Shown: positions 1 through 37,228 of the stretch, piece by piece
Layout of the letters: each line of letters begins with the position of its first letter
How positions within the stretch are numbered: position 1 is the stretch's first letter
Source: a virus
Length of the DNA: 37,228 nt
Virus record (IMG/VR): IMGVR_UViG_3300011115_000269
Coordinates: 1-37,228 of that record
Reading direction: 5' to 3' (one strand)
The notes under the pieces: generated by a model
Told to the model about the DNA's origin: nothing
The model's database searches: none
What the model saw: only the letters and a program-made list of their open reading frames with translations
Program-made: the position numbers and the translations under genes

Positions 1-146
1 GCGACGGTATTGACTTAGTAAAAACAAAGACAAACCTTAGTGGTAACGGAAAAGTAGTACAAATTGGATTTGAAGCAGATATTAACGGAAGTTCATTGTC
101 AATTCAAAAGATTGATATATTCTACGCATCAGGGAAAACAGCATGA
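1..146 (+). CDS. Tail nozzle-like protein, C-terminal fragment (copy at contig start)
   Basis: This is the last 47-48 residues of the gene present in full at 35335-37155, cut by the contig edge. The reading frame starts at base 3 and ends at TGA 144-146. It overlaps the ATG of the collar fibre gene (143) as ATGA, exactly as at the right end. It differs from the full copy by Lys for Asn and Ser for Pro. It is one gene seen twice, not a paralogue. Confidence 0.9.
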   Translation, partial: DGIDLVKTKTNLSGNGKVVQIGFEADINGSSLSIQKIDIFYASGKTA

Positions 147-219
147 GTAATTATGTAAAAAGCACAAACTTTGCTATCAAAGATAGCTTAGTAACAACCG
201 ACCCAGCCAAGATTATTAA
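1..219. repeat. Contig-end overlap, copy 1 (same as 37010-37228)
   Basis: The first 219 bases match the last 219 bases of the window with only two substitutions: A/C at 23 versus 37032 and T/C at 93 versus 37102. Both change an amino acid of the tail nozzle protein (Lys/Asn and Ser/Pro). The match runs to the last base, so this is most simply the overlap left when a circular or circularly permuted genome is assembled, with strain variation between reads. A true direct terminal repeat cannot be excluded, but one with internal mismatches would be unusual. Confidence 0.9.
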
Positions 220-1003
220 AGGCACTGACATTGATAATGAATACAATGCTATTGCCAATGCTATCTCATCTAAAGCAGATACTAATAGTCCTTCATTGAC
301 AGGTACTCCATCTGCTCCTACTGCAACTTACGGTGCAAACACAACTCAACTAGCAAACACTTCGTTTGTTGCGGCTGGACTTGCTGGTCTAGTTCCTGCA
401 GGTATTATTACTTTGTGGTCTGGAGCTATCTCTGCTATTCCTACTGGTTGGGTGCTGTGTAACGGTGCAAACTCTACTCCTGACTTACGGGATAGATTCG
501 TAGTTGGTGCTGGTTCTAGCTATGCTGTTGGCGCTACAGGCGGTGCTGCTTCTGTCACGCTAGACGCTACAATGATTCCAAGCCACACACATACCGTATC
601 TGCTTCAGGAACAACCAGTGCTGTCAGCAACGACCATACACATACATTTAGTGGTACTTCTAGTGGTCAAAGTAATACCCACAGTCACGGTGTAAGCGAC
701 CCGGGACACGCTCACGGTTTCTCAAACAATATAATAGCACAAGGAAATACAGGACAACAAGGAAGAACAGACGGTTCTCAAGCATCTGTATTAACTGCAA
801 CAGCAGCAGCTACTACAGGTATTAGTATTGGTAACGCTAGTGCAGACCACAGCCACACTTATTCTGGTACAACATCAGGTATCTCTGCAAACCATACACA
901 TACAGTAACTGTATCAGGCACTACAGGTAACGGCACCGGCGGTGGTTTAGGACATGAGAACCGTCCTCCATATTATGCACTTGCATATATTATGAAGACC
1001 TAA
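143..1003 (+). CDS. Tail collar-domain fibre protein, His-rich
   Basis: This 286-aa protein is a likely short tail fibre or needle. Residues about 84-135 carry the phage tail-collar pattern (PAGIITLWSG, then PTGWVLCNG and TPDLRDRFVVGAG). The C-terminal half has repeated HTHT, HTHTF, HSHG, HAHG and HSHT motifs. In known collar and needle proteins such as T4 gp12, alternating His residues bind metal along a trimeric fibre, and I infer the same here. The gene starts at ATG 143 overlapping the nozzle stop (ATGA) and ends in TAATG with the next gene. The protein probably attaches to the nozzle or host surface. The start of the gene is repeated at 37152-37228. Confidence 0.8.
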   Translation: MSNYVKSTNFAIKDSLVTTDPAKIIKGTDIDNEYNAIANAISSKADTNSPSLTGTPSAPTATYGANTTQLANTSFVAAGLAGLVPAGIITLWSGAISAIPTGWVLCNGANSTPDLRDRFVVGAGSSYAVGATGGAASVTLDATMIPSHTHTVSASGTTSAVSNDHTHTFSGTSSGQSNTHSHGVSDPGHAHGFSNNIIAQGNTGQQGRTDGSQASVLTATAAATTGISIGNASADHSHTYSGTTSGISANHTHTVTVSGTTGNGTGGGLGHENRPPYYALAYIMKT

Positions 1004-1293
1004 TGGCTAAAGTACCTGTTGTCATTCGTGAACACTATACAATGTTGTTAGAGTTACATGACAACTTAATATGGTTTCACTCTGATGTTCGTAAATGGAC
1101 TCCAGAGATAAAAGTAAAGTATTTAGAAGATTTAAATTTATTACAACACTTAGTATCTGTTCCGCTTGTCGCTATAGCACATGAAGATAATAAGAAATTA
1201 GTAAAGTTTGGTAAATCAATAGGTTTTAAATTTAAACAAGATTTTGTAGGACAGGATAAACAAATGTATCACATATATAGTAGGAGTCTATAA
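1003..1293 (+). CDS. Conserved small phage protein, unknown function
   Basis: A 96-aa protein with no membrane segment. The C-terminal half (LVAIAHEDNKKLVKFGKSIG) vaguely recalls the end of a GNAT acyltransferase fold, where a helix follows a residue-rich NKK turn, but the acetyl-CoA loop is absent. T7-like phages also carry a small protein just before the internal virion proteins, so a virion or assembly role is possible by position only. It overlaps both neighbours (TAATG at each end). Confidence 0.6.
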   Translation: MAKVPVVIREHYTMLLELHDNLIWFHSDVRKWTPEIKVKYLEDLNLLQHLVSVPLVAIAHEDNKKLVKFGKSIGFKFKQDFVGQDKQMYHIYSRSL

Positions 1294-2708
1294 TGGGTGG
1301 TTTTACTTCAGCAATCGGCGGTTTAGTCGGTACAGTTGGTGGCGTGATTGGAGGTTCTAAAGCTGCTGACGCTGCTAAAGGACAAGCAGAAGCATTACGA
1401 GCTGCTGCCGATAGAGCTTCTGCAATGGCAGCGTTCACTCCTTATGGAATGACAACTGCGTTCGGTACGTCTAAGTTTGAAGACGGTAAAGGAAGCTATC
1501 AGCTATCTCCAGAACTTCAAGCACAGCAACAGCGTTTGTTTGCTCAAATGGGAGCGTATGACCCTACACAGGTTTCTCAAGCTGCTCAGTCTCTTTATGG
1601 CGGTGCTGGTAGTCTATTTAACTTAGGTGGTCAACTCCTTCCTACCGATACATCACGTACAGGTTCTGCAGAAGCTCAAGCGTTAGCAGAACAGTATCGT
1701 CTTGCACAGCAAGGTTTGATGCCTACTTCATTCCAAACTGGTGCAACTCCTGAAGCACAGGCTTATGCTCAACAGCTCCGTCAAACCGGTGCAGGTTACT
1801 TAGCTCAGTCTCCAGAAGAAGCTCGTGCAGAATACATTAGAACACAACAAGCTGCTTTGGCTCCAAGTCAAGAACAGCAGTTAGCTGAACTACGTAATCA
1901 GACATTCCAAACAGGTCGTGCTGGTTTAGCTGTTGGTGGCACATCTGCAGGTGGTTTACAGGCAACTAATCCAGAGATGGCTGCTTACTACAACTCTCTT
2001 GCTAATACTAACCGTCAAATTGCTGCAGGTGCTGAACAAGCTGCTCAACAGCGTCAGACACTCGGCTTAGGTATGTTAGGTCAAGGATTAGCTACACAGC
2101 AGCAATCTGAAGCAACTCAACGTGCTAATATGTTGCAGAATTTAGGTGTAAGTCTTGGTTATGGCACACAAGGTCTCGGAACTTCCGAAGCTGGTACACA
2201 ACTGGCTCGTGAACGCTTTGCCGAAGATTTACGTATGGGTGCTGGTCTGTTTGGTACTGGTGGTGAGTTGCTAGGTCAAGTACCTAAGTTAACAACTGCT
2301 GGCTATGCTCCGTTAGAAGCTCAGTTAGGTCTGTTAAGTAAAACTGAAGCAATGGGTCAAGACCCTTACAAACTCAGTATTGATTTAGCTAATCAGTATG
2401 CTCAAGCTGGCGCTCGTCAAGGTCAGTTATACTTACAACCTCAAGAAGCTGCTGCTAGGTCTTATGCACAGTATCAAGGATATAGTCCGATGGCTGTTGG
2501 TCTACAAGGTATTGGAAGCTCTATCCAGTCTTTAGGTAACGGTTTTATGGCAGGAACTCCTAATCAAGCAACTGCACAATATTATGGAACTAATGCAGGA
2601 AGCGAACAGACTCGTATGCTTGCGGAACAAGATGCAGGTATTGGAAACTGGAGCAACAGTGGCGGTGGTGGTAGTAGCTGGTTCAGTAATCTATTAGGAG
2701 GTAAATAA
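1293..2708 (+). CDS. Putative internal virion / DNA-ejection protein A
   Basis: A 471-aa protein rich in Ala, Gln and Gly. Residues 2-22 form a Gly-zipper-like hydrophobic stretch (GGFTSAIGGLVGTVGGVIGG), typical of ejection proteins that enter membranes. The rest is Gln/Ala helical repeats, and the tail is Gly/Ser-rich (SGGGGSSWFSNLLGG). It is the first of three large low-complexity proteins lying between the tail genes and the lysis genes, the place where T7-like and P22-like phages put ejection proteins. Function is inferred from position and composition. Confidence 0.6.
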   Translation: MGGFTSAIGGLVGTVGGVIGGSKAADAAKGQAEALRAAADRASAMAAFTPYGMTTAFGTSKFEDGKGSYQLSPELQAQQQRLFAQMGAYDPTQVSQAAQSLYGGAGSLFNLGGQLLPTDTSRTGSAEAQALAEQYRLAQQGLMPTSFQTGATPEAQAYAQQLRQTGAGYLAQSPEEARAEYIRTQQAALAPSQEQQLAELRNQTFQTGRAGLAVGGTSAGGLQATNPEMAAYYNSLANTNRQIAAGAEQAAQQRQTLGLGMLGQGLATQQQSEATQRANMLQNLGVSLGYGTQGLGTSEAGTQLARERFAEDLRMGAGLFGTGGELLGQVPKLTTAGYAPLEAQLGLLSKTEAMGQDPYKLSIDLANQYAQAGARQGQLYLQPQEAAARSYAQYQGYSPMAVGLQGIGSSIQSLGNGFMAGTPNQATAQYYGTNAGSEQTRMLAEQDAGIGNWSNSGGGGSSWFSNLLGGK

Positions 2709-3814
2709 TGGCTGATAATATTGTAGGCGGTTTATTCGGTGTTGACCCTGCTGTATTACAGCGTCAGCAACAAGAACGAGAATATGCTCAGGATTATAGA
2801 GCGGTTCAGTTAGACCCAATGCAGCAATCTAAACTTGCTATTTTGCAAGGAACAAGAGCTTTTGGTCGTGGTGTTGGTGGTCTATTAGGTATGGAAGACC
2901 CTGAACTTGCTAAAGCATCAAAGATTAAACAAGTTGCGTCTCAGATTAATATCACAACTCCAGATGGGTTGCGTCAGTTAGCGGCTGCGATTAAAGATTT
3001 TGCTCCGCAAGAAGCAATGATGGCGATTGCCGAAGCTGATAAGCGTGAACAAACTGGTTTAGGTTTACAGAAGACTAAAGCTGATATTTCTAAAGCTGAG
3101 TTGTCTGCTGCTAACGAAGAGAAACTACGTGCTGAATTGTCTGAAGCTGTTGCGAGAGGCGCTAAAGACTCAGAAATTATTAGTATTGTGTCTAAATACG
3201 GTTCTGCAGATAAAATCTTACAAGAACTTTCTCGAAAACAAGACAGAGAGGCAGCTCGTGCGGCTAAAGCTGCCGGTGCTGGAGAAGGCGGTGTAGGTAC
3301 TCCGGGTCCTGTAGGTAAGTCTGGTGCATACCGTGATATTACCGGTCAGATTCTTGGACCAACAGAGATGAAGACAGTTCGTCAAGAGTTTGAGACAAAT
3401 CAACGCTTGTTGAATACTTTGAACAACGTGAACGCTTCTGACGTAAAAGATGCTGAGAGCTTTGTAGACTGGACCACTAAAGGCGAATCTAAAGCGTTAG
3501 CTAACAAGGCTACCCTTAATGCTCAGTCTAAGATTGCTGCATCACAGTTGTTGGAACAGATTGGTCAGTTACCTCCGGGTTCTGCTTCTGATGCCGACAT
3601 GAGAGCAGCTATGAAGAGCTTTCCCGGCTACTCTAATCCTGAAGCTCTTGCTGAATGGGTTAACCGTACTAAAGAACGTTTACAATTCCATATCGGTCGT
3701 AGTTCAGAACAGTTTGGCTTTAAACCAACCGTTAATGCTACAGCTCCGATTGATTTAAAAGCGAAGTCAAGCAAAGCTGGTTCTTCAAGAGAAAATCCAA
3801 TTAAATTAGATTAA
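2708..3814 (+). CDS. Putative internal virion / DNA-ejection protein B
   Basis: A 368-aa soluble protein. Residues about 110-190 are charged, heptad-like helices (KTKADISKAELSAANEEKL) followed by a Gly/Ala hinge and a second helical region. No enzyme motif is visible. It starts in TAATG overlap with the preceding gene and is followed after 9 bases by the next large protein. Context suggests a core or ejection protein. A chaperone for the neighbouring ejection proteins is an alternative. Confidence 0.55.
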   Translation: MADNIVGGLFGVDPAVLQRQQQEREYAQDYRAVQLDPMQQSKLAILQGTRAFGRGVGGLLGMEDPELAKASKIKQVASQINITTPDGLRQLAAAIKDFAPQEAMMAIAEADKREQTGLGLQKTKADISKAELSAANEEKLRAELSEAVARGAKDSEIISIVSKYGSADKILQELSRKQDREAARAAKAAGAGEGGVGTPGPVGKSGAYRDITGQILGPTEMKTVRQEFETNQRLLNTLNNVNASDVKDAESFVDWTTKGESKALANKATLNAQSKIAASQLLEQIGQLPPGSASDADMRAAMKSFPGYSNPEALAEWVNRTKERLQFHIGRSSEQFGFKPTVNATAPIDLKAKSSKAGSSRENPIKLD

Positions 3815-3823
3815 GGTATAACG

Positions 3824-5563
3824 ATGCCAGTATACGAATACAAAGGTCAGTTTTACGAGTTATCTGAAACAGACCCTGCTGCAGCTAAAGCAAAGATTGT
3901 TTCTAGTCTTGGTGGCGGTGCTGCTCCTGAGAAGAAAGGAATGTTAGATTTCCTTCCTAAAGGAGTTCCTGATTGGATGCAAAGCAAACCCGGTCAAGAA
4001 GCGCCGATGGCTGCCGGAGGAGACCCTACAAACCCAATGGCTTATTTGTCTGAAGCACAAAAGACCGAACAAGGTCCAGCGATGCAAGCTGTCGGTCAAG
4101 GTGTTCAACGTGGCTTACAAGTTGGTGCTGGTTTAGCTAAAGGTGCTGTGATTAACCCTGTTGCTGCTGCAGCTCAAGTAGTTGGCGGGGAAACAGGTCG
4201 TCAGTTTGCACAAGAAGCTCAGAAGTCTTATGAGACACAACGTGCTAATGCAGGTGCTGAAGGCTTCGACTGGGCTGAACTAGCCGGTGCTGTTGCTAGT
4301 CCTATCAATCGTGTTCTTCCCGGCGGTACTGGCGGTCAAGCTGCTTTAGGCGGTGCTTTTGGTGCTGCGATGACACCAGTGTTAGGTGAGAATCTAACCA
4401 TGTCTGACGTTCTTGCTGGTAAAGTAGAACAGATGGGCTTAGGTGCGGTTGCTGGTCGTTTAGTTGGTGGTTTAGCTAATGCTCTTACACCAACACTGAA
4501 GCCCGGTGTTCGTGAGCTGATGGATAAAGGTATTCCTGTAACTCCCGGACAAGCCTACGAAGGTATCCCCGGTGTTCTGTATCGTCAGATTGAGAAGTTA
4601 GACATTCCCGGTATGCGTGTAAACAAAGATGCTATCAATCTTGCGTTTACTAAGTCTACTGGTGATGATGTTCTTGGTATTGTCGGTGAGAAGTTACCTC
4701 AGAACATGGAGAACGGTCAACAAATCTTTGGCTATATTCAGAATAAACTTTCTAAGTTTTATGATGATGCTTTAGACAAGATTGGTCCAGTTCGTCCTGA
4801 CCAAGAGTTTACTCAAGGAATTGCTCAGACAGTAAACAACTTGAATGAAACACTCGGTGCTAAGAATTCAGCTACTAAAGAAGTTAAGAACTTTATTCAA
4901 GCAAACGTAATGCAACGCATTGGTAAAGACGGTAGTTTTGGTGCTAAAGATATGAAGCGTTTAGACGAGATTTTTCGTACTAAAATTGATTCTATCAAAG
5001 CTACTGATACTCCTGCTGAACTTAAACGAGCAGCTTACGACGATGCTTATAAAGCTATCAAAGGTCTATTGCTTCGTAACGATACAGAAGGTAACATCAC
5101 TAAAGCTAATTTAGCTTATATGCAACGTTCACGTATCATGGAAGCTACTCAGAAGAACGCTGCTGAACTTGGTGCTGCTGGTACTTACAGTCCTGCTGAA
5201 TTGGCTAAAGTTGCTGCTAAACAAGGCGGTGACATCGAAGCTGCAATGGGTACAGCCCCACTACAAGCTCAAGCTACTCGAGCAATGAACATTGTTGGTG
5301 ATACAACTACTGAAGCTGCTAAGTTCCGTAACTTGATGATTGCTGGTAAGTTAACTGGTCTCGGTGCATTAGGGCTGTTCTCTCCAATGATTGCTGGTCC
5401 TATCTTAGTTGCGTCTGGTCTTACATACGGTGCTGCTAAGAAACTGATGTCAAGTCCCGGAGCTACTCGTAAAGCAGTATCAGAAGCCTTGATGAATAAT
5501 CCATCATTGTTTGGTGTAGTTCCTGCAAACGTTCGTGAGCAACTACGAGGAATGAAAGAGTAA
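3824..5563 (+). CDS. Putative internal virion / DNA-ejection protein C
   Basis: A 579-aa protein. It begins with a short beta-like module (MPVYEYKGQFYELSETD) often seen at the N-terminus of phage pilot proteins. A Gly/Ala-rich amphipathic stretch follows at about 85-215, then a helical middle. A strongly hydrophobic segment near residues 510-545 (LGALGLFSPMIAGPILVASG) could cross the inner membrane during ejection. Upstream spacing (AAGG about 8 bases before ATG 3824) supports the start. It overlaps the holin gene by TAATG. The role is inferred. Confidence 0.55.
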   Translation: MPVYEYKGQFYELSETDPAAAKAKIVSSLGGGAAPEKKGMLDFLPKGVPDWMQSKPGQEAPMAAGGDPTNPMAYLSEAQKTEQGPAMQAVGQGVQRGLQVGAGLAKGAVINPVAAAAQVVGGETGRQFAQEAQKSYETQRANAGAEGFDWAELAGAVASPINRVLPGGTGGQAALGGAFGAAMTPVLGENLTMSDVLAGKVEQMGLGAVAGRLVGGLANALTPTLKPGVRELMDKGIPVTPGQAYEGIPGVLYRQIEKLDIPGMRVNKDAINLAFTKSTGDDVLGIVGEKLPQNMENGQQIFGYIQNKLSKFYDDALDKIGPVRPDQEFTQGIAQTVNNLNETLGAKNSATKEVKNFIQANVMQRIGKDGSFGAKDMKRLDEIFRTKIDSIKATDTPAELKRAAYDDAYKAIKGLLLRNDTEGNITKANLAYMQRSRIMEATQKNAAELGAAGTYSPAELAKVAAKQGGDIEAAMGTAPLQAQATRAMNIVGDTTTEAAKFRNLMIAGKLTGLGALGLFSPMIAGPILVASGLTYGAAKKLMSSPGATRKAVSEALMNNPSLFGVVPANVREQLRGMKE

Positions 5564-5976
5564 TGGACCCAATCTCAACAGTTCTGAATGTCGGGATGAA
5601 ACTTCTCGACAAATTCTTTCCAGACCCTGCTGATAAAGCGAAGGCTCAGTTAGAGCTTTTGCAGATGCAGCAGAACGGAGAACTGGCTCAGATTAATGCT
5701 GATATTGCAGAACAGCAAGAATTGACTAAGCGTCAACAAGCGGACATGATTAGCGACTCATGGTTGTCTAAGAATATCCGTCCAATGACCTTAATTGCTA
5801 TCTTGGCTGGTTACTTTGTGTTTGCTCTGATGTCTGCTTTCGGCATGGATACGAACACTAAGTATGTTGAGCTGTTGGGACAGTGGGGAATGTTGATTAT
5901 GTCTTTCTACTTCGGTGGACGTACCCTTGAAAAGATTATGGATATGAAAGCTAAATCTAAGAATGAAACTAACTGA
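5563..5976 (+). CDS. Holin, 3TM type (GTA-holin-like)
   Basis: A 137-aa protein. A charged amphipathic N-terminus with a Gln-rich coiled coil (about 30-65) is followed by a SWLSKNIRPMTL turn and two clear membrane segments (about 72-92 and 106-122). The layout and the motif before the first segment match the Holin_3TM family of gene-transfer agents and many phages. It would permeabilise the inner membrane to release the endolysin encoded directly downstream, whose ATG lies inside this gene's end (14-base overlap). Confidence 0.8.
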   Translation: MDPISTVLNVGMKLLDKFFPDPADKAKAQLELLQMQQNGELAQINADIAEQQELTKRQQADMISDSWLSKNIRPMTLIAILAGYFVFALMSAFGMDTNTKYVELLGQWGMLIMSFYFGGRTLEKIMDMKAKSKNETN

Positions 5977-6397
5977 GAATTTTAGCCTTGAAGAGATGAC
6001 TGTCTCTGAAATCGGAGCTAGAAGAGGATTAGACAACACTCCTAATGCTACCGAGATAGCAAACTTAGTTAGAACTGCTGGATTGCTAGAGCAAGTTCGT
6101 GCATTAGTCAAGAAGCCGATTATTGTCAATTCTGCTTTTAGGTCTAAGGCAGTAAATGATGCTGTAGGGTCTAAAGATACTAGCCAGCACCGTATCGGCT
6201 GTGCTGCAGATATAAGAGTCCCCGGAATGACCCCTAAACAGGTCGTACAGGCTTGCATTGATGCCAACATACCGTTTGACCAGATTATTCAAGAATTCGA
6301 CTCATGGACGCATATAAGCGTTCCTGACAGTGCTGCTAGACCACCACGCAAACAAGCACTGATTATTGACCGTAACGGCACTCGTCCTTACCAATAA
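5963..6397 (+). CDS. Endolysin, M15A peptidase (D-Ala carboxypeptidase-like)
   Basis: A 144-aa single-domain zinc peptidase. The family signature is complete: SAFRS at 57-61, SQHRIGCAADI with ligands His76 and Asp83, and WTHIS with His117. It should cut the peptide cross-bridges of peptidoglycan. There is no signal peptide, so it depends on the holin encoded just upstream. It is the last gene of the rightward unit, ending 76 bases before the convergent HNH gene. Confidence 0.88.
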   Translation: MKLTENFSLEEMTVSEIGARRGLDNTPNATEIANLVRTAGLLEQVRALVKKPIIVNSAFRSKAVNDAVGSKDTSQHRIGCAADIRVPGMTPKQVVQACIDANIPFDQIIQEFDSWTHISVPDSAARPPRKQALIIDRNGTRPYQ

Positions 6398-6426
6398 CTT
6401 TACAATCTTTCTATAAAACTTGACAA

Positions 6427-6452
6427 TAAAAAAAGAGGCTTCCGAAGAAGCC
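6427..6452 (-). terminator. Rho-independent terminator of the leftward unit
   Basis: The hairpin GGCTTC-CGAA-GAAGCC (6437-6452) is followed, read on the minus strand, by CTCTTTTTTTATT. On the plus strand there is no T-run after the hairpin. It therefore should stop the long leftward early transcript just after the HNH gene, but would act weakly on the endolysin transcript. Confidence 0.8.
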
Positions 6453-6473
6453 CCTATCAAATACTACACAATG

Positions 6474-6935
6474 TTACTTTACCATTCGACACCAAGAAAT
6501 AAATAAGTCGTTCGGTAGGTCTTTCTTCATCATATTCAGTGTTTTATGCACAATCTGAATGTTCCAAACATGATAACCTTCTCGACTGTTAATACGGTCT
6601 ACAGACGCATCTAATCCAAACTCCAACGGAACCCCTGTAAACGCACACTTCTTCAGTTGCTTTATATACTGTGAGTAAATGTCTTCAATCGTTATAGTGA
6701 CTTCAATGTTGCGTTTCTTTGCTCCATTTTTTAAACGACTAAATACTTTACCGGGTACATCTTTATAGCCAGCCCAAGCAGGATTATCTTTTCCTTTTTT
6801 AGGTTCACGGTTTCTATTATTGTTAGCTGTTCGACATGAAGGACAAACAGACTCATTAGCCACTGCTTTTTCAAATGAGTATTTATTCGTATAGCTCAAT
6901 TCTTTTGAGCAGCAGCTACAGAGTCTGTTGTACAT
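6474..6935 (-). CDS. HNH endonuclease, homing-type
   Basis: A 153-aa protein. The N-terminus has a Cys pair set (CSCC and CPSCR) that probably binds zinc. The C-terminal half has the phage HNH pattern CAFTGVP, DASVDRINSREGYHVWNIQIVHK and a final NMMKKDL helix. It starts one base after the stop of the ribonucleotide reductase gene and is the last gene before the terminator. Reductase genes are frequent homing targets, so it is probably a free-standing mobile nuclease and not a phage function. Confidence 0.85.
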   Translation of the reverse strand: MYNRLCSCCSKELSYTNKYSFEKAVANESVCPSCRTANNNRNREPKKGKDNPAWAGYKDVPGKVFSRLKNGAKKRNIEVTITIEDIYSQYIKQLKKCAFTGVPLEFGLDASVDRINSREGYHVWNIQIVHKTLNMMKKDLPNDLFISWCRMVK

Positions 6936-6936
6936 A

Positions 6937-8847
6937 TTAAATCTCGCAGCCTCCAGCAGTACAACTTAAAGTCTGTACACCTTCAACATTATCATCATAT
7001 TCTTTAAAATTATCCCATTCAACTGATTCTGGAACAATTAATTTTAAACGATTATATGTTTCTTCGTCACACTCCTCATAAGGTGCTTGTTTATAAGTAT
7101 GTTCAGAATAAGGCAAGAAAGACACACCAGTAACTTCGTCGAAGTGCTTAAACGTCCATGCTCCGACATCCATCCACTCGTTCTCTTTCACAGAGATAGT
7201 TACTGAAGGCTTATGCTCACAGTAGTGACGCTGGAACAACAACCACAACTTCAAGTGCTGAATTGCAGACAAATCTTCACGTAACAAAGCACCGTCAGCT
7301 ACAGCTACAGGGAAACTAAATACTGTAGTTGAATCAGGTTTCATCACACAAGGCTCTGCTACAAACCCTGCTTGAATCATAAACTGAGTTAAAGGGTCTT
7401 TGTTGTCAGCTCGTACACGACGGATGTAATACTTGCTATGTTGAGGGTGTATCCCACTCGCAGTTGAACACAACTGAGATACTGTTCCTTCTGGCTTGAC
7501 AGCAGTAACAGCAACAGATTGATTAATACCAATAGCTGCAGCAAAAGTAGCGTTGGTTCTAACAGCGACATCTCGTAAGTCCTCCAATCGTTTAGGTAAG
7601 TCTACATCATCAGGGTTATTCAACAACACGTTGTCACAAATACCTGTCATTGATACACCTAAAAGTGCTTCTTCTTCTGTGTTCTTCTGCCAGATTTTAC
7701 GCAAGTAAGGGAAGTCCGTCAGTGAGGCTTGAAAAGTGCCGAGAATCGTTGCCAGACGAATCTTATTGCTGATGGAGTCAATATCATCGTCGCTACGAAT
7801 AATACAGCTAGATAGATTGCAGAATTGATAAGGACGCAAAATAATCTCAGAACAAGGGTTAGTACCGAAGGCATAAGTTGCATCACGGCGACCATTTTTT
7901 GCAGCCTGTTTTTGAGATGCTTGTCGATTAAAGATTCCACGTTCGCCTGAGTGTGATTCATAGATAGAACTCCATTCCCGCATAAATTGACCAATAGACG
8001 GTGTCTCAAGATACGAAGCAGAGTTGTTAGCTAATGCACGTTGACCTTGACCATCCCACCAGTTACCTGCTTTAGCGTGTGCCATTTTGTCATCTGATAA
8101 ATCAGACAACGAAATCATAGCGGAGCGTCGGACTCCACCCACAACAACAACTTCCCCGATTTTGCACAGAATATCATGGCACTCGAGTGAAGTGAGACGA
8201 CGACCAACTGCCCCTTTGAACTTGGCAATACAAAATTTATAAAGCTCCTCCAAAGGTCCGGGTCCACTAGCTCTGCCGCCGAAAGTTTTGAGTCTTGCTC
8301 CTGCAGGTCGAACTCTTGATACGTCAAACTTTGGAATTTCGCCAGCGTAGAGTAAAGCCAATAACTGACGGAGTGATTTAGCCCATCCTTCTTTAGAATC
8401 CGACACAACAATAGAAGTCTTACTATCAAACAACTGAGTCGGCACTTCAGGTAATTTAGAAACATATTGCTGCTCCACAGAGAATCCAACACCAGTACCG
8501 CAGAGAAGGATATACATCGCTTCGTCAAAGGCTTTAGGGTCATCAATCGGTAAATATGAACAGTTAAATGCAGCTACATTCTGACGCTCAAGTGCTGGTC
8601 CGGCAGTCATAATAGCTCGCATACTTGGTACTACATCTAACGCTACAACAGCGTCTTCTAACTCTTTACGAAGCTCTTTAGTCAGCGTATAGTTTTGTTT
8701 TGTTGCTAAGTGCTTCTCCATGAAGTCAAAGTAACGAGCAACAGTCTCGTTCCAGTGTTCACGGCGACCTTTATCGTCAAGATAGCGGCTGTATCTCGAT
8801 TTAGCAATAAAGGTATTGTAAGGTGTCATTGTGTAGTTGTTACTCAT
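6937..8847 (-). CDS. nrdJ: Class II (adenosylcobalamin) ribonucleoside-triphosphate reductase
   Basis: A 636-aa monomeric B12-dependent reductase of the Lactobacillus leichmannii RTPR type, making dNTPs from NTPs for phage DNA synthesis. Cys96 (FNCSY), Cys332, Glu334 (NPCSE) and Cys343 match the family redox pair and radical site (C119, C408, E410, C419). The 332-to-343 spacing of 11 is the same as in RTPR. The C-terminal shuttle pair Cys629/Cys634 (SCTAGGC) keeps the spacing of C731/C736. GGVRRSAM is at about 237-244. It is about 100 residues shorter than RTPR. The start ATG overlaps the stop of the 51-aa gene (ATGA). Function depends on host or environmental cobalamin. Confidence 0.93.
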   Translation of the reverse strand: MSNNYTMTPYNTFIAKSRYSRYLDDKGRREHWNETVARYFDFMEKHLATKQNYTLTKELRKELEDAVVALDVVPSMRAIMTAGPALERQNVAAFNCSYLPIDDPKAFDEAMYILLCGTGVGFSVEQQYVSKLPEVPTQLFDSKTSIVVSDSKEGWAKSLRQLLALLYAGEIPKFDVSRVRPAGARLKTFGGRASGPGPLEELYKFCIAKFKGAVGRRLTSLECHDILCKIGEVVVVGGVRRSAMISLSDLSDDKMAHAKAGNWWDGQGQRALANNSASYLETPSIGQFMREWSSIYESHSGERGIFNRQASQKQAAKNGRRDATYAFGTNPCSEIILRPYQFCNLSSCIIRSDDDIDSISNKIRLATILGTFQASLTDFPYLRKIWQKNTEEEALLGVSMTGICDNVLLNNPDDVDLPKRLEDLRDVAVRTNATFAAAIGINQSVAVTAVKPEGTVSQLCSTASGIHPQHSKYYIRRVRADNKDPLTQFMIQAGFVAEPCVMKPDSTTVFSFPVAVADGALLREDLSAIQHLKLWLLFQRHYCEHKPSVTISVKENEWMDVGAWTFKHFDEVTGVSFLPYSEHTYKQAPYEECDEETYNRLKLIVPESVEWDNFKEYDDNVEGVQTLSCTAGGCEI

Positions 8848-8999
8848 TCAACTTCTTTCTCTAATATATCGGCTTTGTCTTCAATCAAATCACTAAATCT
8901 TTCTACCAGTTCCTCGCTTGTTATTTCCAGCAGTTCCAGCAGGTCTAGTTCTGGTAGTTGTTTTAGTCTTTCCCTTATTTCCGGCAGTGTTAACGGCAT
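8844..8999 (-). CDS. Small acidic helical protein upstream of the reductase
   Basis: A 51-aa Leu/Glu-rich protein (MPLTLPEIRERLKQLPELD, then LLELLEITSEELVERFSD). This pattern resembles small proteins I recall next to nucleotide-metabolism or replication genes in cyanophages and related phages. The function is unknown. An in-frame upstream ATG at 9047 exists, but the start at 8999 is where the conserved-looking part begins. It overlaps the C-terminal tail of the glycosyltransferase gene in another frame by 107 bases and is coupled to the reductase by ATGA. Confidence 0.65.
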   Translation of the reverse strand: MPLTLPEIRERLKQLPELDLLELLEITSEELVERFSDLIEDKADILEKEVE

Positions 9000-9960
9000 C
9001 GCATACTTGCTCCTTCTTAAAATGTTTGAGTGCTTTTTTGAGACCATCTTCCCACTTATCGAACCACACAGTCTTCATCGTATCATACCAATACGTAGTA
9101 TTCAACTTAGGATACCATCTCCAGCAAGATAATTTCTCGCCGCCAATTAAATTAGCGACAGGAACACCTACCGAGCCAGCGATATGTGCAATAGCAGAAT
9201 CAACAGAGATAACTCCGTCCAATGCTTGAACTTTGTCAGCTGTATCAACCCATAAATCGGAAGTAAAATAACCACCTTCTTGTTGCAGATTAACCCAGTC
9301 AAACTCAGGATGTTCAGAGATGAACTTATCCATGATTTCTTTAGGCATCTGCTTTGCCTTCATGTTCCAACTTGTGTTGGTAGTGGTATAACAGTATCCT
9401 ATCATAGGTTTATCTCTTTTTTCTTGATGTAGGTCAAGATTTCTGAAGATACCTTCTGCACCATAAATGTGCGGAACTGGCTTAGCTTCCATAACTCCAT
9501 GTTCCATAAGGCAATATGGCAAGGACATTACTTTAAGACGAATACCGTTCTTGATAGGCTGTTCCATGTCATAAAAACCGTCATGGTTAGGCAGCCTACG
9601 AAGCAGCTTCAGAATCTGTCTTGGGAACGCTAATTTAACTGACTTAGCACCGGCTTCCTTGAGCAACGGAATAAAGCGACTGAACTGAATCATGTCGCCC
9701 CAGCCAGCTTCGCACCAAACAACAATGTTCTCGCCTTTGATGCTCATCCCCGGAATCCAGACACGCATCTTATCAAAGTTGTTTTTAACACCGTACACTG
9801 GTGTCAAGTTCGGAAGAGAACGAAGCTCATGGAGATACCAACCATATTCCCAGTTCCCTTCTTTGATTAAACGCTGACCTTTCTGATAAGCCGGATTAGC
9901 GTCTTCTTGATTCGTGATACCGTAGAAGTTAATCCGTCGATGTTTGTTTAATTCAACCAT
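8893..9960 (-). CDS. GT9-like glycosyltransferase (heptosyltransferase-type fold)
   Basis: A 355-aa protein. Residues 78-105 (ENIVVWCEAGWGDMIQFSRF) match the N-terminal Rossmann motif GEQGLGDxIQFARY of glycosyltransferase family 9-like proteins. Residues 249-272 (GVISVDSAIAHIAGSVGVPV) match their C-terminal donor-site motif VISVDTAxAHLAGALGKPV, followed by the usual WRWYP-type segment. The donor and acceptor are unknown: host LPS, virion protein or DNA are all possible. The last 35 residues (TAGNKGKTKTTTRTRPAG) are basic low-complexity and overlap another gene. The start is in overlap with the DUF3310-like gene. Confidence 0.75.
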   Translation of the reverse strand: MVELNKHRRINFYGITNQEDANPAYQKGQRLIKEGNWEYGWYLHELRSLPNLTPVYGVKNNFDKMRVWIPGMSIKGENIVVWCEAGWGDMIQFSRFIPLLKEAGAKSVKLAFPRQILKLLRRLPNHDGFYDMEQPIKNGIRLKVMSLPYCLMEHGVMEAKPVPHIYGAEGIFRNLDLHQEKRDKPMIGYCYTTTNTSWNMKAKQMPKEIMDKFISEHPEFDWVNLQQEGGYFTSDLWVDTADKVQALDGVISVDSAIAHIAGSVGVPVANLIGGEKLSCWRWYPKLNTTYWYDTMKTVWFDKWEDGLKKALKHFKKEQVCDAVNTAGNKGKTKTTTRTRPAGTAGNNKRGTGRKI

Positions 9961-10273
9961 AATATTTATCTTTTACATCGTCGTAGTGTGTAATCAAATA
10001 CTCAATGTAGTGTTGTGCTTTCTCTAAATCCTGACGACCTGCTTTGTAAGGAAAGCGGAGAATGTACTTCACGACATTAGCCGACCACGGGTCAAGACCG
10101 TAAGCAGCCATGATGTCCCACGGCTGAATAGCAGCTACTTGGTAGTGACTGCCTCCTACTTGTTTCTTTTGTGCATCTTTCTCTTCAAAGTAGTTTGCTA
10201 AGTAGATAACTTTGTTTTGTTCACCGCCACACTCGTCACGGTTTGTTTCTTTTAAATAATCCCAAGTACTCAT
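9953..10273 (-). CDS. DUF3310-like protein (nucleotide-kinase-associated family)
   Basis: A 106-aa protein. The core KKQVGGSHYQ, AIQPWDIMAAYGLDPW, VVKYILRFPYKAGRQDLEKAQHYI is the signature of the DUF3310 (SaV-like) family common in phages. Family members are annotated as nucleotide-kinase-like, but the activity is unproven. It starts by ATGA overlap with the exonuclease gene and ends overlapping the glycosyltransferase start. Confidence 0.85.
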   Translation of the reverse strand: MSTWDYLKETNRDECGGEQNKVIYLANYFEEKDAQKKQVGGSHYQVAAIQPWDIMAAYGLDPWSANVVKYILRFPYKAGRQDLEKAQHYIEYLITHYDDVKDKYYG

Positions 10274-11010
10274 ACTAATCCTTTAACTTGTGCTTTGTGT
10301 GTTTTCTCGGCTTTGACCGCTTGACTCCAACTTCCGCAAGCCTTGCACTGATAACGTTGATATGTGCCAACAGACGAAATAGCAGTTCCACGCTTTTGAA
10401 GTCTAGGTTCAGAACAGGTGGGGCAAACAGGACTATTGGAAAAAAGATTATGATTAGGATGGTGTTTAATCCATGAAAACAGACGACGGTAAAGAGATTC
10501 CAACAACACGACATCTTGAACGTTATACGTTTCCATAATCTTCCAAGCATCTTTATCGCCTTTCATGCACTTCGTCCACAGCTCCATACCAGCGTGTTCT
10601 GTCTTCTTACCTAAGCCAAGACGCTGAGATACATAGTCTAGCTTGTTAGAAGGAAACTTAAACTGGCTACGAACCACACGAAGTAAATCAATTTGTTTAT
10701 AAGGTGATGGTGGATTATAATCAAATAAGAGGAATTCCTTGTTAAGTGTAGGAATGTCGAACTTAGTACCGTTATAATGCACCACAGCGTCAGCTTCGTC
10801 GAGAAGTCCATGAATACCTTTTAGCATAGCCTTTGGCTTAGATTTATGTACAGAATCAAACATCACTTCATCACTGTCAAGCCACTTAGCAGCCCAGCAG
10901 AGGATGTTAGACGAATCAATAATATGATTCGGTGATATGTTCTGGTCCCAGATTCCCCAGACATACGCAGTCATTGGAGATGTCTCGATGTCTAGCAGAA
11001 GTATCTTCAT
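10270..11010 (-). CDS. DEDDy 3'-5' exonuclease with C-terminal zinc ribbon
   Basis: A 246-aa protein. The RNase H-like exonuclease core shows DIE near the N-terminus (LLLDIETSP, Asp7/Glu9), HYNGTKFDIPTLN at about 79-91 and YNVQD (Y-x3-D) at about 168, which makes it a DEDDy type. A C-terminal CPTC...CKAC pair suggests a zinc ribbon that binds nucleic acid. The polymerase encoded upstream has its own exonuclease domain, so this is probably a repair or processing nuclease. I chose ATG 11010 because it overlaps the stop of the 37-aa gene (ATGA). An ATG at 11022, preceded by GGAAAG, is an alternative. Confidence 0.83.
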   Translation of the reverse strand: MKILLLDIETSPMTAYVWGIWDQNISPNHIIDSSNILCWAAKWLDSDEVMFDSVHKSKPKAMLKGIHGLLDEADAVVHYNGTKFDIPTLNKEFLLFDYNPPSPYKQIDLLRVVRSQFKFPSNKLDYVSQRLGLGKKTEHAGMELWTKCMKGDKDAWKIMETYNVQDVVLLESLYRRLFSWIKHHPNHNLFSNSPVCPTCSEPRLQKRGTAISSVGTYQRYQCKACGSWSQAVKAEKTHKAQVKGLV

Positions 11011-11120
11011 AGGATGTTCCATTGTTGGTCTTTCCAGAAATAAATCTTACCGTCGTCGCCTAAGCCTAAGACAGTGAAATTCTCTTGGTTGCCGATAGTT
11101 TTCCATTCAACGATATTCAT
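11007..11120 (-). CDS. Small phage protein, 37 aa
   Basis: A short gene supported by context. Its ATG (11120) overlaps the stop of the upstream gene as ATGA and its TGA (11009-11007) overlaps the ATG of the exonuclease as ATGA, filling the only gap in this run of coupled genes. The peptide (MNIVEWKTIGNQENFTVLG, then LGDDGKIYFWKDQQWNIL) alternates hydrophobic and polar residues like a small beta-sheet protein. The function is unknown. Confidence 0.65.
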   Translation of the reverse strand: MNIVEWKTIGNQENFTVLGLGDDGKIYFWKDQQWNIL

Positions 11121-11386
11121 TTGAACTCCTTACCGCAACCGAATACACAAGTACCTTGAACACAATCAGGACAACCACGAACAGGCTCATCTTCTTCGTC
11201 ATCAAAGTCAAACGATAACTGTGGTGACACAGTGATGTCGTAGCCGTAGAGCATAGACACAGCTTTCTCATGAATCTCTGTCACACGGCTGTGTGATTCA
11301 CCGTCAGGAAGATTTACTGTCAACAGGACACGAGTTCCGCCGTCTTCGTCTTCTTCGTACTCGCTAAAATCAAAATGTAATCTCAT
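11117..11386 (-). CDS. Small acidic protein with Cys cluster
   Basis: An 89-aa protein. An acidic N-terminal two-thirds (EYEEDEDGG, DFDDEEDEP) is followed by CPDC-x4-C-x3-C near the C-terminus, probably a zinc site. It may bind protein or nucleic acid, but no family was recognised. The gene lies one base downstream of the nuclease gene and is coupled to the 37-aa gene. Confidence 0.7.
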   Translation of the reverse strand: MRLHFDFSEYEEDEDGGTRVLLTVNLPDGESHSRVTEIHEKAVSMLYGYDITVSPQLSFDFDDEEDEPVRGCPDCVQGTCVFGCGKEFK

Positions 11387-11387
11387 T

Positions 11388-11732
11388 TTATTTTCCTTTC
11401 AATTTTGCTACTAAATCAAAAAAGTGTTGTGCATCTATTAACACTAAAGGTTTACTATTGTTTTGTTTCAACACAACTAAAGGCTCAATCAATCCATGTG
11501 TACAGGCTTGTTCGTAGTCTTTGTATACTGCGATTGCTTTTCGATTCTTGCACTCCACTGTGTAAGTGAATAACTCACGAGCTGCAGAAGATAGTTGTAC
11601 ATCTTCCCCACCTGCACCCATGCTTGTAGAACGAACATCATCAGTGCTGAGCGTAGGGAACCTCTGGAGTATCTGGTCTCTCACCCACTGCTGAAGTTTG
11701 CGTCCCTTTGCTTTCGCTGATTGCGGTGTCAT
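11388..11732 (-). CDS. PD-(D/E)XK nuclease, candidate Holliday-junction resolvase
   Basis: A 114-aa protein. The pattern GGEDVQLS (Glu43, Asp44) followed by YTVECKN (Glu60-Cys-Lys62) is a minimal PD-(D/E)XK active site. A helix with DYEQA follows, as in small resolvase-type nucleases. In T7-like phages a nuclease of this fold (endonuclease I) resolves junctions and degrades host DNA, and the position beside exonuclease and polymerase genes supports a similar role. The start at ATG 11732 was chosen over an upstream non-ATG extension. The first 92 bases overlap the end of the Ntn-hydrolase gene in another frame. Confidence 0.7.
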   Translation of the reverse strand: MTPQSAKAKGRKLQQWVRDQILQRFPTLSTDDVRSTSMGAGGEDVQLSSAARELFTYTVECKNRKAIAVYKDYEQACTHGLIEPLVVLKQNNSKPLVLIDAQHFFDLVAKLKGK

Positions 11733-12192
11733 TTCGTTTCCATATAAAAGGTTTATTATGTTGTAGTGTATAGACTTTGACAGGCTCACCAGAATACAGT
11801 TCACTTTGACACGCAGCCCACACTGCTTCTTCAGCGGTATGTCCTAATGCTAGTACAGCTAACGCAGCGTTTGCCCCGTTACCGATAGCATCATAAGATG
11901 TGACATACCAGAAGTTAAGAGTTCTATCAGACAGCATCAAACCATCGTCAGTAAGCAGCATAAAATCAGCATCTTCGGTTTCTTTAATGACAGGCGGTTT
12001 GCCTTTCTTTCCGTCTAAGAACCACTTATGCACAACTTGAATACTGCGTACATCTCCGGCTCCAGCAAGCCATCCTTGAGGAACTTTAAACACTTTATCT
12101 TGATTGAAGGCTTTAGTGTTTGAATCGTCATCAGAAACCTGACTATCAGCCACGATAAGCCGTCTGCTCCAATCTCCTACTATTGTTGTCAT
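11641..12192 (-). CDS. HslV-like Ntn-hydrolase (proteasome-type peptidase)
   Basis: A 183-aa protein whose first 145 residues align with bacterial HslV. It begins MTTIVG, so Met removal would expose Thr2 as the N-terminal nucleophile. VADSQVS supplies Asp16, DKVFKV supplies Lys33 (HslV T1, D17, K33), and WLAGAG corresponds to the oxyanion region. Residues 99-142 (YDAIGNGANAALAVLALGHT, then a VYTL strand) match the HslV C-terminal half. The gene has no HslU partner, so it may act alone, with a host ATPase, or in another N-terminal-nucleophile reaction. ATG 12192 overlaps the 5'-exonuclease stop (ATGA). Residues 154-183 overlap the next gene. Confidence 0.82.
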   Translation of the reverse strand: MTTIVGDWSRRLIVADSQVSDDDSNTKAFNQDKVFKVPQGWLAGAGDVRSIQVVHKWFLDGKKGKPPVIKETEDADFMLLTDDGLMLSDRTLNFWYVTSYDAIGNGANAALAVLALGHTAEEAVWAACQSELYSGEPVKVYTLQHNKPFIWKRNDTAISESKGTQTSAVGERPDTPEVPYAQH

Positions 12193-12863
12193 ACAGGCGG
12201 ACTCCATACTTGGTTTTCTTCCCGAAGTATCCAAAGAAGACGACCATTCTCAACGACACGGTCTAGGTTATTGTCATAGGCTGCTAAGACAACATCGTAC
12301 ATTTCTTTTTCTGTTTTGCAATCAGCAAGCATCTTCTTAGATTTAACAGGACCGATACCGGCTAGTCCAATGATGTTGTCAACCTTATCGCCAGTTAACA
12401 TCTGCAGATAGAAATTGCGTATTGCTTGTTCTTCGGTAATGACGTACTGCTCTTCACGCACGAAGTTGTAATGATTACCACGAATCATGTCGAGGTCTTT
12501 GTCTAAACTGACAATGATTGTCTCTTCAGGGTCGTGTTTGTAGGCTTCAATACCAAGTTTGTCGTCAGCTTCGATACCTTCTACTTCGATGAATCCCCAT
12601 GACTTTTGCATATATTCACGGAGTAAACCAAAGTGGTAAGGCTTATCTGCTTTACGAGTTCCTTTGTACGGAGCAGTAACGGCAACTTCATTTCTGAAGT
12701 TACCTTTACCGGTCAAATAGCCTTCGACCTCATCGACAGGAAGGTTCACGTAGAGATTATCCAAGAATTCAGATAGACGAGCTAAAGCAAACTCTGCAGG
12801 GTCTCCTTCGGAAGCAAATCCGAAACGGTAAACCAAAATATCCGCATCGACGAGGGCTTTCAT
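12189..12863 (-). CDS. 5'-3' exonuclease (FEN / T7 gp6-like)
   Basis: A 224-aa protein. Acidic metal-binding residues appear in order: MKALVDADI (Asp6, Asp8), EGIEADDKLG at about 95-104, and VSLDKDLDM at about 118-126. A helix-hairpin-helix region follows (GDKVDNIIGLAGIGPVKSKK, about 157-176). It should remove RNA primers and degrade host DNA for nucleotide recycling. It is coupled to the SSB-like gene by TAATG and to the Ntn-hydrolase by ATGA. Confidence 0.9.
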   Translation of the reverse strand: MKALVDADILVYRFGFASEGDPAEFALARLSEFLDNLYVNLPVDEVEGYLTGKGNFRNEVAVTAPYKGTRKADKPYHFGLLREYMQKSWGFIEVEGIEADDKLGIEAYKHDPEETIIVSLDKDLDMIRGNHYNFVREEQYVITEEQAIRNFYLQMLTGDKVDNIIGLAGIGPVKSKKMLADCKTEKEMYDVVLAAYDNNLDRVVENGRLLWILREENQVWSPPV

Positions 12864-13288
12864 TACAGTGCTATCTCGTCGTCAAGTTGCTCATCAGCAG
12901 TCGCTGAGTCTGCGTTGTAAACAACGAGGTCAGTGATAGTGATTTTAACTAGTGATGGAGATACACCCTTCTTGGCTTGCCACTTCCACTCGTAAGGTTT
13001 AATCATGGCTACGCACTTAGAACCATTACCAACAGCTTCGGTAATCTCTTTACCGGACTTGTCGAAAGGTTTGATTTCGTAGTTGCTCTTCGCTGTCAAG
13101 AACCAACCTTTTTCTGGTTTGTCAGGACGCTGACGAGGATTGAGACCTGCTTGCTCTAACGCACTTACAGCCTCTTTGGAAAGATTACAGAGGTCAACTT
13201 GATATTTACCTGACATCTCTGATTTCTTATTGAAGAAAGCCCATTGAACTTCGGCTTCTAACTTGATTGGTTTTTCTAAATTACTCAT
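12863..13288 (-). CDS. Single-stranded DNA-binding protein (gp2.5-like)
   Basis: A 141-aa protein of beta-rich character with many Trp, Phe and Lys residues (VQWAFFNKKSEM, IKPYEWKWQAKKG). It ends in an acidic tail with a terminal hydrophobic residue (TADEQLDDEIAL), the feature by which T7 gp2.5 and bacterial SSB contact polymerase and helicase. Its place between polymerase and exonuclease genes fits. A strong upstream signal (AAGGAGC before ATG 13288) suggests high expression. Confidence 0.8.
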   Translation of the reverse strand: MSNLEKPIKLEAEVQWAFFNKKSEMSGKYQVDLCNLSKEAVSALEQAGLNPRQRPDKPEKGWFLTAKSNYEIKPFDKSGKEITEAVGNGSKCVAMIKPYEWKWQAKKGVSPSLVKITITDLVVYNADSATADEQLDDEIAL

Positions 13289-13320
13289 ATAATGCTCCTT
13301 AAATATACTGCATGATTAAA

Positions 13321-13530
13321 CTACTGAATTGTACCGCCAAACTGCTCAAACACATCCATACCGTCTAATGTTCCGCTTTCGATAGCTTCATAAGCATCAG
13401 CTAATAACTCCAGCGTGTCATCAATCGTTACAGAAGTCCCTACTGAGTAAGTGTTATCTTCAAACAAAGTGATAACAACTTCTCCAACCTTTGTTAATTC
13501 TTTTCCGTCCATTAGGTTACTCACTTCCAT
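13321..13530 (-). CDS. Small acidic phage protein, unknown
   Basis: A 69-aa acidic protein with a beta-rich first half (GEVVITLFEDNTYSVGTSV) and a helical second half. The family was not recognised. ATG 13530 lies inside the last codons of the HNH gene upstream. ATG 13512 would give a 63-aa product (MDGKELTKV) and may be the original start if the HNH gene was inserted. Neither has a strong ribosome-binding site. Confidence 0.6.
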   Translation of the reverse strand: MEVSNLMDGKELTKVGEVVITLFEDNTYSVGTSVTIDDTLELLADAYEAIESGTLDGMDVFEQFGGTIQ

Positions 13531-13901
13531 TTTTTTAGATAATTCAATGCTGCTTCTACAGTTGATATACTATCCTGCAGTAAACCTAATGCTCGATTAC
13601 AGTTATGACAAAGTAAATCACGAACTTGACCAGTTTCATGGTCATGGTCAACCACCAAAGTTTCTGTGTGTCCGTTGTTTCCTATCACAAATCCGTCTGA
13701 ATAGCATATCATACATTTATGATTTTGCAAGGTCTTTTTCTCTTCGTATTGTGTTTCGGTAATACCATAATTTCGCTTGTAGTAGGAGTTCTTTCCTCGA
13801 CATTTCGATGAGCAGTACTTCTGTGACGGAGCTTCAGGAGTATATTCGACAGCACAGGTCGGACAACTTTTATTCCTAAAATATTCGTTAGGATATTTCA
13901 A
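13521..13901 (-). CDS. HNH / endonuclease-VII-type nuclease, downstream of polymerase
   Basis: A 126-aa protein. An N-terminal zinc knuckle (CPTCAVEYTPEAPSQKYCS, then SKC) is followed by CMIC and the endonuclease VII core LVVDHDHETGQVRDLLCHNC, then NRALGLLQD. This is the His-Asn-His and Cys-pair arrangement of the T4 endonuclease VII fold, widely used by phage homing nucleases. It overlaps the polymerase stop as ATGA. Together with the gene at 15516-15821 it brackets the polymerase gene. A homing role is inferred. Confidence 0.85.
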   Translation of the reverse strand: MKYPNEYFRNKSCPTCAVEYTPEAPSQKYCSSKCRGKNSYYKRNYGITETQYEEKKTLQNHKCMICYSDGFVIGNNGHTETLVVDHDHETGQVRDLLCHNCNRALGLLQDSISTVEAALNYLKKWK

Positions 13902-15550
13902 TGACTTTCACTCCAGTTATTACCAATATGGTACTCAGCGTCCATCGGACACCGTGTTTTCAAAACCACCCCCGCAGTCCTTGCCGCTTCGACACAGAGT
14001 TTTCCAACACGTTCAGCGTCGGCTTCCGCAACTTCAATCTGTATTTCATCGTGGACCCATGCAACAAGTCGATGAGATATTTTGCACCTGTTGAGCATCT
14101 TAGTTGTTTCGACAATCCACTGCTTAGATACGATTGCTCCAGCACCTTGTAGCAGGGTGTTGACCGCTGAATGTGCGGAACGAATGTTAAGTCTCCTGCC
14201 GTCAAGACCCGGAATTGACCCTTTTGCAGACAGCCTTTCAACCTTCTCACGAAGTTTCTTGAGTTTTGGCATTGCTTTGAGATACCGATTAATAACGGCT
14301 TGTCCTTCTTGCGGTGAACAACCAAGAATCTGACCAATTTTTGCGCCGCCCGCCCCGTAAAGAAATGCGAATCCAAAACGCTTTGCTTCGCCCCTTGTGG
14401 AAAGACCTGCCGCTTCCCTGTTTTTCTCATGGATGTCCCCTGATAATAAAGTATTAGTGTAATCGTCGTCCTGCATATAATGAGCTAAACAACGCAGTTC
14501 TAACTGAGCTAAGTCTACCCCGACTAGCTTGTTTCCTTTGTCAACAATCCACAACGCACGACATTCTTTGCCGTACACTGCGTCCATGTTAGGAACTTGT
14601 GCCATGTTAGGACTCATGTGTGTTGCTCTTCCGCTAATGGCTCCATTAGTGATAACACGACCGTGTACCCTTCCATCTTCTTTAACCGCTTCTAGCCACG
14701 ATTCTACCTGTGCTATCCGCTTCTGAAGCATTAGATACTCGGCGATGGCTTTCGCTTCGGGGAAGTCGAGACCTTCGAGTGTGGTTTCATCGACGATGAC
14801 GCTACCTTTTTCGGTGTGCTTCGTGGGCTTCCAGCCTTTTTCGATGAGCCTTTCGGCAATTTGCTTACGACTTCCGGGGTTGAAGGGTTCAACGATGTCC
14901 CGAAGAGGCTTGCCTGATGTCTTGTGGACTCTACCAGAAGTGACTTTGGCAGGAAATATGACCTGCATTTCAGTTTGAATAGTATCCAGCTTAGTTTTAA
15001 GTTCAGCCAAAAGCTGTAAAGCACCGACTTCATCAAGTTTAAATCCTGCTCTTTCTTGCTTCGTGATGATGGCTTGTACTTCGTGTTCGAGTTTGACACT
15101 TTCTTCCGAGAATTCATTTGTTTTTAACTCCTGTGTTAAATGTTGATACAACTTTGCTAAAACTTCTACATCGTTTACACAATATTCTATCATCTGCTCA
15201 AGAGTATGTGTTTTTAAATCAAAGTCGTTGAACTCAGTCTTCGGATATCCGAGTCTTTCTCCCCACGCTGCGAGACTGTGTCCGTTTTCTATCGACGGAT
15301 TTAGTAGTCTTGATATTACTAAGGTGTCCTTTACCTGTGACATCCGAATTTTCGTATTCCATAGCTTGTTCAACAGAGGAAAGTCGAACGCTATCCCTGA
15401 GTGAGCTACCAAAATATCGTCCTTTATATAGTCCCAAAATCCGCTTGGAGTTTTCCATACTTTTATCTCGTTTGTTTCGATATGTTTCGTCACACAACAC
15501 CATATCTTGTCGTGACTAAGTGTTGTTTCTATGTCCAGTGCTATTGTCAT
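13898..15550 (-). CDS. Family A DNA polymerase with 3'-5' exonuclease
   Basis: A 550-aa replicative polymerase, shorter than T7 gp5 (about 704 aa). The proofreading domain begins at once (ALDIETT, Asp6/Glu8; HSGIAFDFPLLN at about 49-60; YCVNDVEVL). The polymerase domain has motif A VGVDLAQLELR (Asp346), motif B RGEAKRFGFAFLYGAG (Arg386, Lys390, Phe394) and motif C VHDEIQIEV (His500-Asp501-Glu502). Phe394 is at the place of E. coli Pol I Phe762, a residue class reported mostly in lytic phages. The first 35 bases lie inside the upstream HNH gene and the stop overlaps the downstream HNH gene. Confidence 0.95.
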   Translation of the reverse strand: MTIALDIETTLSHDKIWCCVTKHIETNEIKVWKTPSGFWDYIKDDILVAHSGIAFDFPLLNKLWNTKIRMSQVKDTLVISRLLNPSIENGHSLAAWGERLGYPKTEFNDFDLKTHTLEQMIEYCVNDVEVLAKLYQHLTQELKTNEFSEESVKLEHEVQAIITKQERAGFKLDEVGALQLLAELKTKLDTIQTEMQVIFPAKVTSGRVHKTSGKPLRDIVEPFNPGSRKQIAERLIEKGWKPTKHTEKGSVIVDETTLEGLDFPEAKAIAEYLMLQKRIAQVESWLEAVKEDGRVHGRVITNGAISGRATHMSPNMAQVPNMDAVYGKECRALWIVDKGNKLVGVDLAQLELRCLAHYMQDDDYTNTLLSGDIHEKNREAAGLSTRGEAKRFGFAFLYGAGGAKIGQILGCSPQEGQAVINRYLKAMPKLKKLREKVERLSAKGSIPGLDGRRLNIRSAHSAVNTLLQGAGAIVSKQWIVETTKMLNRCKISHRLVAWVHDEIQIEVAEADAERVGKLCVEAARTAGVVLKTRCPMDAEYHIGNNWSESH

Positions 15551-15821
15551 TGATATACTCGATTGCCTTTTGTAATACTGCTATATTATCATTAAAAAAC
15601 CCAAGACCTGCATTACATTTATTACACAACAAACCACGATATTTTCCTGTTGTATGACAGTGGTCTACATGAAGTCGTTTGTGTGGCTGTTTGTCTTCGT
15701 GTTCTCCGCACAAGTAACAACTATACGCTTGTTTAATACGCTCTTGTTCATAAACTTCTGCACTAATACCCAAGTTACTGTTGGCTGACCATCTGTTGTA
15801 GTTGATGTTTTCATTTTTCAC
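15516..15821 (-). CDS. HNH / endonuclease-VII-type nuclease, upstream of polymerase
   Basis: A 101-aa protein. CYLCGEHED, then LHVDHCHTTGKYRGLLCNKC and NAGLGFFND form a complete endonuclease VII-type core. It starts at GTG 15821, overlapping the stop of the upstream small gene, and its last 11 codons overlap the polymerase start. The core is closely similar to those of 34919-35338 and 13521-13901, so these look like members of one mobile family within the same genome. Confidence 0.85.
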   Translation of the reverse strand: MKNENINYNRWSANSNLGISAEVYEQERIKQAYSCYLCGEHEDKQPHKRLHVDHCHTTGKYRGLLCNKCNAGLGFFNDNIAVLQKAIEYINDNSTGHRNNT

Positions 15822-16077
15822 TAGCCTTTCTTAGTATTGCTCTAGCAACTTCAATTAAAGTATCTTGATAACAGTCCGAATATTTGCAAGTCCACTCCTC
15901 TAAAATATCTTCATCTGTCAGCGTTAGTTCTTTTACTAGATGGGCTTTCAACGCCTCGATTTCGGCTTGTTTCTGGCGTAGAATATTTATTGTTAAAGAT
16001 ATTGCGTAATTTGAAGGCGAACCATCAAAAATCTTAACCATTGCTTCCAATTCATCAGCTAGTTCTAGTGCGTTCAT
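15811..16077 (-). CDS. Small phage protein ending in RKASEK
   Basis: An 88-aa helical protein (MNALELADELEAMVKIFDG, then NILRQKQAEIEALKAHL coiled-coil stretch). This type of MNALELADELE protein is frequent in phage early stacks and has no known function. Its C-terminus ARAILRKASEK is a diverged copy of the ARAILRKAQEK end shared by upstream small genes. It is joined to the preceding gene by ATGA. Confidence 0.75.
   Translation of the reverse strand: MNALELADELEAMVKIFDGSPSNYAISLTINILRQKQAEIEALKAHLVKELTLTDEDILEEWTCKYSDCYQDTLIEVARAILRKASEK
15824..15848 (-). repeat. Gene-junction repeat, diverged copy
   Basis: On the plus strand GCCTTTCTTAGTATTGCTC, then TAGCAA repeats 16669-16693 exactly but lacks the TTTCTCTTGT part that carries the start region. 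It encodes ARAILRKA of the gene ending at 15811. It seems to be the copy in which the HNH gene replaced the original downstream gene. Confidence 0.7.
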
Positions 16078-16364
16078 TTCAATGCCTGCGCTGATTTAAG
16101 TTCGCCTGTTCCGCCATCAAAAGTCAGTTTTAAATCCCAACCATTTCTGCCATTATTTTGATACACGCCACCACCTAAACCAATGTTATAAAACCTAACA
16201 ACGTCATGGTTTGGCTCAGGCTTGATGCGAAATGTATTTGTATCAGCCCATAACATCCACGAATCATCAGTTTTTACCCATTTTTCCCATGTAGGATGCC
16301 AATATTCAATTTCAGCACCATCAGCCCATGCTTTAATTAGTTCTGCGTGTTTATGTGGTTTCAT
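16074..16364 (-). CDS. Small phage protein (HAELIKAWADGAEIE family)
   Basis: A 96-aa protein. The start KPHKHAELIKAWADGAEIEY, followed by WVKTDDSWMLWAD and TFRIKP, matches a small phage family I recall from many siphoviruses and podoviruses, of unknown function. ATG 16364 lies in the junction repeat and overlaps the upstream TGA. It ends by ATGA overlap with the next gene. Confidence 0.78.
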   Translation of the reverse strand: MKPHKHAELIKAWADGAEIEYWHPTWEKWVKTDDSWMLWADTNTFRIKPEPNHDVVRFYNIGLGGGVYQNNGRNGWDLKLTFDGGTGELKSAQALK

Positions 16365-16386
16365 TTCTCTTGTGCCTTTCTTAGTA
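16361..16386 (-). repeat. Gene-junction repeat
   Basis: The minus-strand unit AGAAAGGCACAAGAGAAATG plus A encodes RKAQEK-stop of the 40-aa gene and supplies AAGG, AAGAG and the ATG of the 96-aa gene. It is identical in sequence to the copies at 16480, 16656 and 16817. Confidence 0.85.
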
Positions 16387-16483
16387 AATCCAAACCAAAG
16401 TGATATAAGCCGTTCCAAAAACACACTCCTATAAAAACGGCTATAAAGTAATGTTCTCTTACAAAACCATCTAAGTGATTCAT
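16361..16483 (-). CDS. Small membrane protein, 40 aa, ending in RKAQEK
   Basis: A short gene fixed by its junctions. ATG 16483 overlaps the upstream stop (ATGA) and its own TGA overlaps the ATG at 16364. The peptide has one membrane segment (HYFIAVFIGVCFWNGLYHFG) and ends LDLLRKAQEK. The function is unknown. Confidence 0.7.
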   Translation of the reverse strand: MNHLDGFVREHYFIAVFIGVCFWNGLYHFGLDLLRKAQEK

Positions 16484-16502
16484 TTCTCTTGTGCCTTTCT
16501 TA
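16480..16502 (-). repeat. Gene-junction repeat
   Basis: A copy of the RKAQEK/start unit between the 59-aa and 40-aa genes. Identical bases run from the stop/start overlap through AAGAAAGG. Confidence 0.85.
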
Positions 16503-16659
16503 ATTCATCAACCTGCAACAATGTTATTTCTTGTAAATCAAGTTCATATAGTGGTTTCATGTCAAATCCTTTTTCAATCAAGCAAAGCATTTCATGTTTG
16601 CTTTCAGCATAAATCAAAGAACCATCGTGTCGTTCTCCATACCAGATAATGCGTTTCAT
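16480..16659 (-). CDS. Small phage protein, 59 aa, ending in RKAQEK
   Basis: It starts at ATG 16659 inside a junction repeat and stops inside the next one. The peptide (MKRIIWYGERHDGSLIYAES, helical middle, VDELRKAQEK) is soluble. The family is not known to me. It is supported by ATGA overlaps on both sides. Confidence 0.72.
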   Translation of the reverse strand: MKRIIWYGERHDGSLIYAESKHEMLCLIEKGFDMKPLYELDLQEITLLQVDELRKAQEK

Positions 16660-16693
16660 TTCTCTTGTGCCTTTCTTAGTATTGCTCTAGCAA
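16656..16693 (-). repeat. Gene-junction repeat, longest copy
   Basis: This copy carries both the RKAQEK/start unit and an upstream extension encoding ARAIL that is shared exactly with 15824-15848. About 38 bases in total are shared piecewise with the other copies. Confidence 0.85.
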
Positions 16694-16820
16694 AACTTTC
16701 AAAATTAACTGAAGCTACAGTTCCGTCTGTGTCTAGTTCGTAATAATTTCCACTAGCCCAATCGTGCTGTGTAAGAAAGGCTATTGTCATCCACCGCCAA
16801 ACATAAAGAGTTTCACTCAT
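16656..16820 (-). CDS. Small phage protein, 54 aa, ending in ARAILRKAQEK
   Basis: It starts at ATG 16820 and stops at 16656, both in junction repeats with ATGA overlaps. The sequence begins MSETLYVWRWMTIAFLTQHD and has YYELDTDGTVASVNFESFAR near the end, as in other small phage early proteins. The function is unknown. Confidence 0.72.
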   Translation of the reverse strand: MSETLYVWRWMTIAFLTQHDWASGNYYELDTDGTVASVNFESFARAILRKAQEK

Positions 16821-16839
16821 TTCTCTTGTGCCTTTCTTA
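16817..16839 (-). repeat. Gene-junction repeat
   Basis: A copy of the unit between the 85-aa and 54-aa genes. The identical stretch runs from the ATGA overlap through AAGAAAGG. Confidence 0.85.
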
Positions 16840-17074
16840 CAAAGTCTATTGCGTCCCAGAAACCATCTTCATACTCTGCTGACCTAGTTCCTGTCATTGT
16901 AATATCTTCAGCCCATACTACCATATTCTCTAGATGTCTAAGCTGTCTACGCTGACTCTCGATTACATCTTGAGCTTGCATCAGAATAACATGAGCTGTA
17001 CCCCATGGCAACTCGGAAGTCTCGTCTAAATATTCTTCAATCTCTCTTAATACTTTGTCAGTAGCTAGTCTCAT
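16817..17074 (-). CDS. Small phage protein, 85 aa, ending in VRKAQEK
   Basis: A soluble, largely helical, acidic protein (LREIEEYLDETSELPWGTAH, QAQDVIESQRRQLRHLEN) ending DGFWDAIDFVRKAQEK. It is the most upstream member of the run of genes that share this C-terminus. It starts three bases after the stop of the membrane protein gene. The function is unknown. Confidence 0.72.
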   Translation of the reverse strand: MRLATDKVLREIEEYLDETSELPWGTAHVILMQAQDVIESQRRQLRHLENMVVWAEDITMTGTRSAEYEDGFWDAIDFVRKAQEK

Positions 17075-17077
17075 TGT

Positions 17078-17317
17078 TTATATCCATTGTGATATCGCAT
17101 AATAAACATAAGCAACTAAACCGATTGCATATAACACAGTTGCCACAAACTCCACCAACACCAGCGGAGCATCGTCTTGAACATAGCCAGCAGCGGTCCA
17201 TAAACCACTACCAACAAACCCAAATAGAATGTTCAATGGATAGACATTAAAGCTAGTCAACGCAATCCCGATGAGACATAAGGTAGTCCCATACCATTTA
17301 AGATTAGAAACCTGCAC
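17078..17317 (-). CDS. Small membrane protein with YPLNILFGF motif
   Basis: A 79-aa protein with three hydrophobic segments (about 8-24, 28-45, 53-75). The FNVYPLNILFGFVGSGLW core resembles small phage membrane proteins of the DUF6552 type, though I am not sure of the family name. I chose GTG 17317 because GGAGG lies 9 bases upstream and the start sits at the end of the preceding gene. Upstream ATG/TTG codons lack usable spacing. Confidence 0.65.
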   Translation of the reverse strand: MQVSNLKWYGTTLCLIGIALTSFNVYPLNILFGFVGSGLWTAAGYVQDDAPLVLVEFVATVLYAIGLVAYVYYAISQWI

Positions 17318-17492
17318 TGTCAACATCCTCCAGTTGATATTCAACATCAATTAAATCGTCCTCGCTAATCTTTTCATTTTCAATAGCATCGTATAGGTCA
17401 TCTTCACGGTCAGCATAGACAGTTACAGTGTAAGTCTTAGTAACTTTAAATGTGCCAACAACACCGACAGGTTCTTTAGGGTATGAAATCAT
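17304..17492 (-). CDS. Small acidic phage protein, 62 aa
   Basis: It begins MISYPKEPVGVVGTFKVTKT and ends in an acidic helix-like tail (YQLEDVDSAGF). Residues 15-30 look like a beta strand pair (KVTKTYTVTVYADREDDLYD). ATG 17492 overlaps the upstream stop (ATGA) with GGAG seven bases before. The function is unknown. Confidence 0.68.
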   Translation of the reverse strand: MISYPKEPVGVVGTFKVTKTYTVTVYADREDDLYDAIENEKISEDDLIDVEYQLEDVDSAGF

Positions 17493-17809
17493 TTGTTTCT
17501 CCATTCGTCAATACAGCGGTCAAGGTTACTTCCTTCAAGCCAATCAAACTTCTCCATCTTATTGTCGCAGTTCACAACAATCGGTGCAACATCATCAAAG
17601 CCAACATCCCATGCAGCATTACGCAACCATAAATAGCGTTCAGCATTATTCCAAACTTCTTTGTTGTCTTGAATACGACTGAACACATTGGTGTTGATAT
17701 TACGCAAGCGGTCAATCTCATTACACAGCTCGGTGATGTAACGACGAGTAACATGGTATTCGTCTTTCTCAGCGTAGCGTCGTGCTTGTTTAACTAAATC
17801 TTCGTTCAT
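17489..17809 (-). CDS. Phage protein with helical N-terminus, 106 aa
   Basis: The N-terminal half is a charged helix (VKQARRYAEKDEYHVTRRYI, ELCNEIDRLRN). The second half contains AERYLWLRNAAWDV and a final LDRCIDEWRNK, a pattern common in phage early proteins of unknown role. ATG 17809 with GGAAAG upstream was preferred to an upstream in-frame start. It is one base after the stop of the 27-aa membrane peptide. Confidence 0.7.
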   Translation of the reverse strand: MNEDLVKQARRYAEKDEYHVTRRYITELCNEIDRLRNINTNVFSRIQDNKEVWNNAERYLWLRNAAWDVGFDDVAPIVVNCDNKMEKFDWLEGSNLDRCIDEWRNK

Positions 17810-17810
17810 A

Positions 17811-17894
17811 TTAATCTTTCCAAAAGTCTGACAGATGGGATACAGCATATCCTAAAAATACAACCAACAACAATATTAACAACAAAGTAATCAT
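17811..17894 (-). CDS. Tiny membrane peptide, 27 aa
   Basis: ATG 17894 overlaps the helicase stop as ATGA with AAGGA seven bases upstream, and the TAA ends one base before the next ATG. The peptide is one membrane helix (MITLLLILLLVVFLGYAVSH) with a short polar tail. It is too short for family recognition. Context and signals support it as a real gene. Confidence 0.62.
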   Translation of the reverse strand: MITLLLILLLVVFLGYAVSHLSDFWKD

Positions 17895-19477
17895 AATGTA
17901 TCCTTAATTTCCATCATTCGACCAGTGCTAGGATTGTAAAGCAAATCACTTGCACCACCAGTATAGCCACTAAATCTATTTTTCAATACTCTAACATGAG
18001 TTGTGTTTCTTTCAATAGGGTCTAACGCTTGTCCGTTACGCTCAAGACCAATAACGATGTCAGATAGCTGAGCAATCGAACCAGAGCCACGCAACTGAGC
18101 CAGCGATGTAGAAGCACCTTCCTCATGTCCTTTGCTTTCCGGACGCTTCAGGTGAGATACGCATATAAGACTAATCCCTGTTTCCTGCACCAGCATCCGT
18201 AAACGAGTCATAATGGAATCTAGTGCTTTTCGCTCATCTCCAACATCCCCGCCAGACACAATGATAGAGATATGGTCAAGCACAACGAAACCGCAGCCCA
18301 AACCTTTAGCCATATATCGGACTCTGTTAACAATGTTATCAAGACTACTGGAACCAAAATGGTCAAAGAGATAGAGGCGATTAGTCCCCAAAGTATTATC
18401 AAACGCATCTTTTAACTCCGTATCGGAAACTTCTACATCAGGTAAATGAATTGGCTTATTGATAGCCAGTGACATAAGGCTTCGTGCAGTCTTGCGTACA
18501 CCTTCCTCTAAGAACATCATGCCGATGTTGTCATCGGTGTTCTTTAGGATATGCCACACAATCTCACGCAAGAATTGTGACTTCCCCAATCCAGAGCCAG
18601 CAGTAACCATCACTAACTCACCCTTACGGATTCCGTATGTCAGTTTGTTCAAACCATCATAAGGGTAGTTTACTTCAGCTTTTTCCATTGGCTTAGATAC
18701 AACATCCCAAAGCGTAGAGCCTTCGATAATGCCGTCAGGAACATACTTCTCACTAGCCCACCAGTCAGCGATAAACTCTTTGTTGCGGTCATGCTTCAGA
18801 TAGTCGCACGCATCTTTGTAGCCTTGACGCATTTTCATCATCTTCGCTTTAGCACCGAACAGTTCCGCTACTGCCACTGTTGCCTTTTGACCAGCTTCGT
18901 CATTGTCAAAGCATATATGGATATTCTCGAACGAGTCAATGTATTCATATTGAGCTTTGCAGTCCTTTAAAGCGGCACTAGCTCCGTTGCGGATAGAGAT
19001 AGCTGGATACTTACTACCGGTCATCTGATAGACCGCTAGAGCGTCTAATTCGCCCTCACAGATTGTAAGATATTTACCGCCTGCAGGAAATAGGTGTTGT
19101 CCGAACAGCGATGCACTAGCAAAATCTCCAGCAATACTGAATTGTTTATTTGCAACATCCCGAGTTTTAATTGCCGTAAGCGTTCCATCGTTATCGTAGA
19201 ACGGGTAGAAGTGTTTTCCATTAGCTTGCCTTACTCCGTATTTTAAGCAAGTAGCAGAGTTAATAAGGCGGTCACTAATAGCACTAGTAATAGAGGTATC
19301 ATAGAAGTTTAAATCCTTGTTCATAGGTTTCTTTTCAATTTGTTTTGTTACTACTCCGCCTGTCGTTGTTGTCAGACATTTGAAGCAATGAGTGTGTCCA
19401 TCGTCATAGACTGCTAAAGCGTTGCTACTGCCACAGTCAGGACATGGAGCATGATGTAAAAACTTACTGTCTGTCAT
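17891..19477 (-). CDS. Bifunctional primase-helicase (T7 gp4-like)
   Basis: A 528-aa protein. An N-terminal zinc-binding domain has Cys12, Cys15, Cys31 and Cys34 (CPDC...CFKC). A TOPRIM primase core follows (ICEGELDALAV at 139-149, CFDNDEAG at 189-196). The RecA-like DnaB-type helicase has Walker A AGSGLGKS at 293-300, a FLEEG Glu motif, GFVVLDHIS as Walker B near 395-405, a VSH motif and LRGSGSIAQLSD near the C-terminus. It primes and unwinds at the fork with the polymerase. ATG 19477 overlaps the upstream stop (ATGA). ATG 19489 would add four residues. Confidence 0.93.
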   Translation of the reverse strand: MTDSKFLHHAPCPDCGSSNALAVYDDGHTHCFKCLTTTTGGVVTKQIEKKPMNKDLNFYDTSITSAISDRLINSATCLKYGVRQANGKHFYPFYDNDGTLTAIKTRDVANKQFSIAGDFASASLFGQHLFPAGGKYLTICEGELDALAVYQMTGSKYPAISIRNGASAALKDCKAQYEYIDSFENIHICFDNDEAGQKATVAVAELFGAKAKMMKMRQGYKDACDYLKHDRNKEFIADWWASEKYVPDGIIEGSTLWDVVSKPMEKAEVNYPYDGLNKLTYGIRKGELVMVTAGSGLGKSQFLREIVWHILKNTDDNIGMMFLEEGVRKTARSLMSLAINKPIHLPDVEVSDTELKDAFDNTLGTNRLYLFDHFGSSSLDNIVNRVRYMAKGLGCGFVVLDHISIIVSGGDVGDERKALDSIMTRLRMLVQETGISLICVSHLKRPESKGHEEGASTSLAQLRGSGSIAQLSDIVIGLERNGQALDPIERNTTHVRVLKNRFSGYTGGASDLLYNPSTGRMMEIKDTL

Positions 19478-19665
19478 ATAAATATCCATAATTCATCAAC
19501 CAGTTCTGAGATAAACACCGTCCATAATACAAATAACAGCACCCAGAATATGAGGTCAGTATCAATCTGCCTTCTCCATAAGCCACGAAGGACTAGCCAA
19601 GTTACCCACCCAGATGCAATTAAGATAGTAGAGTGCATAAAGATGATGATAAGTGTTACTAGCAT
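19474..19665 (-). CDS. Small membrane protein, 63 aa, two helices
   Basis: Two strongly hydrophobic segments (about 3-28 and 38-55) are separated by a basic loop (RGLWRRQIDTD). It ends DELWIFI. The ATG at 19665 is supplied by the junction repeat at 19663-19689. The function is unknown. It is coupled to the helicase gene. Confidence 0.7.
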   Translation of the reverse strand: MLVTLIIIFMHSTILIASGWVTWLVLRGLWRRQIDTDLIFWVLLFVLWTVFISELVDELWIFI

Positions 19666-19880
19666 TTCTCTTGTGCCTTTCTTAGTATTTCTATTTCATC
19701 TTCCAATGACTTAATATAAGCATTAGCTTTTTCTATTTCAGGTTTGTTCTTTTCAATAATGTCTTTTACTGGATGGGTATAGAGTGGAATCCAATCGTAA
19801 TCACCGCTAGGATGTCGTTCCAACATATAGTCCCCATTAATTTCATCTACAAGCATCCACGCTACTGGTTTATTGTTCAT
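19659..19880 (-). CDS. Phage protein of MNNKPVAWM...IPLYTHP type
   Basis: A 73-aa protein. PVAWMLVDEINGD, then WIPLYTHPVKDIIE is a pattern seen in very many phage small proteins of unknown function, followed by a coiled coil (EIEKANAYIKSLEDEIEILR). It ends RKAQEKC: the repeat's TGA has become TGC TAG, so one residue is added. ATG 19880 overlaps the upstream stop (ATGA), with GGAG upstream. Confidence 0.78.
   Translation of the reverse strand: MNNKPVAWMLVDEINGDYMLERHPSGDYDWIPLYTHPVKDIIEKNKPEIEKANAYIKSLEDEIEILRKAQEKC
19663..19689 (-). repeat. Gene-junction repeat, distant copy
   Basis: This copy lies 2.8 kb from the others and keeps ATACTAAGAAAGGCACAAGA and GAAATG. It joins the 73-aa gene to the 63-aa membrane protein gene. 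The base after ATG is C instead of A, so stop and start overlap differently. Confidence 0.85.
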
Positions 19881-20062
19881 TGACTCCACCATTGGTTTCT
19901 AGTTAATCGTTTGCATTGTTTAGCCACATCTGGCGGTAATACCTGTTTGTCAGTCGTGCAAGCATAGACATCACTACGCAAAGATAGCTCTACCGCTACG
20001 CTAGCGAAGTTATAAACCCCGATAGCTAGCAGACACGCTAGCGACACCTTAAAGAAGGGCAT
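19877..20062 (-). CDS. Small protein with N-terminal membrane segment, 61 aa
   Basis: MPFFKVSLACLLAIGVYNFA is a signal anchor or signal peptide. The rest is polar with two Cys (ACTTDKQVLPPDVAKQCKRL) that could form a disulfide outside the cytoplasm. It starts at ATG 20062 with GGAG six bases upstream. The function is unknown. Confidence 0.65.
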   Translation of the reverse strand: MPFFKVSLACLLAIGVYNFASVAVELSLRSDVYACTTDKQVLPPDVAKQCKRLTRNQWWSQ

Positions 20063-20312
20063 TGTCGCTCCATAGCAGTGATTTTCCGCCAGCACCAGCC
20101 ATGATTACTACTAACTCACCCTTTCTGATTCCGTGTGTCCGCTTGAACCCAACGCTGGTTGGGACAAGCGCCTCAGCGACCTTCTGAGCCACCCTATCAG
20201 CAATCATAGCGTCTAGGTCGTTGATTACACTCGCATAGCCGTACTGCTCGATTAAATCGACCATATCCGACAATGTAAAGTGATAAAACGCTTCCTTTTG
20301 TTGCTCTAGCAT
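20049..20312 (-). CDS. Small phage protein fused to a helicase P-loop fragment
   Basis: An 87-aa protein. Residues 1-50 are a soluble helical phage-type domain (LSDMVDLIEQYGYASVINDL). Residues 55-80 (GFKRTHGIRKGELVVIMAG, then AGGKSLL) closely resemble the Walker A region of the primase-helicase (LTYGIRKGELVMVTAGSGLG, then KSQFL) but lack one P-loop residue. The rest of the helicase is absent, so it cannot be an ATPase by itself. It looks like a partial duplication joined to another gene. The start has GGAGG six bases before ATG 20312. Confidence 0.7.
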   Translation of the reverse strand: MLEQQKEAFYHFTLSDMVDLIEQYGYASVINDLDAMIADRVAQKVAEALVPTSVGFKRTHGIRKGELVVIMAGAGGKSLLWSDNALL

Positions 20313-20372
20313 AAAAGCCTCCATTAAAATTAGACAATACACCATATAGGTCTAAATGTCTGTCGTTAAAAC

Positions 20373-20400
20373 ACAACATAAGTGTTGTTTTTTTACAACA
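20373..20400. promoter_or_regulatory. Triple-arm inverted repeat before the 87-aa gene
   Basis: The 193-base gap 20313-20505 holds ACAACA (20373-20378), TGTTGT (20383-20388) and ACAACA (20395-20400). The middle arm can pair with either flank. Arms two and three form a full member of the TGTTGT-N6-ACAACA family (20383-20400). Read leftward, the alternative hairpin is followed by GTTTT. It could be an operator or a weak switchable terminator. I see no strong promoter in the gap. Confidence 0.5.
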
Positions 20401-20505
20401 TTGAAAAACTATAAATCTGTGATACCATAAATCCCTATAGAGACAAACAACAGAAAAAACTATATTATTTGTTTTCTATATAACGAAGTTAAACATCATA
20501 GAACT

Positions 20506-20745
20506 TCATAGGTCTTCATAGTCTCCGCCATTTTGATAATCAGCCCAATCATCTTCCCATTGCATTAAATCGTCAGGACTGGGCAAATCAGATTCATGCA
20601 GTAGGTCTTTTCTGTCATGCACCGGAATATCGACATCCATAGATATAACGCAGTTTTGACAAATGTCTAAAAACTTCCCTGTGATAGCGTGTCGAATAGT
20701 AGATTCATAATCCGACAATGCTGCATTGCAAACAGTGCATCTCAT
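20506..20745 (-). CDS. Small zinc-finger-like phage protein, 79 aa
   Basis: RCTVCNAALSDYESTIRHAI, then FLDICQNCV gives a CxxC...CxxC site, followed by a very acidic C-terminus (WEDDWADYQNGGDYEDL). Such proteins are common in T7-like early regions and are of unknown role. ATGA overlap with the preceding gene. Confidence 0.75.
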   Translation of the reverse strand: MRCTVCNAALSDYESTIRHAITGKFLDICQNCVISMDVDIPVHDRKDLLHESDLPSPDDLMQWEDDWADYQNGGDYEDL

Positions 20746-20924
20746 TTTTTATCCTTTTTACCAGTAATATTTGACTTAAATCCGCCAATAACGGCAAACA
20801 TAGCCAGTCTATCCGTAACATCACACATTAGGTCATTGTGTAACTCTGTAAAATTGATATCTTCTAAATCATACCCTGCAATATTAAAAGTTATTGTCAT
20901 GGTTTTTTCTTGTAACGTAGTCAT
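20742..20924 (-). CDS. Small phage protein, 60 aa
   Basis: A mixed protein (MTITFNIAGYDLEDINFTEL core) with a Lys-rich end (NITGKKDKK). ATG 20924 has AAAGG six bases upstream. An internal ATG at 20900 is possible. Unknown function. The 157 bases upstream (20925-21081) hold no gene I can support and only a weak promoter-like TTTAGA-N16-TAATAC on the minus strand. Confidence 0.62.
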   Translation of the reverse strand: MTTLQEKTMTITFNIAGYDLEDINFTELHNDLMCDVTDRLAMFAVIGGFKSNITGKKDKK

Positions 20925-21050
20925 TTAAAGCCTTTCTAAGCATTTTTAGCTTAATTTGATAGTTAGGTATTAAGTATAACCAAAACAGTCTAAAAACACC
21001 CTTAAAACTGATTTAATAGCCATATAAGGGTTTGAGAATAGACTGACAAG

Positions 21051-21088
21051 CCTATGAGCCAATAGAGCAATATTTCAGGCTTCATAGG
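21051..21088. repeat. Inverted repeat over the stop codon of the 50-aa gene
   Basis: CCTATGAGCC (21051-21060) pairs with GGCTTCATAGG (21078-21088), ten base pairs with one bulged T and a 17-base loop. There is no T-run after it on either strand, so it is not a typical intrinsic terminator. It may stabilise the 3' end of an mRNA. Confidence 0.55.
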
Positions 21089-21234
21089 TATGAGCAATCC
21101 ACAATTTTACCGCCATTACAGTAAAAACAAACCATCTGCCTACCATCAGGCAAAGTAATAATTTGACTAGGACAAGCCCAAACATTAGAAGTGTTGTATA
21201 AAAACAACAGTGTGATTAGTAGTAGTTTTTTCAT
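21082..21234 (-). CDS. Small exported Cys-rich protein or lipoprotein, 50 aa
   Basis: MKKLLLITLLFLYNTSNVWA is a signal peptide. It is followed directly by Cys21 (VWAC), which could be a lipobox or simply a signal peptidase I site before a disulfide protein with four Cys (CPSQIITLPDGRQMVC, CNGG, VDCSYL). Similar CPSQ...PDG small secreted proteins occur in other phages and have no known role. A cell-surface role such as superinfection exclusion would be speculation. It is coupled upstream by ATGA. Confidence 0.7.
   Translation of the reverse strand: MKKLLLITLLFLYNTSNVWACPSQIITLPDGRQMVCFYCNGGKIVDCSYL
21192..21209. promoter_or_regulatory. TGTTGT-N6-ACAACA palindrome (inside the 50-aa gene)
   Basis: A perfect 6-bp arm palindrome with spacer ATAAAA. 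This is the only copy inside a coding sequence (codons of LLFLYN in the signal peptide). Read rightward it is identical over 20 bases to the copy at 22858. Confidence 0.6.
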
Positions 21235-21407
21235 TTGTATTCCCCGTGTAAAAGGTGTTTAGCGATTTTATGCGCTCCAGCATCGTCATACATCTCATCC
21301 AATAATCTAGCATCTGCTAAGGCGCTTTTCCGTGTGGTGTGGAAGGTGATATAACGCTTACCAGCAAAACCATCAAAATAAACGCAATAAACATAGTTTT
21401 TTTTCAT
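21231..21407 (-). CDS. Small phage protein, 58 aa
   Basis: It starts MKKNYVYCVYFDGFAGKRYI and has a helical acidic C-terminal half (ADARLLDEMYDDAGAHKIAK). ATG 21407 and TGA 21231 both overlap neighbours as ATGA. The function is unknown. Confidence 0.68.
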   Translation of the reverse strand: MKKNYVYCVYFDGFAGKRYITFHTTRKSALADARLLDEMYDDAGAHKIAKHLLHGEYK

Positions 21408-21604
21408 TGTGCTAAATCCTCCGAAGTAATGTCATAAAGTTCTAAAAGTTTCTTAACCTTCGCCAATGCTCTTTTTTCTATTTCCCATACTGCTTGATGG
21501 CTAATGCCTAAATCGTTAGCGATTTCTTGATAGGTTGCACCTTCAGCGATTCTGCAAGCCTTACAAGTATAGTATGGGTCGCATTTACAAACTTTAGCGG
21601 TCAT
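21404..21604 (-). CDS. Sigma-70 region 4-like HTH protein
   Basis: A 66-aa protein. An N-terminal Cys cluster (CKCDPYYTCKAC) is followed by the helix-turn-helix TYQEIANDLGISHQAVWEIE and KRALAKVKKLL, the pattern of sigma region 4. It should bind DNA, possibly contacting host RNA polymerase. With no phage RNA polymerase, it is the best visible candidate for the regulator of phage promoters or palindromes. GGAGGG eight bases before ATG 21604 predicts strong translation. Confidence 0.8.
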   Translation of the reverse strand: MTAKVCKCDPYYTCKACRIAEGATYQEIANDLGISHQAVWEIEKRALAKVKKLLELYDITSEDLAQ

Positions 21605-21605
21605 A

Positions 21606-21725
21606 TTAAAGCCCTCCAGTAGATAATACGCAGTAAGTGCATTGGCTACTTACTGTGAAATAAACAACCATCGGCAATGCGAAGCAGAGCAAGCCTAAGA
21701 AACAACCTTGAATAAATTTAATCAT
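21606..21725 (-). CDS. Small membrane peptide, 39 aa
   Basis: One membrane helix (GCFLGLLCFALPMVVYFTVS) followed by CTYC. It fills the gap between two coupled genes: its ATG is one base after a TAA, and its TAA is one base before the next ATG. It contains the Shine-Dalgarno of the HTH gene. The function is unknown. Confidence 0.6.
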   Translation of the reverse strand: MIKFIQGCFLGLLCFALPMVVYFTVSSQCTYCVLSTGGL

Positions 21726-21726
21726 T

Positions 21727-21969
21727 TTATGCCTCTTCCTTGTGAGCTTCTGCGATTTCGTGCCAGTTTACATCGTCAAGAAATGCCATAGCGTAATCAA
21801 ATGCCAATGATTCTTGAGGGCAATCAGCTTCTAATATTTCGATAGCTCTGAATTTAAAATCGTCGGCTTCCATTCCTTCGTACTCGCCATCATATCCAGC
21901 ATCAAACATCTCGAGATTGATTCTCCAAGTTGCGTAATTAGTCCAGCCGTTGTATTTAGTGTTATTCAT
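21727..21969 (-). CDS. Phage protein of NGWTNYATW type, 80 aa
   Basis: NGWTNYATWRINLEMFD at the N-terminus is a motif I recall from many phage and some plasmid small proteins (DUF7249-like). The remainder is acidic and helical. The overall charge is strongly negative, as in DNA-mimic proteins, but that is only a suggestion. It starts at ATG 21969 with AGGAGTAATACAA upstream. Confidence 0.75.
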   Translation of the reverse strand: MNNTKYNGWTNYATWRINLEMFDAGYDGEYEGMEADDFKFRAIEILEADCPQESLAFDYAMAFLDDVNWHEIAEAHKEEA

Positions 21970-22010
21970 TTGTATTACTCCTGTATAGATACTGCGTTAA
22001 GGTTTACTAC

Positions 22011-22175
22011 TTACTTAGAATTTACTACTAAAGAATATTCCTCGTCAACCATGAATTCGGAATATGTTTGAAGATGAGCTGAGATAATTTCGAACAACTC
22101 ATTAAGTGTGTGTGGATTGTCCAAGTCATTTAGATATGCGTTTGCAATCGCTTGGGTTTTCTCTGTGTGTGTCAT
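22011..22175 (-). CDS. First gene of the leftward unit, 54 aa
   Basis: ATG 22175 has AAAGGA eight bases upstream. The peptide (MTHTEKTQAIANAYLNDLDN, then ELFEIISAHLQTYSEFMV) is helical and acidic. It is the first coding sequence met by transcripts leaving the divergent region leftward. The function is unknown. Confidence 0.68.
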   Translation of the reverse strand: MTHTEKTQAIANAYLNDLDNPHTLNELFEIISAHLQTYSEFMVDEEYSLVVNSK

Positions 22176-22217
22176 GTTGGTATCCTTTATCTACTGTTAA
22201 TCGGTTACGACAGAATC

Positions 22218-22246
22218 AGTATCTTCCTTTTTTAGGCAGTTGTCTA
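22218..22246 (-). promoter_or_regulatory. Candidate leftward early promoter
   Basis: On the minus strand TAGACA (five of six to the -35 consensus) is 17 bases from GATACT (four of six to -10), placing the start about 36 bases before the first early gene. It is a moderate match only. Confidence 0.4.
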
Positions 22247-22426
22247 ATAATATTTAGTTATATAAAACCCAGTCTTTATACTTAGGGTTTACCCTTAGAA
22301 AATAGAGTTCTCGAGCTGGTAATACTAAGCCCTCAACTTAGGCTAAATCGTCTCTAAAGCCCTGTATTGGCTTCTAATTGGATTGTCATGTTGCAGTATA
22401 GTTTCTTTGAACTATAGACAATAATG

Positions 22427-22444
22427 TGTGGTATAAATACAACA
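22427..22444. promoter_or_regulatory. TGTGGT-N6-ACAACA palindrome-like site
   Basis: A family member with one mismatch in the left arm, spacer ATAAAT. It lies in the divergent region. Confidence 0.55.
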
Positions 22445-22506
22445 GTGTCTATCTGCTCTAATGTTAGCACCTACTAACTAAACCCCCTACCCTATCCCCT
22501 GTGATG

Positions 22507-22524
22507 TGTGGTGTAGATACAACA
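22507..22524. promoter_or_regulatory. TGTGGT-N6-ACAACA palindrome-like site
   Basis: It has the same variant left arm as the site at 22427, spacer GTAGAT. The two start 80 bases apart and share ATGTGTGGT. Confidence 0.55.
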
Positions 22525-22606
22525 CTAAGGCAAGGCAATATAGGTGCAACATAGCACCATATATGTGCCAATTTAGACGCTAGTTCCTTTGAAGTTGACT
22601 ATAAAG

Positions 22607-22624
22607 TGTTGTATAGAAACAACA
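22607..22624. promoter_or_regulatory. TGTTGT-N6-ACAACA palindrome
   Basis: Perfect arms, spacer ATAGAA. It is preceded by CTATAAAG as at 22858. A half site, TGTTGT, follows 40 bases on. Confidence 0.65.
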
Positions 22625-22857
22625 TAGGGGGGAGGGGATGTGACTGTGTTGTTAATATTGATGGAGCCTCTAACGCTTACAAAATAGTAAAAAAGGGACA
22701 TAGTCAATAAAACCTAAGCTGTTGATAATAAAGGACAATATAGTGCTTAAATGTTAGGCAATAAAGGAAGGAATCTGCACACCGTAGGGACAGTGTCGTA
22801 CACCACTGCGGAGACAACTCAGCCTATGGAGTCCCGCACAGGAACTGGTCTATAAAG

Positions 22858-22875
22858 TGTTGTATAAAAACAACA
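22858..22875. promoter_or_regulatory. TGTTGT-N6-ACAACA palindrome
   Basis: Perfect arms, spacer ATAAAA. It shares CTATAAAGTGTTGTATA with the site at 22607. TATAAA in the spacer could double as a -10 element. Confidence 0.65.
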
Positions 22876-22898
22876 GTATTGAAACTATATTTAACCTA

Positions 22899-22916
22899 TG
22901 TTGTAAAAAAACAACA
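22899..22916. promoter_or_regulatory. TGTTGT-N6-ACAACA palindrome
   Basis: Perfect arms, spacer AAAAAA. It starts 41 bases after the previous site and ends 18 bases before the candidate late promoter. Confidence 0.65.
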
Positions 22917-22934
22917 CTATTTACTCTTTAACAC

Positions 22935-22963
22935 TTGACTTTTACACAAAAGTATGATATTGT
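22935..22963 (+). promoter_or_regulatory. Candidate rightward late promoter
   Basis: TTGACT, a 17-base spacer, then TATTGT. The -35 is good, the -10 weak. A better -10 (TATGAT at 22953) has too short a spacing. It would give a 5' leader of about 140 bases before the terminase small subunit. Confidence 0.4.
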
Positions 22964-23110
22964 TCCACTATAAAGAACGATAACGCTAAGGCACTATAAA
23001 CCGATAGGATGTATCAGAGATTAAATTCATATAGAAATTAATCATATAGAAACCCTATCTATATAGAAGCAACGTTCTATTAATTTTGTCTCCCTTTAAG
23101 GATAAAGACT

Positions 23111-23530
23111 TTGAGTAACGATGTTCCGATTGTCGAAAAAAAGAAACCGAAGCTAGGTCGTCCACAGAAAGCGGACATCCTTGCTAAGAAAAAAGGACAT
23201 AGGGAAACTCGTGGTCGTCCTGCAGGAGATGCTGCCCGCATAGCTGAGTTCAAGGCTCGTCTGTTAGGTACTAGCGGTGAGAAGATTATTAACACTCTCA
23301 TCTCTAAAGCATTAGACCCTGACGATAAGGACCAAGCTGCTTGTTTGAAGATGTGTATTGATAGGGTTCTACCGTTGTCAGCTTTTGATGCGTCTAAGAA
23401 CTCTGGCGGTACTCCAAGCATCAGTATCAATATCACAGGACTGACTGGCTCTGTAGCTGAGTCTACTCCGGTGATAGAGATGAACGATGCGGACGAGGTT
23501 CAGTTCAAGGAACTCGGCAATGAGAGTTGA
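23111..23530 (+). CDS. terS: Terminase small subunit (putative)
   Basis: A 139-aa protein directly before the large subunit. The N-terminus is basic and AT-hook-like (KKKPKLGRPQ, RETRGRPAGDAA), suited to DNA binding. A helical middle (RIAEFKARLLGTSG, LISKALDPDDKDQAACLKM) suggests oligomerisation. It would recognise the packaging site and load the large subunit. Translation starts at TTG 23111, with AAGGA at a suitable distance. No in-frame ATG is nearby. The identification rests mainly on position. Confidence 0.7.
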   Translation: MSNDVPIVEKKKPKLGRPQKADILAKKKGHRETRGRPAGDAARIAEFKARLLGTSGEKIINTLISKALDPDDKDQAACLKMCIDRVLPLSAFDASKNSGGTPSISINITGLTGSVAESTPVIEMNDADEVQFKELGNES

Positions 23531-23592
23531 TGTCCCTTTAGGGTTGGAGTCTCTGGCAACAGAGCCGCCTAGAGTAATTACTAGGTGTTTGT

Positions 23593-24849
23593 ATGGAACT
23601 TAACTTTGAACTACTGAAGTGGCAGCAAGAGGTCTTTAAGGACCCTACTCGATTCAAAGTAGTTGCTGCTGGTCGTCGTTGTGGTAAGTCTAGGCTTGCA
23701 ACGATGATGCTCATTATTAAGGCATTAGAAGCCCCTGAAGGCTCTGCTGTGTTGTATGTTAGTCCCACGCTGGGACAGTCCAGACAGATTATCTGGGACA
23801 GTCTGCTAGAGTTGGGTAGACCGGTGATTAAATCAGCACACATCAATAACTTGGATGTTACCCTGATTAACGGTCGTAAGATTCATATCAGAGGTGCAGA
23901 TAACCCTGATACGCTTCGTGGCTTGAGTGTGTACTTTTGTGTAATGGACGAGTGTGCCTTTATGAAAGAGGACACTTGGCAGAAGATTGTTCGTGCATCG
24001 TTATCCGACAAGAAGGGTGATGCCATGTTCATCTCTACCCCTGCTGGTCGTAACTGGTTCTACGACATTTATAAGACAGGAATTGACGGCGATGATGAAG
24101 AGTGGAAAGCATGGCACTTTACAACTAAAGACAACGAGACAATCGACCCTAAAGAGGTTGATGCAGCGAAAAAGACCTTATCGTCGTTCGCATTTAAACA
24201 GGAATATGAAGCGTCGTTTGATAACGCTGGTCAGGAAATCTTTAAACAAGAATGGATTAAGTTTGGTGAAGCTCCTCAGTATGGAGACTATGTTATCGCC
24301 ATTGACTTGGCAGGTTTTGAGGAAGTGGCGAAGAACTCAGGTAATTCAAAGAAACGCTTAGACGAATCAGCGATTGCCGTAGCGAAGATTGGTCCCGAAG
24401 GTGATTGGTTCGTTGAGAAGATTATTCACGGACGTTGGGACATTAAAGAGACTGCAGCGAAGATTCTAAGAACTGTAGCTGAGTATCAGCCGATGGCTGT
24501 AGGGATTGAACGAGGAGCATTAAAGAACGCAGTGCATCCTTACTTGAATGACTTAATGCGTAAAAACAATGTGTACTTCCACATACAGGACTTGACACAT
24601 GGAAATAAGAAAAAGACAGAGCGAGTTGCGTGGGCTTTGCAAGGACGGTTTGAACACGGAAGAATTACTCTCAATCAGGATGAAGACTGGGATGAATTTG
24701 TGGACCAACTCATGCAGTTTCCAACAGCTAATGTGCATGATGACTTGGTTGATGCACTAGCCTATGTTGACCAGATGGCAGTATCTAATTATGCTCAAGA
24801 CTACGATGAAGATGATTACGAAGTAATGGATGTTATAAGCGGATACTAA
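23593..24849 (+). CDS. terL: Terminase large subunit
   Basis: A 418-aa packaging motor and nuclease. Walker A is AGRRCGKS at 26-33. Walker B is YFCVMDE ending Asp119-Glu120. The coupling motif is ISTPAG at 147-152. The nuclease domain has Asp238 (VIAIDLAG) and HDDLVDALAY at 382-391. It pumps DNA into the prohead through the portal and makes the cuts. The length is typical of compact terminases and shorter than T7 gp19 (about 586 aa). The 62-base gap after the small subunit has no gene. It ends overlapping the next gene (TAATG). Confidence 0.92.
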   Translation: MELNFELLKWQQEVFKDPTRFKVVAAGRRCGKSRLATMMLIIKALEAPEGSAVLYVSPTLGQSRQIIWDSLLELGRPVIKSAHINNLDVTLINGRKIHIRGADNPDTLRGLSVYFCVMDECAFMKEDTWQKIVRASLSDKKGDAMFISTPAGRNWFYDIYKTGIDGDDEEWKAWHFTTKDNETIDPKEVDAAKKTLSSFAFKQEYEASFDNAGQEIFKQEWIKFGEAPQYGDYVIAIDLAGFEEVAKNSGNSKKRLDESAIAVAKIGPEGDWFVEKIIHGRWDIKETAAKILRTVAEYQPMAVGIERGALKNAVHPYLNDLMRKNNVYFHIQDLTHGNKKKTERVAWALQGRFEHGRITLNQDEDWDEFVDQLMQFPTANVHDDLVDALAYVDQMAVSNYAQDYDEDDYEVMDVISGY

Positions 24850-25253
24850 TGAAACTAGCTGACCTCAAAGGTTTTAACCTTACCCCTGCAGAGATGAACA
24901 AAGTTTTGTATCATCGTGCAAACTTAGCAAATCCCGGAAGAGATGAGCAAGGTAATCCGATTACTATTTATGCTACTGGTATTCAGATTCCTGAAGGACC
25001 TAACAAAGGGAAGTATGTTTCTGTCCCCGGCTTTGTCGGTGGTAAGGTTATTGAGAATGACGACGAGCTATGGAATCTTTGGAAGAAAGACATCATGGAA
25101 GGCAAGTATCCTATATACCCTGATGCCAAGACTCTAAACAAACGAGACCAAGAGTTGCATAAGATTATGGAATTAGATATGCAAGCGATTCCACAGCCAC
25201 AGCCTCAGATTGTTAATCCGATGTATGTCGACCCTATGGGAAGCACTATTTAA
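24849..25253 (+). CDS. Phage protein between terminase and portal, 134 aa
   Basis: A soluble protein with a possible beta-rich middle (ITIYATGIQIPEGPNKGKYV) and a Pro/Gln-rich C-terminus (AIPQPQPQIVNPMYVDP). The family was not recognised. It overlaps both neighbours by TAATG. A virion or packaging accessory role is possible by position. Confidence 0.65.
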   Translation: MKLADLKGFNLTPAEMNKVLYHRANLANPGRDEQGNPITIYATGIQIPEGPNKGKYVSVPGFVGGKVIENDDELWNLWKKDIMEGKYPIYPDAKTLNKRDQELHKIMELDMQAIPQPQPQIVNPMYVDPMGSTI

Positions 25254-25804
25254 TGACTTACATAATTTATTTTTTTTTAGTATTAATTTCTCTACCGATA
25301 ACACTATTGGGATTACTGCTTGCTCCTGTGCTACCTATCTTTGCTGCTAACGAGTTTGGCTGGAGCGATAACCACAGCAAGTTAGATTTTGGTCCAAGAC
25401 TACCTAGCTGGTTATTCTGGTTTATGACTCCAGATAACGACTTACACGGCGATGCAACATTTGTTGAACTCAACGGTAAGAGCTATTGGTCAATGGTGAA
25501 GTGGCTTTGGAGAAACCCTGCTTATGCGTTTGCTCTGAAGTATCTAAACAATCCTTTCTACACCACAGTCGCTGGTGACAAGACAATCAAAGACAATGAC
25601 GGTGCTAAAGAAGGCTGGTGCTTTGTCACCGCTAACGGCTTGTTCCAATTTCGCTATGTGAAACGTATATTTAATACCAACCGTTGTATCTTGGTTAATT
25701 TAGGTTGGAACATCATGGCTTTGGTAGATGACAACGTCAAGGTTAAACCAGACCCATATCAAGCCACTTTCGTATTTTCACCCCGCATCTCAGGATTCAG
25801 ATAA
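25253..25804 (+). CDS. Membrane-anchored phage protein, 183 aa
   Basis: An N-terminal hydrophobic segment (YIIYFFLVLISLPITLLGLL) is followed by a Trp-rich domain (PSWLFWFMTPDNDLHGD, YWSMVKWLWRNPAYAFALKY). This WLWRNPAY pattern is familiar from phage membrane proteins of unknown role (DUF7338-like, name not certain). Its place between packaging genes is curious. It ends overlapping the next gene by TAATG. Confidence 0.68.
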   Translation: MTYIIYFFLVLISLPITLLGLLLAPVLPIFAANEFGWSDNHSKLDFGPRLPSWLFWFMTPDNDLHGDATFVELNGKSYWSMVKWLWRNPAYAFALKYLNNPFYTTVAGDKTIKDNDGAKEGWCFVTANGLFQFRYVKRIFNTNRCILVNLGWNIMALVDDNVKVKPDPYQATFVFSPRISGFR

Positions 25805-26262
25805 TGGATAATTGTCCTCTGTCGTTACAAAACAACAAGGTAAATATCAAGAACCACCTCTACACAATAGAGAATCATGGTCTTGGTCCTACCGACCCTA
25901 GAGAGTCTAATTCAGACTTCTGGAAACAAAAAGCAATGAAATGGATGACGACAGAAGGCTTAGCTCGCGGTCGTCTGTGTGCTAATTGCGAATACTATGT
26001 AAACACTTCCGAAGTTGAAGACTGCATCGCTAACGGTCCAGCCTTTGAATTCAAAACATCTTCTGTTCCGGTCACTCCAAAGTTGGCTGATATTGAAGAA
26101 CATCCTGTAGCTTGGTGTCGTAAGTTTGACATTACTTGTTCCCCTACTCGTACTTGCGATGAGCAAGAGATGGGTGGACCGATTGATGACCAACGAGCAG
26201 AAGTAGAACCTGAATACGCTGATTTAACAAAGTCATCTATTGATGATAACGAAGAGGAATAA
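25804..26262 (+). CDS. Cys-rich phage protein upstream of portal, 152 aa
   Basis: Cysteines are spaced as CANCEYYV...EDC...WCRKFDITC...RTCDEQEMGG, compatible with a metal or iron-sulphur site. The C-terminus is very acidic (DDNEEE). No family name can be given. The AGAGGA inside its last codons is the ribosome-binding site of the portal gene. Confidence 0.68.
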   Translation: MDNCPLSLQNNKVNIKNHLYTIENHGLGPTDPRESNSDFWKQKAMKWMTTEGLARGRLCANCEYYVNTSEVEDCIANGPAFEFKTSSVPVTPKLADIEEHPVAWCRKFDITCSPTRTCDEQEMGGPIDDQRAEVEPEYADLTKSSIDDNEEE

Positions 26263-26263
26263 C

Positions 26264-28237
26264 ATGGCTGATTTAAAGCAAAACGAATATGATGAACCGT
26301 CTGAGTCAGATAAGGACTTAGTTGAGTTCGTTGTTTCTCATACTGACCGCTGGAGAGATTGGCGGGACACTAACTATCTTCAAGACTGGTTAGAATACGA
26401 ACGTATCTTCCGTGGTGTTTGGTCCGCTGAAGACAAGACTCGTGACTCTGAGCGTAGCCGTATCATTTCTCCTGCAACGCAGCAAGCTGTTGAGACTCGT
26501 CACGCTGAGATTGTAGAAGCTATCTTCGGTAACGGTGAATACTTTGATATTCAAGACGACGTAAAAGATGCTGATAAAATTGATGTTAAGCAGCTCAAAG
26601 CATTGATGACAGAAGACCTCGACAAAGAGAAGATTAAGAAGTACATCTCTCAGGTTGAGCTACTTGCTGAAATCTATGGTACAGGCATCGCTGAGATTGT
26701 GATGTCTAAGAAGGCTGAAAAGATTGCCACCACGATGCCAATGCCTGACGGTACGGCAGCGTACGGTGTCATGGAAAAAGAGTATACCTGCATCAAGGTA
26801 AACCCTATCAATCCTAAGAACTTCCTGATTGACCCTAACGCAACTACTGTTGAAGATGCTATGGGTGTGGCTATTGAGAAATATGTCTCTATCCACAAGG
26901 TTGTTGAAGGAATGGAAAAAGGTATCTATCGTAAGGTAGACATCGGACCTGCTGGAGAAGACACAGACTTAGAGCCTACACAAGAGTCTTCACAGTTCCA
27001 AGACGACAAAGTGTTAGTACTTACTTACTACGGTCTTGCACCTCGTGAGTACATCGAACAGTTAGAGAACGAAGGCGGAGAAGTTGTTGACTTGTTCCCA
27101 GATGATTCTACTGCTGACAAATACTCTGACCTAGTAGAGTGTATCATTGTGATTGCTAACGGCGGTAAACTCCTCAAAGCGGAAAAGAATCCGTACATGA
27201 TGAATGACCGTCCTGTTGTTGCTTATCAGGATGATACTGTTCCGGGTCGCTTCTACGGTCGTGGTACTGTAGAGAAGGCTTACAATATGCAAAAAGCCAT
27301 TGACGCTCAATTACGGGCGCACATGGATAGCCTAGCCCTAACCACAGCTCCAATGGTCGCTATGGACGCTACAAGGCTTCCTAGAGGTGCTAAGTTTGAA
27401 GTTAAGCCGGGTAAAGCTATTCTGACTAACGGCAATCCATCAGAAATCCTATTTCCATTTAAGTTTGGCACTACCGACCAAGGTAATATGCAAGCGTCTC
27501 AGAACTTTGAGCGTTTATTGCTACAAGCTACTGGCACAATGGACTCAAACGGTCAGCCTACAGTCAACACTCGTGACGGTGCAGCCCAGATGTCTATGTC
27601 TATAGCCGGTATTATCAAGAAATACAAGCGTACATTGATGAATTTCCAAGAAGATTTTATGGTTCCTTTGATTCAGAAGGCAGCATGGAGATTCATGCAG
27701 TTTGAACCAGAGCGTTATCCTACTGTTGACTTGACATTTATGCCAACAGCGACACTAGGTATCGTTGCTCGTGAGTACGAACAGTCTCAATTAATCGCTT
27801 TATTGCAGACTTTAGGACCTGATACACCTGTATTGCCTATGATTTTGCGTGGAATCGTGGAAAATTCTAGTCTTTCTAACAAAGCTGAGATGATTCAGAA
27901 GTTAGAAGAGATGATGCAGCCTAATCCAGAGCAGCAGCAGAGCCAACAAGCCGCACAACAGCTTACAATGGCTAAAGCACAGGCTGAAATTCAAGTTCTG
28001 GAGTCCACAGCGGCTAAAAACATGGCTGAAGTACAGCAAACAAGTACTGAAACACAGCTTATGCCGATGGAAACACAAGCTAAACTGGCTCAGGGGCTGT
28101 CTGCAAACATTCGTGGAAACAACACTCAGGATGAGTTTGCACAACGAGCCAAGATTGCTGAATTGATGATTAAAGAGAAGGACATCAATAACAAAGGCAA
28201 GATTGTCGAGATGCAAATGCGTAAAAATAATCAATAA
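26264..28237 (+). CDS. Portal protein (head-tail connector)
   Basis: A 657-aa protein. The N-terminal region (RIISPATQQAVETRHAEIVE, AIFGNGEYFDI), the NPKNFLIDPNA segment at about 190 and a VPGRFYGRGTVEKAYNMQKA stretch are typical of large podovirus portals of the P22 gp1 type. The last 100 residues are Gln/Ala-rich helices (QAAQQLTMAKAQAEIQVL), as in barrel-forming portals. It forms the dodecameric channel for DNA entry and exit. ATG 26264 follows GAGGAATAAC. A TTG eight codons upstream is unlikely. Confidence 0.88.
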   Translation: MADLKQNEYDEPSESDKDLVEFVVSHTDRWRDWRDTNYLQDWLEYERIFRGVWSAEDKTRDSERSRIISPATQQAVETRHAEIVEAIFGNGEYFDIQDDVKDADKIDVKQLKALMTEDLDKEKIKKYISQVELLAEIYGTGIAEIVMSKKAEKIATTMPMPDGTAAYGVMEKEYTCIKVNPINPKNFLIDPNATTVEDAMGVAIEKYVSIHKVVEGMEKGIYRKVDIGPAGEDTDLEPTQESSQFQDDKVLVLTYYGLAPREYIEQLENEGGEVVDLFPDDSTADKYSDLVECIIVIANGGKLLKAEKNPYMMNDRPVVAYQDDTVPGRFYGRGTVEKAYNMQKAIDAQLRAHMDSLALTTAPMVAMDATRLPRGAKFEVKPGKAILTNGNPSEILFPFKFGTTDQGNMQASQNFERLLLQATGTMDSNGQPTVNTRDGAAQMSMSIAGIIKKYKRTLMNFQEDFMVPLIQKAAWRFMQFEPERYPTVDLTFMPTATLGIVAREYEQSQLIALLQTLGPDTPVLPMILRGIVENSSLSNKAEMIQKLEEMMQPNPEQQQSQQAAQQLTMAKAQAEIQVLESTAAKNMAEVQQTSTETQLMPMETQAKLAQGLSANIRGNNTQDEFAQRAKIAELMIKEKDINNKGKIVEMQMRKNNQ

Positions 28238-28242
28238 ACCTC

Positions 28243-28271
28243 TTGACAAACGCAGCAGTGTGTGGTAATAT
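28243..28271 (+). promoter_or_regulatory. Strong sigma-70-type promoter within the late unit
   Basis: A consensus TTGACA is separated by exactly 17 bases from TAATAT. The predicted start, near 28278, falls at the left edge of the TGTTGT-N6-ACAACA palindrome. It would drive the scaffold and capsid genes. Confidence 0.75.
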
Positions 28272-28279
28272 CAGCACAC

Positions 28280-28297
28280 TGTTGTAATTTTACAACA
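28280..28297. promoter_or_regulatory. TGTTGT-N6-ACAACA palindrome at promoter start
   Basis: The arms extend to eight bases with spacer TT (TGTTGTAA-TT-TTACAACA). It covers about +3 to +20 of the predicted transcript, so it could be an operator or a 5' mRNA hairpin. Confidence 0.65.
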
Positions 28298-28322
28298 TAA
28301 CTCCCATTTAAAGGATAAAGTT

Positions 28323-28580
28323 ATGACACCAGAATTACAAGCATATTACGACAATCGTTTTAGTACGATGGCTACGCAGGGCTGGCAGGATTTAGTAGAC
28401 GATGCTAAGGAAATCTTTAAAGCGGTCAACAATCTTGCACCTGTAGCTAACGAGCAGGACCTGTTCTATCGAAAAGGACAACTTGACATCCTTCAGTGGT
28501 TGTTAAGCCTTAAAGATAGTTCTGCTGCAGCTTATGAGCAACTTATCAACGACTCTGCGGGAGCAGCTCAGGATGAGTAG
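28323..28580 (+). CDS. Small phage structural-region protein, 85 aa
   Basis: A helical protein (MTPELQAYYDNRFSTMATQG, GQLDILQWLLSLKDSSAAAY) of a kind often found just before scaffold genes. Function unknown. The leader CTCCCATTTAAAGGATAAAG before ATG 28323 closely resembles the leader of the terminase small subunit gene (23090-23107). It overlaps the HNH start. Confidence 0.7.
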   Translation: MTPELQAYYDNRFSTMATQGWQDLVDDAKEIFKAVNNLAPVANEQDLFYRKGQLDILQWLLSLKDSSAAAYEQLINDSAGAAQDE

Positions 28581-29052
28581 CAAACAATGCTCATGTTGTA
28601 AGGTAGAAAAAGATGTTTCTTTGTTTAGTAAGAACATTTCTCGCAAAGATGGTTTACATCCGTCTTGTAAAGAATGTAAAAACAAAGGAAATCTCAAGTA
28701 CCACCAAAACAACCGAGAAAAAGAAGTACAGTATTCTCGAAAATACTATCAGCAAATCGGGAGATTTGAAACTGATAAGCTGAGAGAAAGAGAAGCAAAA
28801 CGAAGAGCTAGTAAATTAAAAGCAACCCCTTCGTGGCTTTCTGAATCACAGTTATTAGCAATAAAGTGTAAATATTCTCTAGCGACAATGTTTACAAAAT
28901 GTAGTGAAGTGCCTTACGCTGTAGACCATATTGTTCCTTTAAGAGGTAAAACAGTATGTGGTCTTCATGTACCTTGGAACTTACAAGTTATCACAGTTGA
29001 AGAGAACTTGAAAAAAAGTAACAAGCTACAAGGAGATTTATCTTATGCCTAG
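28573..29052 (+). CDS. HNH endonuclease, homing-type
   Basis: A 159-aa protein. An N-terminal zinc module (CSCCKVEKDVSLFSKN, CKECKNKGN) and basic linker precede an HNH core (YAVDHIVPLRGKTVCGLHVP, WNLQVITVEENLKKSNK). ATG 28573 overlaps the stop of the 85-aa gene, and its tail contains the ribosome-binding site and ATG of the following gene. An insertion at a gene border is likely. Confidence 0.85.
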   Translation: MSSKQCSCCKVEKDVSLFSKNISRKDGLHPSCKECKNKGNLKYHQNNREKEVQYSRKYYQQIGRFETDKLREREAKRRASKLKATPSWLSESQLLAIKCKYSLATMFTKCSEVPYAVDHIVPLRGKTVCGLHVPWNLQVITVEENLKKSNKLQGDLSYA

Positions 29053-29293
29053 ACGCTTATTTGAATTCCTCTGTGAAGAGGGGCATTTACAGGAGAATTT
29101 AGTCTCTGATGAGGTGACTAAGTTAACCTGTGAAGTTTGCGGTAAAGATTCAAACAGAATCGTATCAGCACCACGCATTAACCTCGAGCCGTTCTCTGGG
29201 ATTTATCCTAGTGCTACAGCAAGATGGGAACGCAATAGAGCTGAGAAGATGAAGATTGAACGGAAACGCAACGAGGGCAAAGACAATTCGTAA
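29045..29293 (+). CDS. Zinc-ribbon protein (FmdB-like), 82 aa
   Basis: PRRLFEFLCEEGHLQENLV, then LTCEVCGKDSNRI gives a C-GH...CxxC zinc ribbon like FmdB-type proteins found before scaffold genes in other phages. The C-terminus is a basic helix (WERNRAEKMKIERKRNEG). AGGAGA eight bases before ATG 29045 lies in the HNH gene. Confidence 0.72.
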   Translation: MPRRLFEFLCEEGHLQENLVSDEVTKLTCEVCGKDSNRIVSAPRINLEPFSGIYPSATARWERNRAEKMKIERKRNEGKDNS

Positions 29294-29344
29294 GAACCTT
29301 TGCATTTTATAAATCCTACAATCCATTTGGGACAGGAGACAAGT

Positions 29345-30148
29345 ATGGCTAATTTTGTTGATGAAAACGAACTGCAAGAAGGCAGTCAAGAAGAGATTTC
29401 TCAAGTAACGGAACAAACTCAAGAACCACAAGTTCAAGAGACTCCAGCACAAGAACCAGAGGAACTCCCTGAGAAGTATAAAGGCAAATCTGCTGCAGAG
29501 ATTGTCAAGATGCACCAAGAAGCTGAAAAGATGATTGGTCGTCAAGCTCAGGAAGTACACGAGGTAAGAAGTCTAGCTGACCAGCTTCTAAAGCAACAAC
29601 TCGAAAGTAATAAGACAAAACAGACTACTGAACAGACGCAGGAAGAAGATTTTTTTGCTGACCCACAGTCCGCTGTAAATCGAACTGTTGACCAACATCC
29701 TGCAGTATTAGCGGCAAAACAAGCAAGTTTAGAATTGAAGAAGATGCAGACCGGTCAACAACTGGCTGCGAAACATCCTGATTTTATGGACATTGCACAA
29801 AATGCAGATTTCCAGAATTGGATTAAGGCTTCTCCATTTCGTATGGACTTGTTTACTAAAGCAGATGCGGAATTTGATTTTCCTGCTGCGGACGAACTGT
29901 TGAGCACTTACAAAGAGCTTCGACAAGTAAAATCCACTCAGCAGCAGACTCAAATGAAGGTTGCTGAAGCTAAAGCTCAAGATACTGCAATGAAGGCAGC
30001 TAGTGTAGATGTAGGTGGTTCAGGTGAAGTAAGCAGAAAGATTTATCGTCGTGCTGACCTTATCAAATTGAAAATGACCGACCCAGACCGTTATATGGCA
30101 TTGCAGGATGAAATCATGTCTGCATATGCTGATGGTAGGGTCAAATAA
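29345..30148 (+). CDS. Scaffolding protein (putative)
   Basis: A 267-aa acidic, Gln/Glu-rich, mainly helical protein directly before the major capsid gene, the usual place of a podovirus scaffold. The N-terminus is disordered and acidic (QEGSQEEISQVTEQTQEPQV). The middle has long helices, and the C-terminus (RRADLIKLKMTDPDRYMALQ) has the basic helix typical of capsid-binding scaffold ends. ATG 29345 has AGGAGAC upstream. The role is inferred from position and composition. Confidence 0.8.
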   Translation: MANFVDENELQEGSQEEISQVTEQTQEPQVQETPAQEPEELPEKYKGKSAAEIVKMHQEAEKMIGRQAQEVHEVRSLADQLLKQQLESNKTKQTTEQTQEEDFFADPQSAVNRTVDQHPAVLAAKQASLELKKMQTGQQLAAKHPDFMDIAQNADFQNWIKASPFRMDLFTKADAEFDFPAADELLSTYKELRQVKSTQQQTQMKVAEAKAQDTAMKAASVDVGGSGEVSRKIYRRADLIKLKMTDPDRYMALQDEIMSAYADGRVK

Positions 30149-30172
30149 ACTTAATCTTAGGAGATTTATAAA

Positions 30173-31075
30173 ATGGCTTTAGGTACTAATCACGTTACAG
30201 CGGCTCGTGCTGCTACTTTCATTCCAGAAATTTGGAGTGACGAAATCGTTGCTGCTTACAAGAAAAACTTGGTAGCTGCAAACCTTTTCAAGAAAATGTC
30301 TTTCAAAGGCAAAAAAGGCGACACAGTGCATATCCCTGCACCGGTTCGTGGCTCTGCAAACCTCAAGGTAGCTGAAACACAAGTTACATTGAACGCTAAC
30401 ACTGAGTCTGAAGTAGTTGTGTCTATCAACAAACACTATGAATATAGCCGTTTGATTGAGGACATCGTCGAGACTCAAGCATTGTCTTCTTTACGTCAGT
30501 TCTACACTGATGACGCTGGCTACGCTTTGGCTAAACAAGTTGATACTGACTTGATTAAGCTAGGTCGTGGTGCTAACGGTGGTGACGGTACTGCTGCTTA
30601 TGACAAGGCTTACTCTGGTGCTGATGGTACAACTTTGTACACAGGTACTGCTGCTGCTTTGACTGCTGCTGCAATCCGCCGCACAATCCAACGTTTGGAC
30701 GACGCTGATGTTCCGATGGATGGTCGTTTCTTCATCATTCCTCCTGCATCACGTAACACAATCCTCGGTTTGTCTGAGTTCACAACTTTCAACTCCGTTG
30801 GTGAAGCTGGTTCTGCTAACAGCATCCGTAACGGTATGATTGGTGACATCTATGGTGTTTCAGTTTATGTAACAACAAACGCTGACTCTGCTACTGATGG
30901 AGACCGTATCGCTTTGATGGCTCATAAAGACTTCGCTGTATTAGCTGAGCAAGTTGCTGTTCGTTCACAAACTCAGTACAAGCAAGAGTACCTCGGTACA
31001 TTGTTTACTGCTGACACACTTTATGGTGTTTCAGAGTTGCGTGATACTTCTGCTGTTGCTTTGGCTGTAGCCTAA
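30173..31075 (+). CDS. Major capsid protein (HK97 fold)
   Basis: A 300-aa protein. An N-arm (FIPEIWSDEIVAAYKKNLVA) is followed by GDTVHIPAPVRG at the start of the E-loop region and a SINKHYEYSRLIEDIVETQA spine. The P- and A-domain pieces include PMDGRFFIIPPASRNTIL and the final RSQTQYKQEYLGTLFTADTL. It would form the icosahedral shell. AGGAG before ATG 30173 and the strong terminator behind it fit very high expression. It follows the scaffold gene. Confidence 0.88.
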   Translation: MALGTNHVTAARAATFIPEIWSDEIVAAYKKNLVAANLFKKMSFKGKKGDTVHIPAPVRGSANLKVAETQVTLNANTESEVVVSINKHYEYSRLIEDIVETQALSSLRQFYTDDAGYALAKQVDTDLIKLGRGANGGDGTAAYDKAYSGADGTTLYTGTAAALTAAAIRRTIQRLDDADVPMDGRFFIIPPASRNTILGLSEFTTFNSVGEAGSANSIRNGMIGDIYGVSVYVTTNADSATDGDRIALMAHKDFAVLAEQVAVRSQTQYKQEYLGTLFTADTLYGVSELRDTSAVALAVA

Positions 31076-31087
31076 GTTGTAAATCAG

Positions 31088-31115
31088 GATAGCCCCTTCG
31101 GGGGCTGTCTTGTTT
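31088..31115 (+). terminator. Rho-independent terminator after the capsid gene
   Basis: AGCCCC-TTCG-GGGGCT, extended to nine base pairs (31088-31109), is followed by TTGTTT. The stable UUCG-type loop and GC stem make this a good terminator. It would limit read-through from capsid into tail fibre. Confidence 0.85.
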
Positions 31116-31176
31116 AAGTGTTCTTTAATTAGTTATTCTACATTAAAGAGTCTTTAAATAAGACAGGGAGACAAAA

Positions 31177-32973
31177 TTGGGTATTTATCGTGGAGCAGGT
31201 GGAACTGGCGACGCTGTTAAAGATAGCTCCAGTGAAGCTATATTAACCGTACAGGCAAAAGAAGCTGCGATTGCTGCTCAATTAGCTGCTGAAGCGGCTC
31301 AAGCTGCTGCTGAAACTGCTGAAGCTAATGCAGAGACCGCAGAAACCGGTGCAGCTAGTTCTGCTTCTTCTGTTTCCTCGTCAGCATCAGCGGCAAGCAC
31401 CTCCGCTTCTAATGCGTCTACTTCAGCTACCAATGCGTCCAGCTCTGCGACTGCAGCGGCTGCTAGTGCTTCTGATGCTGCGGATTCGTTAGCAGCTATT
31501 GGCACTGCTGTTTCGGATGCGTCAGGGTCAGCTACTCTTGCACAAGACTGGGCTATTAAGGTTTCTGGTGCAGTTTCAGGAAGTGATTATTCTTCCAAGT
31601 ATAACGCTAATCTATCTGCAGCCTCTGCGTCCTCTGCTTCTGGATATGCTTCAACCGCTTCCGCTCAAGCAACTAATGCGTCAAACAGTGCAACTGCTGC
31701 TGCAAGTTCCGCATCAGCGGCAAGTACATCAGCAACAGCAGCATCTAATTCAGCATCAGCAGCAAGTACTTCAGCTTCTAATGCGTCTACTTCAGCCTCT
31801 GCTGCATCAACATCCGCAACCAATGCTGCGTCAAGTGCAACAGCCGCTTCAGGCTCTGCTAGTACTGCAACAACTCAAGCAGGTATTGCTACAACACAAG
31901 CAACTAACGCAGCTAGTTCTGCGTCTGCTGCAGCTACATCCGCAACTAACGCATCAAATTCTGCCAGTGCAGCTTCTACATCAGCGACGAACGCTGCATC
32001 ATCCGCTACCAGTGCGTCAGGTTCTGCGTCCACAGCAACTACACAAGCGTCTAATGCTTCCTCTTCAGCAACTTTAGCACAGAACTGGGCTAATAAGACT
32101 ACAGGTACTGTTGACGGTTCAGAGTATTCAGCTAAAAAGTACGCTCAAGACGCTGCTGCTAGTGCAGCTTCTATTGATGTCTCTGGATTCATGCAGAAAT
32201 CCAACAATTTATCAGATGTCACAAGTGTCTCTACCGCAAGGACAAATCTTGGTCTAGGTACAGCAGCTACAACAGCCGCTACGGATTATGCAACTGCTGC
32301 TCAAGGAACAAAAGCGGATTCAGCACTACAGTCCTCAGCGATTGGTGTATCTATTCAAGGATATGATGCGGATTTACAAGCGATTGGGGCTTTATCTGGA
32401 ACTTCTGGATTACTGAAAAAGACTGCTGCAAACACTTGGACTTTAGACACAGCTACTTATCTAACTTCTGCTTTCCCTAGCGGAACAGCAATGTTATTTG
32501 CTCAGACAGCAGCACCAACTGGCTGGACTAAATCTATTACGCATGATAACAAAGCACTACGTGTTGTTTCAGGTACTGCTGGTTCTGGTGGTACAGTAGC
32601 GTTTACTACAGCGTTTGCACGCAAGACTCCTGCAGGTTCTGTAAGCACAAGTATTACTGCTGTTGCTGGCTCTGTAGGTGTTAGCGGTACAGTAGGTAAT
32701 ACGACTCTGGTAGAAAGCCAGATGCCAAGCCACGTTCATACAATGCCTAATCAGGGATATGGACTTAATGGTACTGCTGGTAGCTCTATGTGGACTGTTA
32801 TTAACGTTGCAGCAAACACCAATGCTACAGGCGGTAACGGAGCACACAATCACTCATTCTCAGGTTCTGGTTCATTTACATTTAGCTCAGGTACTGCAAG
32901 TTCTAGCTTTACTGGAACTGCTATTGATTTAGCAGTACAATATGTAGATGTTATTATTGCTACTAAGGATTAA
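31177..32973 (+). CDS. Tail fibre protein with Ala/Ser repeats
   Basis: A 598-aa protein starting at TTG 31177 (AGGGAGACAAAA upstream). The N-terminus MGIYRGAGGTGDAV is the usual virion-attachment start of many phage fibres. Residues about 27-330 are Ala/Ser/Thr/Asn heptad-like repeats forming a long trimeric shaft, with two copies of a LAQxWAxK...G-x-V-x-GSxYS module (about 126 and 305). A globular end at about 428-598 has FPSGTAMLFAQTAAPTGWTK, KALRVVSGTAGSGGTVAFTT and two His pairs (HVHT, HNHS), the collar-like receptor-binding type. Confidence 0.85.
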   Translation: MGIYRGAGGTGDAVKDSSSEAILTVQAKEAAIAAQLAAEAAQAAAETAEANAETAETGAASSASSVSSSASAASTSASNASTSATNASSSATAAAASASDAADSLAAIGTAVSDASGSATLAQDWAIKVSGAVSGSDYSSKYNANLSAASASSASGYASTASAQATNASNSATAAASSASAASTSATAASNSASAASTSASNASTSASAASTSATNAASSATAASGSASTATTQAGIATTQATNAASSASAAATSATNASNSASAASTSATNAASSATSASGSASTATTQASNASSSATLAQNWANKTTGTVDGSEYSAKKYAQDAAASAASIDVSGFMQKSNNLSDVTSVSTARTNLGLGTAATTAATDYATAAQGTKADSALQSSAIGVSIQGYDADLQAIGALSGTSGLLKKTAANTWTLDTATYLTSAFPSGTAMLFAQTAAPTGWTKSITHDNKALRVVSGTAGSGGTVAFTTAFARKTPAGSVSTSITAVAGSVGVSGTVGNTTLVESQMPSHVHTMPNQGYGLNGTAGSSMWTVINVAANTNATGGNGAHNHSFSGSGSFTFSSGTASSSFTGTAIDLAVQYVDVIIATKD

Positions 32974-32974
32974 T

Positions 32975-33283
32975 ATGTCTCGAATTACAGTTGTTGTGGA
33001 AAACGGATTAGTCGGTCTTGATAATCTGTTTGTCTTTAATGTTGATGTATCTTCTGTTCCAAGTAATGTACATGCATTACAGTGGGACGATACAAAAGGT
33101 GAGTTAGAGTTTAACACTCTTGAAGACGGAACTAAACCAGTAAATGAAGGATTAACAGAACTTCCTTCTTGGGTAGAAACTTGCTTAGTTAAAAGACAAG
33201 AAAAGATGGATGCTGATGAAGCTAAAAGACAAGCTGAGTTAGCTTTACTTCCTCCAATCCTTCCTAATAGTCCACAAGCATGA
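32975..33283 (+). CDS. Small protein downstream of tail fibre, 102 aa
   Basis: The N-terminal half is beta-rich (SRITVVVENGLVGLDNLFVF) and the C-terminus is a charged helix (KRQEKMDADEAKRQAELALL). The position just after the fibre gene suggests a fibre assembly or attachment protein, but no family was recognised. It starts at ATG 32975 one base after the fibre stop. Confidence 0.65.
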   Translation: MSRITVVVENGLVGLDNLFVFNVDVSSVPSNVHALQWDDTKGELEFNTLEDGTKPVNEGLTELPSWVETCLVKRQEKMDADEAKRQAELALLPPILPNSPQA

Positions 33284-33591
33284 AATTAGAGCAAAAAACA
33301 AACTGTCCTTTAGATGGTTTTAAACCTTGTCGTCAACTAGACTGTGCATGGTTTATTGCCGTTCGTGGTAACAATCCTAATACTGGTGAAGAAATAGACG
33401 ACTATGGTTGCTCTATGGCTTGGCTTCCTATTTTAATGATTGAGAACAGCCAACAACAACGTAGTACTGGTGCTGCAGTTGAGTCTTTCAGAAATGAAAT
33501 GGTTAAGGCTAATGAAGTTGGACAAAGAGTGTTACTAGCTGCTGCTGGTGTTCCTCCACAAGCCCAACAACTGATTATGGATGTTGAATGA
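33280..33591 (+). CDS. Conserved phage protein with four N-terminal Cys, 103 aa
   Basis: NCPLDGFKPCRQLDCAWFIA, then DDYGCSMAWLPILMIENSQQ suggests a bound metal or Fe-S site. This type is widespread near tail fibre genes of aquatic podoviruses, with unknown role. ATGA overlap on both sides. Confidence 0.72.
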   Translation: MKLEQKTNCPLDGFKPCRQLDCAWFIAVRGNNPNTGEEIDDYGCSMAWLPILMIENSQQQRSTGAAVESFRNEMVKANEVGQRVLLAAAGVPPQAQQLIMDVE

Positions 33592-33797
33592 TGACAGACC
33601 ACCACGAACGCTTAGCTGTGTTAGAAACTAAGGTCGATGACCTCGAAGACAGCAATAAAGAACTTTTAAAGTTATTACACGAAGTCAAGGACGAAATGAC
33701 TCGGTATAAAGGATTTTTAGGAGGTGTTGCATTTATTGCTTCCGGAGTTGGTATCTTTTTAACCTTATTTAAAGACTGGATTATTAAACATTTATGA
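33588..33797 (+). CDS. Coiled-coil plus single-TM protein (XhlA-like)
   Basis: A 69-aa protein. An N-terminal coiled coil (ERLAVLETKVDDLEDSNKEL) is followed by one membrane helix (GFLGGVAFIASGVGIFLTLF) and a short basic tail. This is the XhlA haemolysin-like layout often linked to holin function, so it may be a second lysis factor away from the holin/endolysin pair. It may equally be a membrane anchor. Confidence 0.7.
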   Translation: MMTDHHERLAVLETKVDDLEDSNKELLKLLHEVKDEMTRYKGFLGGVAFIASGVGIFLTLFKDWIIKHL

Positions 33798-33961
33798 AAA
33801 CTACTAAGAAACAAACAGCTAAAATCGGTAAAGTAATGCACGAATGGAAGACAGGGACACTTAATACAGGTTCTAAGAAGGGTCCTATTGTTAAGTCTCA
33901 GAAACAAGCTGTAGCTATTGCTCTATCGCAAGCTGGTGTAGCTAAGAAGAAAAAGAAATGA
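33794..33961 (+). CDS. Small basic protein, DUF6496-like, 55 aa
   Basis: GKVMHEWKTGTLNTGSKKGP, then SQKQAVAIALSQAG is the pattern of the DUF6496-type small basic proteins found in phages and bacteria. It ends in a Lys run. It is fixed by ATGA overlaps at both ends. It may bind nucleic acid. The function is unknown. Confidence 0.75.
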   Translation: MKTTKKQTAKIGKVMHEWKTGTLNTGSKKGPIVKSQKQAVAIALSQAGVAKKKKK

Positions 33962-34209
33962 TTAAGAAGGGTAAAGAGACCTTTTCAGGCTATAACAAGC
34001 CTAAGAAGACACCGAACCACCCTACTAAGTCCCATGCTGTGCTTGCTAAGTCAGGAGACCAAGAGAAGCTGATTCGCTTTGGTCAACAAGGTGTTAAGGG
34101 CAGTCCTGACGGTTCTGCTAGAAATAAGGCTTTTAAGGCTCGTCATGCCACTAATATCGCTAAAGGTAAGATGTCTGCAGCGTACTGGGCTGATAAGGTT
34201 AAGTGGTAA
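33958..34209 (+). CDS. Small basic phage protein (AFKARHATNIAKGK type)
   Basis: An 83-aa protein. The C-terminal SARNKAFKARHATNIAKGKM, then SAAYWADKVKW is a motif I recall from many marine and freshwater phages (DUF5872-like, name not certain). It is strongly basic and probably binds DNA. It overlaps the preceding small basic protein by ATGA, so the pair may work together. Confidence 0.72.
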   Translation: MIKKGKETFSGYNKPKKTPNHPTKSHAVLAKSGDQEKLIRFGQQGVKGSPDGSARNKAFKARHATNIAKGKMSAAYWADKVKW

Positions 34210-34225
34210 AAATAATAAAGAAAAG

Positions 34226-34243
34226 TGTTGCATTTTTACAACA
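34226..34243. promoter_or_regulatory. TGTTGC-N6-ACAACA palindrome-like site
   Basis: A family member with one mismatch in the left arm, spacer ATTTTT. It lies in the 56-base gap before the adaptor gene and overlaps the candidate -35 box. Confidence 0.55.
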
Positions 34244-34256
34244 TTTGTGTTAAGAT
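34228..34256 (+). promoter_or_regulatory. Candidate promoter before the adaptor gene
   Basis: TTGCAT, 17 bases, then TAAGAT. The predicted start would be only a few bases before ATG 34266 and downstream of its GGAAA, giving a near-leaderless mRNA, so this is weak. Confidence 0.3.
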
Positions 34257-34265
34257 TGGAAAATA

Positions 34266-34922
34266 ATGGCTGCTTATAACTTTTTACAACTGACGAACTC
34301 AGTTTTACGTAGATTGCGTGAAGCTGAGGTTACGTCCGTCAACGATAACGACTATGCTAAGCTCATAGCTACGTATATCAACGATTCTAAGCGTCAAGTA
34401 GAAGATGCCTATAACTGGAATTCTTTATCTGACACATTGTCTGCAACAACCACTGCTAATATTTTTAGCTATGTTCTGACCGGCTCAGGACAGCGTTTCC
34501 GTCTAATTGACATTATCAACGACAGCAGCAACATGATAATGCAAAACCGTACTACACGGTGGATGGACCAAGCCTTTTTAGTAAACGACCCTGCTAAAGG
34601 TCCTCCGATTTACTTCAACTTTAACGGAACAGATACTAACGGAGACACATTAGTCGACCTATATCCTATTCCTGACGGTGCTTATAATCTTCGCTTCAAC
34701 ATTATTAAACCACAAGTTGAGTTAGTAGCTGATGCTGATGTGCTTTATGTACCACATGAGCCTGTCATAATGGGTGCTTATGCTCGTGCCGTGGCTGAGC
34801 GTGGTGAAGATTCTGGAGTGACAAGCAACGAAGCCTATGCGTTGTATTTGACAAGCCTTGCTGACGCTATTGCGTTGGAAAGTGGTCGATATATTGAAGA
34901 ACAGGAATGGTTGGCAATTTGA
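34266..34922 (+). CDS. Head-tail adaptor / tail tubular protein A-like
   Basis: A 218-aa protein. The helical start (YNFLQLTNSVLRRLREAEVT, YINDSKRQVEDAYNWNSL) is followed by a beta-rich middle (RFRLIDIINDSSNMIMQNRT, DLYPIPDGAYNLRFNI) and a final helix. This is the layout of T7 gp11 / P22 gp4-type adaptors joining portal and nozzle. It is just upstream of the nozzle-like gene, with an HNH gene wedged between them. Confidence 0.78.
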   Translation: MAAYNFLQLTNSVLRRLREAEVTSVNDNDYAKLIATYINDSKRQVEDAYNWNSLSDTLSATTTANIFSYVLTGSGQRFRLIDIINDSSNMIMQNRTTRWMDQAFLVNDPAKGPPIYFNFNGTDTNGDTLVDLYPIPDGAYNLRFNIIKPQVELVADADVLYVPHEPVIMGAYARAVAERGEDSGVTSNEAYALYLTSLADAIALESGRYIEEQEWLAI

Positions 34923-35338
34923 GCAAACAATGTTCAAAATGTAAAGAAGTAAAATCTTTAAATTCTTTTCACAAAGATGAAAGAAATAAAGATAAGAAGC
35001 GGTCTAACTGCATAGCGTGTGACCGTGAAGCATCAAAAGTATGGAAAGAAAAGAATAAAAAGCATATTGCCGAATACAATAGTCACTATAAACGGGAATA
35101 TACTTACGGATTATCGAAACAAGCGTATTTAGAATTATTAGAAGCACAAGATAATAAATGTGCTATTTGCAACATAGACCAGTCGAAATTATCGAGAAAA
35201 TTAGTTGTAGACCATTGTCATACTTCTAATAAAGTTAGAGGATTACTCTGTTCTCACTGTAATGTTGGAATTGGAATGTTAAAAGAAAATGAAGACAATT
35301 TGATGGCTGCGATTCAATATCTGAAAGATAGCGTATGA
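34919..35338 (+). CDS. HNH / endonuclease-VII-type nuclease in the tail module
   Basis: A 139-aa protein. A zinc module (CSKCKEVKSLNSFHKD, CIACDREASKVW) precedes CAICNID and the endonuclease VII core LVVDHCHTSNKVRGLLCSHC. TTG 34919 overlaps the adaptor stop (TTGA) with AGGA about 12 bases before. ATG 34907 is possible but has no room for a ribosome-binding site. It ends in ATGA overlap with the nozzle gene. Probably a mobile homing nuclease. Confidence 0.83.
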   Translation: MSKQCSKCKEVKSLNSFHKDERNKDKKRSNCIACDREASKVWKEKNKKHIAEYNSHYKREYTYGLSKQAYLELLEAQDNKCAICNIDQSKLSRKLVVDHCHTSNKVRGLLCSHCNVGIGMLKENEDNLMAAIQYLKDSV

Positions 35339-37155
35339 AGGCACTAAAAGCTGCTTCCATCGCTGCTCCGGGATTCTATGGCTTAAACAGCCAAGATTCT
35401 GGAGTAACCTTAGCTTCTGGATTTGCTCTTAAAGCCGATAACTGTGTTATTGACAAGTTTGGTCGTATTGGTTCACGTAAAGGCTGGACTAAAGTTAACC
35501 CTACTGCTTTTAATAGCAGTTCAGTTAAAACTATCTTTGAGTTTGTTAAAGCAGACAACAACTTAATCTTTGCTGCTGCAAACAATAAGATTTACGGCAC
35601 ACACCCAACTACCGGTGCTTATGTCGAATATCCTGTAGGCGGAACAGAGTTTTTCCCTGCAGCGACTACATCTTATACGCAGACAGGTACAACAATTACT
35701 GTAACTCAGTCTAGTCATACATATAGCAACGGAGAAGTGATTTACTTTGGTCCAACGTCAGGAACTGCTGACGAAGGTATCTACACTGTATCAGGTGTGT
35801 CTGGTTCTACCTATCAACTTACATCTGCTTCATCAGAGACAACAAGCGGAAATGCGAATACTATAAATATTCTAACTACATATAGTATTACCGATGATAA
35901 CTGGCAAGCTGTAAATCTTCCTTACGGTACAGGTCCTACAGCATCTGCTCACGCTGTCTGGGTACAAGCAGGACATATTCCGCTAGTCATGCACAAGTTA
36001 GGAACAGCTCCACATACTCACGTTGATGGCTACGGTTTTCAACGCTTAGGAGATATTGCAACATTTCCCGGAACTTACACCGTAAATAATTTTAAACCTT
36101 CTTGTGCTTTAAATGCTTATGGTCGTCTTTGGGTAGCAAACGTTGATTCGTCTGATACACAAACAGTATACTTTACTGACTTACAAGACCCTTCAGACTG
36201 GACTACAGGCACCGCTGGTTCGTTAGATATTAGTGCTGTTATTCCTACTGGCGACCCGATTGTTGCTTTAGCAGCACATAACGGTTTCTTGGTAATCTTC
36301 TGTAAGAAACACATCGTCATTTATTCTGGAGCAAAGACTCCGTCTACAATGACACTGGAAGACGTAATTAGTAACATTGGTTGTATCGCTCGTGATTCTG
36401 TACAGTCTGTGGCAGGTACTGACGTTATGTTCTTGTCTGATACTGGTGTTCAGTCTTTACTGCGTTTGACACAAGAGAAATCATTACCGCTTCGTGATGT
36501 CTCAAAGAATGTTCGAGACGAGCTTATGTCTTATGTCAACGGCGAGGTTGTAGAAGGTATTAAAGGTATCTACTATCCTAACGAAGCAATGTATTTATTA
36601 GCTCTTCCGGTATCTAAAGTTACTTATTGTTTCGATACTCGTGGAGTATTAGAGAACGGGGCAGCTAGGGTAACTGTTTGGAATCAGATTAATCCTACAT
36701 CTTTCTGCATTATGCAAGACCGTAGCTTATATCTAGGTCAAGTAGGATACATCGGTAAGTATAATACATATCAAGACAACGGTGCTAAATACCGTATGGT
36801 TTACTTTACGAACTATTTTGACTTAGATACTCCGACATCTTTAAAGTTCTTAAAGAAACTATATCTTACAGCTATTGGTGGGTCAACTCAGCCATTAACT
36901 GTTAAGTGGGGTTTTGACTATTCTGAACTGTATCAAGCAGGTTCTTTGATTCTTCCGGGTCAAGTATCTAGCTATTTTAACATTGATAAATACAATGAAG
37001 GTAAATATAGCGACGGTATTGACTTAGTAAACACAAAGACAAACCTTAGTGGTAACGGAAAAGTAGTACAAATTGGATTTGAAGCAGATATTAACGGAAG
37101 TCCATTGTCAATTCAAAAGATTGATATATTCTACGCATCAGGGAAAACAGCATGA
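35335..37155 (+). CDS. Tail nozzle / tail tubular protein B-like
   Basis: A 606-aa beta-rich protein. The start (APGFYGLNSQDSGVTLASGF, ADNCVIDKFGRIGSRKGW) and the repeated beta-propeller-like blades (NAYGRLWVANVDSSDTQTVY, VALAAHNGFLVIFCKKHIVI) match podovirus nozzle or stabilisation proteins (T7 gp12, P22 gp10). An inserted domain at about 110-165 (TTITVTQSSHTYSNGEVIYF) may be a surface Ig-like module. It closes the tail tip below the adaptor. The last 48 codons recur at 1-146 with two changes. Confidence 0.78.
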   Translation: MKALKAASIAAPGFYGLNSQDSGVTLASGFALKADNCVIDKFGRIGSRKGWTKVNPTAFNSSSVKTIFEFVKADNNLIFAAANNKIYGTHPTTGAYVEYPVGGTEFFPAATTSYTQTGTTITVTQSSHTYSNGEVIYFGPTSGTADEGIYTVSGVSGSTYQLTSASSETTSGNANTINILTTYSITDDNWQAVNLPYGTGPTASAHAVWVQAGHIPLVMHKLGTAPHTHVDGYGFQRLGDIATFPGTYTVNNFKPSCALNAYGRLWVANVDSSDTQTVYFTDLQDPSDWTTGTAGSLDISAVIPTGDPIVALAAHNGFLVIFCKKHIVIYSGAKTPSTMTLEDVISNIGCIARDSVQSVAGTDVMFLSDTGVQSLLRLTQEKSLPLRDVSKNVRDELMSYVNGEVVEGIKGIYYPNEAMYLLALPVSKVTYCFDTRGVLENGAARVTVWNQINPTSFCIMQDRSLYLGQVGYIGKYNTYQDNGAKYRMVYFTNYFDLDTPTSLKFLKKLYLTAIGGSTQPLTVKWGFDYSELYQAGSLILPGQVSSYFNIDKYNEGKYSDGIDLVNTKTNLSGNGKVVQIGFEADINGSPLSIQKIDIFYASGKTA

Positions 37156-37228
37156 GTAATTATGTAAAAAGCACAAACTTTGCTATCAAAGATAGCTTAG
37201 TAACAACCGACCCAGCCAAGATTATTAA
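37010..37228. repeat. Contig-end overlap, copy 2 (same as 1-219)
   Basis: The right copy of the 219-base overlap, 217 of 219 identical. It carries the end of the nozzle gene and the start of the collar fibre gene. Confidence 0.9.
37152..37228 (+). CDS. Tail collar fibre protein, N-terminal fragment
   Basis: The first 25 codons of the gene given in full at 143-1003, cut by the contig end. ATG 37152 overlaps the nozzle stop as ATGA. Its sequence is identical to the left copy. Confidence 0.9.
   Translation, partial: MSNYVKSTNFAIKDSLVTTDPAKII

Follow-up and report, generated by a model that had tools for sequence, protein, structure and literature searches.

A 21-base unit that encodes the end of one small gene together with the start of the next was found, identical letter for letter, at well over 100 distinct gene borders of unrelated viruses, mostly those of lake bacteria. 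At exactly this unit, genes have been gained, lost and exchanged, and it therefore looks like a connector for the trading of genes. The unit is probably a dispersed gene-boundary linker, that is, a portable stop/start junction which acts as a short-homology recombination linker and is kept uniform by exchange.

The unit and its gene array in the window

The window, i.e., the whole stretch of 37,228 nucleotides that was analyzed (IMG/VR record IMGVR_UViG_3300011115_000269), is a phage record whose ends are direct repeats of 219 bp; its genes include those for a family A polymerase, a T7-like helicase-primase, a 5'-3' exonuclease and endonuclease VII. The 20-mer AGAAAGGCACAAGAGAAATG occurred in five exact copies, all on the minus strand and every one at a small-gene border (Table 1), versus 0.01 copies expected by chance from dinucleotide shuffles, and a scan of the window allowing up to three mismatches gave nothing beyond these five. 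The unit encodes a C-terminal tail, (FARAIL)RKAQEK, and its TGA stop, and it also contains an SD-like AAAGG and the ATG at which the next gene starts, overlapping the stop; its core has 21 bases, AGAAAGGCACAAGAGAAATGA, and its long form 39. A perfect 12-bp palindrome, TTGCTAGAGCAA, lies inside the long form (window 16677-16694, and many loci), and may be either a chance product of the codons or a binding site.

All the copies named in a preliminary description of this DNA, four clustered, one distant and one diverged, were located at gene borders of the window. The RKAQEK ending and the TGA/ATG overlap attributed there to each copy held for the four clustered ones, which end their genes with RKAQEK-TGA and whose stop shares bases with the following ATG (ATGA overlap). 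They did not hold for the distant copy, where a C after the ATG places the stop, a TAG, one codon later; the diverged copy departs in its ending, RKASEK, a form of the unit also found at gene starts in other phages. The encoded proteins had been regarded as otherwise unrelated, which is true of most of them, but the 54-aa and 88-aa genes share a longer ARAIL tail.

Table 1. Unit copies and associated genes in the window.
Feature	Positions	Strand	Remarks
Exact unit	16361-16381	-	20-mer at 16362-16381; 40-aa gene end (RKAQEK-TGA) and 96-aa gene start (ATGA overlap)
Exact unit	16480-16500	-	20-mer at 16481-16500; 59-aa gene end and 40-aa gene start
Exact unit, long form	16656-16694	-	20-mer at 16657-16676; TTTGCTAGAGCAATACTA+AGAAAGGCACAAGAGAAATGA (FARAILRKAQEK-stop); 54-aa gene end and 59-aa gene start
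Exact unit	16817-16837	-	20-mer at 16818-16837; 85-aa gene end and 54-aa gene start
Distant exact 20-mer, then C	19662-19682	-	20-mer at 19663-19682; gene end RKAQEKC-TAG; overlapping ATG of 63-aa gene
Diverged unit, long form	15811-15849	-	AGAAAGGCTAGTGAAAAATGA at 15811-15831; ARAILRKASEK-TGA; start of endonuclease VII gene
85-aa cassette gene	16817-17074	-	Without family match; own start without unit
54-aa cassette gene	16656-16820	-	Without family match
59-aa cassette gene	16480-16659	-	Without family match
40-aa cassette gene	16361-16483	-	Hydrophobic segment and RKAQEK tail
96-aa gene	16074-16364	-	phrog_13152-like, unknown function; starts at unit, own end without unit
88-aa gene	15811-16077	-	Blocks LTDEDI...ARAILRKASEK
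Recombination endonuclease VII family gene	15516-15821	-	Behind diverged unit
77-aa gene	19659-19892	-	Blocks KPVAW...PLYTHP...ILRKAQEK
Variable slot	15553-17080	-	Polymerase gene to gene ending 17078; occupied here by unit array, in nearest relatives by unrelated genes

Searches of the window's small genes against Pfam and PHROGs gave almost no matches. In the relatives L224, L225 and L227, which are ~80-86% identical to the window in the DNA of the helicase region, collinearity with it extends to ~17081 and resumes at the polymerase (15552); between these points they carry other genes and no unit array. The outer start of the array (85-aa gene, 17074) has no unit. The outer borders of the array lack the unit, so that not every exchange has units on both sides, and the array entered or arose as one block.

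Several other features of the window were noted. Several free-standing genes, identified as endonuclease VII/HNH genes or similar to them, lie at 6474-6935, 13521-13901, 15516-15821, 28534-29052 and 34907-35338, those at 13521-13901 and 15516-15821 being the ones compared with families, and homing endonucleases are a possible identity for them. A dispersed repeat, AAGTGTTGTATAAAAACAACAGT, with inverted-repeat ends, was found at 21189, 22424, 22604, 22855 and 22896 (also at 20375 and 34218) and perhaps represents phage promoters or operators. Positions 20089-20145, inside the small ORF at 20049-20345, repeat 57 nt of the helicase gene near its ATP-binding region (18591-18647, 75% alike), in the manner of a gene remnant.

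Carriers of the unit and gene exchange at its borders

The exact 20-mer was present in at least 120 IMG/VR stretches and, among the matches listed, was followed by an A at 182 of 187 sites, giving the TGA/ATG overlap with a preceding frame that encodes RKAQEK. The 43 long carrier contigs held 1-13 copies each, nearly always on one strand only, and none of them matched the tyrosine integrase family (PF00589). Clustering of the terminases recognized in 21 carriers gave seven groups at 30% identity and ten groups at a threshold of 50%; four of these carriers, spread over three groups, had no detectable similarity to the others. Among the phages of the GenBank collection, no named isolate had the unit, which was confined to a single environmental genome, MW202753. 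Among GTDB genomes, the 20-mer was found in four MAG contigs only, labelled as four different groups; these were taken to be misbinned phage, and no host was therefore drawn from them. Literature searches for the unit sequence and for such a phenomenon in freshwater phages returned no description in the collection covered.

At the exact sites, 153 different upstream flanks and 169 different downstream ones were combined in 195 pairings. Forty upstream flanks were seen more than once, and 30 of these had at least two different downstream flanks, in line with the earlier expectation that in other phages the unit would stay fixed while its neighbors vary. Homology breaks between contigs clustered at +20 to +24 of the unit, right after the ATGA, in very many alignments. 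Three contig pairs differed by cassettes of one or two genes with units at the cassette borders, which supports the earlier proposal of a cassette boundary at which genes are swapped, added or lost. Gene A, the unit and gene Y follow each other in L071, whereas L117 has gene A, a diverged unit, two genes, the unit and gene Y, the DNA being elsewhere collinear at >93% identity; two genes between units differ in L134 and L097, and one gene in L057 and L027. The contrary outcomes, a fixed gene order with diverged junctions and a common ancestry of whole genes, were not seen.

In the first border test, the loci had mostly been found through the unit, which inflated the break counts; the enrichment obtained (odds ratio ~18) was discounted, and the test was redone with matched ascertainment, using only borders in loci that hold another exact unit. 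The ratio of shuffled to collinear pairs was then 30:4 at units, as against 95:145 at the remaining small-gene borders; at an identity of at least 92%, the corresponding ratios were 18:4 and 16:108. Upstream-flank families were shuffled in 12 of 13 cases at units versus 43 of 131 elsewhere (p = 4e-5). A helicase-anchored sample gave an excess of breaks at units at ≥92% identity (odds ratio 3.9, p = 0.01), which was not significant at 75 and 85% identity (p = 0.11). Simple flank counts in gene-anchored samples gave no excess at units, the up-side count being uninformative in these sets because they are anchored on the downstream gene. Among 179 gene-fetched loci, the unit was the most recurrent gene-start context (20 downstream by 19 upstream settings, the next having 7), with one anchor gene in each of two fetches picked from behind a unit. 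As judged from these sequence comparisons, genes have been exchanged at the unit, and unit borders are likely preferred over other borders for exchange. Most gene-size indels in these phages had a repeat of merely 5-7 bases at the ATGA, indicating that the unit is not needed for exchange, and some swaps involved a unit-bearing and a unit-less genome (L150 versus L148).

With a gene-boundary linker, small genes that end or start in the unit could be combined freely, without loss of frame, stop, spacing or stop/start overlap. Copies of the unit in one genome or in co-infecting phages would supply 20-40 bases of identity, between which phage recombination, probably by an exonuclease and strand annealing as in T7- or Red-like systems, could exchange, insert or delete genes; the same exchange would hold the copies uniform across unrelated phages. 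Candidate recombination genes, as predicted from sequence, are the 5'-3' exonuclease and endonuclease VII of the window and a YqaJ exonuclease in 6 of the 43 carriers. We infer the action of such enzymes, a direct crossover within the unit, homogenization of its copies, a shared pool of hosts and coupled translation across the junction.

Conservation of the unit and competing explanations

The unit could instead be only a translation-initiation or coupling signal, kept for ribosomes or a phage factor, that rides along with shuffling borders; such a role has been suggested for the start-associated sequences of mycobacteriophages. It sits exactly at start codons, its conservation ends abruptly after the ATGA and fades gradually upstream over ~24 bases, and its region is weakly structured. 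In addition, at 23 of 185 sites it is not preceded by any in-frame gene of 30 aa or longer, and at several of these a stop codon directly adjoins the unit, indicating that it can be a leader only. This explanation nevertheless appears unlikely. The SD of the unit is average or weak, weaker than 69% of the other starts in relatives, and the possibility that the unit is common merely as a strong RBS was ruled out by SD energy. Most genes in the same phages lack the unit, its borders were more shuffled than other borders under matched ascertainment, and the FARAIL part, although too far upstream for an RBS, is identical as DNA: in 110 of 116 genes, FARAIL was written as TTTGCTAGAGCAATACTA, 18 bases before the unit that were in no search query. 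No stable hairpin and no terminator-like site were found at any unit, nor was a promoter in a scan that covered sigma-70-like sites; in the region around the unit, sigma-70 promoters and terminators did not exceed chance. Selection on the peptide tail (FARAIL)RKAQEK, for binding, stability or localization, with DNA alike from a recent spread of genes, is quite improbable as the whole explanation. Single-base codon changes in KAQEK were biased to synonymous ones (49 synonymous versus 41 non-synonymous, against a random expectation of 7:38), the other peptide blocks EPVAW, PLYTHP and LTDEEI are conserved too, and a peptide constraint on the tail exists as well. The identity of the DNA, however, is far above what the peptide requires, since a codon-free search for RKAQEK-stop still returned identical DNA at 176 of 198 distinct sites; moreover, the tails occur on dissimilar proteins, and some units stand in leader-only positions.

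Duplication of whole genes, which would leave common tails on diverged paralogues, is very improbable. In favor of it, roughly one half of the genes with the unit at their end contain PVAW, YTHP or LTDEEI blocks (LTDEEI in 84 and PVAW in 74 of 181 upstream genes) and form one mosaic family, but the remaining upstream genes are without those blocks, the downstream genes show no relationship to one another (mean column identity of 4%), and the edge after the ATGA is abrupt; the gradual decay into neighboring gene bodies that duplication requires was not seen. An assembly artefact, in which short repeats joined unrelated contigs, comes to mind because nearly all the sequences are metagenomic, and is the least credible of the explanations. 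Twenty-four junction types recurred in at least two loci, a number that may include re-assemblies of the same sample; the independently deposited record MW202753 contains the unit as well, and reading frames are kept across the joints. The k-mers usual in metagenome assembly exceed the 21-39 bases of the unit.

Known boundary sequences and possible further linkers

The proposal that boundary sequences are recombination sites is an old one, and by analogy the unit appears to work like such a sequence. For lambdoid phages, it has been proposed that mosaic modules recombine homologously at short conserved DNA sequences lying on gene borders (Susskind and Botstein 1978; Clark et al. 2001, HK620; as cited in PMC3029335). 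The unit is likewise short conserved DNA exactly at gene borders, where homology breaks and different genes are joined, with an excess that is weaker or absent in gene-anchored samples. Unlike the lambdoid sequences, it encodes a C-terminus plus the next start and spans stop and start, and it is one sequence common to phages without a tyrosine integrase and with terminases below 30% identity. Lambdoid boundary sequences belong to temperate coliphage relatives, whereas the phage of the window is not lambdoid, having a T7-like polymerase and helicase-primase, and the 43 long carriers gave no match to the tyrosine integrase family. What sets the unit apart is that it is coding, bridges stop and start, and is common to unrelated phages.

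Other systems share single traits with the unit. In mycobacteriophage Island3 (gp67/gp68), the last 18 residues of a small gene match the end of the upstream gene, which was ascribed to recombination between ~50-bp repeats (PMC3029335); this was one event in one phage pair, as against ~195 distinct junctions of the unit. The start-associated sequences (SAS) of cluster K mycobacteriophages are, in the passages describing them, a repeated asymmetric 13-bp motif just upstream of many starts, sometimes with the upstream stop, and of unknown function (PMC3203893). The unit is similarly repeated directly upstream of start codons, but its sequence differs from the GGGATAGGAGCCC-type motif, the SAS are described there as confined to one phage cluster, and the same passages mention neither a shared C-terminus nor a role in gene exchange. 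The PeSLs of T4-type phages (Arbiol 2010; Comeau 2014; as cited in PMC4503421) are repeated mobile gene-border cassettes to which modular shuffling among lytic phages is attributed; as characterized there, they combine a promoter and a stem-loop, whereas the unit is coding, and neither a stem-loop nor a sigma-70-like promoter was found at it. Integron gene cassettes rely on a tyrosine integrase acting on attC, a family to which the carriers' own genes gave no match. It has been disputed since the 1970s whether conserved boundary sequences or random joining plus selection give rise to phage mosaicism, and boundary sequences were not found at most phage mosaic joints (PMC3029335). One boundary sequence at ~195 distinct joints of deeply separated phages makes the question countable and testable. 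The unit also suggests how such phages acquire and lose small accessory genes, and provides a sequence marker for finding them.

At the DNA level, too, the EPVAW, PLYTHP and LTDEEI blocks hardly vary. Forty-three genes have the layout EPVAW-V1-LYTHP-LTDEEI-V2-ILRKAQEK, and among them V1 and V2 assorted independently (L150 has V1 as in L120 and V2 as in L241; L068 has V1 as in L128 and V2 as in L066), suggesting that the unit is one among several linkers. It is conceivable, and we offer it tentatively, that unrelated lytic phages with shared hosts use nucleotide-conserved linkers, i.e., the RKAQEK unit and the three blocks, as standard connectors, and that whole small genes and gene parts are assembled combinatorially across phage families while use in recombination keeps the connectors constant. 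Small proteins built from the fixed DNA blocks (EPVAW, PLYTHP, LTDEEI and FARAILRKAQEK), with two variable segments swapped independently between phages, were noted in the six loci just named (L150, L120, L241, L068, L066 and L128) and in the 77-aa and 88-aa genes of the window.

Few of the 93 distinct downstream proteins had a Pfam match. The matches included YqaJ recombinase, DNA polymerase A, radical SAM, transketolase, amino acid:DNA transferase and a few DUFs, indicating that the genes behind the unit are not only orphans. The cassette proteins were also considered as defence genes, a candidate rejected with only two incidental matches, to a polymerase-like model and an exonuclease model. 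Two further gene-start contexts, TAAGGAGTAAGTGATG and AAGCGAGTGAGAAATG (KASEK form), recurred in the gene-fetched loci and may be additional linkers.

Follow-up and report, generated by a model that had tools for sequence, protein, structure and literature searches.

Mycobacteriophage L5 carries many stoperators over its genome, asymmetric 13-bp sites of one phage repressor, and TyrR, whose box is TGTAAA-N6-TTTACA, can activate or repress sigma70 promoters, depending on where it binds. In unrelated phages of Alphaproteobacteria, sites for the host response regulator CtrA cluster in a large intergenic region and at promoters, and binding and regulation have been shown by experiment (PMC9437464). 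In E. coli, UvrY binds the 18-nt palindrome TGTAAGNNNNNNCTTACA, and its site at csrB is centred at -183 (PMC4682653). Here we analyze a 37,228-nucleotide stretch of DNA from an uncultured phage (IMG/VR record IMGVR_UViG_3300011115_000269; the window), in which the 18-base palindrome TGTTGT-N6-ACAACA recurs. CtrA sites in phages are its nearest precedent and share its genomic signature, but its operator would be an 18-bp palindrome with a different regulator and a different host. The family may represent a CtrA-kind arrangement with a new operator. Its layout is that of the UvrY/SirA/GacA box (an 18-nt palindrome with six-base arms and spacer, TGT...ACA ends and a position upstream of promoters), but the arms are TGTTGT rather than TGTAAG and the centres lie at about -50 to -62 instead of -183 as at csrB. 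Sites of the window and of other phages fit TGTKGT-N6-ACMACA and do not meet the GacA/UvrY consensus TGTAAG-N6-CTTACA, from which they differ in the inner bases. The TyrR box matches the palindrome in arm and spacer lengths but not in arm sequence; the L5 stoperators are likewise many copies of one regulator site, whereas the palindrome is symmetric and common to unrelated phages.

The window is laid out as a leftward early module with DNA polymerase A and a primase-helicase and a rightward late module that opens with a gene in the terS position (23111), followed by terL (23593). The repeated palindrome is real. Scored against 300 dinucleotide-preserving shuffles, the window holds 6 perfect copies where 0.013 are expected, 11 copies with at most one mismatch against 0.20 (the maximum in the 300 shuffles was 2), and 14 with at most two against 3.2. 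The 935-bp control region alone has 3 perfect copies (0.0007 expected) and 5 with at most one mismatch (0.004 expected). All nine palindromes of the original prediction were found where it had placed them, and six of them have perfect arms, as it had stated; its list overlooked two copies with at most one mismatch, at 20361 and 25820. It had counted eight of the nine as intergenic, but the site at 21192 falls within a 50-aa reading frame that is kept in relatives. The coordinates are collected in the table.

Table. Palindrome copies, promoters and associated genes in the window
Feature	Position	Strand	Remarks
Palindrome, 1 mismatch (TGTCGT..ACAACA), first of tandem pair	20361..20378	+	Perfect at same place in L086; pair centres 22 bp apart
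Perfect palindrome, second of tandem pair	20383..20400	+	Upstream of leftward 98-aa gene (20049-20345); perfect in L086
Perfect palindrome within 50-aa frame 21082-21234 (minus)	21192..21209	+	Role uncertain; conserved in L086
66-aa sigma70-region-4-like HTH protein	21404..21604	-	Candidate ligand of the original prediction
Cluster copy, 1 mismatch (TGTGGT..ACAACA)	22427..22444	+	
Cluster copy, 1 mismatch (TGTGGT..ACAACA)	22507..22524	+	
Perfect cluster copy abutting G-rich element	22607..22624	+	Copy most often kept in relatives
Perfect cluster copy	22858..22875	+	Window only; missing from aligned relatives
Perfect cluster copy	22899..22916	+	18 bp upstream of terS promoter -35; centre about -62
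Sigma70-type promoter TTGACT-N17-TATTGT, extended -10	22935..22963	+	Serves small-terminase-like gene and late operon; conserved in L005-L009
139-aa gene, terS position	23111..23530	+	First of rightward operon
Palindrome copy, 1 mismatch	from 25820		Within coding frame; may be chance
Sigma70 promoter TTGACA-N17-TAATAT	28243..28271	+	Precedes 85-aa gene
Perfect palindrome	28280..28297	+	About +3 to +20, at predicted start point of 85-aa-gene promoter
Palindrome, 1 mismatch (TGTTGC..ACAACA)	34226..34243	+	22 bp ahead of tail-protein gene 34266-34922

The control region holds further elements. What had been read as a half site at 22647 is part of a different, more widely conserved non-coding G-rich element (about 22625-22695), consisting of GGGGGGAGGGG and then GGAGCCTCTAAAGC-type sequence. 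Its conservation extends to 42 relatives, those that lack palindromes among them, and it is a candidate cos/pac site, origin or G-quadruplex element. Just upstream of it, where the clade of the window has palindromes, three relatives (L051, L062 and L075) carry DnaA-box-like repeats, TGTGGATAACTTGTGAGTAACTT. A GC-rich block at 22784-22845 (CACCGTAGGGAC...CCTATGGAGTCCCGCACAGG) contains inverted repeats and is nearly invariant in close relatives; it has no Rfam match, and an Rfam search of the control region returned nothing credible.

We compared the window with 80 relatives, loci of the same layout obtained from a terL search. Close relatives keep both the cluster and the 85-aa-gene site: clusters of 2-7 palindromes occupy the divergent region in the closest ones (L005-L009, L011, L015, L018, L019, L022 and L024), and in the alignment individual copies appear, disappear or change place, but the sequence of the site is preserved. 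More than 12 relatives retain the copy ahead of the 85-aa gene, just downstream of the TTGACA-N17-TAATAT promoter, and in L027 and L028 it overlaps the promoter -10. At the homologous terS promoter, the gap between site and -35 is 18 bp in the window, L005, L006 and L008 and 6 bp in L007, L009 and L010. More distant relatives from other sublineages (L036, L053, L062 and L077; L044, L057 and L060) keep the TTGACA promoter of the 85-aa-gene homologue with differing dyads in place of the palindrome, such as GTACT-ATAC-AGTAC or GCTAC...GTAGC, as though one operator had been swapped for another.

The palindrome extends well beyond these relatives. The pattern STGTKGTATARAWACAACAS occurs in at least 119 stretches of IMG/VR, compared to 9 for a permuted-arm control; in many of the contigs none of the window genes used as queries has a homologue, and some encode T4-like proteins (e.g. 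peptidase family phrog_459). In these phages the palindrome lies directly upstream of near-consensus sigma70 promoters, and among the matches listed a TTGAC promoter lies 0-25 bp past one end of 36 of the 104 distinct sites, compared to 0.9% of random positions. An independent scan settles this link: composites of the palindrome with an exact TTGACA-N16-18-TATAAT promoter were found in IMG/VR in at least 120 stretches at gaps of 5-7, 80 at gaps of 10-12 and 119 at gaps of 15-17, and a permuted palindrome with the same promoter at gaps of 5-7 gave 0. The 240 distinct composites among the matches listed most commonly have gaps of 6 (71), 10 (41) and 16 (40), counts that afford no fair comparison between gaps and in which contigs of one lineage are not independent; the promoter spacer is mostly 17. 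The corresponding palindrome centres are predicted at about -51, -56 and -61, positions where activators bind. Strict helical phasing, hinted at by the first 36 sites, lost support when the larger set revealed a gap-10 class. As with CtrA sites, several unrelated phage lineages carry the palindrome in excess and mainly at promoters. Over the distinct phage sites, arm position 4 reads T/T in 171, T/G in 62 and G/G in 0; the two half sites vary independently, as expected if a protein dimer reads them. A 32-nt query against cultured phages gave only 17-mer chance matches, in Listeria phages, and no account of the motif was found in the literature searched, a library with only a minority of subscription papers.

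Several explanations can be weighed against these data. Chance recurrence in AT-rich intergenic DNA would agree with the A/T-rich spacer, but the shuffles and the permuted-arm scans refute it and its probability is negligible. Six-base arms around a six-base loop could also pair, and the original prediction had entertained short mRNA hairpins, to which terminators may be added; we regard this as highly improbable because the T/G sites break the pair at position 4 and no compensatory change ever restores it, and most sites lie upstream of the promoter, hence outside its transcript. Iterons bound by an initiator at a replication origin, likewise proposed, would account for five copies in a large non-coding region beside the conserved G-rich element. 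This reading is not supported, because most copies elsewhere are single promoter sites and not tandem repeats in one replication region; copies in the window also spread to promoters, most other phages have one or few, and many relatives keep the G-rich element without palindromes. We consider origin iterons very unlikely.

More serious is the idea that the sites are operators of a phage-encoded regulator that silences or times early promoters and was spread to unrelated phages by exchange. Phage regulators typically have their operators clustered in a divergent control region, and other sublineages have different dyads at the 85-aa-gene promoter, as if each had its own. The original prediction had named as one candidate ligand the HTH protein at 21404-21604, which has cysteine motifs; no other HTH gene was recognised in the window. 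This protein is encoded by the window, L005, L086 and, in diverged form, L009. It is missing from the site-bearing L011, L014, L018, L022 and L028, and loci of a sister phage clade (L087-L095) encode 59-66% identical homologues and have no palindromes. Because some relatives bear sites without the gene and other loci bear homologues without sites, this double dissociation rules the protein out as a general ligand. In the leftward region next to the cluster, no gene cleanly tracks the sites among relatives, T4-like and small phages share the site with no shared regulators seen, and the upstream positions suit an activator better than a repressor. That the regulator is phage-encoded is probably wrong, since the site is common to unrelated phages, and we consider this explanation unlikely.

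Together the unpaired arm changes, promoter-linked positions, conservation and use by unrelated phages lend good support to the proposal that the palindromes are operators for a dimeric regulator, which probably works with the host sigma70 RNA polymerase. Bound at about -50 to -62, this regulator would activate the promoter, in the window the terS/late promoter via site 22899; bound at the start point, it would repress or delay the promoter, in the window via site 28280, which lies where repressors typically bind. The upstream and the start-point site could both be accounted for by a dual regulator. An activator should be almost superfluous at promoters whose hexamers match the consensus perfectly, which argues against that role. 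Several window copies (20383, 21192 and 22427-22607) are without a clear promoter at the expected distance, and the cluster copies other than 22899 may increase binding capacity or act on leftward promoters that are off consensus. The regulator would come from the host, given that the site recurs in unrelated phages and that no matching regulator gene is common to the relatives of the window. We tentatively propose, as a possibility somewhat short of even, that many unrelated phages, from small ones of 37 kb to T4-like ones, exploit one host activator found across a poorly cultured group of bacteria, via one palindrome before their sigma70 promoters. If so, a promoter code that did not appear in the cultured phages searched is common to hundreds of uncultured ones, and the signature would point to a host regulator that is read by infecting phages, like CtrA in Alphaproteobacteria. 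It would also mark the host group, help to assign hosts to orphan phage genomes and provide a short DNA bait for finding the protein.

We also searched for the palindrome in cellular genomes. Overall, exact sites occur at about chance level across bacterial genomes. The exact 20-mer pattern STGTKGTATARAWACAACAS gave 27 scattered matches in a bacterial and archaeal collection, one locus per genome, without linked promoters except one at 26 bp; in a sample of 399 Pseudomonadota genomes, 31 had a match with at most one mismatch and control matches were similar. Repeats in genome G588 were set aside, since they resemble copies of a single repeated element. The related pattern TGTTGY-N6-RCAACA occurs 394 times in 120 Methylophilaceae genomes, compared to 56 for the control, and is present in 118 of the 120. 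Of the intergenic copies examined, most are found 40-190 bp ahead of outer-membrane protein genes (porins, OprO/P, MlaA, OmpA, OmpW, TonB receptors and others); in these regions (L274-L347) the family-wide palindrome would mark an outer-membrane regulon that is apparently undescribed. Twice it stands ahead of a MerR-HTH/adenylate-cyclase gene.

NarL-type regulators are encoded in 12 of 12 streamlined Methylophilaceae genomes. The universal one has 212 aa, adjoins a sensor kinase and is closest to UvrY/SirA/GacA, the NCBIfam model for which scored best at 207 and 202 bits, below its cut-off of 280. Since it is universal in these genomes and the UvrY palindrome has the same layout, a GacA/NarL-type response regulator is a reasonable candidate for the ligand and the leading named one. 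The CRP family was rejected as the Methylophilaceae ligand, with no CRP-type HTH over the cut-off in the twelve streamlined genomes. In Methylophilaceae the half site of the phage type, TGTGG, exceeds its control only slightly (153 compared to 103), the composite of palindrome and consensus promoter is absent from 187 Methylophilaceae genomes, and the isolated Methylophilales phages Melnitz, MEP301 and MEP402 and the first 24 kb of MEP401 are without the site. This leaves two readings: a host from some other group whose regulator is related, or a partly coincidental resemblance to Methylophilaceae.

By eye, the window also encodes five HNH-like endonucleases (6474-6935, 13521-13901, 15516-15821, 28534-29052 and 34907-35338), and the HNH-like type of those at 13521 and 15516 is found between terS and terL in three relatives (L014, L041 and L060).
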